Positions 1-64,000 of a DNA stretch of 64,000 nucleotides are shown in pieces. Made by a program: the position numbers and the translations under genes. The stretch is from assembly GCF_000756655.1 (NCBI RefSeq), contig NZ_ARXU01000004.1, forward strand, positions 124,001-188,000, read 5' to 3'. Source of the stretch: Alcanivorax jadensis T9 (lineage in GTDB: Bacteria; Pseudomonadota; Gammaproteobacteria; Pseudomonadales; Alcanivoracaceae). Within the stretch, counting starts at the first letter, position 1; each line of letters begins with the position of its first letter. The notes below the pieces were generated by a model, which made no database searches, was not told the DNA's origin, and saw nothing but the letters and a program-made list of their open reading frames with translations.

Positions 1-917
1 CGGCTGTGGTTGGTATCCACCACGCAGGAGTAGGGCAGGTGGTTGAAGTCGCTGGAGACCAGCGGCAGGTGGTTCACTGCCAGCACCCCCTGCAGATCGC
101 CATGGGCAGCATTGCTAAGAGCCTCATGGACCTGTTCCAGGGATTCCACCTGCTCCAGGGTGACGGTTAAATCCACCAGTGACACATTCAGGGTGGGCAC
201 CCGCACCGCCAGGCCATCCAGTCGTCCTTGCAGATGGGGCAGTACCAGCCCCACGGCTTTCGCGGCGCCGGTGCTGGTGGGGATCATGTTCACCGCTGCC
301 GCCCGGGCGCGCAGCAAATCCCCGTGGGCCTTGTCCACCAGGTTCTGGTCGTTGGTATAGCTGTGGATGGTGGTCATCAGGCCCTGGCGAACCGTAAAGG
401 CCTGATCCAGCACTGCCACCATGGGCGCCAGGCAGTTGGTGGTGCAGGAGGCGTTGGAGACAATCTGCTGCTCGCTACCCAGTACGGCATGATTGACGCC
501 ATAGACTACAGTGGCATCGGCGTCGTTCACCGGGTAGCTGGCCAGAACCCGGGTGGCGCCGGCTTCAAGGTGACCGTTCAAGGCATCCCGGGTCTTGTAC
601 TTGCCTGCGCATTCGATCACCAGGTCCGGTGCCAGCGATGTCCAGGGCAGGTCTTCCAGCCGGCTTTCGGCGAAACAGGGAATCCGGTGGCCATTGATTT
701 CCAGGTGGTTGCCGTCGTAATGCACGGAGTGTGGCCAGCGGCCGTGGGTGCTGTCGAAGGCCAGCAAGTGGGCGAGCACATCAAAATCTGCCAGATCGTT
801 AATGGCAACCAGTTCGAAGCGGTCGCCGGCGGGATGTTCACTGATCGCCCGGACAATACAGCGACCGATGCGGCCAAAGCCGTTGATGGCAATACGAATC
901 TTCTTGCTGCTTGTCAC
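1..917 (-). CDS. gap: Glyceraldehyde-3-phosphate dehydrogenase, C-terminus cut by window edge
   Basis: Glycolytic/gluconeogenic enzyme that oxidises glyceraldehyde-3-phosphate to 1,3-bisphosphoglycerate with NAD(P). The N-terminus has the Rossmann motif INGFGRIGR. The catalytic block SNASCTTNC lies near residue 155, and AYTNDQN and the phosphate-binding region follow. About 305 codons are present; the family is about 335, so roughly 30 residues are missing beyond base 1. The GTG at 917 is chosen because a GGAG lies just upstream and it leaves the usual short leader. An in-frame ATG at 938 would add seven residues. The ending DFNHLPYS resembles Pseudomonas GapA-type enzymes more than Epd, although erythrose-4-phosphate dehydrogenase is a close relative and cannot be fully excluded. 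Confidence 0.93.
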   Translation of the reverse strand, partial: MTSSKKIRIAINGFGRIGRCIVRAISEHPAGDRFELVAINDLADFDVLAHLLAFDSTHGRWPHSVHYDGNHLEINGHRIPCFAESRLEDLPWTSLAPDLVIECAGKYKTRDALNGHLEAGATRVLASYPVNDADATVVYGVNHAVLGSEQQIVSNASCTTNCLAPMVAVLDQAFTVRQGLMTTIHSYTNDQNLVDKAHGDLLRARAAAVNMIPTSTGAAKAVGLVLPHLQGRLDGLAVRVPTLNVSLVDLTVTLEQVESLEQVHEALSNAAHGDLQGVLAVNHLPLVSSDFNHLPYSCVVDTNHS

Positions 918-1091
918 GGTACACTCTCCGTCCACCATAGACTTTCAGTGTAGACCCGGGCTGTCATCACGGCCAGCCTGATCAAGCTTTAGGCAGATGG
1001 ACTGGGCCTATCTTGCAATGGCCGGTCGCTTTGGCCACAATGCGCCCTCGCTCTGCAGCCTTGGCCGCAGGCGCGTTATGGTCGACCCGTC

Positions 1092-1189
1092 GGTCCCCCC
1101 GCAACGACAGACTGTGAACTCCGCCAGGCCCGGAAGGGAGCAACGGTAGCAGTGGACTCGTGTGCCGGGGTGTGGCTGGCGGGAAGACC
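1092..1189 (+). ncRNA. ffs: Bacterial signal recognition particle RNA (4.5S RNA)
   Basis: The conserved apical hairpin with its tetraloop region is clear (CAGGCCCGGAAGGGAGCA at about 1125-1142). It is followed by the 3' strand GTGTGCCGGGGTGTGGCTGG. The ends pair (GGTC-CCCCCGC with GCGGGAA-GACC), which sets the approximate boundaries. 4.5S RNA binds Ffh to target nascent inner-membrane proteins to the membrane. A possible -10 TATGGT at 1077-1082 lies at the right distance, but I see no convincing -35. Location directly upstream of dnaX is common in Pseudomonas relatives. Confidence 0.93.
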
Positions 1190-1320
1190 TCCAAATTCTG
1201 CTACACGCCGCACGCCTTCACGCAACACGCTTCCGCACTGTCCTCCCCCGGTGAACTTCGATAGCATAAGGCCCTTCCCAAGCCGTTATTGTTGGTGGCC
1301 ACGATTGCCGCTGGAGTGCT

Positions 1321-3183
1321 ATGAGTTATCAGGTTCTTGCCCGTAAATATCGTCCCCGCACCTTTGATGAGCTGGTGGGGCAGGAGCACGTCTCCAGGGC
1401 CCTGATGCATGCGCTGGATCAGGATCGCCTGCACCACGCCTATCTGTTCACCGGCACCCGCGGGGTGGGCAAGACCACCATCGCGCGCATCCTGTCCCGT
1501 TGCCTTAACTGTGAGCAGGGTGTCAGTGCCCGTCCCTGTGGGGTTTGCCCCACCTGTGTGGAAATCGGCGAAGGCCGCTTCGTGGACTTGATCGAAGTGG
1601 ATGCGGCCAGCCGTACCAAGGTGGAAGATACCCGCGAGCTGCTCGACAACGTGCAGTACGCGCCGACCCGGGGCCGCTACAAGGTCTACCTCATCGATGA
1701 GGTGCACATGCTGTCGGCGCATTCCTTCAATGCGCTGCTCAAGACCCTGGAAGAACCACCGCCCCATGTGAAATTCCTGCTGGCCACCACCGATCCGCAG
1801 AAGCTGCCGGTGACGGTGCTGTCCCGCTGTCTGCAGTTCAGCCTCAAGGCGTTGCCGGCGGAGCAGATCGCCGGCCATCTTCAGGCCCTGCTGGACAAGG
1901 AAATGATCCGCTACGAGGCGCCGGCCCTGCTGGCCCTGGGCAAGGCGGCTCAGGGCTCCATGCGCGATGCGCTCAGCCTGACCGACCAGGCCATTGCCTT
2001 TGGCAGCGAGCAACTCAGCAGCGAGGCGGTGAACGCCATGCTGGGTACCGTGGATCGCAACCATGTACTGACCCTGCTGGTGGCGCTGGCGGAGCAGGAA
2101 CCGGCCGGGGTGCTGCAGGCGCTGGCCACTGTCAGCGAGCATTGTCCCGGGGAACTGGCGCTGCTGGACGAGTTGATCAGTCAGCTCCACCAGCTGGCAG
2201 TCTGTCAGGCCGTACCGGGCAGCCATGACGAGACCATTACCCAGTTGGCGGCGGCGCTAAGCGCTGAACAGGTTCAGCTGTATTACGATGTGGCCGTGCG
2301 TGGTCGCCGGGATCTTCAGGATGCCCCTGACAGCCGCGCGGCGCTGGAAATGCTGTTGCTGCGCATGGTGCTGTTTACCCCCAAAGGGGTCTTGCCGACT
2401 CGGGGGGAACACGCCGGCGTAAAAAAGCCTGAAGCAGCGGCGCCGTCAGCAGAAGCTGGCGGCAAACCGGATTTGCGAGCCCTGCTGGATCGGCCCGCTG
2501 CTGCCCCGACGCCGCCCACGCCACCCACCGCCCAGCCCGCTGCCAGTCCGGTCGTGGAATCGGTGTCTCAAGGTGGCGCCACATCCGCCGCCCTGGCCCA
2601 GGTGGAAAGCCCGACTCCTGAGCCACGCGAGCAGGCTGCGCCGGAGCCCGTTCAAGCGGAGCCCGAGCCGCCCCAGCCTGAACCTGAGTCCACACCGGAG
2701 CCAGTGCCGGAAGCTGTTGCAGAGCGACCGACGCAGGACGCGGTAGAAGAGCCGCCGCTGGCGCCGCTGCAGGAACCGACCAGCGAATCTGAGGTGGCCA
2801 CCTGGTGGGCCGCCCTGCTGCTGCGTCTGGACCTGGACGGCACGGTACGCAATATCGCTCGCAATGCGGTGTTGGTGAGCCGGGAAGACACGGTCTGGAC
2901 CTTGCGTATCAGCACCGGACACGAGGTGCTGGTCAACCGGGAACGTCTGGATGAGTTGAGTGGCGCACTGGAAAATTATTTCCAGCGGCGCATCCAGATC
3001 CAGGTGGATTACGAACGCCGGGCCGGCGATACCCCGGAGGCCATGGCCGAAGCCCGGCGTCAGGAACTGCTGGTCGATGCCACCCGAACCCTGCATGAGG
3101 ATCCGGTGGTACAGCAGCTGGTCAGCACCTTTGATGGCCGGCTGGACGAAGGCAGCGTAACGCCAAAAGAAACAGTGGAATAA
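1321..3183 (+). CDS. dnaX: DNA polymerase III subunit tau (gamma by frameshift)
   Basis: Clamp-loader ATPase of the replicative polymerase. Walker A GTRGVGKT is at residues 45-52, the zinc-binding cysteines are C64, C73, C76 and C79, Walker B DEVH is at 126-129, and the SRC motif is at 168-170. Residues from about 360 to 490 form a Pro/Glu/Ala-rich linker. The C-terminal tau domain (about 500-620) should bind the alpha subunit and DnaB. The ATG at 1321 follows a GGAG. At codons 367-369 the gene carries A AAA AAG followed in the -1 frame by GCC TGA, the arrangement that yields gamma in E. coli (see separate entry). It is followed closely by ybaB and recR. Confidence 0.97.
2402..2463 (+). promoter_or_regulatory. 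Programmed -1 ribosomal frameshift signal in dnaX
   Basis: The slippery heptamer A AAA AAG occupies 2421-2427, in phase with the dnaX frame (GTA AAA AAG CCT GAA). A -1 slip reads GCC then the TGA at 2430-2432, ending a protein of about 370 residues. A purine-rich SD-like run GGGGGGA (2402-2408) lies about 12 nt upstream. A hairpin with arms GCCGTCAGC and GCTGGCGGC around AGAA (2442-2463) lies downstream. SD, heptamer, immediate -1 stop and stem-loop are the same elements used by E. coli dnaX to make gamma. Function here is inferred from layout. Confidence 0.8.
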
Positions 3184-3208
3184 CTCCCGGTCAGACCGGG
3201 TGGAGACA

Positions 3209-3529
3209 ATGATGGATTTCGATATCAACTCTCTCATGCAGCAGGCCCAGGCCATGCAGGAGAAGATGAAAAAAATGCAGGACGAGGCCGCCAATGCGGA
3301 AGTTACCGGCGAGTCCGGTGCCGGCTTGGTCAAGGTGACCATGAATGGTCGTCACGACGTCAAGGGCGTGGACATTGATGCTTCCCTGATGAGCGAAGAC
3401 AAGGAGCTGCTGGAAGACCTGCTGGCCGCTGCCGTTAACGATGCCGTGCGTCGGGTGGAAAAGCAGCAGCAGGACAGCATGCAGAATATGGCCGGTGGTT
3501 TTCCCTTTCCGCCAGGCTTCAAGCCGTAA
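3209..3529 (+). CDS. ybaB: YbaB/EbfC family nucleoid-associated protein
   Basis: Small DNA-binding protein of about 106 residues. Family members dimerise as tweezer-like particles and bind DNA with little sequence preference. The family pattern is clear: [15 protein letters not shown] helix, then [16 protein letters not shown], then a DKELLEDL helix, ending PPGFKP. Two adjacent ATG codons at 3209 and 3212 follow GGAG; either may be used. Position between dnaX and recR is the classic arrangement in gammaproteobacteria and implies co-transcription. Confidence 0.94.
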
Positions 3530-3541
3530 GGGGCATTGCCT

Positions 3542-4144
3542 GTGAAGCATGCACCGCTGGTTGACCAGTTGATCCACGCCTTTACCTGCCTGCCCGGTGT
3601 CGGGCCCCGCTCCGCCCAGCGCATGGCCTATTCCCTGCTGGACCGTGGTCGGGAAGAGGGGCGCCGTCTGGGCAATGCCCTGCATGCGGCCATGGATGGT
3701 GTGCAACACTGTCAGCGCTGCCGCAATTACGCGGAAGAAGAACTCTGCCCGGTGTGCAGCGATGCCCGCCGGGATTCCACCCTGGTCTGTATCGTCGCCA
3801 CGCCGGCGGATGTGCTGGCCTTCGAGCAGTCCGGCGAATACCGCGGTCAGTACTTCGTACTGATGGGCGAATTGTCGCCCCTGGATGGCATCGGTCCCCG
3901 GGAACTGGGGCTGGATGTGCTCGAGCAGCGTTTGAAGCAAGGCGAGATCAACGAATTGATTCTGGCGACCGGCACCACCGTGGAAGGCGAAGCCACCGCC
4001 CACTATGTGCTGGATCTGGCCCAGGAGGCCGGCATCACTGTCAGCCGTATCGCCCAGGGCGTGCCCATGGGGGGCGACCTGGAGTTCGTTGATGGTGCTA
4101 CGCTGGCCCAGGCGCTCAGAGGCCGCCGACCTTTCGAAAGCTGA
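3542..4144 (+). CDS. recR: Recombination mediator RecR
   Basis: RecFOR-pathway protein that helps load RecA on gapped DNA. It has an N-terminal helix-hairpin-helix (LPGVGPRSAQRMA), a four-cysteine zinc finger (CQRCRNYAEEELCPVC), a Toprim domain, and the C-terminal Walker-like segment VPMGGDLEFVD. The usual length is about 200 residues. GTG at 3542 is preferred because the AAGGGG at about 3528-3533 is at good spacing; a TTG at 3536 is in frame but too close. It lies 12 bases after ybaB. Confidence 0.95.
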   Translation: MKHAPLVDQLIHAFTCLPGVGPRSAQRMAYSLLDRGREEGRRLGNALHAAMDGVQHCQRCRNYAEEELCPVCSDARRDSTLVCIVATPADVLAFEQSGEYRGQYFVLMGELSPLDGIGPRELGLDVLEQRLKQGEINELILATGTTVEGEATAHYVLDLAQEAGITVSRIAQGVPMGGDLEFVDGATLAQALRGRRPFES

Positions 4145-4492
4145 AGGCTTCGAGCTAGGCTCGAATGGATAGGGAAAGGGTGGAAAACTCCCGGGGGCCC
4201 GCCATTTCCAAGAAGCCGCTTCTAGGAACGGAGCGTAGCGAATAACGCATGCTTGCCTCCAAGGGAGATCTGCGACATGCGAACCGAGCGTCAGCGAGAT
4301 AATGAGCAGATTCCGGTTAATGTTGAATAATGCGGCGCCCATTAGGCCAACAAAGTGGCTCTCCTGCCAAAAGAATCCCCACTCTTCCTGCTCCAAGCCA
4401 CACAAACCTTTCTCCTGTATAGCCTTCCTCACACACACTCTGCTAAGGTCAAAACCAAGCAAGCGCTAGGTTAGCTAATAAAAGGAGGCCCT
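4145..4492. other. Intergenic stretch between recR and acyl-CoA dehydrogenase
   Basis: No credible gene. A short hairpin (TTCGAG/CTCGAA, 4149-4165) follows the recR stop. Around 4205-4235 there is a degraded segment resembling the REP head seen elsewhere (GAAGCCGCTTCTAGGAACGG). The last 100 bases presumably hold the promoter of the downstream gene, which has a strong AAGGAGG at about 4482-4488. I cannot assign -35/-10 boxes with confidence. Confidence 0.5.
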
Positions 4493-5635
4493 GTGAGCGC
4501 GTTGGATTATTTCAATGAAACCCACCAGATGGTGCGCGAGACCGTTCGCAAATTCGTGGAAAGGGAAATCCTGCCCCATGTAGATGACTGGGAAGAAGCC
4601 GGTGAATTCCCCCGCGAGCTGTACAACAAGGCCGCTGATGCCGGCATCCTGAGCATCAATGCCCCGGAAGAATTCGGCGGTACCGGCGAAGATGTGTTCA
4701 TGAAGATTGCCGCCTGCGAGGAGCTGGTGCGGTGTTCGTCCGGTGGCCTGTGCGCCAGCCTGGGCTCCCTGGATATTGGTCTGCCGCCGATCTGGAAGTG
4801 GGGCAGCGATGCCATGAAGCAGAAGGTGGTGCCGGAGGTAATCGGTGGGCAGAAGATCTCCGCCCTGGCCATTACCGAGCCCAATGGCGGTTCCGATGTG
4901 GCCAACCTGCGCACTCGCGCGGTGCGTGATGGCGATCACTATGTGGTAAACGGCGCCAAAACCTTCATCACCAGCGGCGTGCGTGCAGATTATTATACCG
5001 TGGCAGTGCGCACCGGCGACAAGGGCTACGGCGGTATCAGCCTGTTGCTGGTTGAGAAGGGCACCCCAGGCTTCTCCGTGGGCCGCAAGCTGAAGAAGAT
5101 GGGCTGGTGGGCGTCCGACACCGCTGAGCTGTTTTTCGAGGATTGCCGTGTGCCGGCGGAAAACCTGATCGGCCCGGAAAATGGCGGCTTCTACTGCATC
5201 ATGAGTAACTTCCAGATGGAGCGCCTGGTGCTGGCGGTCACCGCCAACAGCACCGCTCAGCTGGCCCTGGATGAAGCCATGCGCTACGTGAAAGAACGGG
5301 AAGCCTTTGGCCGTCCCCTGGCCGGGTTCCAGGTCACTCGTCACAAGCTGGCGGAAATGGCCACTGATGTGAAAGCCAGCACCGAGTTCACCTATCGGGT
5401 GGCCGCGAAGATTGCTGCGGGCGAAAACTGCGTGCTGGACGTGTCCATGGCCAAGAACGTGGCTACCCGCTGTGCCGACCGGGTTACCTACGACGCGGTG
5501 CAACTATTCGGCGGCAGCGGCTACATGCGAGGCACCGTAGTCGAACGCCTGTATCGCGACAACCGCATCCTCGCCATCGGCGGCGGCACCCACGAGATCA
5601 TGAATGAGGTGATTGCCAAGCAGTTGGGGCTTTGA
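4493..5635 (+). CDS. Acyl-CoA dehydrogenase
   Basis: FAD flavoenzyme that introduces the 2,3-trans double bond in acyl-CoA. It has 380 residues, the family norm. Family signatures are ITEPNGGSDVANLRT (FAD/acyl binding), FITSG, and the C-terminal QLFGGSGYMRG and GGGTHEIMNEVIAKQ. In the latter the glutamate used by medium-chain enzymes (YEGT) is replaced by glycine. A glutamate in the helix-G motif FQMER (E243) can serve as catalytic base, as in long-chain and isovaleryl-CoA dehydrogenases. The substrate is therefore probably a long or branched acyl-CoA, but this is inference. GTG start follows a perfect AAGGAGG. It stands alone, ending at an inverted repeat with a terminator. Confidence 0.93.
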   Translation: MSALDYFNETHQMVRETVRKFVEREILPHVDDWEEAGEFPRELYNKAADAGILSINAPEEFGGTGEDVFMKIAACEELVRCSSGGLCASLGSLDIGLPPIWKWGSDAMKQKVVPEVIGGQKISALAITEPNGGSDVANLRTRAVRDGDHYVVNGAKTFITSGVRADYYTVAVRTGDKGYGGISLLLVEKGTPGFSVGRKLKKMGWWASDTAELFFEDCRVPAENLIGPENGGFYCIMSNFQMERLVLAVTANSTAQLALDEAMRYVKEREAFGRPLAGFQVTRHKLAEMATDVKASTEFTYRVAAKIAAGENCVLDVSMAKNVATRCADRVTYDAVQLFGGSGYMRGTVVERLYRDNRILAIGGGTHEIMNEVIAKQLGL

Positions 5636-5640
5636 TGAGT

Positions 5641-5790
5641 TACAAGTTGAAAGTTCCAAGTTGCAACGCGCCTGCCTGTTTCAGGAACTGAAATGCAAGA
5701 GGCCGCGCCCAAACTTTGGCGCGGCCTCTTTGCGTTAACAACGAGACGGACTATCTCGCGTTGTAACTTTCAACTTGAAACTTTCAACTG
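5641..5790. repeat. Long inverted repeat with AAGTTGAAAGTT-word arms
   Basis: The left arm at 5641-5670 (ACAAGTTGAAAGTTCCAAGT...CGCG) is inverted at 5757-5790 (CGCGTTGTAACTTTCAACTTG...). A terminator hairpin sits between them. Similar arms flank unrelated cores at 32805-32962 and 55055-55197. The element fills the space between two convergent stop codons. Confidence 0.85.
5698..5731 (+). terminator. Rho-independent terminator
   Basis: Perfect 12-bp stem AGAGGCCGCGCC/GGCGCGGCCTCT around a short loop, followed by a short T run (CTCTTTG). It lies between the convergent acyl-CoA dehydrogenase and AdeT-like genes, so it may serve both strands. Confidence 0.8.
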
Positions 5791-5795
5791 CTTTC

Positions 5796-6788
5796 CTAGG
5801 TGCACTCCGCCCGTGTCGGATCCATCTTGCAGCGCACCTTGCGCAGCAGCCCGAGCATATCCTGGTCGTAATAGCCTTGGTCGCGCAGTTGGTTACGGGC
5901 TTCCTGCATCATCACTTCATATTCGTTTTTATCCGCATCCGGAATCTGCACCCACCAGCGCGGGTCGACCTTTTCGGCTTCCTTGTCTAGCTGTTCGGTA
6001 ATGCGATTCAGGTTGTTATAGAAATACTCGCGTGATTTCTGTGCCATGTCGGCGGGGAAGCGGTCTTTCTTGGCCACCAGCTGAATGGTCAGTTGAGCTA
6101 GCGGGTAGTCGATGATGCCGCCATCCGGGCTCAGGCCCTTGTAGAGCTCCAGCGCATCATAGGCCACCAGTGGAGCGGCGATGACATCGACCACGCCGTT
6201 GTTGAATTTGGTGGAGAAGTTGGTCACATCGGAACCCACCGGGGTCGCACCCACCTGGGAAACCAGAATGGCCTGGGTTTCATCATATTCCAGCACTGCC
6301 ACACGCTTCCCGGCTGCCTTGGCCAGAGAGTTGATTTCCCGGTCGTTCACGAAGACATAGGCGGCACCGGCCGGGGCCACACCCATGATCTGATAGGAAC
6401 CCTGGGAAAGCTTGTCGGCAGTTTGCGGGTGCGCCAGCACTTTCAGGACCACGTTCATGTGTTCCATGGAGGGAATGGCGCCGATGGAATCGATGGTGCC
6501 GGCGTACTTGTTGAAGTTACGACCGCGAATACCGGTGATCAGGGCAGCATCGCAGACACCAGCTTTGAGATCTTCAGCGGCAATGGCTTCGTTGGTATGG
6601 GGAATCAACTCCACTTCCAGGTCCCAGGCCAAAGCGGCGGCCTGCCAGTCCTTCATGGCACTCATCACCGGCCCCACATTGCCGACGATATCGAAGACAC
6701 AGACCTTGCGTTTGATGGATTCGGCCTGGGCGGGCAGTGAGATGGTAAGGGCTAAGGCCGTAGCGACGGCAGTAATCAACTTCTTCAT
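5796..6788 (-). CDS. Periplasmic AdeT/DctP-like solute-binding protein (paralogue 1)
   Basis: A 330-residue exported protein. It has a signal peptide (MKKLITAVATALALTISLPAQA) and then a TRAP-receptor-like fold with family blocks KVCVFD, LKAGVCDAALITGIRGR, GVAPAGAAYVFVNDR, YPLAQL, and a C-terminal RKVRCKMDPTRAEC. Four conserved cysteines suggest two disulfides. The family includes Acinetobacter AdeT1/AdeT2, published as efflux-related, but the sequence looks like a binding protein, not a pump. This copy lacks the extra N-terminal region of the three tandem paralogues near 30 kb. ATG follows AGGAAGGA. It lies downstream of the AraC-type gene on the same strand, 132 bases away. The ligand is unknown. 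Confidence 0.85.
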   Translation of the reverse strand: MKKLITAVATALALTISLPAQAESIKRKVCVFDIVGNVGPVMSAMKDWQAAALAWDLEVELIPHTNEAIAAEDLKAGVCDAALITGIRGRNFNKYAGTIDSIGAIPSMEHMNVVLKVLAHPQTADKLSQGSYQIMGVAPAGAAYVFVNDREINSLAKAAGKRVAVLEYDETQAILVSQVGATPVGSDVTNFSTKFNNGVVDVIAAPLVAYDALELYKGLSPDGGIIDYPLAQLTIQLVAKKDRFPADMAQKSREYFYNNLNRITEQLDKEAEKVDPRWWVQIPDADKNEYEVMMQEARNQLRDQGYYDQDMLGLLRKVRCKMDPTRAECT

Positions 6789-6920
6789 GGATCCTTCCTG
6801 CTTGTTATTACTGGTATGAAGTATGCAGATGTGACCTTGATAGTAGTGGGAAAGATCCGGAAATGGAAAAGCCGAAGCGCTTCGGGCTGAAGCGTTCAGG
6901 TCAATTCCTGTTAATTCCTG

Positions 6921-7934
6921 TCATGGGCGGCTGGTGCGGCGGACCTCTCCCGGGGTGCGTCCCGTCCAGCTGCGGTAGGCCTTGCTGAAGCTGGCCTGGT
7001 CACTGTAACCGAGCTGGTCGGCGATTTTCTCCAGCGGCATGTCCGTTTCCAGTAGATAGCGGCTTGCGAAGGTTTCGCGGATGTCATTGCGGATGCCGCT
7101 GAAGGCAAAACCGGCCAGGCCCAGGTGACGTCGTACTGAGCGCGTGCTCATGCCCAGTTTCTGGGCTACTCGCTCCAGGGTGCTGTCACGTCCTGGAGCG
7201 TTCATGATTTCGTGGCGCACCTTGATGACTACCTTGAGACTGTCATCGCCCTGGATCTGCTCCCGGGAACGGGCGGCGGCCAAGTAGGTGGCCACGCTGG
7301 CATCGTCATCCCTGGCCTGACGTCCCGATAGCGGCATCAACACCTGATTGTGTGGCCGGTTGAACTTTACCTCTACGCCGTCGGCCAGCCTCTGCCAGGC
7401 GAGACTGTTGCCGGGACAGGCAAAATCAAATTCGAACGTGAACGTTCGACAGACCAGTGATGCCAGTGCATGGATGCTGCCCATGTAGATATTGGCCACC
7501 ATGGGTTTAAGTTTTTTCAGGTCCCAGTTGTCATGCAGGCGGATGGAAATCAGTTCGCCAGTGCAGTGGATTTCCATATCCATAAGTGGCAACGATACCC
7601 GCAGGTACTGCACCACCATGTTCACCAGCTTGCGATAATCCTGTTGTCGCAGCAGCGCAAATCCGAACAGCCCATGACCTTGCAGGTCCAGCTCCTGACC
7701 GAAACGAAACGGTGCGGTGTGATCGTTGAGTAGACGGTTGCCGTTGTGTAGCAGATGTTGCACTTGCCGCATGGAAAGATAGGCATCCGGGTTGTCGAGA
7801 ATATGGCTATCTATGCCTGATCCTTCGAGCACTACCGTGCCACTAATTCCGTGTTTTTGTACGAACCGCAAAAAGCGGCGGGCATAACGGACTGAGATGA
7901 GAGGAACGTCGAGTGCCATTCCGTCGTTTTTCAT
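6921..7934 (-). CDS. AraC-family transcriptional regulator (OruR-like)
   Basis: About 337 residues. The N-terminal part resembles the arabinose-binding-type domain of the OruR/AraC group. The C-terminal 100 residues hold the two helix-turn-helix motifs, including RVAQKLGMSTRSVRRHL and the signature IADQLGYSDQASFSKAYRSWTGRTPGEVRR. It should bind DNA as an effector-responsive regulator. It is divergent from the GH3/RND operon at 8127 and upstream of the binding protein at 5796, so it could control either. The start is uncertain: ATG 7934 is taken, ATG 7919 (MALDVP) or TTG 7976 are alternatives, and none has a strong SD. Confidence 0.88.
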   Translation of the reverse strand: MKNDGMALDVPLISVRYARRFLRFVQKHGISGTVVLEGSGIDSHILDNPDAYLSMRQVQHLLHNGNRLLNDHTAPFRFGQELDLQGHGLFGFALLRQQDYRKLVNMVVQYLRVSLPLMDMEIHCTGELISIRLHDNWDLKKLKPMVANIYMGSIHALASLVCRTFTFEFDFACPGNSLAWQRLADGVEVKFNRPHNQVLMPLSGRQARDDDASVATYLAAARSREQIQGDDSLKVVIKVRHEIMNAPGRDSTLERVAQKLGMSTRSVRRHLGLAGFAFSGIRNDIRETFASRYLLETDMPLEKIADQLGYSDQASFSKAYRSWTGRTPGEVRRTSRP

Positions 7935-8126
7935 TTTTATTATGCCTGATGTAGTTGTTGTTATGCTTGTGATCAAGCTCTCATTAGGCGGGCTGTCTTG
8001 CCGATTTTAAATGCTGCTTGCCCTTTTTAACAAAAAAATGGCCGCTTTAACTATTAAGTCGGTCACCTTCCATGGAGATGATGAGCCCCGCTTTTTTGTG
8101 CATAAAAATAATCATGGAGCAGAGAA

Positions 8127-8900
8127 ATGCAAAGGGAAAAAAAAGAAACCCTAAAAGCCCGTTATCTCCCCCTTTCCAAAGTATCGGTTCCCGTCATGCG
8201 AAGAATGTATGAGATTTACTCCGGGTACTACGAAAATATAAGTCTCGACGTTTTCTGCCGCGACATGGTGGAAAAAAGTGGTGTGATTCTGGTTGAGGAA
8301 AAACCGACCAAGCGCGTGGTCGGTTTTTCCACCTTAAAAACCCTGGATATGACCGTGGCTGGCCGCCAGGTAAAAGGGGTGTTTAGCGGTGACACCATCA
8401 TTGAAGAAAAGTACTGGGGTAGCCGAGCCCTGCAGATAACATTTTTCTTCCGAATGATCCGTGAAAAGTTGCGGCACCCTTTTCGTCCGCTGTTCTGGTT
8501 GCTGATATCAAAAGGCTATAAAACCTATTTGTTGATGGCGAATAACTTCCACAATTATTACCCGCATCCAGAAGGTAAAAGTGACGATCTTGCCCCCTTT
8601 GTGGATTCCTATTGTGAGCGTTTGTTTGCTGACTATTACTGTGAAGATAAAAAGTTGCTGGATTTCGGCGAGGGTTATACCCATCTGAAATCCAACGTGG
8701 CAAAAATTACCGAAGAAATGCGACAGGAAAACGAAAAAATTCAGTTTTTCGAAATACGGAATCCTACCTGGAACCGGGGAACCGAATTGCCTTGTATAGG
8801 GGAGATTAATCTTTCCCTGCTGGTGAGTTACCCGTTTTCCCTGTGGCGTAAACAACGAAGAAAAACAAAAACACAAGTTGCAGCTGTGGCCTGCGAATAA
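8127..8900 (+). CDS. Uncharacterised acyltransferase-like protein, head of GH3/RND operon
   Basis: A 257-residue cytoplasmic protein with no signal peptide. The order of elements suggests a GNAT/LuxI-like acyltransferase fold: VGFSTLKT strand, VKGVFSGDTIIEEKYWG turn, and ALQ-containing helix. I cannot identify catalytic residues. It is clearly AT-richer than the genes that follow, with many AAA/TTT codons, which suggests a separate origin. ATG at 8127 follows GGAGCAGAG. The next gene starts 13 bases after its stop. It is probably one enzyme of the pathway encoded by the downstream genes. Confidence 0.6.
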   Translation: MQREKKETLKARYLPLSKVSVPVMRRMYEIYSGYYENISLDVFCRDMVEKSGVILVEEKPTKRVVGFSTLKTLDMTVAGRQVKGVFSGDTIIEEKYWGSRALQITFFFRMIREKLRHPFRPLFWLLISKGYKTYLLMANNFHNYYPHPEGKSDDLAPFVDSYCERLFADYYCEDKKLLDFGEGYTHLKSNVAKITEEMRQENEKIQFFEIRNPTWNRGTELPCIGEINLSLLVSYPFSLWRKQRRKTKTQVAAVACE

Positions 8901-8913
8901 CACCGGGGTAACC

Positions 8914-10539
8914 ATGTTTGGACATCGTTTGCTCAAAATGGCCGCCTGGCCGGGGGAGCGGCGCTTTGCCGCCGGGCGGGCACATCTGGAAAGCGTACAA
9001 AGGCAAAAACTGGCGCTGTTGCTGCGCAAGGTGGCAGCCTGTGAGGCCGGGCAGCGCCAGGGGGTAGCGGCACACTGGCAATGGGAAACCTTTGCCGAGC
9101 AGGTGCCGGTAAGTGACTACGACCACTGGCGTGACCCGGTCGATCGTGCCCGCGAGTCCGGCGGTAACGCCCTGATCCAGTCTCCAGTGGTTCGCTACCA
9201 GCCCACCAGCGGGTCCACCTCGGCGATCAAGTGGATTCCCTATACCCGCCATTTTCTATCGGAGCTGGATAACGCCATCAGCCCCTGGATTGTGGATCTG
9301 TATCGTCAGTTCCCCAGGCTCAGACAGGGCCGTCACTACTGGTCCATGTCCTGGGTGCCCACCTCGCTGCGTGACAACATGCGTGAGGATATCAATGACG
9401 ATATTCAGCTCATGTCCATGGGCAAGCGCCTGCTGGCCGGTGCGACCCAGGCGGTTCCCCAGGATGTGTCTCTGGCGCGTACGTCCGAGGATTCCCTGTT
9501 TGCCACGCTGGCCTATCTGATCAGTGATTCCTCCCTGTCGATGATGTCCATCTGGAGCCCCACCTTTGGATTGGGCTTGCTCAAATCCATGGCGATGTGG
9601 CGTGAGGAATTGGCAGAGGTGTTGGCAACCGGCTCCTGGGGTAACCGCATGCTGGGCAGCAATACCCAGTCGTGCCCCCGATCCCCCCGAGGGGCCGAAC
9701 TGCTGCGCCAGTGGGATGGACGGTTGAGTGCGGATTTCTTTATGGCGTTGTGGCCGTCCCTGGCGCTCGTCAGCGCCTGGGATACCGCGGCATCTGGCCC
9801 CTGGGCCAGGCAGTTGCATGCCCTGTTGCCGCAGGCGGCGTTCCAGGGCAAGGGGCTGTGGGCGACAGAAGGGGTGGTCACCATTCCCTATCAGGGGCAA
9901 CACGCGCTGGCCTACCGCAGCCATGTGTATGAATTCCAGGATCCATCCGATGGCACTATCTATGCGCCATGGGAGCTGGAGCAGGGACAGCAGGTGATGC
10001 CCCTGCTCAGTACCGGCAGCGGCCTGTTGCGCTATCGGCTGAATGATCTGGTGCGAGTGGATGGTTTGCCTGGGGGAATTCCTGCTCTGACCTTCCTGGG
10101 GCGTGCCGGTACCACGGATATGGTTGGTGAAAAGCTGACTGCGGCGGCGCTGGATGCCGCCCTTGCCGAGGTCAGATTGCCGGCAAAAACCCTGCCGGTG
10201 TGCACAGTGGCCGTGGAGGATGCCGGTGAGGGTATTCCCGGTTATGTGTTGTTGCTGGAAGGGGAGAGCACGGAAAGTGAGAGAGTGGCAGGCGCTCTCG
10301 ACGCTGCCCTGCAGCAGCATTTCCATTACCAGCTGGCCCGCAATCTGGAGCAACTGGCACCGCTGCGCTGTGTGATTCACCGGGACATGCGTGAGCGGTA
10401 TCTGCAGCAATGCCGCGAGCGCGGCATGATCGAAGGCAACATCAAGATGGAGTCCTTGCAGTACTGGCCTGGAGTGTTGCCGCTATGGTTTGGCCACTCG
10501 CAGGCATCTGCTCGGGCAGTCGGGGAGGCGGTGCTGTGA
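8914..10539 (+). CDS. GH3-family acyl-acid amido synthetase
   Basis: About 541 residues, the full length of GH3 proteins. The plant family adenylates a carboxylic acid (e.g. auxin, jasmonate) and joins it to an amino acid. The ATP-binding motif TSGSTS lies near residues 98-103. Further motifs are WATEGVVTIP, a central YRLNDLVRV, and FLGRAGTTDMVGEKL, matching the adenylating core. In this operon it probably activates a fatty or other organic acid for amide formation; the substrate is inferred only. The ATG at 8914 (MFGHRLL) is preferred over an upstream in-frame ATG inside the previous gene. Its TGA overlaps the next GTG (GTGA). Confidence 0.85.
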   Translation: MFGHRLLKMAAWPGERRFAAGRAHLESVQRQKLALLLRKVAACEAGQRQGVAAHWQWETFAEQVPVSDYDHWRDPVDRARESGGNALIQSPVVRYQPTSGSTSAIKWIPYTRHFLSELDNAISPWIVDLYRQFPRLRQGRHYWSMSWVPTSLRDNMREDINDDIQLMSMGKRLLAGATQAVPQDVSLARTSEDSLFATLAYLISDSSLSMMSIWSPTFGLGLLKSMAMWREELAEVLATGSWGNRMLGSNTQSCPRSPRGAELLRQWDGRLSADFFMALWPSLALVSAWDTAASGPWARQLHALLPQAAFQGKGLWATEGVVTIPYQGQHALAYRSHVYEFQDPSDGTIYAPWELEQGQQVMPLLSTGSGLLRYRLNDLVRVDGLPGGIPALTFLGRAGTTDMVGEKLTAAALDAALAEVRLPAKTLPVCTVAVEDAGEGIPGYVLLLEGESTESERVAGALDAALQQHFHYQLARNLEQLAPLRCVIHRDMRERYLQQCRERGMIEGNIKMESLQYWPGVLPLWFGHSQASARAVGEAVL

Positions 10540-11627
10540 ATTACCGCATTCGCCAGGCCCGGGAGGAGGACAACGGCGCTATCCTGTCGCTGTTGCAAGG
10601 CACGCCTCAGCCCGGTGCTGTCACCCTGAATTTTGAGCGTAACCCGGATTACTTTCGTGGCGCCCGGGTGACTTGTGAAGAACCGGATGTATGGGTGGCC
10701 GAGCCCCGCGAGGGTGAGGGCCCGATTGGTGCGGTCTATAACGTGGGTTGGCGCCATGTGTGGGTAAACGGGCAGGCGAGGCCGGTGCGTTATGCCCACG
10801 ATCTGCGTATTTCGCCACAATGTCGCAACGGCATGATTCTGCATAGGCTTTTTCGCCAATTGCGCAAGCAACTGGGGGACGGTGAGTGGATGCAGACCAC
10901 GGTGTTGCGCGACAACATGGCGTCCCTGTCCACGGTGGCTAGTGGTCGTGCCGGGCTGCCCACCTACTATCCGTCGGGCACCATTGAAACCAGCATGCTT
11001 TATACGCGGGCTCGCCGCCGCAAACTGCCCGACGATGCGGTCATTCGCCAGACCGGTGAGGCAGATCTGGATGCCATTTCCCAGCTGCTGCGCTATCAAG
11101 GCTCCCAGAAACAGTTTTTCCCCTACTGGGATGTGTCTCGCGTTCGGGGTGATGCTTATTGCTACGGGCTCAGCCCGCGCAACTTTATCGGTTTGTGGAT
11201 CGGGGGAGTCCTGAAGGGGTTGATGGGTTTCTGGGATCAACAAGGCATCAAGCAGACTCGGGTGCTGGGCTATGCCCGCGGCATGGGGGTCATGCGCCAT
11301 CTTTACAACACTCACAGCCTGCTGCGCGGCGGCATGAAATTGCCGGCACCGGGCGGTGTGCTGTCCTACCTGACTCTGCACAGCCTGGTGGTGGAGGACA
11401 ATCGCCCGGAGCTGCTGCGGCTGTTGCTGGACGATGCCATCAGCCGCTTCCATGGTCACTACGATGCGCTGGTATGTGGCTTTTTTACCCAGGACCCGCT
11501 GGCCCGGGTGCCAGCGAGTTACCGTCGCAGGTTGTTGCTCAGCGATCATTTTCTGGTGAGCTATGACGGCGATCCGCGAGACCAGCTGGATGGGCGCCTT
11601 CCCTATGTGGAGGTCGCCCGCCTGTGA
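10536..11627 (+). CDS. Double GNAT-like acyltransferase protein
   Basis: A 363-residue soluble protein. The N-terminal 150 residues begin like GNAT enzymes (YRIRQAREEDNGAILSLL) and include a putative acyl-CoA-binding stretch around ISPQCRNGMILHRLF. A second, weaker GNAT-like unit starts at about residue 165 (IRQTGEADLDAISQLL). The substrate is unknown. GTG start overlaps the GH3 stop by four bases, and its own stop overlaps the next start in the same way. Translational coupling implies fixed stoichiometry with its neighbours. Overall function in the operon is inferred as acyl transfer. Confidence 0.7.
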   Translation: MNYRIRQAREEDNGAILSLLQGTPQPGAVTLNFERNPDYFRGARVTCEEPDVWVAEPREGEGPIGAVYNVGWRHVWVNGQARPVRYAHDLRISPQCRNGMILHRLFRQLRKQLGDGEWMQTTVLRDNMASLSTVASGRAGLPTYYPSGTIETSMLYTRARRRKLPDDAVIRQTGEADLDAISQLLRYQGSQKQFFPYWDVSRVRGDAYCYGLSPRNFIGLWIGGVLKGLMGFWDQQGIKQTRVLGYARGMGVMRHLYNTHSLLRGGMKLPAPGGVLSYLTLHSLVVEDNRPELLRLLLDDAISRFHGHYDALVCGFFTQDPLARVPASYRRRLLLSDHFLVSYDGDPRDQLDGRLPYVEVARL

Positions 11628-12583
11628 GTGCCAGCGCAACAGACTACATTGGCATGTGGTACCGGGCCCGCGCCCGGCTCGGTATTGATGACCGTATCGA
11701 GTTTATTTTCATCAATCCGGGCTCAGGCAAACGCCATACGGTGGCGCTGCGGCACCGGGACCATGATGGCGTGGGCGGGATCGCCGAGTCTCTCAAGCGC
11801 ATGGGCGTCCGGCAACCGCCCATGCCCCTCAGTCGCCAGACTCGTGCGCCATCTTTCTGGCGTCGCTGGCAGGCTCGACCGGAGCAGCGTCAACCACAGT
11901 CGCCCCCGTGGCGTATTTTCACCACCACTGTCGATGAGCAAGCCGACGAGCCCCTGGTGCAATGGCTAACGCCGCTGCAGACCCGTGCGTTACGGCAACG
12001 GGCGAAGGCGCAGCAGGTGTCACTCAACAGCCTCTTGCTGAAGGCTCTGCATCTGGCTGTAGCGGATACCCTGATGACCCATGCAAGCCCGATAAGCTGG
12101 TGCTTTCCGGTGAACATGCGCGGAGTGGTGCCGATGGGGCGACCAGACATGAATCTGTCCAGCGCATTTTATATGACGGTGGACAGTGACGACTCGCTGA
12201 CGCACCTGGATCACACCATTCGCAGCTATCTGAAAGCCAATATTCACTGGCGCTATTGGCACCTTGCTCGCATTGGTCGTCTGGTTGGTCAGCGGGGTGT
12301 GGACTGGTTATGTGGACGTTTACTCAACGGCGCCCAGCACGGTGGCTCCTTTTCCAATCTGGGCGAGTGGCAGATCGACTTCGTCTCTGGCGGCCTGGCT
12401 CCCGACACCGTGTTCGCTTGCTGTGGCCCGGGAAGTCCCACTCATCCGGTTGCCAACGGCATGATGATTGTTAACGGCAGCTTGAGCCTGGCGCTGAAGC
12501 TACACCCCTCTCTGGGTGCGTCAGAGGCAGTGGTGCAGGAGTGCCTGCAACGCTGGGTTGATGAGCTGGGTGTGACGGCATGA
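11624..12583 (+). CDS. Short condensation-type (HHxxxD-like) acyltransferase
   Basis: 319 residues that read like the latter part of CoA-dependent/condensation-superfamily acyltransferases (PapA5, alcohol acetyltransferases). The region CFPVNMRG...NLSSAFYM and the late SNLGEW segment match the core of that fold. The catalytic HHxxxDG motif appears as R43-H44-x3-D48-G49, keeping the catalytic second His and the Asp. It lies only about 40 residues from the N-terminus instead of about 140, so the usual N-terminal subdomain is shortened. It may join acyl groups to the GH3 product. GTG start overlaps the upstream stop; TGA overlaps the downstream ATG. Confidence 0.62.
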   Translation: MSASATDYIGMWYRARARLGIDDRIEFIFINPGSGKRHTVALRHRDHDGVGGIAESLKRMGVRQPPMPLSRQTRAPSFWRRWQARPEQRQPQSPPWRIFTTTVDEQADEPLVQWLTPLQTRALRQRAKAQQVSLNSLLLKALHLAVADTLMTHASPISWCFPVNMRGVVPMGRPDMNLSSAFYMTVDSDDSLTHLDHTIRSYLKANIHWRYWHLARIGRLVGQRGVDWLCGRLLNGAQHGGSFSNLGEWQIDFVSGGLAPDTVFACCGPGSPTHPVANGMMIVNGSLSLALKLHPSLGASEAVVQECLQRWVDELGVTA

Positions 12584-13743
12584 AACGAATTCTCAGTCTG
12601 CGCGCGTTGGTGGCCCTGCTGGCTACCCTGGCCATGGGACTGGCGGTGACTGCGCTGTATCTGGTGCCGCCGGCTACGCCCACCCTGAAAACGGAAGAAA
12701 CCATACTCGCGCTGGATACCTGGCAAGTGGAATGGAAAGACGTGGTGATCCCGGTGCACAGCCAGGGCCTGGTTCGCGCCCGTCACGAATTGCCCATGAG
12801 CCTGGAAGTCTCTGGCCGGGTGCAGGAGGTGTCGCCGCTGCTGGCGGACGGGGGGCGTGTGACTGCCGACGAGGTATTGCTGAAGCTGGACCCGGAGCCC
12901 TTTGCCCTGGACGTAACCGCCCAGCAGAACGCGGTCCACGCGGCGCGTCTGCATCTGGAAGAAACCCGGGCGCGTGCGCGGGTGTCCGGGTCCTCCAAAC
13001 GGTCTTCCGCCCTGGGCCGTTTCGAGCCACAACTGGACGAAGCCAACAGCCGGCTGGCCTCTGCTCGTGCCGGGCTACGTCAGGCCCAGCGTAACCAGGA
13101 ACAGACCGAGCTGGTGGCGCCAATCAGCGGGCGGCTCAAAGCGGTGCAGGTGATGGCCGGTCAGCAGATTCAGGCCGGTAGTGTGCTGGCCCGGTTATAT
13201 CAGGAGGACAGGGTGGAAGTGCGTCTGCCGGTCCGCGATGAATGGCTGGCGCTGCTCGGCATCATGCCCGGCGATGAAACGACCCTGCGGCAGGTCAACG
13301 TGACCTTGCGCGGGCGTTTTGCCGGCCGCGATGGTCAGTGGCAGGGCAAGGTGGTGCGTCGCGAGGGTGGCTTGAACAAGAACCGCATGATGCATCTGAT
13401 CGTCCAGGTCACCAATTCGGAAGATGGCCTGCCCCTGGAACCCGGGGTGCTGGTGCAGGCGGAGCTGCGCGGAGCGCCGACGCGCAACGTGGCAATGCTG
13501 CCCCGGGCGGCCCAGGCCGGCGAAAATACCGTCTGGGTACTGGATAAGGACAAGCGCTTGCGTCGTCAGTCGGTGGCAGTGCTGCATCACGATGACGACT
13601 ACCTGTACCTGCACGATGGGGTAACAGCGTCGTCCCGGGTGGTGCTGGCCGGTGACCTGCAACTGCTGGAAGGCATGCGCATCGATCCCCGCGTTCCTGC
13701 CAGTGGGCTGGCGGACCGTTCTGCCGCTGGGACAGCGCTGTGA
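12580..13743 (+). CDS. RND efflux periplasmic adaptor (membrane fusion protein)
   Basis: 387 residues. An N-terminal membrane anchor (ALVALLATLAMGLAVTALYL) is followed by a lipoyl-like hairpin half (VSGRVQEVSPLLADGGRVTADEVLLKLD), a coiled-coil with many Ala/Arg/Glu, the second lipoyl half (LVAPISGRLKAVQVMAGQQIQAGS), and a beta-barrel. This is the HlyD/MFP order. It links the RND pump to an outer-membrane channel. No OMF gene is in the operon, so a TolC-type channel encoded elsewhere is likely. ATGA overlaps on both sides couple it to the acyltransferase and the pump. Confidence 0.9.
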   Translation: MKRILSLRALVALLATLAMGLAVTALYLVPPATPTLKTEETILALDTWQVEWKDVVIPVHSQGLVRARHELPMSLEVSGRVQEVSPLLADGGRVTADEVLLKLDPEPFALDVTAQQNAVHAARLHLEETRARARVSGSSKRSSALGRFEPQLDEANSRLASARAGLRQAQRNQEQTELVAPISGRLKAVQVMAGQQIQAGSVLARLYQEDRVEVRLPVRDEWLALLGIMPGDETTLRQVNVTLRGRFAGRDGQWQGKVVRREGGLNKNRMMHLIVQVTNSEDGLPLEPGVLVQAELRGAPTRNVAMLPRAAQAGENTVWVLDKDKRLRRQSVAVLHHDDDYLYLHDGVTASSRVVLAGDLQLLEGMRIDPRVPASGLADRSAAGTAL

Positions 13744-16700
13744 ATCGCAGCATTGCCTGGTTCGCTCGTAACGGTGCAGTGGCCAACCTGCTGATGATTA
13801 CCCTGCTGCTGGCCGGGTTGATGGCCATTCCCCATACCCGCCAGGAAACCCTGCCCAACGTGCCGCTGGACCGTATCGGCATCTATGTGGCCTGGCCACA
13901 GGCCACTCCGGAAAGCGTGGAAGCCATGGTCTGCACGCCGGTGGAAACCGCCATCGACGATGTGGAAGGCGGTACCGAGCTGATCAGTGAAGCCCGTGAG
14001 GGGCTCTGTTCGGTGCAACTGGACGTGCTCAAGGGCCATGATACCCGCGCCGTGCTGGAACAGATCCGTACTCGCCTGGAAGGGCTGGACAGCTTGCCCG
14101 GCGACGCCGAACGGCCCCGGGTGCAGGAGCTGATCGTGCGCAACCGGGTGGTGCGCCTGCTGCTCAGTGGCAGCCTGTCGCGCCAGGATATCTATCAGTT
14201 GGCCCACCAGGTACGCCGACAGCTGCTTAATCACGATGCGGTCTCCAGCGTGGATATCGAGAACCTGCCGGAACGGGAAATGGCGCTGACCGTGGCGCGG
14301 GATGATCTCTACCGCTACCAGCTCACTCTGGAAGGCATGGCCGCCGCAGCCCGCGAGAGTGTGGAGCGGATTGCCGGCGGCTTGTTGCGCAGCGACCGGG
14401 GCGACTGGCTGCTGCAGACCGGTCAGCAGCCGGGGGATGCCGCTGCCTATGAGCAGCTGGTGATCCGCCAGTCGGAGCAGGGCGATCTGTTGCGGCTGGG
14501 AGACGTGGCGCAAATCGAGGATGGGTTCTCCCGGGACAGCCAGGCCGCCTGGCTGGACGGTAAGCCGGCAGTGGCCCTGGATGTGTACCGGGTGGGCGAT
14601 CAGAACGTGCTGGACGTGGCCGGCGCAGTGAGCGGCTACCTGCAGGAGGCGGAATTACCCCGCGGCGTGGCCCTGCGGGTGTGGAGTGATGATGCCGCTC
14701 AGTTCCGCGAACGCTCCCACCTGTTGTGGCGTAATGCGTTGCAGGGGCTGGTGTTGCTGACGCTGATGCTGGGGGTGTTTCTCACCCTGCGCCTGGCCGG
14801 CTGGGTGGCGCTGGGGATTCCGGTGTGCATGCTGGGGGCCTGCGCCTTGCTGCCGGTACTGGGGGAATCATTCAACACCATTTCCCTGTTCGCCTTTATT
14901 CTGGTGCTGGGCATCGTGGTGGATGATGCGGTGATCGTCGGCGAGAGTATCGACCATCAGCGCCGCCAGGGTGGGATGAGCGGCCAGGAGGCGGCCATTG
15001 CCGGCGCCCAGCGGGTATCACGGCCGATCCTGTTTGCGGTGCTGACCACCCTGTTTGCCTTTGCGCCCCTGCTGTTCCTGCCGGGGCCGGAAGGGGCCTT
15101 GATGCGGGTGATCCCCATCGTTTCCATGGCAATTCTGGTGCTGTCGCTGGTGGAATCCCTGTGGATTCTGCCTTCCCACCTCAGCTATGACCGCCCGGCC
15201 CGGGGCATCTGGCGCCAGTCCGAGCAGCTCTCCACCCGTATCAACGCCGGGCTGGACCGCTGGCTGGAATACCGCGCCCGGCCGTTGCTGCGCCGCGCCC
15301 TGCGCTGGCGCTATGTGCTGGTGGTGGTGTTTGTTGGGCTGTTTATTTTCTGCTGCGCCCTGGTCAACAGCGGTTGGCTGACCATGGTGCTGTTCTCCCG
15401 GGTGGAAGGAGACCGGGTGATGGCGGAGGTGGTGTTTCCGCAGGGTACCGGCGAGGCGCGGCTGCTGCGCGAAGTGCAGGCCCTGGAGGGCTCCGCCCGC
15501 AAGCTGTCGGCGCAGTTGCAGGCTGACGATCAGCCTGTGACCGTAGATGCGGTGTTCGCCGAGCAAGGGGTACGCCAGAAAACCTCCAATGCCCGCGATC
15601 CGGGGGCCCGTTTCCGGGTGCGGGTGACTCTGGCCATTGGCGGAGATACCAGTGCCCTGCCGCCCCGGGAGATGGCCAGCCTGTGGCGTGACCAGCACGG
15701 GCCCATTGCCGATGCCCTGTCGGTAAAATTCCACGCCAGCCTGATGCAGGTGAAACCGGACATTCACGTCAATCTGTTCCACCCGGATCTGGGCACGTTG
15801 CAGCGGTTGAGTGAGCAGACAGCGCTGGCCCTGTCACGCATGGAAGGCGTCCATGAAGTGGCCAATAACCTGCATGCCCGGCGCACCATCGTCGATATCG
15901 GCCTGCGTGAGGAGGGTAAGCTGGCCGGTCTGCGTGCGGAGCAACTAGGCTTGCAGATCCGCAATGCCTTCCACGGCATCGAGCTGGATCGCTGGTTTGA
16001 ACAGGATCAGGAAGTGCCGGTGATGCTGCGTCTGGCCAGCGGCGACAGCCGCCGCATCAGCGACCTGGAACGGTTACCGGTGCAGCTGCCGGATGGGGAG
16101 ATCACCGTGCTGGCGGCGGTGGCGGACCTGAACCGGCGCCAGGTGCCGGCCATGATCAGTCACTACGATGGCCGCCGTAGTGCCACCGTCAGTGCCTTCG
16201 TGGATGAGCACATGACCTCTCCGGCTCAGGTGATGACGGCGTTGCGCGAACAAGTGCTGGCGCCCATGCAGACAGCGGATGAGCAGGCCGGCTGGACGGT
16301 GGCCGGCAAGCAGGCGGCGATTCAGGATTTTCTCGATCATCTGTCGATCAGCTACCTGATCGCCCTGGCCGCAATTTTCTTCCTGCTCACTGTGCTGTTC
16401 GGCGGCTACGGCCAGCCACTGCTGGTGATGGCGGCGATTCCCTTTGGGATGGTGGGGGCCTTCATGGGGCACTTCCTGCTGGGCTACAGCCTGACGTTGT
16501 GGTCGCTGGTGGGGGTGATTGCGGTGAGCGGGGTGGTGGTCAACGACAACCTGGTTCTGATTGATGCTATCAACAGCTTCAGGGCTCACGGCATGCGCTT
16601 GCGCGATGCGGTAATCGAAGGCGTGAGTGGTCGATTGCGACCGGTGATGTTGACGTCTATCACCACCTTTGCCGGGGTCGCGCCGTTGATGCTGGAAACC

Positions 16701-17021
16701 AGTGTTCAGGCCCGCTTCCTGATCCCCATGGCGGTGTCCCTGGCCTTCGGCGTGCTGTTTGCGACGTTGGTGAGCCTGTTACTGGTGCCTTGCCTGCTGG
16801 TGGTCGGCCATGACGTGCGAGCTTTGCAGCAGCGCTGGCTGGCCCGCTGGCGGGCACCGGAGGTTTCGGAGGACGATAGCGTGGAGGTGGCCTATGAACG
16901 GGGCCGCCTGACCGCCTGGTGGGTTACCGCTAATCCCTATGAAGACCCTGTTCTGCATTCGGCATGGGAAGCGGGACGGCAGGATCAGGGGGCTGCCAGC
17001 GACGCTACCGAACACATGTAG
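13740..17021 (+). CDS. RND efflux permease
   Basis: 1093-residue inner-membrane proton-driven pump. TM1 starts at about residue 14. Two large periplasmic domains sit between TM1-2 and TM7-8. TM4 carries GIVVDDAVIVGESIDHQR, with the paired aspartates used for proton relay. The second half has VVVNDNLVLIDAIN in TM10 and RLRPVMLTSITTFAGVAPLM. The cytoplasmic tail is acidic and longer than usual (about 50 residues after TM12). It is the last gene of the operon; a terminator follows at 17162. Its cargo is inferred to be the product of the upstream enzymes rather than a drug. Confidence 0.93.
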   Translation: MNRSIAWFARNGAVANLLMITLLLAGLMAIPHTRQETLPNVPLDRIGIYVAWPQATPESVEAMVCTPVETAIDDVEGGTELISEAREGLCSVQLDVLKGHDTRAVLEQIRTRLEGLDSLPGDAERPRVQELIVRNRVVRLLLSGSLSRQDIYQLAHQVRRQLLNHDAVSSVDIENLPEREMALTVARDDLYRYQLTLEGMAAAARESVERIAGGLLRSDRGDWLLQTGQQPGDAAAYEQLVIRQSEQGDLLRLGDVAQIEDGFSRDSQAAWLDGKPAVALDVYRVGDQNVLDVAGAVSGYLQEAELPRGVALRVWSDDAAQFRERSHLLWRNALQGLVLLTLMLGVFLTLRLAGWVALGIPVCMLGACALLPVLGESFNTISLFAFILVLGIVVDDAVIVGESIDHQRRQGGMSGQEAAIAGAQRVSRPILFAVLTTLFAFAPLLFLPGPEGALMRVIPIVSMAILVLSLVESLWILPSHLSYDRPARGIWRQSEQLSTRINAGLDRWLEYRARPLLRRALRWRYVLVVVFVGLFIFCCALVNSGWLTMVLFSRVEGDRVMAEVVFPQGTGEARLLREVQALEGSARKLSAQLQADDQPVTVDAVFAEQGVRQKTSNARDPGARFRVRVTLAIGGDTSALPPREMASLWRDQHGPIADALSVKFHASLMQVKPDIHVNLFHPDLGTLQRLSEQTALALSRMEGVHEVANNLHARRTIVDIGLREEGKLAGLRAEQLGLQIRNAFHGIELDRWFEQDQEVPVMLRLASGDSRRISDLERLPVQLPDGEITVLAAVADLNRRQVPAMISHYDGRRSATVSAFVDEHMTSPAQVMTALREQVLAPMQTADEQAGWTVAGKQAAIQDFLDHLSISYLIALAAIFFLLTVLFGGYGQPLLVMAAIPFGMVGAFMGHFLLGYSLTLWSLVGVIAVSGVVVNDNLVLIDAINSFRAHGMRLRDAVIEGVSGRLRPVMLTSITTFAGVAPLMLETSVQARFLIPMAVSLAFGVLFATLVSLLLVPCLLVVGHDVRALQQRWLARWRAPEVSEDDSVEVAYERGRLTAWWVTANPYEDPVLHSAWEAGRQDQGAASDATEHM

Positions 17022-17161
17022 AAGAAAGCCTGTTGGGGATGCTCAACGCCGCGAGTGACGAGCTGCGAGCAGTGAACGCCGGTTTTCGTAACTGGAAACT
17101 CGTGCCTCGCTACTTTCGTCAGCTGCCTGGGCTATTGGCCATGCTGAATGGGGCTGCCCAC

Positions 17162-17197
17162 AAAAAAGCCCGACCCGGTTTCCCGGGTCGGGCTTTT
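17162..17197. terminator. Bidirectional terminator
   Basis: A-rich/T-rich flanked perfect stem AAAAGCCCGACCCGG/CCGGGTCGGGCTTTT between the convergent RND permease and gpmA genes. It can end transcripts from both sides. Confidence 0.92.
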
Positions 17198-17220
17198 GAG
17201 TCAGGCCGTCGGCGTTTTGC

Positions 17221-17967
17221 TTACGCCTTGCCCTGATTCGCCACGGCTTCGGCAGCCTTTGCTACTTCCTCGGCGTCGCCCAGGTAGTAGTTCTTGATGG
17301 GCTTCAGGTTGTCATCCAGCTCGTAGACCATCGGCACGCCGGTGGGGATGTTGAGCTTGACGATTTCCTCGTCGGAAATGTCGCCAAGATATTTCACCAG
17401 TGCCCGCAGGCTGTTGCCGTGGGCGCAGATCAATACCTGCTTGCCGGCTTCGACCTGCGGCTTGATCTCGCTTTCGAAGTAGGGCACGAAGCGATCCACG
17501 GTGTCCTTGAGGCTTTCGGACAGGGGGATCTCGTTCTCGCTGAGGCCCTTGTATACCCGGAAGTTGCCGGCGTAGCGTTCGTCGTCGCGCTCCATCTTCG
17601 GCGGCGGGGTGTCGTAGCTGCGGCGCCAGATATGCACCTGATCGTCGCCGTACTTGGCGGCGGTTTCCGCCTTGTTCAGACCCTGCAGGGCGCCGTAGTG
17701 GCGTTCATTCAGACGGTAATCGCGGATCACCGGAATCCACATCTGATCCATGTTGTCGAGGATGGACCACAGGGTGCGGATGGCGCGCTTGAGCACGGAG
17801 GTGTAAGCCACATCGAACTCAAAGCCTGCTTCCTTCAGCAATTCGCCGGCCGTGCGGGCTTCCTCGCGGCCCTGATCAGTGAGATCCACGTCTTTCCAGC
17901 CGGTGAAACGGTTTTCCTTGTTCCAAACGCTTTGGCCATGGCGGACCAGTACCAGTTTCGTGCTCAT
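17221..17967 (-). CDS. gpmA: 2,3-bisphosphoglycerate-dependent phosphoglycerate mutase
   Basis: Interconverts 3- and 2-phosphoglycerate. The 248 residues fit the family. The start [18 protein letters not shown] holds the phosphohistidine His10 and the RHG motif; [15 protein letters not shown] follows, and [16 protein letters not shown] carries the second catalytic His. ATG 17967 is chosen because translation begins directly at the RHG strand and an AGGAAG lies upstream. It is monocistronic by appearance. Confidence 0.96.
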
Positions 17968-18203
17968 GGGTTCTTCCTGTGCGGTTTTCAGTGCGGCGCA
18001 AAGCGTAGCAGAAAAGCGCCGGGAAATTGAGCGTGAGCCGGGATTTTTCGCTGCTATGCGACCCGCTGAATGCAATTTTTCACACTGCCATCAGGCGGTT
18101 ATCTGGCCCAGTGGCGGATAAATCCCACATCGGCGGCCTGTGTTGCTGAAATGTGCCGCCCTGAGCCCGTATAATCGTCGCCAATTCAGACTCAGGCGAC
18201 TTC

Positions 18204-19277
18204 ATGGCTTATCTCTGGTGTGACAACAGCGACGACATCTCCTCCTGGCGGTCCGGGCTGGCGGCGACAACGCCCCTCTACCTGGACACCGAATTCATGC
18301 GCGAGCGCACCTTCTGGCCGCAACTGGCCCTGGTGCAGGTTCACGATGGTGAGCAGATCCGGCTGATCGATACCACCAAGGCGAGCGGTTCGGATCTGGC
18401 GCCTCTGTTCCAGCAGCACACCCTGGTGATGCATGCCTGTTCCGAGGATCTGGAGGCTATTGCGGCGTTCAGCGGCGACTACCCGGCGGCCATCGAAGAT
18501 ACCCAGATCGCCGCTGCCCTCACCGGCGAGGACATGCAGCTGGGCTACCAGAGGGTGGTGCAAATGCTGCTCGGGGTGGACTTGCCCAAGGGTGCTACCC
18601 GCACCAACTGGCTCAAGCGACCGCTCAGCCAGGAGCAGTTGCTCTATGCCGAGGATGATGTGAAATATCTGCCCGAGGTGACGGATATCCTGCGTGGTCG
18701 GTTGGTAAATCTGGGCCGTGAGAGCTGGTGGCGGGAAGAGTGTGAGCGGCTGCTGGCCCAGGCCCAGGCGGTAACCGCCCCGGAAAAGGCCTGGCGCAAT
18801 GTGAAAGGTGCCGGCCTGCTGCAGGGTCAGGCCTTGGCGGTGCTGGCGGTGCTGAGCCCCTGGCGGGATCGCATGGCCCGGGAGCGGGATCTACCCAAGG
18901 GCTTTGTGCTCAAGGATGCCCAGCTACTGGACCTGGCTCGCTCCAGCCGCAGTGATCGGGGTTTGTTTTCGGAGCTGGGCCTGCATCCCAAGGTAGTCCG
19001 CCGGGATGGTGATACCATTCTGGCATTACTGGAAGAGGGTCGGCTCGGCACGCCGCCGGAGCCGTTGCCGGGGCCGCCGGATGCTCACCAGAAAAAACTG
19101 GCCAAGATCCTGCGTAAACGGGTCGGTGAGATTGCCGAGTCCATGAACATGAAACCGGATGTACTGATGCGCCGCCGCTGGCTGGAGTCCCTGATTCGTC
19201 ATCCCGATCAGGTGCCCGAGCCACTCACTGGCTGGCGCCATGATATTGTCACCAGGCCCTTACTGGAGTTGCTTTGA
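18204..19277 (+). CDS. rnd: Ribonuclease D
   Basis: 3'-5' exoribonuclease of tRNA maturation. 357 residues. DEDD motifs: YLDTEF (D28, E30), the middle [10 protein letters not shown] with its Asp, and the third block [11 protein letters not shown] with Tyr and Asp. The C-terminal half holds HRDC-type helical domains. Its stop overlaps the ycgL start (TGATG). Gene order rnd-ycgL-ycgN is conserved in Pseudomonas and relatives. Confidence 0.96.
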
Positions 19278-19582
19278 TGTTGAAGGGCAAGCTGTTCTGC
19301 TCGATCTATAAAAGCCGCCGCAAGGCTGGCATGTACCTGTATGTGGATCGGCAAAAGGGAACCGGAGATCTGCCCGATGTGCTGTTGAAGCAGTTTGGCA
19401 AGCCGGTGCATGTGAGCGATATGATTCTCAGCCCGGACCGGCCGTTGGCCCGGGCCGAAGTGGGCAGAGTGATGGATGACATCCGCATCAAGGGGTTTTA
19501 CCTGCAAATGCCGCCGCCACCGGATGAGGACATGTTCATGGCCGATGGCCACCCGGATAAACCGGCAGGGCCGGATGCCTGA
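19277..19582 (+). CDS. ycgL: YcgL family protein
   Basis: 101-residue protein of the YcgL family, whose role is not established. It begins [20 protein letters not shown] and has the conserved [25 protein letters not shown] block. ATG 19277 overlaps the rnd stop, and its 3' end overlaps the ycgN start by eight bases. This fits one transcript. Confidence 0.93.
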
Positions 19583-20027
19583 GAAGGGCTTGCGTGAACG
19601 TTTCTGGGAGCTGCCTCTGGGGGAGTTGTCGAAACCGGAGTGGGAAGCGCTGTGTGACGGCTGTGGCCGTTGCTGTCTGGTGAAGTTGCAGGATGAGGAC
19701 AGTGGCGAGCTGGCCTTCACGAATCTGGCCTGTCGTTATCTGGATAGCCAGAAATGCCAGTGCCGGGTGTACGATACTCGCTTTAGCAAGGTGCCCGATT
19801 GCATCCAGGTCACCGAAGCGGTGGCACGCAATACCGCCTGGCTGCCGTCCACTTGCGCCTACCGGCTGCGTGCCCATGGCCAGCCATTACCCGAATGGCA
19901 TCCGCTGATCAGCGGGGAGCCGGGCACGGTCAGGCAGGCAGGAATCAGTGTGGCGGGGCGCGTGGTCTCCGAGCAGCTTGTGCACGAAGATGATTGGGAA
20001 GAGCATATTATTCACTGGATAGAGTAG
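19575..20027 (+). CDS. ycgN: YcgN family cysteine-cluster protein (UPF0260)
   Basis: 150 residues with CDGCGRCC near residue 30, followed by further conserved cysteines ([25 protein letters not shown]). This is the zinc/iron-chelating CxxCxxCC family. The biochemical role is not known. ATG 19575 lies within the end of ycgL. It is the last gene of the rnd group. Confidence 0.93.
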
Positions 20028-20092
20028 GACGTTTCAGCTGGGCTCAGTGTGGCCTGCTTTATCTCTGATACCTGAACCGGATGGGAGTCATT

Positions 20093-20440
20093 GTGACAAC
20101 ACAAGCGTATATGTGGGGCTGGTTGGCGTACTTGTTGGGCTGTGTGGGCGTGCTCTTCGTCTGGTGGTGGCTGACCCGGCCGCTGGCCGTCTGGGCCAAG
20201 GTACCGTTGCGTATCCTGCTGACAGCGCTGCTACTGACCCCCTGGTCGGTATCACCGCAGCATGATGAATGGGCGCCGGCCTGGGTGGTGACGCTGTTCG
20301 ACGGACTGGCCCAGGAAGATGTGAGCCTGTGGCGTGCCGGTGGTCCACTGTTGGCCATGCTGGTGGTGGCCCTGATCGTGGCGGCGCTGGAGTTATGGCG
20401 TCAACGTCGCAAGCACAGCGTTGGAGTCGCTGAACAATGA
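20093..20440 (+). CDS. Small membrane protein of unknown function
   Basis: About 115 residues with three predicted hydrophobic segments (residues about 7-27, 40-53, and 84-100) and a basic C-terminal tail (LWRQRRKHS). I do not recognise the family. GTG 20093 is preferred since GGGAG sits five bases upstream; ATG 20081 lacks an SD. Its last four bases overlap the ATG of the HIT gene, so the two are translationally coupled. Confidence 0.75.
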   Translation: MTTQAYMWGWLAYLLGCVGVLFVWWWLTRPLAVWAKVPLRILLTALLLTPWSVSPQHDEWAPAWVVTLFDGLAQEDVSLWRAGGPLLAMLVVALIVAALELWRQRRKHSVGVAEQ

Positions 20441-20913
20441 GCGACTGCATTTTCTGCCAGATCCGCGACGGCAAACTGCCCGCCAGCGTGGTGTACGAGG
20501 ATGAGCGGGCCATGGTCATTCTGGATCTGTTTCCGATCCGCGAAGCCCATTGCCTGGTGATTCCAAAGACCCATGCGCCCCTGCTGGAACAACTGGATAG
20601 CTCCTTGACGCATCACCTGATGGACCTGGCGCGCCGTACCATCATGGCCCAGAAAAAGGCCGGATTGGCGGTGAGGGCTCATAACGTGGTGGTCAATGAT
20701 GGCCGCGAAGCCAACCAGCACGTGCCCCACGTTCATGTGCACGTGATCCCCCGCCGCGGTGGCGACACCCTGGCGACTGCCTTCACCTGGGCAACCCGAC
20801 TGCTCAACGTCTTCGGCCTGGCCCGCCGCCGCAAACGACTGGATCGGCTGGCTGGCCTGCTGGGCGAACATTTTCCGGAAGCAGCTAAGTCGTTAACAAT
20901 TAATAGTGAATAG
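20437..20913 (+). CDS. HIT family protein
   Basis: 158-residue nucleotide-binding hydrolase/transferase of the histidine-triad superfamily. It has the N-terminal CIFCQI motif and the triad H98-V-H100-V-H102-V-I. Substrate is not predictable; many members hydrolyse adenosine phosphoramidates or dinucleoside polyphosphates. The protein is longer than Hint (about 115) because of a basic C-terminal extension. Its last codons (SLTINSE) come from a repeat-like AT-rich sequence that also supplies the stop. Confidence 0.92.
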   Translation: MSDCIFCQIRDGKLPASVVYEDERAMVILDLFPIREAHCLVIPKTHAPLLEQLDSSLTHHLMDLARRTIMAQKKAGLAVRAHNVVVNDGREANQHVPHVHVHVIPRRGGDTLATAFTWATRLLNVFGLARRRKRLDRLAGLLGEHFPEAAKSLTINSE

Positions 20914-20952
20914 TTAACAGCGTCGCGAGTTGGCGGTGTTTGATCTGCAAGG

Positions 20953-20990
20953 AAAAAGGCCGCGCCCATTCAGTGGGCGCGGCTTTTTTT
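20953..20990. terminator. Bidirectional terminator
   Basis: AAAAAGGCCGCGCCCA/TGGGCGCGGCTTTTTTT stem with flanking A and T runs, between the convergent HIT and methyltransferase genes. Confidence 0.93.
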
Positions 20991-21038
20991 GGTAAAACAG
21001 ACTGGATAGCGTTGTTTCTGATTGCAGCCTGAGACTGT

Positions 21039-21782
21039 TCACTGTTTGCGCCAGGCACGCACCCGCAATGGCCATCGAACCGTGCGCTGTGTATTCCCCC
21101 AGGCTTGTCTTAGCCTTGGTGCGAAGTCGTCCAGCGGGTTCTCCCCGGCTCGGGCGGCCTGAACCAGAGCGGACCAGGTGTCCAGATAGCCGAGCATGTC
21201 GGTGGCGGACCAGCTAAGGCTGATGGTGTCACCAGGGTAGGGCAGTGCCGGCCAGGGCAGATCGGCGTCCGGGTAGCCGGCGATCACCTGGGCCCTTTCA
21301 GGGGGCCACCAGGGCGCTAGCGGGCCGTCGTGAAAGTCCCGGATCATGCCTTCCAGTCCTGTCACCTCACAGATCCCGTAACTGATCAATGCCAGCAAGC
21401 CGTTGGGGCGCAGGGTGCGTTCCGCTTCAGCCTGAAAGGCAGCTTGATCAAACCAGTGGTAAGCCTGGGCGACGCTAATCAGGTCCAGACTGGCGTCTGC
21501 CAGCGGTAATCGATGGGCCATGCTGCACAGATAGTGGCTTCGCGAGGCAGGGGCTGCCAGCAACTGTTCATGGCTGATGTCTGCACCTAGCACCTGACGG
21601 AACCAGGGCTCCAGGGCCCGGCTGGCTTGTCCGCTGCCACAGCCCAAATCCAGGGCACGATCATGGCCAGCACTCTGACTGCTCAGCCATTGGAAAAGGG
21701 AAGGAGGGTAGTTGGGGCGAAACTGCTGGTATTGACTGCCGCGCTGAAACAGCGATTCAGTCACTGAAGAAACCGTCGTCAT
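21039..21782 (-). CDS. Class I SAM-dependent methyltransferase
   Basis: 247 residues. Motif I LDLGCGSGQAS is at residues 44-54, followed by VLGADIS and the core LISVAQAYHWFD typical of the methyltransferase-11 family. The acceptor is unknown. ATG 21782 lies inside the end of the PilZ gene (26-base overlap), so the two are probably co-translated. The C-terminal lysine-glutamine codons abut a repeat-like CACTGTTT sequence. Confidence 0.88.
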   Translation of the reverse strand: MTTVSSVTESLFQRGSQYQQFRPNYPPSLFQWLSSQSAGHDRALDLGCGSGQASRALEPWFRQVLGADISHEQLLAAPASRSHYLCSMAHRLPLADASLDLISVAQAYHWFDQAAFQAEAERTLRPNGLLALISYGICEVTGLEGMIRDFHDGPLAPWWPPERAQVIAGYPDADLPWPALPYPGDTISLSWSATDMLGYLDTWSALVQAARAGENPLDDFAPRLRQAWGNTQRTVRWPLRVRAWRKQ

Positions 21783-22119
21783 CGAAGTGGGCAGCCCACA
21801 GTCGACCATCCGCTCGTTCCAGATCCAGAGCTATACCCGCCAGGAGCTGGCCTTCCGGAGCCGCACACCAGGCGACAGTGCCGTAGAGATGGTAAGTGCC
21901 GTGCTCTTCGAGCAGGGCCACCCACAGCTCCACATCGGTATTGGGCTTGATCGGCGCCGGCAGCTCAATGCTGATGCCCGCTAGAGAGACATCGTGTGTG
22001 GTCAGATACAGACGATCAGCGGGATCCAGAGAGCCTGACTGGCTGGGTAGCAGGGTTAGCGCCAGGTTTTCTTCACGTGAGGTGCGGGGGAAGCGACGAT
22101 TGTCCATTGCCGTTGCCAT
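21757..22119 (-). CDS. PilZ domain protein, c-di-GMP-binding
   Basis: 120-residue stand-alone PilZ domain. Both c-di-GMP motifs are visible: RRFPR at residues 8-12 (RxxxR) and D43-VS-L-A-G48 (DxSxxG). It is therefore likely to bind the second messenger, probably relaying to a partner protein. It sits between a small membrane protein and a methyltransferase on one transcript. ATG 22119 is taken; ATG 22107 is an alternative. Confidence 0.87.
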   Translation of the reverse strand: MATAMDNRRFPRTSREENLALTLLPSQSGSLDPADRLYLTTHDVSLAGISIELPAPIKPNTDVELWVALLEEHGTYHLYGTVAWCAAPEGQLLAGIALDLERADGRLWAAHFDDDGFFSD

Positions 22120-22124
22120 AGGAT

Positions 22125-22277
22125 TTATCCGTAAATCATTCTGTCGACGGCATAGGCGGCAATCGCCATGGTGGCGACTACCCCTGCCAGGAACAGCAGG
22201 AACAGCAGGGCGGGTTTAACCGTTTTCGGCAAGGGTTCGGTTTCCCGTGGAGTGCGGGTCTCCTGCGTTTTACTCAT
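22125..22277 (-). CDS. Small single-pass membrane protein
   Basis: 50 residues: a hydrophilic N-terminus (MSKTQETRTPRETEP), one transmembrane helix (PALLFLLFLAGVVATMAIAA) and a short tail. GGGAG lies eight bases before ATG 22277, and the PilZ start follows five bases after its stop. The tight operon spacing supports it as a real gene. I do not recognise the family. Confidence 0.7.
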   Translation of the reverse strand: MSKTQETRTPRETEPLPKTVKPALLFLLFLAGVVATMAIAAYAVDRMIYG

Positions 22278-22394
22278 CAGCCATCTCCCTGATTTGTGTG
22301 GATACTTTACAGTATCAGCTATCCGCCGACGATAGGAAACTGGTATCGAATCAGGCTGCTACTTGAGTGTTGGATTGTCGGCCGAATGCCAGAC

Positions 22395-22425
22395 AAAAAA
22401 GAAGGAGCCCTGAGGCTCCTTCTTT
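22395..22425 (-). terminator. Terminator of the TRAP operon
   Basis: Stem GAAGGAGCC/GGCTCCTTC with an A run on one side that becomes a T run downstream on the minus strand. It lies just past the permease stop codon at 22450. Confidence 0.9.
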
Positions 22426-22449
22426 GGTGGGTTGAGATCAGCGCGGAAT

Positions 22450-24780
22450 TTAGCCGCCAATCTCGATCTTCTGGAACATGTACTCATGCACCGAATCGGA
22501 CATCAACGGTAGATAAGATACCAGCAGCAGCGCTGTCAGCATCACCGCGATGGGAAGCAGGAACTTCTCATAGCGACGGAAGAAGCTGCCTTCCTTCAGC
22601 TTGGCCGATTCTACCTCGGCTTCGCCGACTACCTGTCTCGTCAGCAAGTGGTTGAGTGCCACCGGTGGTGACAGATAACCCAGCTCAAAGGCTACCAGGG
22701 TAATCATCCAGAAGTGCAGCGGCGCAATGCCGTTGTCGAAGGCTATCTGTGCAATGGTGGCATTCACCAGGATCACCGCCCCGTAGGGGTCCATGATCAT
22801 GCCGATGATCACCATGGTCACTACCAGCAGGGTCATGGCGAGCCAGACGTTGGCGAAGGTTTCCGGCAGGTTCTCCATGACACCGGAGCGCTCAATGATG
22901 CCGCCTACGCTTACGGACAGTGCCATCAGCATCAGCAGGGCACCAATATGGCCGGTGGTCTCGTTGGTGGCAAAACGCAGAGAGGTCTCCAGTTTTTCGC
23001 CAACCCCTTTCTCCGGTTCGTAATGGGTGTCGATATGCGGCTTTTTAATGAAGTACTGCAGCAATACCGCACCCCCGAGGAACAGGTTGCGCCACAACAG
23101 CCCCCAGAACAGGGACTCCAGATCCTCGGCGGAGGTGCCGGTGGGAATATTGCCAGCTTCCAGCATCGCATTGATGCCTACCAGGTTGTACATGGAGTAC
23201 GCCAGGAGAGGAACCAGTACCACAGTAAACAAATGCAGGGATTTAGTGCTCAATTTCTCGTAGATGAGAATGGAAAGCAGCATTACCGGCAGGATGATTG
23301 GTGCATAGTTTTCGTTAAGCTCGGTATCCAGCAGGTCCCGGAAGAACACCAGCACCGTACCCATGATGATCACATAGGGCAGCAGTGGAACCAGGCGCTT
23401 GATGCTGGCCGGCACGGCTTCGGAGAAGGGGGCAATTCGGGCCGCTTCGGTCCGCGCAAACTGGCTGTAGATGAAGAACAGCAGCAGCGACAGGCCGAAG
23501 ATCTTCAAGCCTGAGGTGAACAGTTCGTCCGTGGTTACGGAGTTGTTCAGGGCGGCAATGATGACCACCAGCAGACAGGGACGCAGTACCACACCCATGG
23601 AACCTGACATGGCAGTGGCAGCAAGAGCCAGCTGCTTGCGGGCGCCGGCACGGATCAGCTCGTTGTAGATAGTGGCACCGGCAGCAATAACGAAGATACC
23701 GGAGGCGCCGGTAAAGGCGGTAGGAATCGCAGTAACGGCGAGTACCACAAAGCACATCAGTTCCGGGGACATTTTCCACGGACGTAGTACATCAAACACC
23801 AGATGGGCCATCTTGGTCTGGCGCAGCATCATACCGATCCAGATGTACAGAGCCAGGCTCAGGAACAGGGTGGACAGTTCCATCATCATGCCCAGGTAGA
23901 CACTGATACCGTGGTAATAGCCCTGGCTGACGAACTGGATGCCTGCGGTGATACACATGAAGCTGTACAGCGGAATGGTCAGCAGGGCTTTGCCCCAGCT
24001 ACCGCCTTCTTCCAGATCCTTGGGGGGCTTGACCAACTGCCAGAGCGCGGCCAGGGACAGCAACGCGAAACCGGCGATCCAGAACTGGTGAAGATAGAAG
24101 TGGTTGACCTGAACCCCGTCGGCCATGGCGCTGACTTCTTCGCCACGGTAAATCCAGGCAGACATCAGCAACATCACATTGGCGGAAAGCTGGCCAAGAC
24201 TGGAAACGAAATGGTCCTTGCGGGTCTGTGCCGGACGCAGGGAAATATGGTGACGTGTCAGGGTGGCTGTGGCAGCACAGATAATCACCAGAATACAGAG
24301 CAGCAGTCGCTTGTAGTGGCCTAGCGTGGTCACGATCTTGGCCACACCGCCTTCCAGGGTCCGGAATGCAATGACCCCAGGGGTCACTTTCTCCTGCACC
24401 ATGGTGTAGGTGGCCCATTTCTCGCGGCAAATCTGCTGCGAGGATTCCAGCGAAGTACGCAGGGCGTCTTCATTGACCTCGGTGCCGAACATGCCGGCAA
24501 GAGGGTCATCTGCCATCTGTTGTTTCTTTCTGATGATGGCTTTTTCCAGCTGTTCATCAATATTGGCGTCTGGATTACAGGTCGGCTCCTGGAGAATGCC
24601 AGCACCCCGTAACTGGAAGTAGCCTTCCCAGGTATTTTCACCAATTTTCAGCAATTGAGAGTGAATGACTTCCCCTGACGCGAGAAATACCGTCAGCAAC
24701 AGGAGAATCAGGGTTGGTAGCGATGACAACCATTCACCGACGGAACGGTTCGCCACTTTCATAGAAGAAGGTTTGTCCAT
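22450..24780 (-). CDS. TRAP transporter fused small and large permease (DctQM)
   Basis: About 776 residues, longer than usual QM fusions. The C-terminal 430 residues are DctM-like: TAIPTAFTGASGIFVIAAGATIY, GSMGVVLRPCLLVV, and a late LGYLSPPVALN close to the family LGLITPPVG motif. The N-terminal part is DctQ-like but carries an unusual hydrophilic insert of about 110 residues between TM1 and TM2 (residues about 40-150), with two cysteines, likely periplasmic. It would drive sodium-coupled uptake with a periplasmic receptor. ATG 24780 (MDKPSS) is chosen; ATG 24858 is upstream but would add an unlikely leader. The receptor and lipoprotein genes lie upstream. Confidence 0.88.
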   Translation of the reverse strand: MDKPSSMKVANRSVGEWLSSLPTLILLLLTVFLASGEVIHSQLLKIGENTWEGYFQLRGAGILQEPTCNPDANIDEQLEKAIIRKKQQMADDPLAGMFGTEVNEDALRTSLESSQQICREKWATYTMVQEKVTPGVIAFRTLEGGVAKIVTTLGHYKRLLLCILVIICAATATLTRHHISLRPAQTRKDHFVSSLGQLSANVMLLMSAWIYRGEEVSAMADGVQVNHFYLHQFWIAGFALLSLAALWQLVKPPKDLEEGGSWGKALLTIPLYSFMCITAGIQFVSQGYYHGISVYLGMMMELSTLFLSLALYIWIGMMLRQTKMAHLVFDVLRPWKMSPELMCFVVLAVTAIPTAFTGASGIFVIAAGATIYNELIRAGARKQLALAATAMSGSMGVVLRPCLLVVIIAALNNSVTTDELFTSGLKIFGLSLLLFFIYSQFARTEAARIAPFSEAVPASIKRLVPLLPYVIIMGTVLVFFRDLLDTELNENYAPIILPVMLLSILIYEKLSTKSLHLFTVVLVPLLAYSMYNLVGINAMLEAGNIPTGTSAEDLESLFWGLLWRNLFLGGAVLLQYFIKKPHIDTHYEPEKGVGEKLETSLRFATNETTGHIGALLMLMALSVSVGGIIERSGVMENLPETFANVWLAMTLLVVTMVIIGMIMDPYGAVILVNATIAQIAFDNGIAPLHFWMITLVAFELGYLSPPVALNHLLTRQVVGEAEVESAKLKEGSFFRRYEKFLLPIAVMLTALLLVSYLPLMSDSVHEYMFQKIEIGG

Positions 24781-24927
24781 TGTGCACCCGGTTATTGTTA
24801 TACCGTCTTGGATTGGGGGAAGAGGCAACCCATGGGCCCTCAAAGCCTTTTGCCGCATTCCAGGACAGTGTAAACACCTTGACTACCCGGCAGACGCAGG
24901 CCGGGTGACAGAAGTAGGTTGCTAGGG

Positions 24928-24952
24928 AAAACGGGGCCGCGAGACCCCGCTT
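24928..24952 (-). terminator. Hairpin after the TRAP receptor gene
   Basis: On the minus strand GGGGTC-TCGC-GGCCCC followed by GTTTTCCC. It is a weak terminator or attenuator between the receptor and the permease genes, which would lower permease expression relative to receptor. Confidence 0.6.
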
Positions 24953-24969
24953 GAATCTTTATAGGCTGC

Positions 24970-25983
24970 TTACTCGACCGGATTAACGCATTCCGCGCGG
25001 GAAGGCTCTTCCTTGCAGCGCACCTTGCGCAGCAGGGACATCATGTCCTTGCTGTAAACGCCATCATTGGTCAGTGCAATACGAGCTTCGCGCATCATTT
25101 CGTCATAACGCAGCTTGTCGGCCTCGGGGATGCGAATCCACCACTTCTTGTCGACTTCGTTGTTGGCGTTCTCAATAACGGTCATGGCGCGGTCGAACTG
25201 GCCGAGCATGTACTTACGGGAGCTGTTTGCAAAGCCGTCCGGGAACCGGTCTTTCTTCAGGATCACCTGGGCGGTCAGCTGGCCAAGCACGTAGTCGATC
25301 ATGCCGCCGTCCGGCTGCATGCCCTTGTACAATTCCAGCGCGGAGTAGGCCGCAATGGGGGCAAAGCAGATGTCCACAGAGCCGTTGTTGAAACGGCCGG
25401 AGAAGTTGGTGATATCAGACATTACAGGAGACATGCCAACGCGGGAGGCCATGCTGGCCTGGGCACTGTCGTATTCCAGTACGGCGATGGATTTGCCTGA
25501 CAGTTCGCTCACCGTGTCGATGGTGCGATCTTTCACAAACAGGTATGCGGCACCCATGGGAGCAATGCCACCCACTTCGTATGGACCGGAAACCAGTTTC
25601 TCGTTGATAGACGGGTTGCCGCTGGCCAGCACGGTTATCACGGTGCGCATGGCATCATAGGAGGGGATGGCACCGATGGAGTCCAGGCTGCCGGTGTAGT
25701 TATTGAATTGGCGGCCACGGATACCGGTCAGCACGGCAGCATCACACTGGCCGGCTTTCAGATCCTCGGAGGCGATTTTCTCGTCAGTGTATGGCTTCAG
25801 CTCCAGATCAACACCCCAACCAAGGGCTGCGGTCTTGTAGTCCTTCATGATGTTATAGATGTCACCGTTGGCGCCGATGATGTCAAAAACACACATGGTG
25901 CGCTCTTCAGCGGCCTGGGCGGGGCTGAATGTCAATGCAAGTGCAGCAGTGGCTGCAGTGGTAAACGCCTTAAAATAGCGCAT
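24970..25983 (-). CDS. AdeT/DctP-like periplasmic solute-binding protein (paralogue 2, TRAP-linked)
   Basis: 337 residues: signal peptide (MRYFKAFTTAATAALALTFSPAQA), then family blocks MCVFDIIG, LKAGQCDAAVLTGIRGRQFN, GIAPMGAAYLFVKDR, and C-terminal RKVRCKEEPSRAEC. It lies between the TatT-like lipoprotein and the QM permease, so it should be the P component that captures the substrate. This context is the best evidence in the window for what the AdeT-like family does. ATG 25983 follows AGGAGAC. The receptor-site ligand cannot be read from the sequence. Confidence 0.88.
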   Translation of the reverse strand: MRYFKAFTTAATAALALTFSPAQAAEERTMCVFDIIGANGDIYNIMKDYKTAALGWGVDLELKPYTDEKIASEDLKAGQCDAAVLTGIRGRQFNNYTGSLDSIGAIPSYDAMRTVITVLASGNPSINEKLVSGPYEVGGIAPMGAAYLFVKDRTIDTVSELSGKSIAVLEYDSAQASMASRVGMSPVMSDITNFSGRFNNGSVDICFAPIAAYSALELYKGMQPDGGMIDYVLGQLTAQVILKKDRFPDGFANSSRKYMLGQFDRAMTVIENANNEVDKKWWIRIPEADKLRYDEMMREARIALTNDGVYSKDMMSLLRKVRCKEEPSRAECVNPVE

Positions 25984-26019
25984 GGCATGTCTCCTGGTTA
26001 CTTCTTAATCTAATTCAAA

Positions 26020-26039
26020 GCGGCCCCAAGCGGGGCCGC
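26020..26039 (-). promoter_or_regulatory. Intercistronic hairpin between lipoprotein and receptor
   Basis: Perfect 8-bp stem GCGGCCCC/GGGGCCGC with a four-base loop in the 64-base gap between the two genes. Only a short T stretch follows, so partial termination, RNA processing or 3'-end protection is more likely than full termination. Confidence 0.55.
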
Positions 26040-26047
26040 AAACAGGC

Positions 26048-27076
26048 TTACAGCAAATCGTCAATATTGATCGCCGGTCCAGACTTGGCGGCGTCATCCC
26101 AGAAAGTACCGAGACCACCAATGGGGGTGCGCTTACCGGTATTTTCTGTCCATTCCCGGTCGGAGATGCCAGTAACGATGAAGCCGGCAATGGCATCCAT
26201 CATGGCGTATTCCGGATCCAGGTTTTGGTCGTTGGCGGCAAAGTCACGAATGGCCTTGCGCATACGTTCGTCATCACCCTTGCTGAAGGCGCTCATGGCG
26301 TACAGGGCACTGCCCAGGCGAACGCCACCGTCAAAGCCAGCCTTGGCGGATGCTTCCAGTTCTTTCCATGGCTCGGCATTTGGCGGAGCCAGCATTGGCA
26401 ACAGGTTCCAGACAGCAGCACGGGCACCGCGTGGCACACCCCACCATTTGTCGTTCTCCAGGCACTTCATGTTGCGCTCTACCTTGGCGGCCAGATCGCG
26501 TGGCACACCTACAGCGCCATCGGATGCGCCATCATTGAGCAGGGCCTGGACACCGGAGATGTTGCCGACCATCCACACCAGCTCGTCGAAATCGGTTTTC
26601 AGCTTGGGGCATTCGCCTTCTTTCTGTTCACCAAAGGCGGTGAGCATGTTCTGGTAGGCGGTATACTGTCGCTGCGCTGCGACGGCAGACCAGCGCTTCT
26701 GCTCGATGCGAGCATCCTGAGCTTCGTTCACGTTGCCATCTTTCACAGCACGCATGTAGCGTAACTCGGCATCGATGGCGATCTGTTCGGCACAGGTGGC
26801 GGCCGTGGTGAAGACCATGGCACCCAGCTTCTCGGGATGAGAGCCGACGCGTTCAAAGGCCATCAGCAGCGGGGTCTGGGCTTCGCCGGTGACACAGGCC
26901 ATGCGAACATCGTCAAACGTGAGCATGTAGGGAAGCATCTCGGAGCGGCCGAAGCTGATCAGCACGTCCCCGGTTGTCTTGTAGATGACGCCACAGCCTT
27001 GCAGAGCCAGGATGGCGCCCCCTACCAGGGCCAGACGGGAATGTCGTAGCATTTTTGTCAAGGTCAGAGAACCCAT
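26048..27076 (-). CDS. Lipoprotein resembling TRAP-associated TatT component
   Basis: 342 residues. Signal peptide with lipobox LQGC (Cys28); the residue after Cys is Gly, compatible with outer-membrane sorting. The mature part is helical, with repeated helix pairs of TPR-like character (e.g. DARIEQKRWSAVAAQRQYTAYQNML). This resembles TatT lipoproteins (Treponema Tp0956 type) that trimerise and dock three P subunits. The link is inferred from architecture and from its place as first gene before a receptor and QM permease. ATG 27076 follows AAGGAG. Confidence 0.65.
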   Translation of the reverse strand: MGSLTLTKMLRHSRLALVGGAILALQGCGVIYKTTGDVLISFGRSEMLPYMLTFDDVRMACVTGEAQTPLLMAFERVGSHPEKLGAMVFTTAATCAEQIAIDAELRYMRAVKDGNVNEAQDARIEQKRWSAVAAQRQYTAYQNMLTAFGEQKEGECPKLKTDFDELVWMVGNISGVQALLNDGASDGAVGVPRDLAAKVERNMKCLENDKWWGVPRGARAAVWNLLPMLAPPNAEPWKELEASAKAGFDGGVRLGSALYAMSAFSKGDDERMRKAIRDFAANDQNLDPEYAMMDAIAGFIVTGISDREWTENTGKRTPIGGLGTFWDDAAKSGPAINIDDLL

Positions 27077-27148
27077 TCTATAGCTCCTTGTTATTTTTCT
27101 CGGATTAGCGGATTCAAAGGTACGAAAGTCCGTCTATTGGCACAAGCG

Positions 27149-27201
27149 GCAATTACAAAAAAGCCTGCAAGCAATTACAAACAATAAATTTGCTTTATGA
27201 T
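27149..27201. promoter_or_regulatory. Direct repeats and possible promoter between TRAP operon and kinase-like gene
   Basis: GCAATTACAAA occurs at 27149-27159 and again at 27171-27181, 22 bases apart (two helical turns). A TATGAT (27196-27201) that could be the -10 of the rightward gene follows. The divergent intergenic region is 175 bases, so the repeats could bind a regulator acting on either direction. Confidence 0.4.
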
Positions 27202-27251
27202 GGAATACGTTACGTTGTGCAGCGCACCCACCAGGAAAGTAAGACTTTATT

Positions 27252-28613
27252 ATGACCGATCATACTGACATCAAAGACATGAAGGCCTGGCTGGCTGGCG
27301 AGAGAAGCGGCATTTCTCTGGCCATGAACACGGCCCGTGGCGGCTTGCGGGTACTGGAGACGATTGGGGTGGTGGGGCGCCAGGGGCTCAACTGGATGCT
27401 CGGCGATCGCCCGCCAGTACCGGCTTTGCTGCGTACTACCTTTGAATCGCTGGGCACCACCTACATCAAACTTGGGCAGTTTATTGCCAGTTCGCCGTCT
27501 ATTTTCCCGGAAGAGTATGTCGAGGAATTCCAGCGCTGTCTGGATCGCACCCCGGCACTGCCGTTTCATTATATTCGCGAAACCATCGAGAAAGAGCTGG
27601 GTGGATCGCTGGAGTCTCTCTATCAGTCGGTTGACCCCAAACCATTGGCCAGTGCGTCTATTGCACAGGTTCATGCGGCGAAGCTCAAAAACGGCCAGGA
27701 CGTGGTGATCAAGGTTCAGCGGCCCGGTGTCCGTAATGTGCTGTTGACGGATTTCAATTTTCTCTACTTTGCTGCCCGGGTTACCGAGCGGCTGGCGCCG
27801 GGTCTGTCGCGCTCTGCCATCTCCGGTGTGATTGAGGAATTGCAGGCCGGCATGCTGGAAGAGTGTGACTTCATCAAGGAGGCGCACAATCTCCAGGCTT
27901 TCAATGCTTTCCTGCAAAACACCGGCAACACCTCTGCGGTGGCGCCGGATCCGGTCATGTCCCACACCACCGGCAAGGTGCTGACCATGGAGCGCTTCTT
28001 CGGGGTGCCCCTCACTGACATGAATGTGCTCAAACAATATACGGATGATCCGGCGCAAACCCTGATCTCGGCACTGAATACCTGGTTCTCGAGCCTGATG
28101 CTGTGCGATTTCTTCCATGCGGATGTGCATGCTGGCAATTTGATGTTACTGGAAGACGGTCGAGTGGGGTTCATCGACTTTGGTATTGTCGGCCGGATCC
28201 GCCGTGAGGCATGGGATGGCATGGCCAAATTCTTTGATGCCATCGGACGTGGTGATGTTCGCCAGATGGCGGAGGCCATGGCGATCATTGGCATGACCCG
28301 GGAAGAAGTGGATGTGGCTGCTCTGGCGCGGGATATCGAAAGCCTGCAAGGGGCGCTTGGCCAGGTTGATCCGTCTGCTCTGGTGCAGGCCGACCGAAAC
28401 GACAAGGAAGTTAACCGCTTGCTGATGGATCTGGTGAAAATCGGTGAGGGCCACGGCATTCGTTTCCCTCGCGAATTCGCCCTGCTACTCAAGCAGTTCC
28501 TCTACTTTGATCGTTATGTGCAGGTGCTGGCACCAGAAATGGATATGTTCAGTGATAACCGCGTGGATATGTTTGGCGCGATTGATGATATGCCAGGCGG
28601 TTTTTTGCACTAA
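27252..28613 (+). CDS. ABC1/AarF (UbiB-like) atypical kinase
   Basis: 453 residues. It has the family KxGQ motif (YIKLGQFIASSPSIFP), the Ala-rich loop PLASASIAQVHAA, VIKVQRPG with the ATP-binding lysine, CDFFHADVHAGNLM (catalytic loop) and FIDFGIVGR (metal-binding DFG). The family includes UbiB, linked to ubiquinone synthesis, and COQ8. Strong C-terminal membrane helices as in UbiB are not evident, so this is another ABC1 subgroup. A standalone gene, divergent from the TRAP operon. Confidence 0.88.
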   Translation: MTDHTDIKDMKAWLAGERSGISLAMNTARGGLRVLETIGVVGRQGLNWMLGDRPPVPALLRTTFESLGTTYIKLGQFIASSPSIFPEEYVEEFQRCLDRTPALPFHYIRETIEKELGGSLESLYQSVDPKPLASASIAQVHAAKLKNGQDVVIKVQRPGVRNVLLTDFNFLYFAARVTERLAPGLSRSAISGVIEELQAGMLEECDFIKEAHNLQAFNAFLQNTGNTSAVAPDPVMSHTTGKVLTMERFFGVPLTDMNVLKQYTDDPAQTLISALNTWFSSLMLCDFFHADVHAGNLMLLEDGRVGFIDFGIVGRIRREAWDGMAKFFDAIGRGDVRQMAEAMAIIGMTREEVDVAALARDIESLQGALGQVDPSALVQADRNDKEVNRLLMDLVKIGEGHGIRFPREFALLLKQFLYFDRYVQVLAPEMDMFSDNRVDMFGAIDDMPGGFLH

Positions 28614-28977
28614 AAGCAGCTAGCTAGAAGCTGCACTGGTAGGGTAGGCAAAGGTTGGAATGTTCCTCGTGCTTCGTCATTTCTACGAAGCCGCTGTAGG
28701 AGCGGCGCTTGAGCCGCGAATCGCGCTTGCGTGGAAATCGACCGCAGGGCGATCAGACATTTGAGTGTTCGACAGGTCTTTCCAGAAAGAACGGCGGCTA
28801 GGTTTCTCCTTTGCCGCCTCGCTCGCTACGCTCGGTTCGCCATGCAAGCATGGGCTCCTACAGCCTTTACTGGACCGCCTACAAGTAACTTCGTGGAAAA
28901 ACCGCGGGCAGGGAGCTGCGTGCTTTGCAAGACCCTGCCGCGTCGCAGCTAGAAGCTTATAGCTCGTAGCTGCTTTT
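28612..28977. repeat. Long inverted repeat with AGCTAGAAGCT-word arms enclosing a hybrid REP pair
   Basis: The left arm 28612-28635 (AAAAGCAGCTAGCTAGAAGC) is inverted at 28944-28977 (GCAGCTAGAAGCTTATAGCTCGTAGCTGCTTTT). Inside lies a REP head at 28691-28720 and an inverted REP of a different inner palindrome at 28836-28863. The element fills the 363-base gap and touches both neighbouring stop codons. No gene in this gap. Confidence 0.8.
28691..28863. repeat. REP doublet with two different REP types
   Basis: Left REP GTAGGAGCGGCGCTTGAGCC... and right REP (inverted) with inner palindrome CATGC-AAGCATG and tail GGGCTCCTACAG. Each REP has the GTAG-type head and a short hairpin, as in RAYT-mobilised REPs of Pseudomonas. 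Confidence 0.75.
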
Positions 28978-30152
28978 CACTCCACCGGATCCGCACATTC
29001 CCCTTTCGACGGATTGAGTTTGCAGCGAATCTTGCGTTGCAGGGTCAGCATGTCGCCATCGTAGTAGCCTTTTTCGCGCAAGGTCAGGCGAGCTTCCTGC
29101 ATCATGGTTTCGTACTCGCGCTTGTCCGCATCCGGGATTTCGATCCACCAGCGGTCCGGTACCTTGGCAGCTTCCTGGTCCAGTCGTTCCTTGATCAGGT
29201 GATAGCTGTTGAAAAACTCCTCGCGAACCAGCTGTGCCACCTCGTTGGGGAATTTATCCTTGCGACCGATCAGTTGCATGGTGATCTGCGCCAGCGGGTA
29301 GTCGATGATGCCGCCATCCGGTGACATGCCCTTGTAGAGTTCCAGCACCTCGTAGGCCACCAGCGGGGCTGCCAGTACATCGACGACGCCGTTGTTGAAC
29401 TTGTTGGGAGCAGAGACGATATCAGAGGCGACAGGGGTGGCGCCGATCTGCGAGACCATTTCCGCCTGGGTTGGGTCATAGTCGAGTACCGCTACCCGTT
29501 TGCCGGCCGCATTGGCCAGGGTGTTGATCGCTCTGTCGTTGACGAACACATAGGCGCCGCCGGCAGAGGCCAGGCCGAGAATGACATACTCGCCACTCAC
29601 CATCTTGTCGGCAGACTTGGGGCTGGCCATGACCTGCAGCAGGATTTTCATGTGCTCGTCGCTGGGCACGCCGCCGATGGAATCAATTGTGCCGGTGTAC
29701 TTGTTGAAAAGGCGACCGCGCAGGCCAGTGATCAGGGCTGCATCGCAGACGCCAGCCTTCAGGTCTTCCACCACCACGCTTTCGCTGGTGTAGGCTTGAA
29801 TATCAAGCTCTACGCCATATTCCAGCAGGCGGGTGCGCTGATCTTCGGCTGCCTTGTAGATGGGCCCGGCACGACCGGCAATATCCCAGATACAGATGCG
29901 TCGTTTCAGGGGTTCGCCCATGCTGAAGCCGGCCACTTTCTGCATCGCGTCGATGCGGTCGTCGAGACTGCGACTCTGATCGTAGGCAATGGCGCGCAGT
30001 TTCTCTGCGAGCTCGGGGGTAAGCGATACGCCGGGGGCAAACTTTTCCAGCTCGGCCTGTTGTGTCGGCGTCAGATTTAGTTGGTTGTCTGCGTGGGCGA
30101 TGAGGGCGCCGAGCAGCAGGGGGAGAATGAGCAGTTGGCGAAAAAAAGTCAC
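28977..30152 (-). CDS. AdeT/DctP-like periplasmic solute-binding protein (paralogue 3, extended N-terminus)
   Basis: 391 residues. Signal peptide (MTFFRQLLILPLLLGALIAHA) and a family-typical core: RRICIWDIAG, LKAGVCDAALITGLRGRLFN, GLASAGGAYVFVNDR, YPLAQI, and terminal RKIRCKLNPSKGEC. Between signal and core is an extra helical segment (LTPTQQAELEKFAPG...MQKVAGF, about 65 residues) absent from paralogues 1 and 2. GTG 30152 is chosen because GGAGG lies five bases before it; upstream ATGs have no SD. Last of three tandem paralogues; its stop sits in a repeat arm. Confidence 0.85.
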   Translation of the reverse strand: MTFFRQLLILPLLLGALIAHADNQLNLTPTQQAELEKFAPGVSLTPELAEKLRAIAYDQSRSLDDRIDAMQKVAGFSMGEPLKRRICIWDIAGRAGPIYKAAEDQRTRLLEYGVELDIQAYTSESVVVEDLKAGVCDAALITGLRGRLFNKYTGTIDSIGGVPSDEHMKILLQVMASPKSADKMVSGEYVILGLASAGGAYVFVNDRAINTLANAAGKRVAVLDYDPTQAEMVSQIGATPVASDIVSAPNKFNNGVVDVLAAPLVAYEVLELYKGMSPDGGIIDYPLAQITMQLIGRKDKFPNEVAQLVREEFFNSYHLIKERLDQEAAKVPDRWWIEIPDADKREYETMMQEARLTLREKGYYDGDMLTLQRKIRCKLNPSKGECADPVE

Positions 30153-30246
30153 GCAAGCCTCCATGGGCATTTTATTGTTTGAACCGGAAGTCGTCGCTTC
30201 AGGTTGAACGCCCATTGTGACAGTCGTGACTGACGAGTCGCTGGCT

Positions 30247-30267
30247 GGCCAGCCGGGGTGGCTGGCC
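30247..30267 (-). promoter_or_regulatory. Intercistronic hairpin between paralogues 4 and 3
   Basis: Perfect 8-bp stem GGCCAGCC/GGCTGGCC with a five-base loop, without a T run. Likely an RNA-processing or stabilising element rather than a terminator. Confidence 0.5.
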
Positions 30268-30299
30268 GCGATGCCAACGATGACGTCACCGCATCAGCT

Positions 30300-31382
30300 T
30301 TATTCCGTATCCTGGCTGCATTCGGGTCGCTGAGGATCCACATTGCAACGAATACGTTTCATGATTTTCAACATGGTGGCGTCGTAATAGCCGGTTTCGC
30401 GCAGTTTCAAACGCGCAGCGCGCATCATGCTGTCGTATTCCTGTTTTTCATGGTGATCCACGTCAATCCACCAGGTTGCAGGGATCTGTCCCGCTTCTTT
30501 TTCCAGGGCATTCTGGATAGACGAAAAACTGTCTGCTGCCACTTCCCGGATCACTGCCGCGAATGCGGGAGGAAAACGATCAGTTTGACCAATCAACTGG
30601 GCGGTGAGCTGAACAATGGGGTAATCAACGATGCCGCCGTCGGGTTCCATGCCCTTGTAAAGTTCCAATACCTGATAAGCAACGAGAGGTGCGGGCAGTA
30701 CATCCACGCTGCCGTTGTTGAACTGATTGGGCGCCGTGGCAAGGGTAGTAGCCACCGGGGTGGCACCAATCTGGGCAACCATCTTCGATTGGCCGGGATC
30801 GAAATCCAGTACGGCAATTTTTTTTCCTGCGACGCGCTCCAGTGAATTCAGTCTCTTGTCATTAACAAATAAATAGGCGGCGCCGGCGGGGGTAACTGCC
30901 AGAGTCTGATATTTGTTGCTGACCATGTTTTCGCTGAGCTGAGGCAGGGCGATGGATCGCATCAGCATATCCATGTGCTTCAGCGACGGCAGGGCGCCGA
31001 TAGCATCGATAGTACCGCTGAAACGGACGAACTGGCGGGCGCGAAAACCGCTCATCAGGGCAGCATCGCATTGACCGTTTTTCAATGATGCGACCATGGC
31101 GCCTTCGTTGGTAAAGGCCTCCAGGCTGATATCAATTTTATAGCGCAGCAAATCCAGGCGGAGGTTGGTGGCGCCGTTGAAAATGGGGCCGGAGCGACCG
31201 GACAGATCCCACAAACAGATATGACGCTTGAGCATATCGTCCGGGCCCAAGCCCATTTCCTCACGCGCTTCCGCCAGGTGTTTTTCCTGCTTGGGAGTCA
31301 GTGTCAGAGCCTGACTGGTGCAAGCCAGAGACAGCAGGGCCGAGCCGAGAAGGCTGGTAAATAGGGTGCGATAATTCCCCAT
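30300..31382 (-). CDS. AdeT/DctP-like periplasmic solute-binding protein (paralogue 4)
   Basis: 360 residues. Signal peptide (MGNYRTLFTSLLGSALLSLACTSQA), a short version of the N-terminal extension (LTPKQEKHLAEAREEMG), then the core: RHICLWDLSG, LKNGQCDAALMSGFRARQF, AVTPAGAAYLFVNDK, YPIVQL, and terminal KRIRCNVDPQRPEC. It is the most diverged of the tandem three. ATG 31382 follows AAGGAAG. Middle gene of the cluster, with hairpins in both flanking gaps. Confidence 0.85.
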   Translation of the reverse strand: MGNYRTLFTSLLGSALLSLACTSQALTLTPKQEKHLAEAREEMGLGPDDMLKRHICLWDLSGRSGPIFNGATNLRLDLLRYKIDISLEAFTNEGAMVASLKNGQCDAALMSGFRARQFVRFSGTIDAIGALPSLKHMDMLMRSIALPQLSENMVSNKYQTLAVTPAGAAYLFVNDKRLNSLERVAGKKIAVLDFDPGQSKMVAQIGATPVATTLATAPNQFNNGSVDVLPAPLVAYQVLELYKGMEPDGGIVDYPIVQLTAQLIGQTDRFPPAFAAVIREVAADSFSSIQNALEKEAGQIPATWWIDVDHHEKQEYDSMMRAARLKLRETGYYDATMLKIMKRIRCNVDPQRPECSQDTE

Positions 31383-31459
31383 GACGCTTCCTTATTCATT
31401 CGTTGTCATGCTTATATCATGGGGAAGAGAAGGGAAGTTTTACCGCCTGTATGACAATT

Positions 31460-31487
31460 GTACGCGGCGCCAGGCGGCGCCGCGTAC
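31460..31487 (-). promoter_or_regulatory. Strong intercistronic hairpin between paralogues 5 and 4
   Basis: Perfect 12-bp stem GTACGCGGCGCC/GGCGCCGCGTAC with a four-base loop and no T run on the minus strand. It probably marks processing or transcript stabilisation between the two coding regions. Confidence 0.6.
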
Positions 31488-31506
31488 TACACGCCTTAAC
31501 GTCTGC

Positions 31507-32673
31507 TCAAGTGATGCTGCATTCGGAGCGGGTGGGGTCGAATTTGCAGCGTATTTTGCGTTGCAGATCCAGCATGTCGCTGCTGTAGTATTTCTGCGCA
31601 CGCAGTGCATCGCGGGCATCCTGCATCATCACTTCGTATTCCCGCTTGTCCTTGTCAGGAATGGCGATCATCCAGCGCTCAGGCACTCGGCGTGTTTCCA
31701 CTTCAATGCGCTTTATCACGTCTGGGTAGGCTTCAAAGGAGGCCTCACGAATCAATTGCGCCACTTCATTGGGAAACTTGTCCAGGCGACCGATCAACTG
31801 CATGGACAGTTGTGTTAACGGGTAGTCGACCACCCCACCATCCGGGCTCATGCCTTTATATAGTTCGAGAAGCTCATAGGCGACCAGGGGGGCGGGCAGA
31901 ATATCGATCTGGCCGTTGTTGAACTTGTTGGGAGCGCTGACGATATCGGTGGTAACGGGGGTAGCACCGATGGCCGCCACCATTTCTGCCTGGGTTTCAT
32001 CATAATCGAGAACGGCAACCCGTTTGCCGGCAGCCTTGGCCAGGGAGCTGATGCTTCGGTCGTTAACAAAAATATGTGCGGCACCCGCCGGGTAGATGCC
32101 CATCACCACATAATCCCCCTGTACCATGTGACCAGCCTGTTTCGGATGAGCCATCACTTTAAGTAAGGTTTGCATATGCTTCTGGGACGGCACTGCGCCA
32201 ATGGCATCCACACTGCCGCTGTAAAGATTGAACTGGCGAGCACGCAATCCGCTCATCAGGGCAGCATCGCAACGGCCGGCCTTGAGCTCATCCACCATGA
32301 CGGTTTCGTTGGTGTAAGGCACCAGATCCAGGTTGATGCCGTATTCCAGGGCCAGCGCCCGTTGCTCCATAGCCGCATTGAATACCACGCCGTTACGCCC
32401 GCCGATATCCCAGATGCAGATGGTCCGTTTGAGGGTGCTGCCGGCGGGCATCTGATCCAGTCCCACCATCTGGCTGATGGCTTTAAGTCGGCTGCGAACC
32501 GGCATCTCTCTGGTGTAAAACACATCCTCGAGCTTTTCGAGGGTGGAGTCATTCAATGTGATGCCGGGCAGTAGTGCCTGGAGTTGCTGCTTTTGAGCTT
32601 GTGTCAGGTTGGCCGCGCTCAGTGATGAACACAGCAGACTGACTAGAAAGAAAAGGGTAATGGGGGTGCGCAT
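31507..32673 (-). CDS. AdeT/DctP-like periplasmic solute-binding protein (paralogue 5, extended N-terminus)
   Basis: 388 residues. Signal peptide (MRTPITLFFLVSLLCSSLSA), the extension NLTQAQKQQLQALLPGI...QMVGL as in paralogue 3, then RTICIWDIGG, LKAGRCDAALMSGLRARQFN, GIYPAGAAHIFVNDR, YPLTQL, and the C-terminal RKIRCKFDPTRSEC. ATG 32673 follows GGGAGA. First gene of the tandem cluster. No permease gene accompanies the cluster, so these receptors may use the QM permease at 22450 or act as stand-alone sensors or binders. Confidence 0.86.
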   Translation of the reverse strand: MRTPITLFFLVSLLCSSLSAANLTQAQKQQLQALLPGITLNDSTLEKLEDVFYTREMPVRSRLKAISQMVGLDQMPAGSTLKRTICIWDIGGRNGVVFNAAMEQRALALEYGINLDLVPYTNETVMVDELKAGRCDAALMSGLRARQFNLYSGSVDAIGAVPSQKHMQTLLKVMAHPKQAGHMVQGDYVVMGIYPAGAAHIFVNDRSISSLAKAAGKRVAVLDYDETQAEMVAAIGATPVTTDIVSAPNKFNNGQIDILPAPLVAYELLELYKGMSPDGGVVDYPLTQLSMQLIGRLDKFPNEVAQLIREASFEAYPDVIKRIEVETRRVPERWMIAIPDKDKREYEVMMQDARDALRAQKYYSSDMLDLQRKIRCKFDPTRSECSIT

Positions 32674-32804
32674 GGTGATCTCCCTGATGCCGCATTCTTG
32701 TTATAGATAATACATTTATCACGCGCTGGCAGGATAAGGGAGAGCTTTGGCGCAGGGGGTGACCGCGTTACGGCAATCCCCGTCGAAAGGGTCAATGGTG
32801 GAGC

Positions 32805-32962
32805 GAGTTGAAAGTTCAAAGTTTAAAGTTGAAACGCGGGCAGGGCCGGGGGTTCATTTCAGTCCAGTGCCCGCGCTGCATTTGGCCGCTGGCACTGGAC
32901 CGGACAGAGACGGTCCAAACGTGATCGCGCCTTTTCAACTTTGAACTTTTAACTTTCAACTC
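32805..32962. repeat. Long inverted repeat with AAGTTGAAAGTT-word arms
   Basis: Left arm GAGTTGAAAGTTCAAAGTTT...CGCG (32805-32838) is inverted at 32926-32962. The core holds a second pair, CAGTGCC / GGCACTG. It lies seven bases from the yciK stop. Confidence 0.87.
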
Positions 32963-32969
32963 AGAGTTT

Positions 32970-33746
32970 TTACTTAGGCTGCGCGTCGATGGATTCCCCG
33001 TTCACATCGCGGCTGTCCGGGCCGAGCAGGAACAGGTAGGGGGCCATGATCTCGTCCGGGGTTTTCAGTGTCTGCGGGTCCTCGCCGGGGTAGGCCAGCG
33101 CGCGCATGTCGGTGCGGGTGCCGCCGGGGTTGAGGGTGTTGACGCGAATGTTGCTGGTGTTCTCCAGCTCTTCGGCCAGCACCTGTGCCAGGTTTTCGGT
33201 GGCGGCCTTGGAGACGGCATAAGCACCCCAGAAGGCGCGGCCCTTGCGACCAACACTGGAGGAGGTGAACAGCAGGCGAGCATCGTCGCTGGCACGCAAT
33301 AGCGGCAGCATGGCCTGGGTCAGGTAGAAGGCGCTGTTCACGTTTACCTGCATGACCGAGTCCCAGGTGCCGACACCGTAGCGCTCCAGCGGAGTGATGT
33401 CGCCGAGCACGGAGGCGTTATGCAGGATGCCGTCCAGGCGTCCGAATTCCTTGTCGAACAGGCCGGCCAGTTCCTGGAAGTCTTCCGGGCGGGCCACCGC
33501 CAGATTCACCGGTGCCAGGGCTGGCTCCGGGCCGCCAGCGGCCTTGATCTCGTCGTAGACCTTTTCCAGCTTTTCCGGGGTGCGTCCCAGCAGGATCACG
33601 GTGGAGCCGTGGCGAGCCAGGGTCAGGGCGGCGCTGCGGCCGATGCCGGCGCCCGCGCCGGTGACAAGGATAATGCGATCCTTGAAAGCATCGGCGGGGC
33701 ATTGGTAAGCCAGTGCTTGTGCATTCACGGATGATAATTCGCTCAT
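32970..33746 (-). CDS. yciK: YciK-type short-chain dehydrogenase/reductase
   Basis: 258 residues. Rossmann motif TGAGAGIGRSAALTLARHG near residue 30, LHNASV (NNAG-like), and the active site SSSVGRKGRAFWGAYAVSKAA with Ser and YxxxK. The substrate is not established for this family. The stop region is next to an inverted repeat. Start overlaps the phosphatase stop by four bases. Order mtaD-ubiG-mupP-yciK next to gyrA matches Pseudomonas. Confidence 0.9.
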   Translation of the reverse strand: MSELSSVNAQALAYQCPADAFKDRIILVTGAGAGIGRSAALTLARHGSTVILLGRTPEKLEKVYDEIKAAGGPEPALAPVNLAVARPEDFQELAGLFDKEFGRLDGILHNASVLGDITPLERYGVGTWDSVMQVNVNSAFYLTQAMLPLLRASDDARLLFTSSSVGRKGRAFWGAYAVSKAATENLAQVLAEELENTSNIRVNTLNPGGTRTDMRALAYPGEDPQTLKTPDEIMAPYLFLLGPDSRDVNGESIDAQPK

Positions 33747-34423
33747 GCGGTACTCCTTGTGTTCATCGTTTGCAGCAGAGGCAACAGATCGCTGCCCTGT
33801 TCCAGATAATAATCGGCCTGCCAGTCGTGGGGGTCATCATCCGCGTCGATATAACCGAAGGCCGCCACGGCGGTGGCCATACCGGCATTCTGGCCAGCCT
33901 GGATATCACGCAGATGGTCGCCCACGTAGAGGCAGTGGGCCGGGGTTACGCCGTCCTGGCGAGCCGCCATCAGCAACCCTTCCGGGTCCGGCTTGCGCTG
34001 TTTTACATGGTCCGGGCAGATTGCCGCGCTGACGCGCTGGTCTAGATGCAGGCCCGCCAGCACCGGCCCGGTGAACCGTGACGGCTTGTTAGTGACGATG
34101 CCCCAGGGCAGACCATTGACATCCAGCCAGTCCAGCGTCTCTGCCATGCCGGGAAACAGGCAGGTATCCACAGCCAGATGCTGCTCGTAGGCGTTCAGAA
34201 GTTCATCCAGTAGCGGCGGAAATTCGGTATCCTCCGGCCCTGCGCCAAAACCAAGCTCGGTGAGCGCGCGGGCACCGTTGGAGACATTGGCGCGCACTGC
34301 GGAATAGCTGACTTCCGGCCGCCCATGTTGTTTCAGCAGGGTATTGAGCACCGTATAAAAATCCGGAGCGGTATCAATCAGGGTGCCGTCCAGGTCGAAA
34401 TAAACGGCTTCAAGCTTTTCCAT
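33743..34423 (-). CDS. mupP: HAD phosphatase, likely N-acetylmuramic acid 6-phosphate phosphatase MupP
   Basis: 226-residue HAD-family protein with YFDLDGTLIDTAPDF (nucleophile Asp) and the late YVGDHLRDIQAGQNAGM. It is often annotated as phosphoglycolate phosphatase (gph). The locus between ubiG and an SDR gene beside gyrA is that of P. aeruginosa PA3172, which is MupP of the AnmK/MupP peptidoglycan recycling route. The function is therefore inferred from synteny. ATG 34423; overlaps yciK by four bases. Confidence 0.78.
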   Translation of the reverse strand: MEKLEAVYFDLDGTLIDTAPDFYTVLNTLLKQHGRPEVSYSAVRANVSNGARALTELGFGAGPEDTEFPPLLDELLNAYEQHLAVDTCLFPGMAETLDWLDVNGLPWGIVTNKPSRFTGPVLAGLHLDQRVSAAICPDHVKQRKPDPEGLLMAARQDGVTPAHCLYVGDHLRDIQAGQNAGMATAVAAFGYIDADDDPHDWQADYYLEQGSDLLPLLQTMNTRSTA

Positions 34424-34440
34424 ATAGTCTCTCTACAACG

Positions 34441-34590
34441 CCGCTGCAGGAGCGCCGCTTGAGGCGCGAAACGAGCGAAGCGAGTAACGAGGTTCGATTT
34501 GCGAAAAAGCAAAACCGGTTGTGCCTTTCGCAGCTCGTTACTCGTACCTCGAAACTGTTTTTTCGCGCTTCAAGCGGCGCTCCTACAGGG
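34441..34590. repeat. REP doublet around CGAG-rich inverted core
   Basis: GCAGGAGCGCCGCTTGAGGC at 34445-34464 is inverted as CTTCAAGCGGCGCTCCTACA (34568-34587). An inner pair, CGAGTAACGAGG / CCTCG...GTTACTCG, lies between. It fills the space between mupP and ubiG. Confidence 0.78.
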
Positions 34591-34595
34591 AAAAG

Positions 34596-35315
34596 TTATT
34601 CGCCTTTGACGGCGTGCATCAGGTAGTTCACCGACACATCCCGGTTCAGCTTGTAAACCTGGGTCAGCGGGTTGTAGACCATGCCGGTGGTGTCTTTTAC
34701 TTCCAGCCCCGCGTCCCGGGCCCAGCCGGCCAGTTCCGAGGGCTTGATCAGCTTGGCGTATTCGTGGGTGCCCCGCGGCAGTAGGCGCAACACATATTCG
34801 GCACCGACGATGGCAAACAGAAAGGCCTTGGGATTGCGGTTGATGGTGCTGAAGAATATCTGCCCGCCGGGTTTCACCAAGGTGGCACAGGCCCGAATCA
34901 CGGAGGAGGGGTCGGGCACGTGCTCGAGCATTTCCAGGCAGGTGACCACGTCATACTGCGCGGGCCGCTCCTCGGCGATTTGCTCCGCCGGAATCTGCCG
35001 GTATTCCACCGCCACGCCGGCTTTCTCCGCGTGGATACGTGCCACCGACAGCGGCGCTTCACCCATGTCGATGCCGGTGACCTCTGCGCCACGCCGGGCC
35101 ATGCCTTCGGACAGCAGGCCGCCGCCGCAGCCGATGTCGATGACTTTCTTGCCGGGCAGGCTGACGCGCTCGTCGATGTAGTTCAGACGCAGCGGGTTAA
35201 TGTCGTGCAGCGGGCGAAACTCGGAATTGGGGTCCCACCACTGTTCCGCCAGGGCATTGAATTTGGCGATTTCGCCAGCGTCTACATTGGGAATCTGCGG
35301 TTGTTGTTCAGTCAC
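34596..35315 (-). CDS. ubiG: 3-demethylubiquinol / polyprenyldihydroxybenzoate O-methyltransferase UbiG
   Basis: Performs both O-methylations of ubiquinone synthesis using SAM. 239 residues. Motif [17 protein letters not shown] near residue 59, TGIDM, and [11 protein letters not shown] are typical. GTG 35315 is favoured since GGAG lies upstream and the family N-terminus [19 protein letters not shown] follows shortly. It overlaps the amidohydrolase stop by eight bases, so it is coupled with mtaD. Confidence 0.94.
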
Positions 35316-36651
35316 GGTCGGCTCCGGCAATTTTTTCCTGCCACTGCTGGGCATTCTTGAGGATCACGGCTTCGTTGAGGGTGGTGAGTGTGCGGTTGTC
35401 CATCAGGCAGCGCCCACCCACCCAGGTATGCGTCACCTGGTCGCGGCTGGCGGCATAGATCAATTGCGCCACCGGATCATAGACCGGCTGGGTCTCCAGA
35501 CGGTTCAGATCTACCGCTACCATATCCGCCTGTTTGCCAATTTCCAGTGAACCGATCTGGTCGTCCCGGCCCAGGGCGCGGGCGCCGTTCAGGGTGGCCA
35601 TCTGCAGTATGTCGGCGGCGGGCAGGGCATCGGCCTGGAGGCTGACTCCCTTGCCCAGGAAGGCGGCCATGCGGGCCTCGCCGATCATGTCCAGATCGTT
35701 GTTGCTGGCGGCACCGTCGGTGCCCAGGGCCACGTTGACCCCGGCCTTGCGCAGTTTTTCCACCGGTGCAAAGCCGCTGGCCAGCTTCAGATTGGATTCC
35801 GGGCAGTGCACGACCTGGGTGCCAGTTTCGGCCACCAGCGCAATTTCGTCCTCGGTGAGCTGGGTCATGTGCACTGCCAGCAGACGCGGCGAGAGCAGGC
35901 CCAGGTTTTTCAGGCGAGTGAGTGGCCGCTCACCGGTGTTGCCCACCGCCATCTGGATCTCTCCGGCGGTTTCGTGCACGTGCATCATCATCGGCACGTC
36001 CAGTTCCTCGGCCAGAGTCAGCACCTTCTGCAGCGGGCCATCGGACACGGTATAAGGCGCGTGTGGCCCGAAACCGATCTGAATGCGCGGATCATGGCGC
36101 CACTCGTCCATGGCATCGGTGGCCAGGCGCAGGTAGTCCTCCGGCCCGGCGCCCATGGGGGTTGGAAAATCCAGGATCGGACAGAACAGGCTGGCGCGCA
36201 GGCCGGCTTCCACGGTGGCGCGGGCGGCGCTGGCCGGGAAGAAGTACTGGTCGGCAAAGCAGGTGGTGCCGGAGCGGATCATCTCCGCCGCCGCCAGCCG
36301 GGTGCCGTCGAACACGAACTGCTCGCTGACAAACTGGCCTTCCGCCGGCCAGATATGCTTTTCCAGCCAGGTCATCAACGGCAGGTCATCGGCAATCCCG
36401 CGCAGCAGGTTCATGGCAGCGTGGGTATGGGCATTGATCAGGCCGGGAATCAGCAGGTGGCTGTCCAGCCGGGTGACCGTATCGGCCTGCCATTTTTCAT
36501 CGGCCAGGGCACCGGGCAGCACGTCGACAATCTGGCCATCACGGACGACCAGGGCATGGTGTTCCAGTACCTCGGCATTGGGCGCCTTGTCCTGCGCGAC
36601 CGGGGCAATCCAGCGGGCGTGGACGATCAGGTCGGCCTGATTGTCGCTCAT
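35308..36651 (-). CDS. mtaD: TRZ/ATZ-family amidohydrolase (methylthioadenosine / S-adenosylhomocysteine deaminase)
   Basis: 447 residues. Metal-binding AHTH at residues 74-77, [16 protein letters not shown] and [14 protein letters not shown] are hallmarks of the family. The Pseudomonas counterpart at this locus (PA3170) deaminates methylthioadenosine, and related ones act on S-adenosylhomocysteine. This would fit with the SAM-using UbiG gene next to it, though substrate remains inferred. ATG 36651 is chosen because AAGGAG sits seven bases upstream. Confidence 0.88.
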
Positions 36652-36999
36652 GCACAACTCCTTGATATCTTGGCAGCCTGCGAGAGGGGCTTGCCCTCAA
36701 ATTGAGGCCGCAGTATAGCGTGTCAGTGGCGCTCTTGCCCTCGTTTACACCCCTGCGTATCAATGGCGGCGGACTATGGCGCCGAAGCCGCCCGGTTGTG
36801 CTATCATCCGGGGCTTTTCCGGGCTTCGTGCCAGGAGCAGGAATGTACGCCCGGTCCGCCGCTGTTGGCAGCGAGCGGGCTGTCATAAGAACAGACTGCA
36901 CAGGGTGCCATCGGCACGCTGTGAAATCGGCCCTGATCAGGGGCCGGCTTGGGAAAGCCGCAGGGGCTTTCCCGATACTTGTGGAAAGTAAGGATCGCT
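36652..36999. promoter_or_regulatory. Divergent region upstream of gyrA, with two leader hairpins
   Basis: 348 bases without a credible gene; promoters of mtaD and gyrA should lie here. Close to gyrA are a hairpin around GGCCCTGATCAGGGGCC (about 36928-36945) and a perfect 9-bp stem GGGAAAGCC/GGCTTTCCC (36951-36973), 27 bases before the start codon. They may control gyrA translation or mRNA stability. Confidence 0.5.
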
Positions 37000-39759
37000 A
37001 TGACGGATCTCGCCAGAGAAGTTACCCCGGTCAACATCGAAGACGAACTCAAACAGTCGTACCTGGATTACGCCATGAGCGTGATCGTGGGGCGGGCTCT
37101 GCCGGATGTGCGCGACGGCCTCAAGCCGGTGCATCGCCGCGTACTGTTCGCCATGCACGAGCTGAATAACGACTGGAACAAGGCCTACAAGAAGTCCGCC
37201 CGTGTGGTCGGTGACGTTATCGGTAAGTACCACCCCCATGGTGACTCCGCCGTTTACGACACCATCGTGCGGATGGCGCAGCCGTTTTCCCTGCGCTACA
37301 TGCTGGTGGATGGTCAGGGTAACTTCGGTTCCATCGACGGGGATTCCGCAGCCGCCATGCGTTACACCGAAGTGCGCATGGCCAAGATCGCTCACGAGCT
37401 GCTGGCCGATCTGGACAAGGAAACCGTGGATTTCGTCGACAACTACGACGGCACGGAAAAGATTCCCGATGTGATGCCCACCCGGGTGCCCAACCTGCTG
37501 GTGAATGGCTCCTCCGGTATCGCCGTGGGTATGGCCACCAATATTCCGCCGCATAACCTGGGCGAAGTGGTAGACGGCTGTCTGGCGCTGATCGACGACG
37601 ACAGCCTGACGCCGGACGACCTGATGGAATACATCAAGGGCCCGGATTTCCCCACCGCCGGCATCATTAACGGTCGCGCCGGGATCGTGCAGGCCTACCG
37701 TACCGGCCGTGGCCGCGTCTATATGCGTGCCCGTGCCGAGATTGAGCCGACCGACAAAAGTGGCAAAGAAGCCATTATCGTCCACGAGATTCCCTACCAG
37801 GTGAACAAGGCGCGGTTGATCGAGAAGATCGCCGAGCTGGTGAAAGACAAGAAGATTGAAGGTATCACCGAGCTGCGCGATGAGTCCGACAAAGAGGGCA
37901 TGCGCATTGTGATCGAGCTGCGTCGCGGCGAGAACGCCGAGGTGGTGCTCAATAATCTATATCAGCAGACCCAGATGGAGTCGGTGTTTGGTATAAACAC
38001 CGTAGCTCTGGTCGATGGTCAGCCCAAGACCCTCAACTTGCGTGAGCTGCTGGATGCCTTTATTCGTCACCGCCGTGAAGTGGTGACTCGCCGTACCGTG
38101 TTCGAACTGCGCAAGGCTCGCGAAAAGGCCCACTTGCTAGAAGGTCTGGCGGTGGCGCTGAGCAATATCGATCCGGTGATTGCGCTGATCAAGGCGTCCC
38201 CCAGCGGCGCGGAAGCCAAGGAAAAACTTCTGGGCAAAGGCTGGACCCCCGGCGATGTACTGCAAATGCTGGAGCGCGCCGGTGGTGAAAACGCGGCTCG
38301 CCCGGATGGCCTCGATGAGCAGTTCGGTCTGCGTGATGGCCTTTATTACCTGAGCCCGGAACAGGCCCAGGCCATTCTGGATCTGCGTCTGCAGAAGCTG
38401 ACCGGTCTGGAACGGGAAAAACTGATCAACGATTACCAGGAACTGCTGGAGCAGATTGCCGAACTGCTGAAGATTCTGGGTAACCCCGAACGTCTGATGG
38501 AAGTGATCCGTGATGAACTGAAGGCGGTCCGTGAGGAATATGCCGACGAGCGCCGTTCCGAAATCGTCACCTCCCGTCTCGACCTGAGCATGGAAGACCT
38601 GATCGCCGAAGAAACCGTGGTAGTGACCCTGTCCAACAGTGGCTACGCCAAGATGCAGCCCATCGATACCTACCGGGCGCAGAAGCGTGGTGGCCGTGGC
38701 AAGTCTGCCGGCCAGCTTAAAGACGAGGATTACGTGGAGCACCTGCTGGTGGCGGGCACCCACGACACCCTGTTGTTGTTCACCGACGCTGGCAAGGTCT
38801 TCTGGTTGCGTACCTTCGAGTTGCCGCAAGGTGGCCGGGCGTCCCGTGGCAAGCCCATCGTCAATCTGCTGCCGGCACTGGGCAACGACGAGCGTATTAC
38901 CGCCATCCTGCGTCTTGATGCGGAAATGGTACGCCAGCAGAAAGCCGCTGGCGTGGAGGTGGAAACCGAGGAAGATGACGTCATCGATGCGGAAGAGGTG
39001 ATCGAAGACGCCGTCGACAGTGATGAGGTCGAGGCAGAAGCGGTAGTCGATACCGTGCCTGGTCCGTTTATCTTCATGGCCACCTCCAGCGGTATCGTCA
39101 AGCGTACCGCCCTGGCCAACTTTGCCCGTCCGCGCAGCTCCGGCCTGATTGCCGTGAAACTGCAGGAAGGCGAGCATCTGGTGAATGTGGCTATTACCCA
39201 CGGCGACGAAGATGTGATGCTGGTAGCCCGCAACGGCAAGGCCGTGCGGTTCCATCAGTCCAAGGTGCGTGTCATGAGCCGTCTGGCCCGTGGTGTGCGC
39301 GGCATCAAACTGGCCGATGGCGTGGACGTGATTTCCCTGATCGTGCCGGAAGCAGAGGGCCAGATCCTGACTGCCTCCGAAAACGGCTACGGCAAGCGCA
39401 CCCCGTTGACTGACTACCCGACCAAGGGTCGTGGTGGCCAGGGCGTCATCGCCATGGTGGTCAACGAGCGTAACGGTGAGCTGGTCGGCGCTGCCCAGGT
39501 GTTTGGTGAAGAGGACATCATGCTGATCTCCAACCAAGGTACCCTGGTGCGCACCGGCGTCAATCAGGTCAGCATCTCCAGCCGTAACACCCAGGGTGTG
39601 CGTCTGATTCGTCTGGGCGACGGCGAGAAGCTGTGTGGTCTGGCCACCATCCCCGACCTGGACGGAGACGAGGACGACATCGAAGAGGGCGAGGTGCTGG
39701 AAGGGGACGTTACCTCTGAAGCGCCGGAGTCTGACGCCTCCGACGATGCCGAGGAATAA
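37000..39759 (+). CDS. gyrA: DNA gyrase subunit A
   Basis: Type II topoisomerase breakage-reunion subunit, 919 residues. Catalytic Tyr122 (AAAMRYTEV) and the quinolone-determining region [10 protein letters not shown] are intact, with Ser83 and Asp87 as in sensitive strains. The C-terminal beta-pinwheel blades are present; the GyrA-box is the QKRGGRGK element. An acidic insert of about 40 residues between blades (about 650-690) and an acidic tail are seen, as in Pseudomonas. ATG 37000 is favoured over earlier in-frame starts because the family N-terminus [14 protein letters not shown] begins there. First gene of the supra-operon. Confidence 0.97.
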
Positions 39760-39768
39760 AAGGCTGCT

Positions 39769-39848
39769 GTAGGAGCGGCGCTTGAGCCGCGAACGTGCTC
39801 GCGACAAGCCGTGCCAAGTACGATTCGCGGCTCAAGCGCCGCTCCTAC
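39769..39848. repeat. Perfect REP doublet (REPIN-like)
   Basis: 25-base perfect inverted arms, GTAGGAGCGGCGCTTGAGCC plus GCGAA, with a 30-base spacer. Each arm also folds on itself (GCGGC/GCCGC). It lies between gyrA and serC. Confidence 0.9.
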
Positions 39849-39951
39849 GGGCTGCTTGAAAGACAATAGTAAGCAACAACCCGAGCCCGGTGTTACCGGG
39901 CTTCTTTGATTAACCGGTTTGGTACTTTCAATCTAGTCACGGAGAAAATGC

Positions 39952-41034
39952 ATGTCCCGCGCCTATAACTTCTGCGCAGGTCCCGCGGCGTTGCCGACGG
40001 ACGTTCTGGAGCAGGCCCGTCAGGAAATGCTGGATTACCAGGGCATGGGCCTGTCCATCATGGAAATGAGCCATCGGGACAAGGTGTTCGTGGAGATTGC
40101 CGAAAAGGCCGAGCAGGATCTGCGCAGCCTGATGGGGATCAGCGACGATTACGCCGTGCTGTTTCTGCAGGGCGGCGCCTCCACGCAATTTGCCATGGTG
40201 CCCATGAACCTGCTGGGCGAGGGCGAAACCGCGGATTACATCAATACCGGGCAATGGTCCAAGAAAGCCATCAAGGAAGCCGGCCGCTACGGCAACATCA
40301 ACGTGGCCGCCAGTAGTGAAGACACCAACTTCAGCACCGTACCGCCACAGGACAGCTGGCAGTTGTCGGCCAATCCGGCCTACGTGCATTACTGCCCCAA
40401 TGAAACCATCGGTGGCCTGGAATACAGCTTTGTTCCCGACGTGGGTGATACCCCGCTGGTGGCAGACATGAGCTCCACCATTCTGTCCCGCCCCATTGAT
40501 GTGAATCGCTTCGGGGTGATCTATGCCGGTGCCCAGAAGAACATTGGCCCCGCCGGCCTGACCCTGGTGATTATCCGCAAGGACCTGCTCGGCAAGGCCG
40601 GCGCCCATGTGCCTGCCATGCTCAATTACCAGACCCACGCGGACAACGGCAGCATGTTCAATACGCCGCCCACCTTTTCCTGGTACCTGGCCGGCCTGGT
40701 GTTCCAGTGGCTGAAAAAGCAGGGCGGAGTGGCGAACATGGCAGAAACCAACCAGCGCAAGGCCGAAAAGCTGTATGGTTTTATTGATAACAGCGGCTTC
40801 TACAGCAACCCGGTGGAAAAAATCAGCCGTAGCTGGATGAATGTGCCCTTTGTGCTGGCCGACGCCAACCTGGATAAGCAGTTCCTCAGTGAAGCCGACC
40901 AGGCGGGCCTGTTGAACCTGAAGGGCCACCGCAGCGTGGGCGGCATGCGTGCCAGCATCTACAATGCGGTACCGGAAGCAGCAGTGGATACGCTGATCGC
41001 CTTTATGGCGGACTTCGAAAAACGCAACGGCTGA
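39952..41034 (+). CDS. serC: Phosphoserine aminotransferase
   Basis: PLP enzyme of serine and pyridoxal synthesis. 360 residues, starting RAYNFCAGPAALPTDVLEQA, with GGASTQFAMVPMNL and the PLP lysine in GVIYAGAQKNIGPAG. ATG 39952 follows ACGGAGAAA. It is 12 bases upstream of pheA, as in Pseudomonas. Confidence 0.97.
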   Translation: MSRAYNFCAGPAALPTDVLEQARQEMLDYQGMGLSIMEMSHRDKVFVEIAEKAEQDLRSLMGISDDYAVLFLQGGASTQFAMVPMNLLGEGETADYINTGQWSKKAIKEAGRYGNINVAASSEDTNFSTVPPQDSWQLSANPAYVHYCPNETIGGLEYSFVPDVGDTPLVADMSSTILSRPIDVNRFGVIYAGAQKNIGPAGLTLVIIRKDLLGKAGAHVPAMLNYQTHADNGSMFNTPPTFSWYLAGLVFQWLKKQGGVANMAETNQRKAEKLYGFIDNSGFYSNPVEKISRSWMNVPFVLADANLDKQFLSEADQAGLLNLKGHRSVGGMRASIYNAVPEAAVDTLIAFMADFEKRNG

Positions 41035-41046
41035 GCGGGGACCGCC

Positions 41047-42129
41047 ATGACCGAATCACTGGACAACCTGCGACAGCAGATCGACGAGCTGGACCAGCGG
41101 CTGCAGGATCTGCTCAACGATCGCGCCACCCTGGCCCACAAGGTGGCCGAGGTGAAGACCGCTACCGACCCCAACCCGGTGTTTTATCGCCCGGAACGGG
41201 AAGCCCAGGTATTGCGACAGGTAAAAGAGCGCAACAAGGGGCCGTTGGACGGCGAAACCATGGCGCGGTTTTTCCGCGAGATCATGAGCGCCTGCCTGGC
41301 GTTGGAACAGCGCATGAAAGTGGCGTTCCTGGGGCCGGAAGGCACCTTTACCCAGCAGGCCGCCCTCAAGCACTTTGGCCATGCGGTGGAAAGCGTACCG
41401 CTGGGCGCAATTGATGAAGTATTCCGTGAAGTGGAAGCCGGGGCTGCTCACTACGGCGTGGTGCCGGTGGAGAATTCCACCGAAGGGGTGGTCAACCACA
41501 CCCTGGATACCTTCATGACCTCCAGCCTGAAAATTTGTGGCGAGGTGGAGCTGCGCATCCACCATCATCTGCTGGCCGGCGAGCACACCCGTCGTGACAA
41601 GGTCACCCGGGTTTATTCTCATCAGCAGACCCTGGCCCAGTGCCGCCAGTGGCTGGATGCCCACATGCCCGGGGTAGAGCGCATTGCGGTCAGCTCCAAC
41701 GGTGAAGCTGCCCGTCGTCTGAAGGACGAATGGAATGCCCTGGCCATTGCCGGGGAAATGGCGGAAGAGCTGTATGGCCTGGAAGCGGTGCAACGCAATA
41801 TCGAAGACCGCCCGGACAACACTACCCGTTTCATCATTATCGGCCGGCAGGACACGCCGCCGTCCGGTAACGACAAGACCAGCCTGATGATCAGCGGCAA
41901 GAACCGCCCGGGCCTGCTCTATGAGGTGCTGGCACCGTTCCGCGATGAAGGCATTAACCTGACCCGCCTTGAATCCCGGCCCTCGCGGACGTCCAATTGG
42001 AGTTATGTGTTCTTCGTGGACTGCGAAGGCCACAAGGAAGATGGCAAGCTGCAGCCGGTACTGGACAAGCTGGAAGCGGCCGGCAATACCATCAAGCTGC
42101 TGGGCTCGTACCCCAAAGCAGTGCTGTAG
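41047..42129 (+). CDS. pheA: Bifunctional chorismate mutase / prephenate dehydratase
   Basis: Makes phenylpyruvate from chorismate. Residues 1-90 are the AroQ-type mutase (LDNLRQQIDELDQRLQDLL...). Residues about 95-275 are prephenate dehydratase (VAFLGPEGTFTQQAALKHFG; VPVENSTEGVV). The C-terminal ACT domain (SLMISGKNRPGLLYEVLAPF, ESRPSRTSNWSYVFFVD) gives phenylalanine feedback. ATG 41047, 12 bases after serC. Confidence 0.97.
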   Translation: MTESLDNLRQQIDELDQRLQDLLNDRATLAHKVAEVKTATDPNPVFYRPEREAQVLRQVKERNKGPLDGETMARFFREIMSACLALEQRMKVAFLGPEGTFTQQAALKHFGHAVESVPLGAIDEVFREVEAGAAHYGVVPVENSTEGVVNHTLDTFMTSSLKICGEVELRIHHHLLAGEHTRRDKVTRVYSHQQTLAQCRQWLDAHMPGVERIAVSSNGEAARRLKDEWNALAIAGEMAEELYGLEAVQRNIEDRPDNTTRFIIIGRQDTPPSGNDKTSLMISGKNRPGLLYEVLAPFRDEGINLTRLESRPSRTSNWSYVFFVDCEGHKEDGKLQPVLDKLEAAGNTIKLLGSYPKAVL

Positions 42130-42152
42130 CCCGTATTCAGGATAGTGTGACC

Positions 42153-42213
42153 ATAGGAGCCATGCTTGCATGGCGAAGGTTTCGGTAATTCGCCATGCAA
42201 GCATGGCTCCTAC
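42153..42213. repeat. REP doublet, CATGCTTGCATG type
   Basis: ATAGGAGCCATGCTTGCATG plus GCGAA is perfectly inverted at 42189-42213. It is the second inner-palindrome type seen in this window, in the pheA-hisC gap. Confidence 0.87.
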
Positions 42214-42328
42214 AGTGGTTTTGAGGCGTGCTTGGTGAAGAAGCCCGTGGATGGCAGAAGCGCCAGGCGTTAGATAGAACCCATGGAATTCGCCAGGCGT
42301 GCCGCTTGGGCCAGGCAAAGGAGTCATC

Positions 42329-43432
42329 ATGACTTGCGACTACATCGAACTCGCCAATAGTGGCGCTCAGCAGCTCAAGCCCTACGAGCCGGGCAAGCCC
42401 ATCGAGGAGCTGGAACGGGAGCTTGGCCTCACCGATATCGTCAAGCTGGCCAGCAATGAGAACCCCCTGGGGCCCAGCCACAAGGCTCTGCATGCTCTCA
42501 AGCATCTGCATGAGCTGCACCTGTACCCGGATGGGGCCGGTTTTTCCCTGAAGGCGGCACTGGCGGAAAAGCTGGGCGTGCAAACTAATCAGCTGACCCT
42601 GGGTAACGGCTCCAACGATGTGCTGGACCTGATTGCCCGGGCTTACCTGCAACCCGGCGATGAAGCGATTTTCTCCGAGTACGCCTTTGCGGTGTACCCG
42701 TTGGTGACCTTGGCCTGCAATGCCAGGCCGGTGGCGGTACCGTCCAATCTCTATGGTCACGATTTAGCGGCCATGGCCGAGGCGGTGACCGAACGCACCC
42801 GGGTAATTTTCGTGGCCAACCCGAACAATCCCACCGGCACCTGGTTCAACGCCCATGCCCTGGATGAGTTCCTGTCGCGGATCCCGGAGCGGGTGATCGT
42901 GGTACTGGACGAGGCCTACTTTGAATACGTGGAAGAAAGCCACTACCCGAATGGTGTCGATCGCCTGCAAAAATACCCGAATTTGGTGGTAACGCGCACC
43001 TTCTCCAAGATTCATGGTCTGGCCGGCCTGCGTATCGGTTATGGCGTCTGCAACCCGCAAATTGCCGATGTGCTGAACCGGGTACGCCAGCCGTTCAACG
43101 TCAACACCCCGGCCATGGTGGCCGCCGAAGCGGCTCTGTCCGATGACGACCATATCGAGAATTCCCGCAGCGAGAACACCAGCGGCCTGGTGCAGATTGC
43201 CGAAGGCCTGCAGAAACTGCACCTGGAACAGATCCCCTCGGTGGCCAACTTCATCGCCTTTGACTGTGGTCGCGATGCCATGCCGGTTTACCAGGGTCTG
43301 TTGCGCGAAGGCGTGATTGTGCGTCCTCTGGGCGGCTACGGCATGCCCAACTTCCTGCGTGTGACCGTGGGCACCAGCCGCGAGAATGAGCGTTTCTTGG
43401 CCGCCCTCAAGAAGGTGCTGGCGGATGGGTAA
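42329..43432 (+). CDS. hisC: Histidinol-phosphate aminotransferase
   Basis: PLP enzyme, 367 residues. Signature KLASNENPLGPS near residue 34, FVANPNNPTGTW, and the Schiff-base lysine in VTRTFSKIHGLAGLRIGYG. ATG 42329 after AAGGAG is preferred over an earlier in-frame start. In this supra-operon (Pseudomonas hisC2 position) it may also transaminate aromatic amino acid precursors. Confidence 0.95.
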   Translation: MTCDYIELANSGAQQLKPYEPGKPIEELERELGLTDIVKLASNENPLGPSHKALHALKHLHELHLYPDGAGFSLKAALAEKLGVQTNQLTLGNGSNDVLDLIARAYLQPGDEAIFSEYAFAVYPLVTLACNARPVAVPSNLYGHDLAAMAEAVTERTRVIFVANPNNPTGTWFNAHALDEFLSRIPERVIVVLDEAYFEYVEESHYPNGVDRLQKYPNLVVTRTFSKIHGLAGLRIGYGVCNPQIADVLNRVRQPFNVNTPAMVAAEAALSDDDHIENSRSENTSGLVQIAEGLQKLHLEQIPSVANFIAFDCGRDAMPVYQGLLREGVIVRPLGGYGMPNFLRVTVGTSRENERFLAALKKVLADG

Positions 43433-43457
43433 TCTCCATCGTTTCGGTTTTTCCGCC

Positions 43458-43537
43458 GTAGGAGCGTCGCTTGAGACGCGAACCTGCTTGCGGCATTCCG
43501 TACCAGATTCGGTTCGCACCTCAAGCGGTGCTCCTAC
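43458..43537. repeat. Imperfect REP doublet
   Basis: GTAGGAGCGTCGCTTGAGAC (43458-43477) with the inverted partner CTCAAGCGGTGCTCCTAC (43520-43537). The arms differ at a few bases, with compensating changes in the inner stems. It lies just upstream of tyrA/aroA. Confidence 0.82.
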
Positions 43538-43560
43538 AATGCGAATCGGGGGCGCTTGTC

Positions 43561-45819
43561 ATGTCTGAACCCCTCTTCAACCGCATTGCCGTGATCGGCC
43601 TGGGCCTGATCGGTGGCTCCTTTGCCGCTGCCGCTCGCAAGAACGGCCTGGCCGGATCCATCGTGGCCGGTTCCCGCTCCGCCCGCACCCTGGAGCAGGG
43701 CATCGCCCTCGGTGTTGTCGACGAAGGCAGCCAGGATCTGGCTGAAGCGGTCAAGGGCGCTGATCTAGTGTTTGTCTCCACCCCCGTTTCGGCCATGGGC
43801 AAGGTGTTGAGTGCGCTGAAGCCGGGCCTGTCCCGCACGGCGATCATCACTGACGGCGGCAGCGTCAAAGGCAATGTGATCACCGCGGCCCATGCTTCCC
43901 TGGGCGAGCATTATTCCCGCTTCGTGCCTGGCCACCCCATTGCCGGCAAGGAAAAGAGCGGCGTTGGTGCTGCCGATGCGGACCTGTACCAGGATCATCG
44001 GGTCATCCTGACGCCCACCGAGGCCACCGACCCGGCAGCCACCGCCCGGGTGCGGGCGATCTGGACCGCCATGGGCGCGGAAGTGCTGCAGATGGCGCCG
44101 GATTACCACGATCAGGTACTGGCGGAAACCAGTCATCTACCCCATCTGCTGGCCTTTTCGCTGGTGGATACCCTGGCCCGGCAGGGCGACTCCACAGAGA
44201 TCTTCCGCTATGCTGCCGGCGGTTTTCGCGACTTCACCCGTATCGCCAGCTCCGATCCGGTGATGTGGCATGACATTTTCCGCGAGAACAAGGCCGCGCT
44301 GCTGCAGTCCCTGGACCTGTTCAGCGACGGTATCGCGCGCTTCCGCCAGGCGGTGAGTGACGATGATTCCGATGCCCTGATGGGCATCATGACCCGCGCC
44401 AATACGGCGCGGGCCCATTTTATGGCCATGAACGAGCGCACCTCCTATACCCGCGCCCACCATTCAGGTGACGACACAACCATGACAGACAGCACCATCC
44501 TCCACAGCAAGAGTGCCAACCCCACCTTTGTGGTGACCCCGGGTGGCCGACTCACTGGCCGGGTACGGGTACCCGGCGACAAATCCATGTCCCACCGCTC
44601 CATCATGCTTGGCTCCCTGGCCGAAGGCGTGACCCAGGTAGAAGGCTTCCTGGAAGGCGAGGACGCTCTGGCAACGCTACAGGCATTCCGGGATATGGGT
44701 GTGGTCATCGAAGGCCCCCACAATGGCCAGGTGACCATCCACGGGGTCGGCCTGCATGGCCTCAAAGCGCCGACAAAACCGCTCTACATGGGCAACTCTG
44801 GCACCTCCATGCGCCTGCTCACCGGCTTGCTGGCCGGGCAGGCCTTCGATGTGGAGCTCACCGGCGATGCGTCCCTGTCCAAGCGTCCCATGGAGCGGGT
44901 GGCCAGCCCCCTGCGCGAGATGGGCGCCCAAATTTCCACCGGTAACGAAGGGCGCCCGCCAGTGCGTATCCGCGGTGGCCAGCCGCTCAAGGGCATTCAT
45001 TACGATCTACCGATGGCCTCTGCCCAGGTGAAATCCGCCGTCCTGCTGGGCGGTCTCTACGCTGAAGGCGACACCTCAGTGACTGAGCCGGCACCGACCC
45101 GTGACCATACCGAACGGATGCTGGGTGGCTTTGGCTACGAAGTGCGCCGTGAGGGAGCCACCAGTGCGTTGACCGGCGGCGGCACACTCGCCGCCTGCAA
45201 GCTGGAAGTCCCGGCGGATATCTCCTCGGCAGCCTTCTTCCTCGTCGGTGCGTCCATTGCCGCTGACAGCGAGCTGACGTTACCCCACGTGGGCATCAAT
45301 CCTACCCGTACCGGCGTGATCGACATCCTCAAGCTGATGGGGGCGGATATTCGCCTGGAAAATCAGCGAGATGCCGGCGGCGAGCCGGTGGCGGACCTGG
45401 TAGTCAAAGCGGCGCCCCTGAAAGGTATCGAGATCCCCCAGGAGCTGGTGCCCCTGGCCATTGACGAATTCCCGGCCATCTTCATCGCCGCTGCCTGCGC
45501 CGAAGGCGATACCGTGTTGCGCGGCGCCGAAGAGCTGCGGGTGAAAGAATCTGACCGCATCCAGGTGATGGCGGACGGTCTGGCCGCGCTGGGCGTGGAT
45601 CACGAAGTGTTTGAAGACGGCATCCGCATCAGCGGCGGCAGCTTCGGCGGCGGCGAGATTCAGTCCCACGGTGACCACCGAATTGCCATGAGCTTCGCCA
45701 TGGCGTCCCTGCGTGCCACTGGCCCGATTACCATTAATGACTGCGCCAATGTGGCCACCAGCTTCCCGGGCTTTGCCCAGCTGGCCGCCCATGCGGGCTT
45801 GAACCTGGAGGTGAAATGA
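43561..45819 (+). CDS. tyrA-aroA: Fused prephenate dehydrogenase / 5-enolpyruvylshikimate-3-phosphate synthase
   Basis: 752-residue fusion of the tyrosine branch enzyme and the sixth shikimate-pathway enzyme. Residues about 8-295 are TyrA ([22 protein letters not shown]-binding; [10 protein letters not shown]). Residues about 318-752 are EPSP synthase ([30 protein letters not shown]). The junction holds an internal ATG at 44482 with no SD, arguing against separate translation. This fusion is known from Pseudomonas. ATG 43561 is used; TAA overlaps the cmk start (ATGA). Confidence 0.95.
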
Positions 45820-46499
45820 CTGCTCCGTCCACAGCGGTATTGACCATCGACGGACCGGTTTCCTCCGGTAAGGGCACCGTTGCCCGATTGGTTGCAATCC
45901 GTCTCGGCTGGCATCTGCTGGATTCCGGTGCCCTGTATCGGGTTCTCGGTTATCACGCGAAAAATCAAGGGCTTGCACTGGATGATGAGCCTGCTCTGGT
46001 GGAACTGGCGAAAACCTTGCCGGTGAGATTTATTGAGCAGGAGGGCGAAACAGCGGTGATTCTGGATGGCGAGGATGTGTCTAACATCATCCGCCAGGAA
46101 AGCGTGGGTGAGCTGGCCAGCCAGGTGGCCGTGTTGCAGCCGGTGCGTGATGCGCTATTGGCCCGCCAGCGGGTGTTCGCCGAGCCCCCCGGGCTGGTGG
46201 CGGATGGCCGCGATATGGGGACCGTGGTGTTTACCTCTGCCCCCCTCAAGATTTACCTCACCGCCAGCGCTGAAGAGCGCGCCAGACGGCGCTTTGAGCA
46301 GTTGAAGGAAAAGGGCTTTGATGCTACCCTCGCGACCCTCGTCGAGGACATCCGCACCCGGGATGACCGTGACATGAACCGTGAGGTGGCGCCATTGCGC
46401 CCGGCAGACGATGCCGTGGTAATCGAATCCACCACCCTGACGGTTGATGAAGTGGTTAACCGGATCCTTGAAGAGGCTGCCGCACGCCAACTGGTGTGA
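45816..46499 (+). CDS. cmk: Cytidylate kinase
   Basis: Phosphorylates CMP and dCMP. 227 residues, P-loop [15 protein letters not shown] near the N-terminus, [12 protein letters not shown] and [12 protein letters not shown] as in the family. ATG overlaps the tyrA/aroA stop by four bases. It lies just upstream of rpsA as in most gammaproteobacteria. Confidence 0.96.
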
Positions 46500-46673
46500 A
46501 GGTAGCACACGTTGTTGAAACCCTTCGATAGTGCACTGTCGAGGGGTGATTCTGTGTCAAGCGGCCGATCTGCTCAACCCTGAAAAAGTAAGCCAGCTGG
46601 GGAAGGGCGGGTCTCATTTTTTTACTAACCCATGTCTGCTGGTTGGCATGTGCGAAAACACTGAGTGAATTTC
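46500..46673 (+). promoter_or_regulatory. rpsA leader region
   Basis: 174-base leader with a hairpin (ACCCTTCGA/TCGAGGGGT, 46520-46547). No SD lies directly before the rpsA ATG (GAGTGAATTTC). E. coli rpsA also lacks a strong SD and is autoregulated through a structured leader, so the same mode is plausible here but not proven. Confidence 0.5.
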
Positions 46674-48356
46674 ATGACCGAATCTTTTGCTGATCTCTTT
46701 GAAGAAAGCCTTAAGGACCTGGACGTTGCCCGTGGTTCTATCATCAAGGGTACTGTTGTATCCATCGATAGCGACTGGGTAACCGTTAACGCAGGCCTGA
46801 AATCCGAAGGCATTATTGCCCGTGAAGAATTCCTTAGCGAGGCAGGCGAACTGGAAATCGCCGAAGGCGACGAAGTAGATGTAGCCGTAGATGCCATCGA
46901 CGATGGCATGGGCTTCACCCGCCTGTCCCGTGAAAAAGCCAAGCGCGCCGAAGTCTGGGGCGAGCTGGAAAAAGCTTTCGACGAAGACGAGATCGTAAAA
47001 GGTATGATTTCCGGCAAGGTGAAGGGTGGCTTCACTGTCGATATCGGCCCGATCCGCGCGTTCCTGCCCGGTTCCCTGGTTGATATCCGTCCGGTTCGCG
47101 ATGTCGCTCACCTGGAAGGCAAAGAGCTGGACTTCAAGGTCATCAAACTGGATCCCAAGCGCAACAACGTTGTGGTTTCCCGTCGCGCAGTGATGGAAGC
47201 CGAGCACTCCCAGGAGCGTGAAGCACTGCTGGAAACCCTCCAGGAAGGCATGGAAGTCAAAGGTATCGTGAAGAACCTGACCGACTACGGTGCGTTCGTA
47301 GACCTGGGTGGCATCGACGGCCTGCTGCACATCACCGACATGGCCTGGAAGCGTATCAAGCATCCGAGCGAGATCGTCGAAGTGGGTCAGGAAATCGACG
47401 TCAAGGTACTCAAGTTCGACCGCGAGAAGATGCGTGTTTCCCTGGGTCTGAAGCAGCTGGGCGAAGATCCGTGGCACGACATCGTGGGCAAGTACCCGGA
47501 AGGCACCCGCGTCAAGGCGAAGGTGACCAACCTGACCGATTACGGCTGCTTTGCCGAAATCGAAGAAGGTGTAGAGGGTCTGGTTCACGTATCCGAAATG
47601 GATTGGACCAACAAGAACATCCACCCGTCCAAGGTTGTAGAGATCGGCGACGAAGTGGAAGTGATGATCCTGGACATCGATCAGGACCGTCGTCGTATTT
47701 CCCTGGGTATCAAGCAGTGTCAGTCCAACCCGTGGGATGCCTTCGAAGAGAAATACCAGAAAGGCGAGCGCATTTCCGGCAAGATCAAGTCCATCACTGA
47801 CTTCGGTATCTTCATCGGTCTGGAAGGCGGCATCGACGGTCTGGTGCACCTGTCCGACATTTCCTGGGAAGAGCAGGGCGAAGATGCCGTGCGTAACTTC
47901 AACAAGGGCGATGAGCTGGAAACCGTGGTTCTGTCCATCGACGCAGAGCGCGAAAGAATTTCCTTGGGTATCAAGCAGTTGACAGACGATCCGTTTGCTC
48001 AGTATGTTGCTGCTAATGACAAGGGCGCAATCGTTAAGGGCGTAGTGAAGTCGGTAGACGCGAAAGCGGCCATCGTAGAGCTGGCTGAGAACGTAGAAGG
48101 TACCCTGCGTGCCAGCGAAATCAGCCGCGACCGCGTTAACGATGCGACCGAAGTGCTCAACGTCGGTGACGAAGTGGAAGCGAAAATCACCAACGTTGAT
48201 CGCAAGAACCGTGTTCTGAGCTTGTCCATCAAGTCCAAGGACCAGGCCGACGAGCGTGAAGCCATTGACGGACTGTCTGAACAGCAGGATGCCAATGCGC
48301 CGAAGACCATCGGTGATCTGATCAAGAAACAGATGGAAAGCAGCAACGAGTCATAA
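46674..48356 (+). CDS. rpsA: 30S ribosomal protein S1
   Basis: 560 residues with six S1/OB repeats, e.g. [62 protein letters not shown] and further copies. It binds mRNA near the platform and helps initiation on structured messages. ATG 46674 ([13 protein letters not shown]) is the family start; an in-frame GTG lies nine bases upstream. Confidence 0.97.
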
Positions 48357-48370
48357 TACGGCTCCTCCCG

Positions 48371-48411
48371 GGGACCGGCATCGTGCCGGTCCCACTGGGC
48401 TGGGAGCCCAG
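48371..48411 (+). promoter_or_regulatory. Two hairpins between rpsA and ihfB
   Basis: A perfect 10-bp stem GGGACCGGCA/TGCCGGTCCC (48371-48393) is followed by CTGGGCT/AGCCCAG (48395-48411). No T run follows. They may process the transcript or stabilise rpsA mRNA. Confidence 0.55.
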
Positions 48412-48424
48412 GGAGAAAGCTGTA

Positions 48425-48775
48425 ATGGCGTTAACCAAGTCGGAATTGATTGAGCGGATTGCCGATCGGCAAAACCAATTGTCGCCCAAGGATGTGGAGC
48501 TGGCAGTCAAAACGCTTATCGAACAGATGGCCGATTCCCTGGCCGGCGGAGGTCGTATCGAAATACGCGGCTTCGGCAGTTTTTCCCTCCATTTTCGTGC
48601 GCCCCGTGTGGGACGCAATCCCAAGACCGGTGCCAGCGTCGAGCTGCACGGCAAATATGTTCCCCACTTCAAACCCGGCAAAGAGCTGCGCGAGCGCGTT
48701 AACGATTCACTGCATGAAGAAAGTGGTGAAGGTGTTGATAATGGCGCAAGCGGCAATCAGGCTGCTGCTAACTAA
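48425..48775 (+). CDS. ihfB: Integration host factor subunit beta
   Basis: DNA-bending nucleoid protein. 116 residues; E. coli has 94, so the acidic/Asn-rich tail ([19 protein letters not shown]) is an extension. The family core [37 protein letters not shown] is clear, with the DNA-intercalating Pro. ATG 48425. Confidence 0.95.
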
Positions 48776-48832
48776 ACCCCGTTTGTTGTTACCGCCCGGC
48801 ACAGACCTGGCCAGTAAAGAGGGAACCTTACG

Positions 48833-49063
48833 ATGCGAAACCTGTACCGGATTCTGGTAATTCTGGCCGTACTGGCCGTATTTCTTTTCGCTTTTCTGTT
48901 TGTCACCAGCAATCGTGATCTGGTGACGCTGGATATGCTGTTTTATCAATGGCACTGGGAGGTTTCCCTGGGCGTGCTGGTGATCAGCGTACTGGCTATT
49001 GGCCTGTTTCTGGGCTTGCTGGCCGGTATCGGGCTGCGCGGCCTGAAGAGCCTGTTTTCATGA
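48833..49063 (+). CDS. lapA: Lipopolysaccharide assembly protein A
   Basis: 76 residues with two transmembrane helices (LVILAVLAVFLFAFLFV; VLVISVLAIGLFLGLLAGIG). LapA partners LapB in the membrane. Its stop overlaps the lapB start (ATGA). ATG 48833 (MRNLYRILV). Confidence 0.93.
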   Translation: MRNLYRILVILAVLAVFLFAFLFVTSNRDLVTLDMLFYQWHWEVSLGVLVISVLAIGLFLGLLAGIGLRGLKSLFS

Positions 49064-50229
49064 GTGAATCGTTCTGGCTGCTGCCGTTCTTTTTTGTTGC
49101 CATCGCTGCCGGGTTTTTCCTTGGTCGGCGTGAGAGCAAGCGCCGGCAGCGTCGGCGCATGGCCTCCCTGTCCAAGGACTATGTGGCCGGCATCAACTTC
49201 TTCCTCAATGAAGAGCCGGACAAGGGCATCGAAGCCTTGCTCAAGAGTCTGGACGTGAGCGAAGAGGGTCTCGATACCCATCTTGCCCTGGGCAAGCTGT
49301 TCCGCAAGCGGGGTGAATTCGACCGTGCTGCCCAGCTGCATACCCACCTGCTGGAGCACGGCGACTATGGCCGCCCGGTGCAGGAAGAAATCCAGCTGGA
49401 ACTGGCCCAGGATTACCTGGCCAGCGGCATCTTCGATCTGGCCGAGCAGGTACTGCTGGAAATGCTGGATCAGGATTGTCAGGCCAAGGATGAAGTCTGT
49501 CAGCAACTGATGGGCCTGTACGAGCAGGAGCGCGACTGGGTCAATGCCATCAGCATGGGCGAGCGGTTGATCAAGAACCGCCCGGCGCTGGGCTCGGTGC
49601 TGGCTCAGTACTGCTGCGAGCAGGCAGAAAACCTGCGCCGCGACGGCGACATCAATCCGGCCCGCCGCATGCTGAGGCGGGCGCTGTCATTCGATGAGCA
49701 GTGTGTCCGCGCCAGCTTTGCGGAAGGCGAGCTGGAGATGGGCGAGCAGAACTGGGATGCCGCTATCCAGGCCCTGCAGCGCATCTGGGTGCAGGACAGC
49801 GATTTCTTCGATGAAGCGCTCGACAAGCTGCGTACCAGCTATCAGCAGCAGGAGAAGGACGAGGAATTTATCCAGATGCTGGCTGACTACAGTGCCGAGA
49901 AACCCAGCACCAGCCGCATCCTGCTGCTCGCCGAAACGCTCAAGGAGCGCTACGGCGACAAGGAAGCGTCGGACTTTATTGCCGAATACATGAAAGCCAA
50001 CCCCTCGGTACGTGGTCTCAACCGCATCATCGACATGAGTCTGGCCGGCAGCGCGGAAGGGGAAACCCGCGAGCACCTGGGCGTGCTCAAGCAATTGTCC
50101 GAGCAACTGCTCAACGACAAGAGCCTCTACAAATGCCGCCGCTGCGGCTTCGAAACTCCCTTGATGCAATGGCGCTGCCCGAGCTGCAAGCGCTGGGGCT
50201 CGATCAAGCCGGTGGTCAAGGAAGTCTGA
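49060..50229 (+). CDS. lapB: Lipopolysaccharide assembly protein B
   Basis: 389 residues: an N-terminal membrane anchor (LLPFFFVAIAAGFFLG), nine or so TPR helix pairs, and a C-terminal rubredoxin-like metal site (CRRCG...CPSCKRWG). LapB delivers LpxC to FtsH, setting LPS levels. ATG 49060 overlaps lapA by four bases. Confidence 0.96.
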   Translation: MSESFWLLPFFFVAIAAGFFLGRRESKRRQRRRMASLSKDYVAGINFFLNEEPDKGIEALLKSLDVSEEGLDTHLALGKLFRKRGEFDRAAQLHTHLLEHGDYGRPVQEEIQLELAQDYLASGIFDLAEQVLLEMLDQDCQAKDEVCQQLMGLYEQERDWVNAISMGERLIKNRPALGSVLAQYCCEQAENLRRDGDINPARRMLRRALSFDEQCVRASFAEGELEMGEQNWDAAIQALQRIWVQDSDFFDEALDKLRTSYQQQEKDEEFIQMLADYSAEKPSTSRILLLAETLKERYGDKEASDFIAEYMKANPSVRGLNRIIDMSLAGSAEGETREHLGVLKQLSEQLLNDKSLYKCRRCGFETPLMQWRCPSCKRWGSIKPVVKEV

Positions 50230-50242
50230 CTGTCCTCCCCAC

Positions 50243-50439
50243 TAGGAGCGTCGCTGGCGGCGCGATACCGGTCTTCTTTAAAAGCGATTTCACCACAGAG
50301 GGCACAGAGCACACAGAGAAGAAGCTTCTTTTCCTCAGTGATCTCTGTGCCCTCTGTGGTAAATCCGTCTTTTCAGGTTTTGGGTTTATGCACTTCGTGC
50401 ACCCTTCGGGCGTTGCTCCGCTGCGCGAAGCTCCTACGG
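50243..50439. repeat. Degenerate REP pair with nested CCACAGAG inverted repeat
   Basis: Outer REP heads CTAGGAGCGTCGCTGGC... (50242) and GCTGCGCGAAGCTCCTAC (50420-50437, inverted). Inside, ACCACAGAGGGCACAGAG at 50293-50310 is perfectly inverted at 50344-50361. The lapB-pyrF gap holds no other gene. Confidence 0.85.
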
Positions 50440-50509
50440 TGAGGGTTGCTGGTTGAACCGTCCTCCCGCAACTCATAACATAGCGCCACCAATCCCCGAG
50501 GACGCTCCC

Positions 50510-51205
50510 ATGCCTATTGCCAGCCCTGTTATCGTCGCCCTGGACTATCCTGATGCCGCCCAGGCGCTGGCCATGGCCGATCAGCTGGACCCGACCAGGG
50601 TGCGCGTCAAAGTGGGCAAGGAAATTTTCACTCGCAGTGGCCCGGCCATTGTCGAAGGTCTGCATAAGAAAGGCTTCGAGCTGTTCCTGGACCTGAAATT
50701 CCACGACATTCCCAACACCGTGGCCGGCGCAGTGTCGGCAGCGGCGGATATGGGTGTGTGGATGGTCAATGTGCACGCCAGCGGTGGCCAGCGCATGATG
50801 GAAGCCGCGGCCAATGCCATCGCCAACCATGCCCGTCGGCCCCACCTGATTGCAGTGACCGTGTTGACCAGCATGGAAGCGGCCGATCTGGAGCAGGTCG
50901 GGGTGACGGACGAGCCCCGGGTGCAGGTGCAACGCCTGGCCGAGCTGGCCAAGCGCTCCGGCATGGACGGGGTGGTGTGTTCCGCCCAGGAAGCGAGCAT
51001 GCTCAAGGCGGCCTGCGGTCAGCAATTCGAGCTGGTTACCCCGGGTATCCGCCCTGCAGGTGTCGATGCCGGTGACCAGCGTCGCGTGCTGACGCCTGTG
51101 CAGGCGCGCGATGCGGGCGTGGACTATATGGTGATCGGCCGTCCGATTACCCAGGCCGCTGAACCTACAACGGTAGTGGACGAGATACTACAAAGTCTTG
51201 CCTGA
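50510..51205 (+). CDS. pyrF: Orotidine 5'-phosphate decarboxylase
   Basis: Final step of UMP synthesis. 231 residues, [10 protein letters not shown] start, catalytic [11 protein letters not shown], and [18 protein letters not shown] 50510 is chosen because GAGGA lies about seven bases upstream. It is placed after lapAB as in Pseudomonas. Confidence 0.96.
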
Positions 51206-51298
51206 GCCACTTACGCAATCTGTCACCCCCGGCTGATAACGCCTCCTCACTCGGCTTTCTATGGTGTGGTCTCCAACGTATAAAAAATGGAGATCAAT

Positions 51299-51601
51299 AT
51301 GAAAGCATTGAAAGCGGTTGTGATGTCCCTGCTGTTGGCGTTGAGCCTGCCGGCTCTGGCGGTGGAAATGGAAGCGGTCAAGGACGCAGCCAAAACCCAG
51401 GTTGAAAACCGTATCGATCTGAACACGGCGGACGTTACCCAGCTGCAGGAACTCAAGGGTGTGGGCCCGAAAACGGCGGAAGCCATCGTGCAGTGGCGGG
51501 ACAGCCAGGGGCCCTTTACCAGCGTGGATCAACTGCTGGCCATCAAGGGGATCGGTGAAAAGACCCTGGCCAAGATGCGCGACAGCCTGGTCGTGCAGTA
51601 A
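51299..51601 (+). CDS. Exported ComEA-like helix-hairpin-helix protein
   Basis: 100 residues: signal peptide (MKALKAVVMSLLLALSLPALA), then two HhH motifs (DLNTADVTQLQELKGVGPKTAEAI; IKGIGEKTLAKM). This is the short ComEA family, periplasmic DNA binding in competence. ATG 51299 is preferred since GGAG lies six bases upstream; ATG 51287 lacks an SD. Confidence 0.93.
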   Translation: MKALKAVVMSLLLALSLPALAVEMEAVKDAAKTQVENRIDLNTADVTQLQELKGVGPKTAEAIVQWRDSQGPFTSVDQLLAIKGIGEKTLAKMRDSLVVQ

Positions 51602-51615
51602 ACAAGTCCCCGCCC

Positions 51616-51684
51616 CGTTGGAGCTTTGCTCGCAAAGCGAAGAGGTAGCGGATACCGTTCGCCTTGTGAACAAGGCTCCAACGA
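51616..51684. repeat. REP doublet, TTGGAGC head variant
   Basis: GTTGGAGCTTTGCTCGCAAA GCGAA at 51617 and its inverse (TTCGCCTTGTGAACAAGGCTCCAAC) at 51658-51682. Head TTGGAGC replaces TAGGAGC. Inner palindrome TTTGCTCGCAAA is a third type. Confidence 0.82.
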
Positions 51685-51717
51685 ATGGGAGTTGGGTGCA
51701 GGTTTTAAGGCATCCAC

Positions 51718-51747
51718 AAAAAAGGCTTCCTGGAAGAAGCCTTTTTT
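51718..51747. terminator. Bidirectional terminator
   Basis: AAAAAAGGCTTC/GAAGCCTTTTTT stem around a six-base loop, between the convergent ComEA-like and aspartoacylase-like genes. Confidence 0.93.
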
Positions 51748-51769
51748 GCTGTCTCTCTGCTTGATCGTC

Positions 51770-53092
51770 TCACTCTTCCGAGTGGCTTTCCTCTTCTTCC
51801 GCCTGGCTCAGGTCATCGGCGCGGTCTGCTTCAGGCTCCGGTGCCGATGAGTCGTGGGCGGGGCTGTCTTCTGATGGCTGGGTTTTCTGTTCTTTCTCCC
51901 GGGTGGCTTTTTCTGCTTTCGCTTCCACTTCCTCAGTGGTTTTTTCTTCGCCGATACGGAAGGCGGCAAAGCCGGCGTGGACCACCTGGTTCACTGCCAT
52001 TCCCAGAACCCGGCCGTTATAAGGGGCAATGACGGCACTGCCGGTATTGCTGATCGGGTCGGTGACAGTGCCGAGCACCTGGCCTTTCTTCACTTTCTGG
52101 TTCAGCTCCACCTCGGCAAGCAGAATGCCGCCCTGGGTGGCACGAATCCATTCCGACTCATAGAACACCGGTTGCGGCGCACTCCAGAAACGGCTGGCCT
52201 TACGCATACCCAGATTTTCCAGCAGGGTATCGATGGCCTGTACGCCGTAGCTGACGGCCTCGGTTTCCAGCCGGTTGGGGCCGCCGGCTTCCATGGTCAC
52301 CGCGACAATGTCTTTTTTCACCGCCGCGTCGCGCAGCATGCCGGTGACACCGGGGCTGTGCAGTACGGTCATGCCGCCGAAGTGCTTGGCAAAGGCGACC
52401 ACATCCGGGTTGTCCAGGTCGGCGCGAAGTTGCGGCTGGTTGACCCGTTTCTGGGAGCCGGTGTGCAAATCCACCAGGTAATCACAGTGGCGCACGATAT
52501 TACTGAACAGGGAGTGAGCCACGCGACTGGCGGCACTGCCTTTCTTGTTGCCGGGGAAGTAGCGGTTCAGATCCCGGCGGTCACTCAGGTAGCGTGAGCC
52601 ATTGCGAAAGCCATCCAGATTGACGATGGGCACGCCGATCACGGTGCCGGCCAGCTGGTCCGGTTCCAGCTCGTACATGAGCCGGCGCACCATCTCGATG
52701 CCGTTCAGTTCATCGCCATGAATGGCCGCAGTGAGACACAGCCGTGGCCCGGGCTTGTCGCCATGGGCGACCAGCACGGGCACCGGGGTGGCGATGGAGG
52801 CGAACGATTGATCCGGGGTCCAGTGCAGGGTGGCAAAGCTGCCCGGTTCCACTTGCCGTCCCAGCAGGGGCAAGGGCAGTGGAGCCGGTTCGGCCGGGTC
52901 ATCCGCTACGGCGCTGTCGGCTTTGTCCGTGTCCGTATTGCCGTCACCGGCAGTGGCCTGGCCATCGCTTTCCTGCTGGCGTTCCACGGCCCGTTCCTCG
53001 TCTTCCACTTCATTGGCCCAGCCTGGCGTTGCCGCCAGGCCGAACAGGACAAACATTGCCGTGATAGCGAATGAGGACCATGTTTTATACAC
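51770..53092 (-). CDS. Secreted succinylglutamate desuccinylase/aspartoacylase-family protein
   Basis: 440 residues. A signal peptide (ITAMFVLFGLAATPGWA) is followed by an acidic linker, then the zinc carboxypeptidase-like AstE/AspA core: AAIHGDELNG (His, Glu ligands), NRYFPG and DLHTGS. A C-terminal barrel-like segment (VKKGQVLGTVTDPISNTG) and a long Glu-rich tail complete it. The presence of an export signal sets it apart from cytoplasmic AstE; the substrate is unknown. GTG 53092 follows AAGGAG. It lies just downstream of uup. Confidence 0.85.
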   Translation of the reverse strand: MYKTWSSFAITAMFVLFGLAATPGWANEVEDEERAVERQQESDGQATAGDGNTDTDKADSAVADDPAEPAPLPLPLLGRQVEPGSFATLHWTPDQSFASIATPVPVLVAHGDKPGPRLCLTAAIHGDELNGIEMVRRLMYELEPDQLAGTVIGVPIVNLDGFRNGSRYLSDRRDLNRYFPGNKKGSAASRVAHSLFSNIVRHCDYLVDLHTGSQKRVNQPQLRADLDNPDVVAFAKHFGGMTVLHSPGVTGMLRDAAVKKDIVAVTMEAGGPNRLETEAVSYGVQAIDTLLENLGMRKASRFWSAPQPVFYESEWIRATQGGILLAEVELNQKVKKGQVLGTVTDPISNTGSAVIAPYNGRVLGMAVNQVVHAGFAAFRIGEEKTTEEVEAKAEKATREKEQKTQPSEDSPAHDSSAPEPEADRADDLSQAEEEESHSEE

Positions 53093-53106
53093 AAAAACTC
53101 CTTGAT

Positions 53107-54987
53107 TCAGCCAAGCTGATCCAGCTCGTCCCAGCGAGCGAAGGTGGTTTCCAGTTCCGCCTGTAGCTCGGTTTGTTGCTGTTGGGCGGCGCTGATCTCG
53201 GCCGGATCACCCTTGAAGAAAGCCGGGTCCGACATACGAGCCTGCACCGCTTCCAGTGCCGCTTCCAGTTGCTCGATCCGTTCCGGTAATTGCTCCAGCT
53301 CCCGCTGATCCTTGTAGGACAGTTTTTTGGCTTTGGGTGCCGTCGGGGCAGGTTCGAGCACTGGCTTGGCGGATTTGACGGTTTTTCCCTTCACAGGTTC
53401 CGGACGCTGCCGCAACCAGTCCTGATAACCGCCCACATAGCTGTTGAGCTCGCCGTTTTCGAACACCAGGGTCGAGGTCACCACATTGTCGATGAACTCC
53501 CGGTCGTGGCTGACCAAAAGCAGGGTGCCCTGGTAGTTCATCAGCTGCTCTTCCAGCAGCTCCAGGGTTTCCGCGTCCAGGTCGTTGGTGGGCTCATCCA
53601 GGACCAGCAAGTTGAAGGGGTTGGTGAACAGCTTGGCCAGCAGTAGCCGGTTACGCTCGCCGCCAGACAGGGACTTCACCGGCTGGCGCACCCGGCTCGG
53701 GTCGAACAGGAAATCCTGCAAATAGCCGATCACATGCTTGTTCTGGCCGTTGATGGTGACCACATCGGAGCCTTCGGCCACGTTGTCGATCACGCTCTTT
53801 TCCTCGTTGAGGGTATCGCGCAGTTGATCGAAATAGGCCACCTGTAGCTGGGTGCCCAGCTTCACGTTGCCGCTATCCGGTGCCAGCCGACCCAGCAGCA
53901 GGCGAATCACGGTGGATTTACCGCAGCCATTGGGGCCAAGGATACCGACCCGGTCGCCGCGCAGCAGATTGACCGAGAAATCCTCCACAATGGTCTTGCC
54001 GTCCACGGTGTAATTCAGGTGCTCGGCTTCCACCACCACCTTGCCGGAGTTGTCGCCGCTCTGGATGGTCAGGCTGGCGGTGCCGGTGCGGTTGCGGCGC
54101 TGGGCGAATTCATCACGCATGGCCTTGAGCGCACGTACCCGGCCTTCGTTACGGGTACGGCGTGCCTTGATGCCCTGGCGAATCCACTTTTCTTCCTGGC
54201 TGAGTTTCTTGTCGAACTCGGCATTGGCACGCTCTTCCGCTTCCAGAGCCGCCTGCTTGCCGCTCAGATACTTCTCGTAGCTGCCCGGCCAGCTGGTCAG
54301 CTTGCCCCGGTCCAGCTCGATGATGCGAGTGGCCAGCGAACGGATAAAGGCCCGGTCGTGGGAAATGAACACCAGGGTGGCGCCGTAGCTCTTGAGAAAT
54401 TCTTCCAGCCACTGGATGGAATCCATGTCCAGGTGGTTGGTAGGCTCGTCCAGCAGCAGGATATCCGGCTCCTGTACCAGCGCTCGGGCCAGCAGCACCC
54501 GGCGTTTCATCCCCCCGGAGAGGCCGGCAAAGGCCTGATCGCCATCCAGTTTCAGTTTGGACAGCACCGTATCCACCCGCTGGGACAGCTGCCAGGCACC
54601 ACAGGCCTCGATCTCACTGCTCAATTGTTCAAACCGGGCCAGCATTTTGTCGTCAGCATCGCCAAGGTGGTGGACCAGCTCGGCGTGCTCGCTGAGCAGG
54701 GCACCGTGCTCGCCCAGCCCTTCAGCTACCATGAAGTGGACGCTGTGATCCTGGTCGTCCGGCACTTCCTGCTCCAGGCGGGCCACGGTCAGCCCCTGGG
54801 TCTTCTCGATCTGGCCGTCATCTGCATGGATCTCTTCGGCAATCACCTTCATCAGGGTGGATTTGCCGGCGCCATTACGACCAATCAAACAAAGCCGCTC
54901 CCCCGGGTCGATGGACAGGGTGACGTGATCCAGCAGCGGCTGCTGCCCATAACTGAGCTGAATGTCGCGGAGGGTAATGAGAGGCAT
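53107..54987 (-). CDS. uup: ABC-F ATPase Uup
   Basis: 626 residues: two ABC cassettes, Walker A GRNGAGKS and GPNGCGKS, signatures LSGGMKRR and LSGGERNR. A linker between them and a C-terminal coiled coil (about 560-626) are typical of Uup, which binds DNA and influences ribosome or transposon events. No membrane domains. ATG 54987 (MPLITLRDI) is the family start. Confidence 0.94.
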   Translation of the reverse strand: MPLITLRDIQLSYGQQPLLDHVTLSIDPGERLCLIGRNGAGKSTLMKVIAEEIHADDGQIEKTQGLTVARLEQEVPDDQDHSVHFMVAEGLGEHGALLSEHAELVHHLGDADDKMLARFEQLSSEIEACGAWQLSQRVDTVLSKLKLDGDQAFAGLSGGMKRRVLLARALVQEPDILLLDEPTNHLDMDSIQWLEEFLKSYGATLVFISHDRAFIRSLATRIIELDRGKLTSWPGSYEKYLSGKQAALEAEERANAEFDKKLSQEEKWIRQGIKARRTRNEGRVRALKAMRDEFAQRRNRTGTASLTIQSGDNSGKVVVEAEHLNYTVDGKTIVEDFSVNLLRGDRVGILGPNGCGKSTVIRLLLGRLAPDSGNVKLGTQLQVAYFDQLRDTLNEEKSVIDNVAEGSDVVTINGQNKHVIGYLQDFLFDPSRVRQPVKSLSGGERNRLLLAKLFTNPFNLLVLDEPTNDLDAETLELLEEQLMNYQGTLLLVSHDREFIDNVVTSTLVFENGELNSYVGGYQDWLRQRPEPVKGKTVKSAKPVLEPAPTAPKAKKLSYKDQRELEQLPERIEQLEAALEAVQARMSDPAFFKGDPAEISAAQQQQTELQAELETTFARWDELDQLG

Positions 54988-55295
54988 ACTGTGTGAATAA
55001 CCAAAGTTTTGAATAATGGGTTGCCGGTGTGACAATATTCACCGGCTCTGGAATGAGTTGAAAGTTCAAAAGCGCGGGAGGGGAGGCTGCTTTGATGGCA
55101 AATGCCGTGCCAGCGCTTGGCTGCCTTTAATCGCGGCCGCCCCGTTTTCCGGATGGCGGCCAGGCTTGCCCGCGTTTCAACTTTGAACTTTCAACTCGTA
55201 ACTCAACTGAACGCGCAGTGTAGCAGCTTGTTACGGGCGTGTAGTGGTGTCTGAACGGATCATCGGGCAGCCTTGGCCCAGAAGGAGAACAACAG
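54988..55295. other. Divergent gap between uup and desaturase-like gene
   Basis: 308 bases without a gene. Most is the inverted repeat 55055-55197. The remaining 95 bases on the right carry the leader of the downstream gene with AGGAGAA at about 55283. I cannot assign promoter boxes. Confidence 0.6.
55055..55197. repeat. Long inverted repeat with AAGTTGAAAGTT-word arms
   Basis: GAGTTGAAAGTTCAAAAGCG (55055-55074) is inverted at about 55172-55197 (CGCGTTTCAACTTTGAACTTTCAACTC). The core is unrelated to those at 5641 and 32805. Confidence 0.87.
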
Positions 55296-56426
55296 ATGAC
55301 AGACTTTTTGCGGGAACGTTACGAAGAGGTGGATCTGACCCCGGGCCAGGGCAAGATCACCGCCACCGTGTCCATTGGATTGGGGGTTCTGGCGCTGATG
55401 GGCAGCTTCTGTTTCCTCTACCCGGAGCTGCTGACCACCCCGGAATTCCGTGCCTTCTACAACGCCGAGGTGCTACGCATTGCCCTGTTCATCGGCATCG
55501 GTATCGGCTTTGTCTGTGGCTTTTTCAGTGTGCTGCGTCATCAGGAAAAGCGCTACGGCATTATCGGCATGGTGCTGGCCTGCATGGCCGCGCTGATCGG
55601 CTCCGGGCGGCTGGATGTGCCGCCGGTGGAAGGTCGCAGCCTCTATGCCGGGCTCGACTATTTCATCCTTACCCTGTTGGTACTGGCGCTGGTGTTTATC
55701 CCCCTGGAACGGGCCTTCCCCAAAGACCCGGACCAGAAAACCCTGCGCGGGGGCTGGGTCACGGATATCAAATACTTCCTGTTCAGCCATGTGGGCCTGC
55801 AGCTGATCAGCTTCTTCACCATCATCCCCATTCAGGTGGTGCTCCACGACAAGGTGGACATCGGCTTCCAACAGGCCATCGCCAGCCAGCCCCTGTGGCT
55901 GCAGTTCATCGAGATTCTTATCGTTATCGATCTGGGCAGCTACTGGATTCATCGGGCCTTCCACGAAGTGCCATGGCTGTGGAAATTCCATGCCGTGCAT
56001 CATTCCACTACCCAGATGGACTGGCTGGCCTCCTCACGCCTGCATGTGGTGGAAATCATCGCCAACCGCTTTATCGGCTACCTGCCCATCTTCATTCTGG
56101 GCTTTTCGCCGTCGGCGGTGTACGCCTACCTGGTGTTCGTGTCCTTCCACGCCATCTTTATCCACGCCAATGTGCGCTTCCGCTTTCCGGGCATCCGCTG
56201 GCTCATCGCCACCCCGGAATTCCACCACTGGCATCACTCCTCGGAAGACCAGGCCGTGGACAAAAATTACGCCGCGTTTCTGCCCATCTACGATAAACTG
56301 TTCGGCACCCTGATCATGCCCAACCGGCTGGCTGCCGAGTACGGCACTCGGGCCAGCACCAAGGTGCCGGAAGGCGTGGTCGACCAGTTCCTGTTCCCGT
56401 TCCGTCGGGATCACCGCCAAGGGTAA
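55296..56426 (+). CDS. Fatty acid hydroxylase / sterol desaturase family membrane protein
   Basis: 376 residues with several transmembrane helices (residues about 20-45, 55-75, 90-115, 155-180, 200-220). Histidine clusters that bind the di-iron site are HRAFHEV, HAVHHS and HHWHHS. The reaction is an O2-dependent hydroxylation or desaturation of a lipid; the substrate is unknown. ATG 55296 follows AGGAGAA. Confidence 0.9.
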   Translation: MTDFLRERYEEVDLTPGQGKITATVSIGLGVLALMGSFCFLYPELLTTPEFRAFYNAEVLRIALFIGIGIGFVCGFFSVLRHQEKRYGIIGMVLACMAALIGSGRLDVPPVEGRSLYAGLDYFILTLLVLALVFIPLERAFPKDPDQKTLRGGWVTDIKYFLFSHVGLQLISFFTIIPIQVVLHDKVDIGFQQAIASQPLWLQFIEILIVIDLGSYWIHRAFHEVPWLWKFHAVHHSTTQMDWLASSRLHVVEIIANRFIGYLPIFILGFSPSAVYAYLVFVSFHAIFIHANVRFRFPGIRWLIATPEFHHWHHSSEDQAVDKNYAAFLPIYDKLFGTLIMPNRLAAEYGTRASTKVPEGVVDQFLFPFRRDHRQG

Positions 56427-56436
56427 AAATTGTATC

Positions 56437-56500
56437 GTTGGAGCTATGCTTGCATGGCGAATTGTCCAGGCGAAATTCGCCATGCAAGCATAGCTCCAAC
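56437..56500. repeat. Perfect REP doublet, TATGCTTGCATG type
   Basis: GTTGGAGCTATGCTTGCATG plus GCGAAT is perfectly inverted at 56475-56500 (26-base arms, 12-base spacer). Between the desaturase-like and SMI1 genes. Confidence 0.9.
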
Positions 56501-56537
56501 AACCATTCTGCTGACAATGCCAACCGGGACGCTGTAA

Positions 56538-56945
56538 ATGGATGACCTGATCGACCTGCTGCGCGAACGCCACCAGGGCGCACTGGTAGCCCTGGAACTG
56601 CCGGACGAAGACCGGCTGGTAGAAATCGAAGAACAGCTGCTTATTTCTTTGCCGGGGGAGTACAAGGAATTCCTGCTCACCACCGGCGACATTATTTGCG
56701 GCAGCCTGGAACCGGCCACCGTCACCGACGACTACGCCCACAACTTCCTCCCCGAGCTGGCCGCCCAGGCCTGGAGCCAGGGCATGCCCCGTTCGCTGAT
56801 TCCTGTCTGCCAGGCCGAAGAAGGCGTTTACGCCATCGGCCAGGACGGCCAGATCGTCTTCTGGGTACCGGGGGAGGGCGTCAACGAGGACGAGGATTGG
56901 AGTTCTATCTGGCAGTGGGCACGTGAGGTGTGGCTGGAAAGCTGA
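56538..56945 (+). CDS. SMI1/KNR4 family protein
   Basis: 135 residues, typical SMI1 fold: EIEEQLLISLPGEYKEFLLTTGDIICG and IPVCQAEEGVYAIGQDGQIVFW. The family contains immunity proteins of contact-dependent toxins as well as housekeeping proteins. No toxin gene is seen next to it, so its role stays open. ATG 56538. Confidence 0.9.
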   Translation: MDDLIDLLRERHQGALVALELPDEDRLVEIEEQLLISLPGEYKEFLLTTGDIICGSLEPATVTDDYAHNFLPELAAQAWSQGMPRSLIPVCQAEEGVYAIGQDGQIVFWVPGEGVNEDEDWSSIWQWAREVWLES

Positions 56946-56998
56946 TTAAGAGCAGTTAATAGCTAAACCCGACATCCAGCCGACCTGACGAAGCCGCT

Positions 56999-57022
56999 GT
57001 AGGAGCTATGCTTGCATGGCGA
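56999..57022 (+). repeat. Single REP copy
   Basis: GTAGGAGCTATGCTTGCATG plus GCGA without an inverted partner in the next 100 bases. It sits just after CGAAGCCGCT, a flank also found before the REP at 28691. Confidence 0.75.
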
Positions 57023-57114
57023 TCTGAGCCTTGGCGAAGAAACGGCGCCCGCCCGCGCGCCCAATCCATCACGATGAATACGGCTCCGGAGGCTTTACGC
57101 CTCGTGAGAGCCTT

Positions 57115-57714
57115 CTACATCCCTGCCAAATCCAGCTCATTCTGAATCAACACCACACACTGCGACGCAAACAGCATCCGCGGCCCCAGGCTGATCTTCT
57201 CCGCTCCCAGTCGCTTCAAACTGTTGAAGGTCTTCTTCGGCATGGGGATATGGTCGGTGAGTAGAAAGCAGGGGTTCTCCCCGAAATCCAGCTCACGGAT
57301 GCTGTCGCCCTTCTTGTCCATCACATACAGCTGATGGTCCTCCGCCAGATCCTTCACCAGCCGCTCAAAACTCAGTGTCCGCACCCGGATGCCCGGCTCC
57401 ACGGCCCGTTCCTGCTCCTTGCCCAGTCCCTGAGACACATCCAGGGCGTTGGCCACCTTGGCCAGCAACGCTTTCTCATGGAAGCCGCCAATATTCTGCA
57501 TCTCCGCCCCGGTGAAACTGATAGTGCGGGAGTAATCCTGGGTGCTTTCCAGCACCAGATGCACCACCACGTCATCCCGGTGAGACTGGGCCACAAACAG
57601 GCTGTTCATCAGCGTATGGGCGAGAATTTCCGTATGGGCATCGCCACCCACATTGGCCAGCAGAGCCTGGCTATCGGTGGGCGCGGCGCGGGCGCGGAGG
57701 ACGAAAGTACGCAT
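57115..57714 (-). CDS. TrmY-like (COG1901/DUF358) putative tRNA pseudouridine methyltransferase
   Basis: 199 residues of the SPOUT family related to archaeal TrmY, which N1-methylates pseudouridine-54 in tRNA. Family blocks: FVLRARAAPTDSQAL start, ...VHLVLESTQDYSRTISFTGAEM, and C-terminal PCFLLTDHIPMPKKTFNSL followed by KISLGPRMLFASQCVVLI, the knotted SAM site. It is found mostly in archaea and in a limited set of bacteria. Bacterial function is not settled. ATG 57714. Confidence 0.85.
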   Translation of the reverse strand: MRTFVLRARAAPTDSQALLANVGGDAHTEILAHTLMNSLFVAQSHRDDVVVHLVLESTQDYSRTISFTGAEMQNIGGFHEKALLAKVANALDVSQGLGKEQERAVEPGIRVRTLSFERLVKDLAEDHQLYVMDKKGDSIRELDFGENPCFLLTDHIPMPKKTFNSLKRLGAEKISLGPRMLFASQCVVLIQNELDLAGM

Positions 57715-58076
57715 TATATAGGGCTCAGGAGAGTGTGAGGTGATTGTACATCAGTCGCTGCCGGGTCGTAGATCCTTGCCCATAAGCTGGCAATAGTTGC
57801 CCGTTTTCAACGGAACGTTCCGACTATCCTGCAGAGGCCAATTCCAATGCACTGATTTCAATGACAATTCCTACACGGGGTGCGAGGTTGGCAGGAACAG
57901 AATTCAAAGGAGTGTTCCTTTGAACTCTGTGTAGGAAATTTGCCATTTCACTCTAACCGATTGATATGGGAGTATTTTGCTAGATCGTGTGGGGCGGGTG
58001 ACTCGGAGTTATGCAGAACTGGGTTATACGGAACGTTCTAACTAATACGCTGTTATGCATTAAATAAGGGAGAAGA
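57715..58076. other. AT-richer gap before the cassette-like genes
   Basis: 362 bases without a gene. It contains an inverted structure at 57866-57940 and two copies of GGAACGTTC-type words (about 57811 and 58030). It ends with GTTATGC (58052-58058), which equals the R' core of the attC-like site at 58398. Confidence 0.6.
57866..57940. repeat. Nested inverted repeat / structured element
   Basis: Outer arms AATTCCTACAC (57866-57876) and GTGTAGGAAATT (57929-57940). Inside is a 13-bp stem with one mismatch (AGAATTCAAAGGA / TCCTTTGAACTCT, 57899-57928) with loop GTGT. It could be a small mobile element or a folded RNA. Confidence 0.6.
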
Positions 58077-58403
58077 ATGCAATTACTTAATGGTCTTATG
58101 ACGGGCGCTATGTTCGCAGCAAGCGCTTACCTGGTTATTACTCTTAATGGGATTGCGAATACAGCAGGGGAGAAGGGTAAGAAGCTTCTGAAGAATGCGC
58201 TTCTGTTTTTGGTGATAATTCCAGTGGTTGCTGGTTTTCTTAAAGGTGTGTTGGGGCTTGGAAATGAGACTGCGTCTGGTCTATATATTGGCTATTTTGC
58301 GTATGTCTCTGGCATTGCAGGTGTCTTTTTTCTCGCAAAAGGGCTTCGGCAAGCCATTCTTGAGGCTTCAATGCCAAAAAATGTCGAAACTGAAGAAGCA
58401 TAA
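58077..58403 (+). CDS. Small membrane protein, cassette-like gene 1
   Basis: 108 residues with three hydrophobic segments (residues about 5-25, 42-60, 68-90). I do not recognise the family. The gene is AT-richer than its surroundings and its TAA stop lies within the R'' sequence GCATAAC of an attC-like site, a hallmark of integron gene cassettes. ATG 58077 follows GGGAGAAG. Confidence 0.75.
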   Translation: MQLLNGLMTGAMFAASAYLVITLNGIANTAGEKGKKLLKNALLFLVIIPVVAGFLKGVLGLGNETASGLYIGYFAYVSGIAGVFFLAKGLRQAILEASMPKNVETEEA

Positions 58404-58446
58404 CAATGCCATGCATGCGACAAGCGCATGATGGCCGGCGTTATGC
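58398..58446 (+). other. attC-like recombination site 1
   Basis: 49 bases. R'' GCATAAC at the left and R' GTTATGC at the right, with arms GCCATGCATGCG and CGCATGATGGC that pair imperfectly, leaving extrahelical bases. This is the architecture of an integron attC. The left core overlaps the stop codon of the preceding gene. Confidence 0.75.
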
Positions 58447-58524
58447 ATCGCCAATTTGAGATGTTCGATGGAAATCTATTTGAGTACTGCCACTTTAACT
58501 TCGTATGAAAACAGAAGGAGCAGT

Positions 58525-58860
58525 ATGAATTTACACTTTAACCCTATTGTTTATTTTAAAGGGTTATGGCAATTCCCTGTGGAATACTTAGAAGATATAA
58601 GCTGGGAGATCACATCCAAAGAATTAGGGGTGATCACATTTGAAGAAATGGAGATAGGTGTCGACTCCCCTCTCAGCACTGAGGATGGATCTGCCTTCAT
58701 TCAGTTTTCTTTGAAGAAAAAGGATATTCCTTTTATCTATGATGACTGCGGTTGTGAAATAAGATTTAAAGGGGTGCTCGAATTTCCACATGGCCGCACC
58801 CCGTTCGAAAAGGTGTTTTGGGGTGTTATTAAAGCCGTATGGTCCGAGGGCTTGAGATAA
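58525..58860 (+). CDS. Hypothetical protein, cassette-like gene 2
   Basis: 111-residue soluble, acidic protein (MNLHFNPIVYFKGLWQFP...). No known family recognised. ATG 58525 follows AGAAGGAG. AT-rich, unlike the surrounding 60% GC genes. It is bounded on both sides by attC-like sites, so cassette 2 spans about 58442-58931. Confidence 0.75.
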   Translation: MNLHFNPIVYFKGLWQFPVEYLEDISWEITSKELGVITFEEMEIGVDSPLSTEDGSAFIQFSLKKKDIPFIYDDCGCEIRFKGVLEFPHGRTPFEKVFWGVIKAVWSEGLR

Positions 58861-58862
58861 AT

Positions 58863-58937
58863 GCATAACAAGTCAATCAACTTCGCGCCTTCGGCGCCGG
58901 ACGCAGGCAAGCTGCGCCGGTTATTGAGGCGTTAGGT
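58863..58937 (+). other. attC-like recombination site 2
   Basis: 75 bases. R'' GCATAAC and R' GTTAGGT; left AACAAGTCAATCAAC resembles the inverse of the right GGTTATTGAGGCGTTAG. The centre folds as GGCGC/GCGCC pairs. Typical attC size and organisation. Confidence 0.8.
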
Positions 58938-58955
58938 TGTAACCGAAGAGTAGCA

Positions 58956-59171
58956 ATGAATAAAATCAATCCCCAAAAGTTGCTTAACAGCAAGTGGACT
59001 GCGGTCAAGCCAGTAAAGAAAGAAAAACATTTTCTGGTGACAGAGGTCGAGTTCGATGAAGAGGGTGAAGTCATTCACTGCCTGATAGAGGCGGTTATAT
59101 CAAACCGTTCAGATTCTATTGATTGGAAAGCACTAAGAGATGAATCGAACTGGCAGCAGGGCTGGAAGTAG
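58956..59171 (+). CDS. TIGR02450-type Trp-containing small protein, cassette-like gene 3
   Basis: 71 residues: MNKINPQKLLNSKWTAVKP, EKHFLVTEV, and the end DWKALRDESNWQQGWK. This pattern matches the TIGR02450 family of small Trp-containing proteins of unknown role. It is AT-rich. It lies directly after the second attC-like site; no attC follows, so the array may be truncated here. Confidence 0.8.
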   Translation: MNKINPQKLLNSKWTAVKPVKKEKHFLVTEVEFDEEGEVIHCLIEAVISNRSDSIDWKALRDESNWQQGWK

Positions 59172-59203
59172 TTATTCCGGTCGTGTGGCCTCTGGAGAGC
59201 GGG

Positions 59204-59240
59204 GCGTAGGGCGGAGATACCCGGTCGGTATTTCCGCCCT
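59204..59240. terminator. Hairpin between cassette region and mscS-like gene
   Basis: A 14-bp stem with one mismatch, AGGGCGGAGATACC/GGTATTTCCGCCCT, without a T run. Possibly a bidirectional transcript end. Confidence 0.5.
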
Positions 59241-59246
59241 GCGGGT

Positions 59247-62615
<3,369 letters not shown>

Positions 62616-62916
62616 AACCAACAAGCTCCAATGGGTAAGGGGGCTATCAATGTGTTTTGCAGGGAAATTTGCCGCGTTCACTGCACCCTGCAGAGACGAT
62701 TATTTACGCCCAAGTCTCGGCAAGCTTACCAAGGCGTTGCAAGGGGCGCAGCAGTTGTTCTGCCTGCGTCGGCATCTGTTGCTTGAGAATAGCTACGTTC
62801 ATGTTTATCAGCATTAAGAGCAGCATCAGACGCATGCCATGTATGCGTTCTTTGCATCGGCTGGCGCAACTGGCGGAAGGGGAAGCCAAGCTGGCCAGGT
62901 TACGTGAGCAGCGCGA
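62616..62916. other. Gap between mscS-like and PA2778-like genes
   Basis: 301 bases. No well-supported gene. Short reading frames exist on both strands (e.g. plus, 62845-62974, MRSLHRLAQLAEGEAKLARL...; minus, about 62704-62832), but neither has a good SD or family. The region should hold the promoter for the channel gene. Confidence 0.5.
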
Positions 62917-63921
62917 TCAGTTATCGGCGCAACAGACGGAACCGGTCGACGAGGCCTCGTCGGGACAGGATTGACCGGTCAGCTCCATGACGCTATCGCG
63001 GATGGCTTTGTCCTGGGGGGCAAGGGCATGGGCACGGCAGATACTGTCGCGGGCTCCTTCCTCATCGCCCAGTGCCTGCTGGGCGTAGGCCAGGTTATTC
63101 CAGGCGGCGGCAAAGTCTGGCGCCTGGCGGGTTGCCCGTTGGAAGGCGTCGAGCGCCGGTTGCTGTTGATCCTGGCTCCACAGGCTGTTGCCGTGGCCGA
63201 ACCATAGCTTGCCGCTGTTCGGGAACGCCTCTACCGCCGCCGGCCAGAAGGCCTCGGCATTGGGCAGGGCAGAAATCGCCCGGAACAGGCTTTCCGGTTC
63301 CGCACTGGCCGGCAGTTGTCCCGGTTCGACCAGGGTAAAGCCCCATTGATCGGCACGGGCCCAGGTGCGGATAAAGCGGTTCCAGTGGCTGGTCTTGCCG
63401 GCGTCGGTGCCGCTGTGCAGCACCATGGTATTACCTTCGTCCTGATAGCCGGTGACTACGGCAAAATGCCACTGAGGCCAGCGACGCAGGGCCAGGTTCT
63501 GCAACACCAGTACCGGCCGGCCAGCCTGCAGTTCGCGGAACAGCGCCTCGCTGTTTTCCACCGGGTAAGCCATCAGGCCACGGCTGCGGGCGGCGGCACG
63601 CAATTCGATGCCCAGGCTGCCTTCCCGCTCTGGTAACCACACCTCATCAACCAGACTGTTTGCACTCACCGGCTTGCCGGCCCATTGCAGCATCATGGCC
63701 AGGGCGGCGGGCCCGCATTGGTATTTTTCCTGGGGGACAAAGGGCACCACTAGCTGCTGCTCGGTTTCCACCTGCGCACTTTGAGGAGGCGGGAAACTTT
63801 GACATCCACTCAAGGAAAGCAGAGCCAGCAGGCTGACAAGGCATACCAGGTTGAAAGGGCGGGTAAGGCTTACGAGTGAAAGGCGAGGAGCGATTGGCTC
63901 CTCGCCATAGGGGACAGACAT
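62917..63921 (-). CDS. PA2778-family C39-like cysteine peptidase lipoprotein
   Basis: 334 residues. Lipobox LSGC (Cys40). A C39-type core has QCGPAALAMML (catalytic Cys), WHFAVVTGY (catalytic His), and SHWNRF. The C-terminal third (from about 230) is TPR-like (LWFGHGNSLWSQDQQQPALDAF; AAWNNLAYAQQALGDEEGA). Named after P. aeruginosa PA2778; exact substrate is unknown. ATG 63921. The PA2779-like gene starts right before it on the same strand. Confidence 0.88.
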   Translation of the reverse strand: MSVPYGEEPIAPRLSLVSLTRPFNLVCLVSLLALLSLSGCQSFPPPQSAQVETEQQLVVPFVPQEKYQCGPAALAMMLQWAGKPVSANSLVDEVWLPEREGSLGIELRAAARSRGLMAYPVENSEALFRELQAGRPVLVLQNLALRRWPQWHFAVVTGYQDEGNTMVLHSGTDAGKTSHWNRFIRTWARADQWGFTLVEPGQLPASAEPESLFRAISALPNAEAFWPAAVEAFPNSGKLWFGHGNSLWSQDQQQPALDAFQRATRQAPDFAAAWNNLAYAQQALGDEEGARDSICRAHALAPQDKAIRDSVMELTGQSCPDEASSTGSVCCADN

Positions 63922-63924
63922 GGA

Positions 63925-64000
63925 TCAGTTTATAGGATCGATAACCGGAAAGACGTCGGTGGCGCCCAGCAGATCCAGCAACACCAGAATCAGGATGATG
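63925..64000 (-). CDS. PA2779-family membrane protein, only C-terminus in window
   Basis: The last 25 codons: a hydrophobic stretch (IILILVLLDLLGATDVFPVI) and then DPIN and stop. This matches the C-terminal helix and FPVI end of PA2779-family proteins, which sit next to PA2778 in Pseudomonas. The rest lies beyond base 64000. Its stop codon overlaps the region just before the peptidase start. Confidence 0.75.
   Translation of the reverse strand, partial: IILILVLLDLLGATDVFPVIDPIN

Follow-up and report, generated by a model that had tools for sequence, protein, structure and literature searches.

Described routes to acylated amino acids

A GH3-based route to amino-acid lipids was described in 2025 in the planctomycete Singulisphaera acidiphila, where OlsH forms N-acyl ornithine out of a fatty acid, ATP and ornithine and a second acyltransferase, OlsI, comes next; the authors suggest that other amino acids may serve other bacterial GH3 enzymes (PMC12493201). 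N-acyl amino acids are also made by the GNAT-related enzymes OlsB/GlsB and NasY/FeeM (PMC11631085, PMC12479983); PF13444 is the family named for OlsB in the former source, and the main text of the latter holds 0 occurrences of 'gh3'. Proline lipids, a lipoamino-acid surfactant of a close relative of the organism studied here, have been reported from Alcanivorax dieselolei (PMC6669457, PMC5174103), and according to a 2019 review, how marine bacteria make surfactants of this kind had not been described (PMC6669457). N-myristoyltransferase (NMT), a eukaryotic enzyme, is described as using its own C-terminal carboxylate as the catalytic base, and the active-site residues of human NMT1 include Asn246 and Thr282 (PMC7048800). 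Literature searches returned nothing that combines GH3, 'auxin-responsive' and Alcanivorax, no title concerning the present operon among the matches listed, and nothing on a bacterial NMT homologue.

Operon organization

The window analysed is a stretch of 64,000 nucleotides from Alcanivorax jadensis T9 (contig NZ_ARXU01000004.1, positions 124,001 to 188,000), and six open reading frames, all on the plus strand, occupy positions 8127–17021. They encode G1 (8127..8900), a single-domain GNAT-fold protein by its AlphaFold model; a GH3-type acyl-acid amido synthetase (8914..10539) of an adenylating, amide-forming family; GNAT2 (10536..11627), a predicted tandem-GNAT acyltransferase with an NMT-like modelled architecture and an invariant C-terminus; Cond (11624..12583), a shortened PapA/condensation-type acyltransferase; an RND periplasmic adaptor, or membrane fusion protein (MFP; 12580..13743); and an AcrB-type RND permease (13740..17021). 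With G1 ending at 8900, the most likely start of the GH3 gene is the ATG at 8914. Three four-base overlaps were read in the sequence (GTGA at 10536–10539, GTGA at 11624–11627 and ATGA at 12580–12583), and that between the MFP and RND genes (13740–13743) was derived from the ORF coordinates.

An AraC-family gene (6921..7934, minus strand) diverges from the operon across an intergenic sequence (7935..8126) taken as a shared control region. Its product matches HTH_18 (7.6e-18) and Arabinose_bd in Pfam; its start is uncertain, an ATG near 7934 looking likelier than a TTG at 7976. An AraC-like gene is placed divergently, 176–326 bases away, at 28 of the 33 Alcanivoracaceae loci. The AraC protein probably controls the operon. 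Scanning positions 6850–17300 gave one promoter-like site, on the minus strand within 7935–8126, against a mean of 2.9 in shuffled sequences, and we therefore claim no promoter; the same region gave 10 terminator-like sites against 9.1 in shuffles, from which nothing is claimed either.

A preliminary description of this DNA had reported six same-strand genes with four-base overlaps, encoding an acyltransferase-like first protein, a GH3-type synthetase, a double GNAT-like protein, a reduced condensation-type acyltransferase and an RND adaptor and permease, beside a divergent AraC regulator. Each of these assignments is borne out by the evidence given above and below. We propose, with a probability of about 0.55, that the operon acylates an amino acid or amine and carries the product out of the cytoplasm.

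The conserved core and its exporters

The order of the genes and their overlaps are found again at other Alcanivoracaceae loci, and the arrangement is therefore beyond chance. Between the six proteins, pairwise identities show correlations of 0.94–0.97, which is weak support because common descent contributes to such values along with co-evolution. In GNAT2-based searches, all 11 matches outside its own genome adjoin a GH3 gene, and the lasting core of the operon is G1-GH3-GNAT2.

The adaptor matches HlyD_3 (2.2e-11) and the NCBIfam RND_mfp model TIGR01730 (120.2 bits, cut-off 94.9), and the permease matches ACR_tran (PF00873) at 1.2e-133 (447.4 bits, cut-off 28); the permease stays below threshold with each of the 19 NCBIfam models that were listed, the best score being 366.8 against a cut-off of 1250. 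No outer-membrane channel was matched among the six operon proteins. The preliminary description had asked whether RND genes persist at homologous loci; they come after the core at all four Marinobacter loci and at 28 of the 33 from Alcanivoracaceae. Four Alcanivoracaceae loci (L068–L071) have alongside them an RND pair that runs convergently and shares only 26–33% identity. In genome G018, which we take to be A. dieselolei B5, the neighbouring RND pair is likewise a different, convergent one.

Twelve more distant loci, outside Alcanivoracaceae and Marinobacter, were defined by G1, GNAT2 and a GH3 protein that scores >400 bits with the family model. The exporter adjoining the core is an RND permease with an MFP in seven of these, HlyD with an MFS protein in two (L118 and L129) and, in place of the RND pair, an MMPL protein in two (L124 and L134). 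The twelfth, L143, has no evident neighbouring exporter, and its GNAT2 gene is convergent with GH3. This switching of exporter kind supports a system that both makes and exports its product.

The same loci bear on where the product ends up. It could be an amino-acid lipid of the outer membrane, delivered by the RND or MMPL protein, rather than a secreted surfactant; amino-acid lipids have been described among the membrane lipids of bacteria (PMC11631085), and the replacement of the RND pair by MMPL is in keeping with such a role. We consider this somewhat unlikely, as the HlyD and MFS genes of L118 and L129 suit true secretion, the gene row of L129 also encoding a TolC-type protein, and a PF13444 match is present in 44 of 46 genomes of the family (42 of them strong), so that another, putative membrane aminolipid route may exist there.

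The GH3 protein

The GH3 protein matches PF03321 at 1.4e-36 (126.8 bits, Pfam cut-off 23.6), and GH3_M and GH3_C likewise exceed their cut-offs. Section 6 of PMC12493201 defines three nucleotide-binding motifs for the family, and those of the operon protein are comparable to the ones described there for OlsH. Whether the active-site residues are conserved had been raised as a check, and all three motifs (P97-T98-x-G100-S101...K106, G314-L-W-A-T-E319 and G370...Y374...D378) are invariant in 18 of 18 aligned rows. From these sequence features the protein is a putative ATP-dependent amide-forming synthetase.

It resembles OlsH as a GH3 enzyme but gives only 22.9 bits with the OlsH model NF052613, against an equivalog cut-off of 620. 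The surroundings also differ: none of the six operon proteins matches an alpha/beta-hydrolase family, the kind to which OlsI belongs (E up to 0.1), and the operon GH3 has as its companions the GNAT proteins G1 and GNAT2, the PapA-like Cond and an exporter. Recoding of an in-frame TGA in the GH3 genes of four loci was considered and rejected; in the translated L068 and L071 genes it is an ordinary stop near the C-terminus, and the L069 and L070 reading frames have the same length (536 aa).

Against solved structures the GH3 family profile matched plant GH3s (best 1.2e-13), enzymes that act on hormones. This match, together with the adjoining AraC gene, could suggest that an aryl or other non-fatty acid is coupled to an amino acid, giving a signal or a detoxified conjugate for which the pump provides efflux. 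Such a conjugate seems improbable beside two GNATs (one of them NMT-like) and a PapA-like protein, which suggest acyl chains, and beside the fatty acid hydroxylase or desaturase genes present in three of the distant clusters scanned (L125, L144 and L154).

G1 and GNAT2

Neither G1 nor GNAT2 of the source genome has a Pfam match, and sequence searches of both against solved structures gave chance-level rows only; their AlphaFold models show one GNAT fold in G1 and two in GNAT2. The GNAT fold of G1, the likeness of GNAT2 to NMT and the lasting core had escaped the preliminary description.

By structure comparison the GNAT2 model has a tandem-GNAT fold like that of NMT over almost the whole protein, with 10–12% identity in the structural alignments. 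A further likeness is the fixed C-terminal end: 37 of 37 distinct proteins finish in the same column with ARL, residues 361–363 of the model having a pLDDT under 50. NMT does not stand clearly apart from other tandem GNATs in Foldseek, where MAB_4324 (7q3a) scores 4.2e-11, MshD (1ozp) 3.7e-10 and the Clostridium glucosamine N-acetyltransferase 5kf1, which has two GNAT domains, falls with 7q3a within 4.2e-11 to 2.4e-10; query-normalised TM-scores are 0.54–0.61 for these other proteins versus 0.56–0.64 for the NMT rows. No NMT family is among the matches listed for GNAT2 in PDB and Pfam (E up to 10, with filters that drop weak matches). Unlike NMT, GNAT2 is bacterial, lies within an apparent biosynthetic operon and probably acts on a small molecule.

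The likeness of G1 and GNAT2 to OlsB/GlsB and NasY/FeeM is limited to GNAT relatedness, whereas PF13444 is absent among the matches listed for 25 G1 and 24 GNAT2 members (E up to 10), and no FeeM/LuxI-type or FemX structure is among those listed in the structure comparisons. Neither alignment shows an evident CoA-binding loop of the usual GNAT kind, and G1, GNAT2 or both may therefore use ACP or be inactive. That GNAT2, resembling NMT in architecture and C-terminus, lipidates a protein or peptide while GH3 and the pump serve a related lipopeptide is very improbable, given its constant association with GH3, a small-molecule enzyme family, in all of the matches noted above.

Proposed pathway

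In the preferred reading of synthesis followed by export, the likely steps are all drawn from family knowledge. GH3 would use ATP to activate a free fatty acid (or an N-acyl amino acid) as the acyl-AMP, which would then be joined to an amine. GNAT2, as a small-molecule counterpart of NMT, would take an acyl chain off CoA or ACP and transfer it to an amine, the base being the carboxylate at the enzyme's own C-terminus, and G1 may be its partner or a second GNAT acyltransferase. Export of the lipid, into the medium or as far as the outer membrane, would fall to the RND pair together with a TolC-type channel encoded elsewhere. The preliminary description had proposed synthesis of an acyl conjugate with its own RND export; linkage to the RND genes, the GH3 motifs and the exporter swaps favour this, whereas Cond, counted among its parts, is not constant.

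More tentatively, G1-GH3-GNAT2 could form an undescribed core for double-amide or multiply acylated amine lipids, with GNAT2 paralleling eukaryotic NMT in both architecture and mechanism and the core put to at least two uses. One would be a lipoamino-acid surfactant exported by interchangeable pumps in Alcanivorax, Marinobacter and relatives, perhaps including the proline lipids of A. dieselolei; the other would be in clusters with Rieske oxygenases, B12 radical-SAM enzymes or fatty-acid desaturases. In oil-degrading marine bacteria the operon offers a concrete candidate that can be deleted and that comes with its own exporter; it could provide genes so far missing from the picture of how lipoamino-acid surfactants are made. 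Should GNAT2 indeed work like NMT, this would bear on the origin of the eukaryotic enzyme and would offer a new acylation catalyst.

The accessory gene Cond

Cond is an accessory gene, absent from all four Marinobacter loci and from two of the 33 Alcanivoracaceae loci, with one more cut off at a contig end. Where present, it may add an extra acyl group as an ester. The protein matches PapA_C at 31.6 bits (Pfam cut-off 30), as do 17 of 20 Cond members at E up to 0.1, and the PapA5 structure 1q9j is found at 0.0011 among solved structures. Condensation-fold enzymes usually carry the motif HHxxxDG behind a complete N-lobe. Cond shares with PapA5 and other O-acyltransferases of this fold the PapA_C match and HxxxDG (H44, D48 and G49, invariant in 20 of 20 rows), but the first His is lost: the motif starts at residue 43, and that position is R, P or S, never H, in the 20 rows. 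Just 42 residues precede it in the source-genome protein, so that the N-lobe looks shortened and incomplete. The top row of the structure search, the MpAFP repeat protein 4p99 (4.6e-7), was taken as an artefact because its score sums four pieces of 6.7 bits each; apart from PapA5, the rows for Cond were otherwise at chance level.

The operon and its proteins

All six genes of the operon lie on the forward strand at window positions 8127-17021, as the preliminary description had them. The first gene, G1, encodes a single-domain GNAT-fold protein (start at 8127; 257 aa) and is separated by 13 bases from the gene for the GH3-type acyl-acid amido synthetase (GH3; ATG at 8914; 541 aa). This is followed by the tandem-GNAT acyltransferase GNAT2 (GTG at 10536; 363 aa), the shortened PapA/condensation-type acyltransferase Cond (319 aa), an RND adaptor (MFP; 387 aa) and, ending the operon at 17021, the RND permease of 1093 aa. 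The four-base overlaps noted earlier are confirmed and join the last five genes, GH3 through the RND permease; the divergent AraC-family gene is also present. Only one GH3 match is found in the whole 3.63 Mb genome; the nearest named relatives are Alcanivorax, with the GH3 of an uncultured Alcanivorax sp. being 95% identical. A gene for an AdeT1_2-type solute-binding protein (5796-6788) adjoins the operon, and is kept in all 16 same-genus loci read outside the window, including that of genome G001.

The GH3 protein scores 126.8 bits against Pfam GH3, and a profile search of solved structures leads to plant GH3 (best 1.2e-13). Conservation of its active-site residues, on which the proposed activity had been made to depend, was found: three nucleotide-binding motifs are kept in 18 aligned proteins, and are comparable to those given in PMC12493201 for plant GH3 and for OlsH, the GH3 enzyme of the Singulisphaera acidiphila ornithine-lipid pathway. 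Identity of the window GH3 with OlsH is ruled out by score (22.9 bits vs a cut-off of 620). The motif HxxxDG is present in 20 of 20 Cond members and a PapA_C match in 17 of them (E up to 0.1), and Cond matches the PapA5 structure at 0.0011; its N-lobe looks short from the sequence.

Conservation and loss in related genomes

A GH3 search of 46 Alcanivoracaceae genomes gave matches in 35, near full length in 34 (own genome counted); the match in G001 is a 74-residue scrap. Among the 33 family loci outside the own genome (L051-L083), 28 have the adaptor and permease downstream of the G1-GH3-GNAT2 core and on its strand, as do four Marinobacter loci (L044, L045, L046 and L048; G1-GH3-GNAT2-MFP-RND, without Cond), and the RND genes are thus present where their consistent absence would have told against a dedicated pump. 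Four family loci (L068-L071) keep G1-GH3-GNAT2-Cond and have an adjacent, convergent RND pair that is 26-33% identical, and one (L053) runs into a contig end. Cond is present in 30/33, being missing from L074 and L080 and cut off by the contig end in L053, and a divergent AraC-like gene lies 176-326 bases away in 28/33. Across these 37 loci, with start codons chosen by script, overlaps of exactly four bases occur at 21 of 36 placed GH3/GNAT2 junctions, 21 of 30 GNAT2/Cond, 15 of 26 Cond/MFP, and 25 of 35 MFP/RND junctions, the last including the four convergent pairs.

Genome G001, presumably A. borkumensis SK2, has lost the operon. Its locus (L084) retains the AdeT-like gene and gpmA flanks, and between them only remnants of GH3 (about 9094-9248; 157 bases, 76% identity to window 10313-10469) and of the AraC gene (9496-9562; 67 bases, 73% identity).

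The core beyond Alcanivoracaceae

G1 was matched in 36 of 390 genomes of the order, and GNAT2 in 8 of 369 genomes of the class (7 besides the own) and 5 of 398 of the phylum (4 besides the own, two already read); these searches score few candidates per genome at first pass, so the counts may be low. All 11 GNAT2 matches outside the own genome adjoin a GH3. Twenty G1 regions were read from 30 match rows outside the family: 15 have a GH3 match, 12 have GNAT2 (all 12 with GH3), and five have G1 without GH3, one being at a contig end. L116, L120, L127 and L128 are solitary G1 paralogues with no GH3 match within about 17 kb; L120 and L128, from different genomes, have similar neighbours.

A close type (G1, GNAT2, and GH3 above 400 bits with the family model) comprises twelve loci from neither the family nor Marinobacter. 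The core is adjoined by RND+MFP in seven (L115, L117, L119, L121, L122, L123 and L126), by HlyD+MFS in L118 and L129, and by MMPL in L124 and L134; the ORF list of L143 gives no evident adjoining exporter. In L129 (3537-11756), HlyD, MFS, G1, GH3, a TolC-type OEP and GNAT2 are consecutive on one strand, a full tripartite exporter arranged round the core. GH3 and G1 of L134 (about 6500-8600) are broken across reading frames, through either decay or sequencing error.

A second cluster type round G1 and GH3 is represented by four Pfam-scanned loci with more distant GH3 (221-303 bits): L125, L132, L144 and L154. All four encode G1, GH3 and Rieske oxygenases, and all except L125 encode GNAT2; fatty acid hydroxylase or desaturases are found in L125, L144 and L154, the last of which also has a B12 radical-SAM pair, and L132 and L144 each encode a large membrane protein of the FG-GAP/NQR2/UnbV_ASPIC type.

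Proposed function and surfactants

We propose, at slightly better than even odds (about 0.55), that the operon makes a putative acyl-amide lipid and moves it out. Genes of PF13444, the OlsB family, are present in 44 of the 46 family genomes (strong matches in 42), and other aminolipids may therefore be made too, which argues against a simple reading. GH3-dependent synthesis of amino-acid lipids is already known (PMC12493201). Among the best matches listed from openly licensed PubMed Central papers, no description was found of either the G1 or the GNAT2 family, of how both are linked with GH3, of the change of exporter, or of the likeness of the GNAT2 model to eukaryotic N-myristoyltransferase.

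The connection with surfactants is circumstantial. PMC6669457 and PMC5174103 report a lipopeptide of unknown structure from A. hongdengensis and a proline lipid from A. dieselolei, and the review (PMC6669457) calls lipoamino-acid surfactant synthesis in marine bacteria undescribed. The A. hongdengensis locus (L042) carries all six genes. Genome G018, which we take to be A. dieselolei B5, has G1-GH3-GNAT2-Cond at L071, where the RND pair is a different one and lies convergently.
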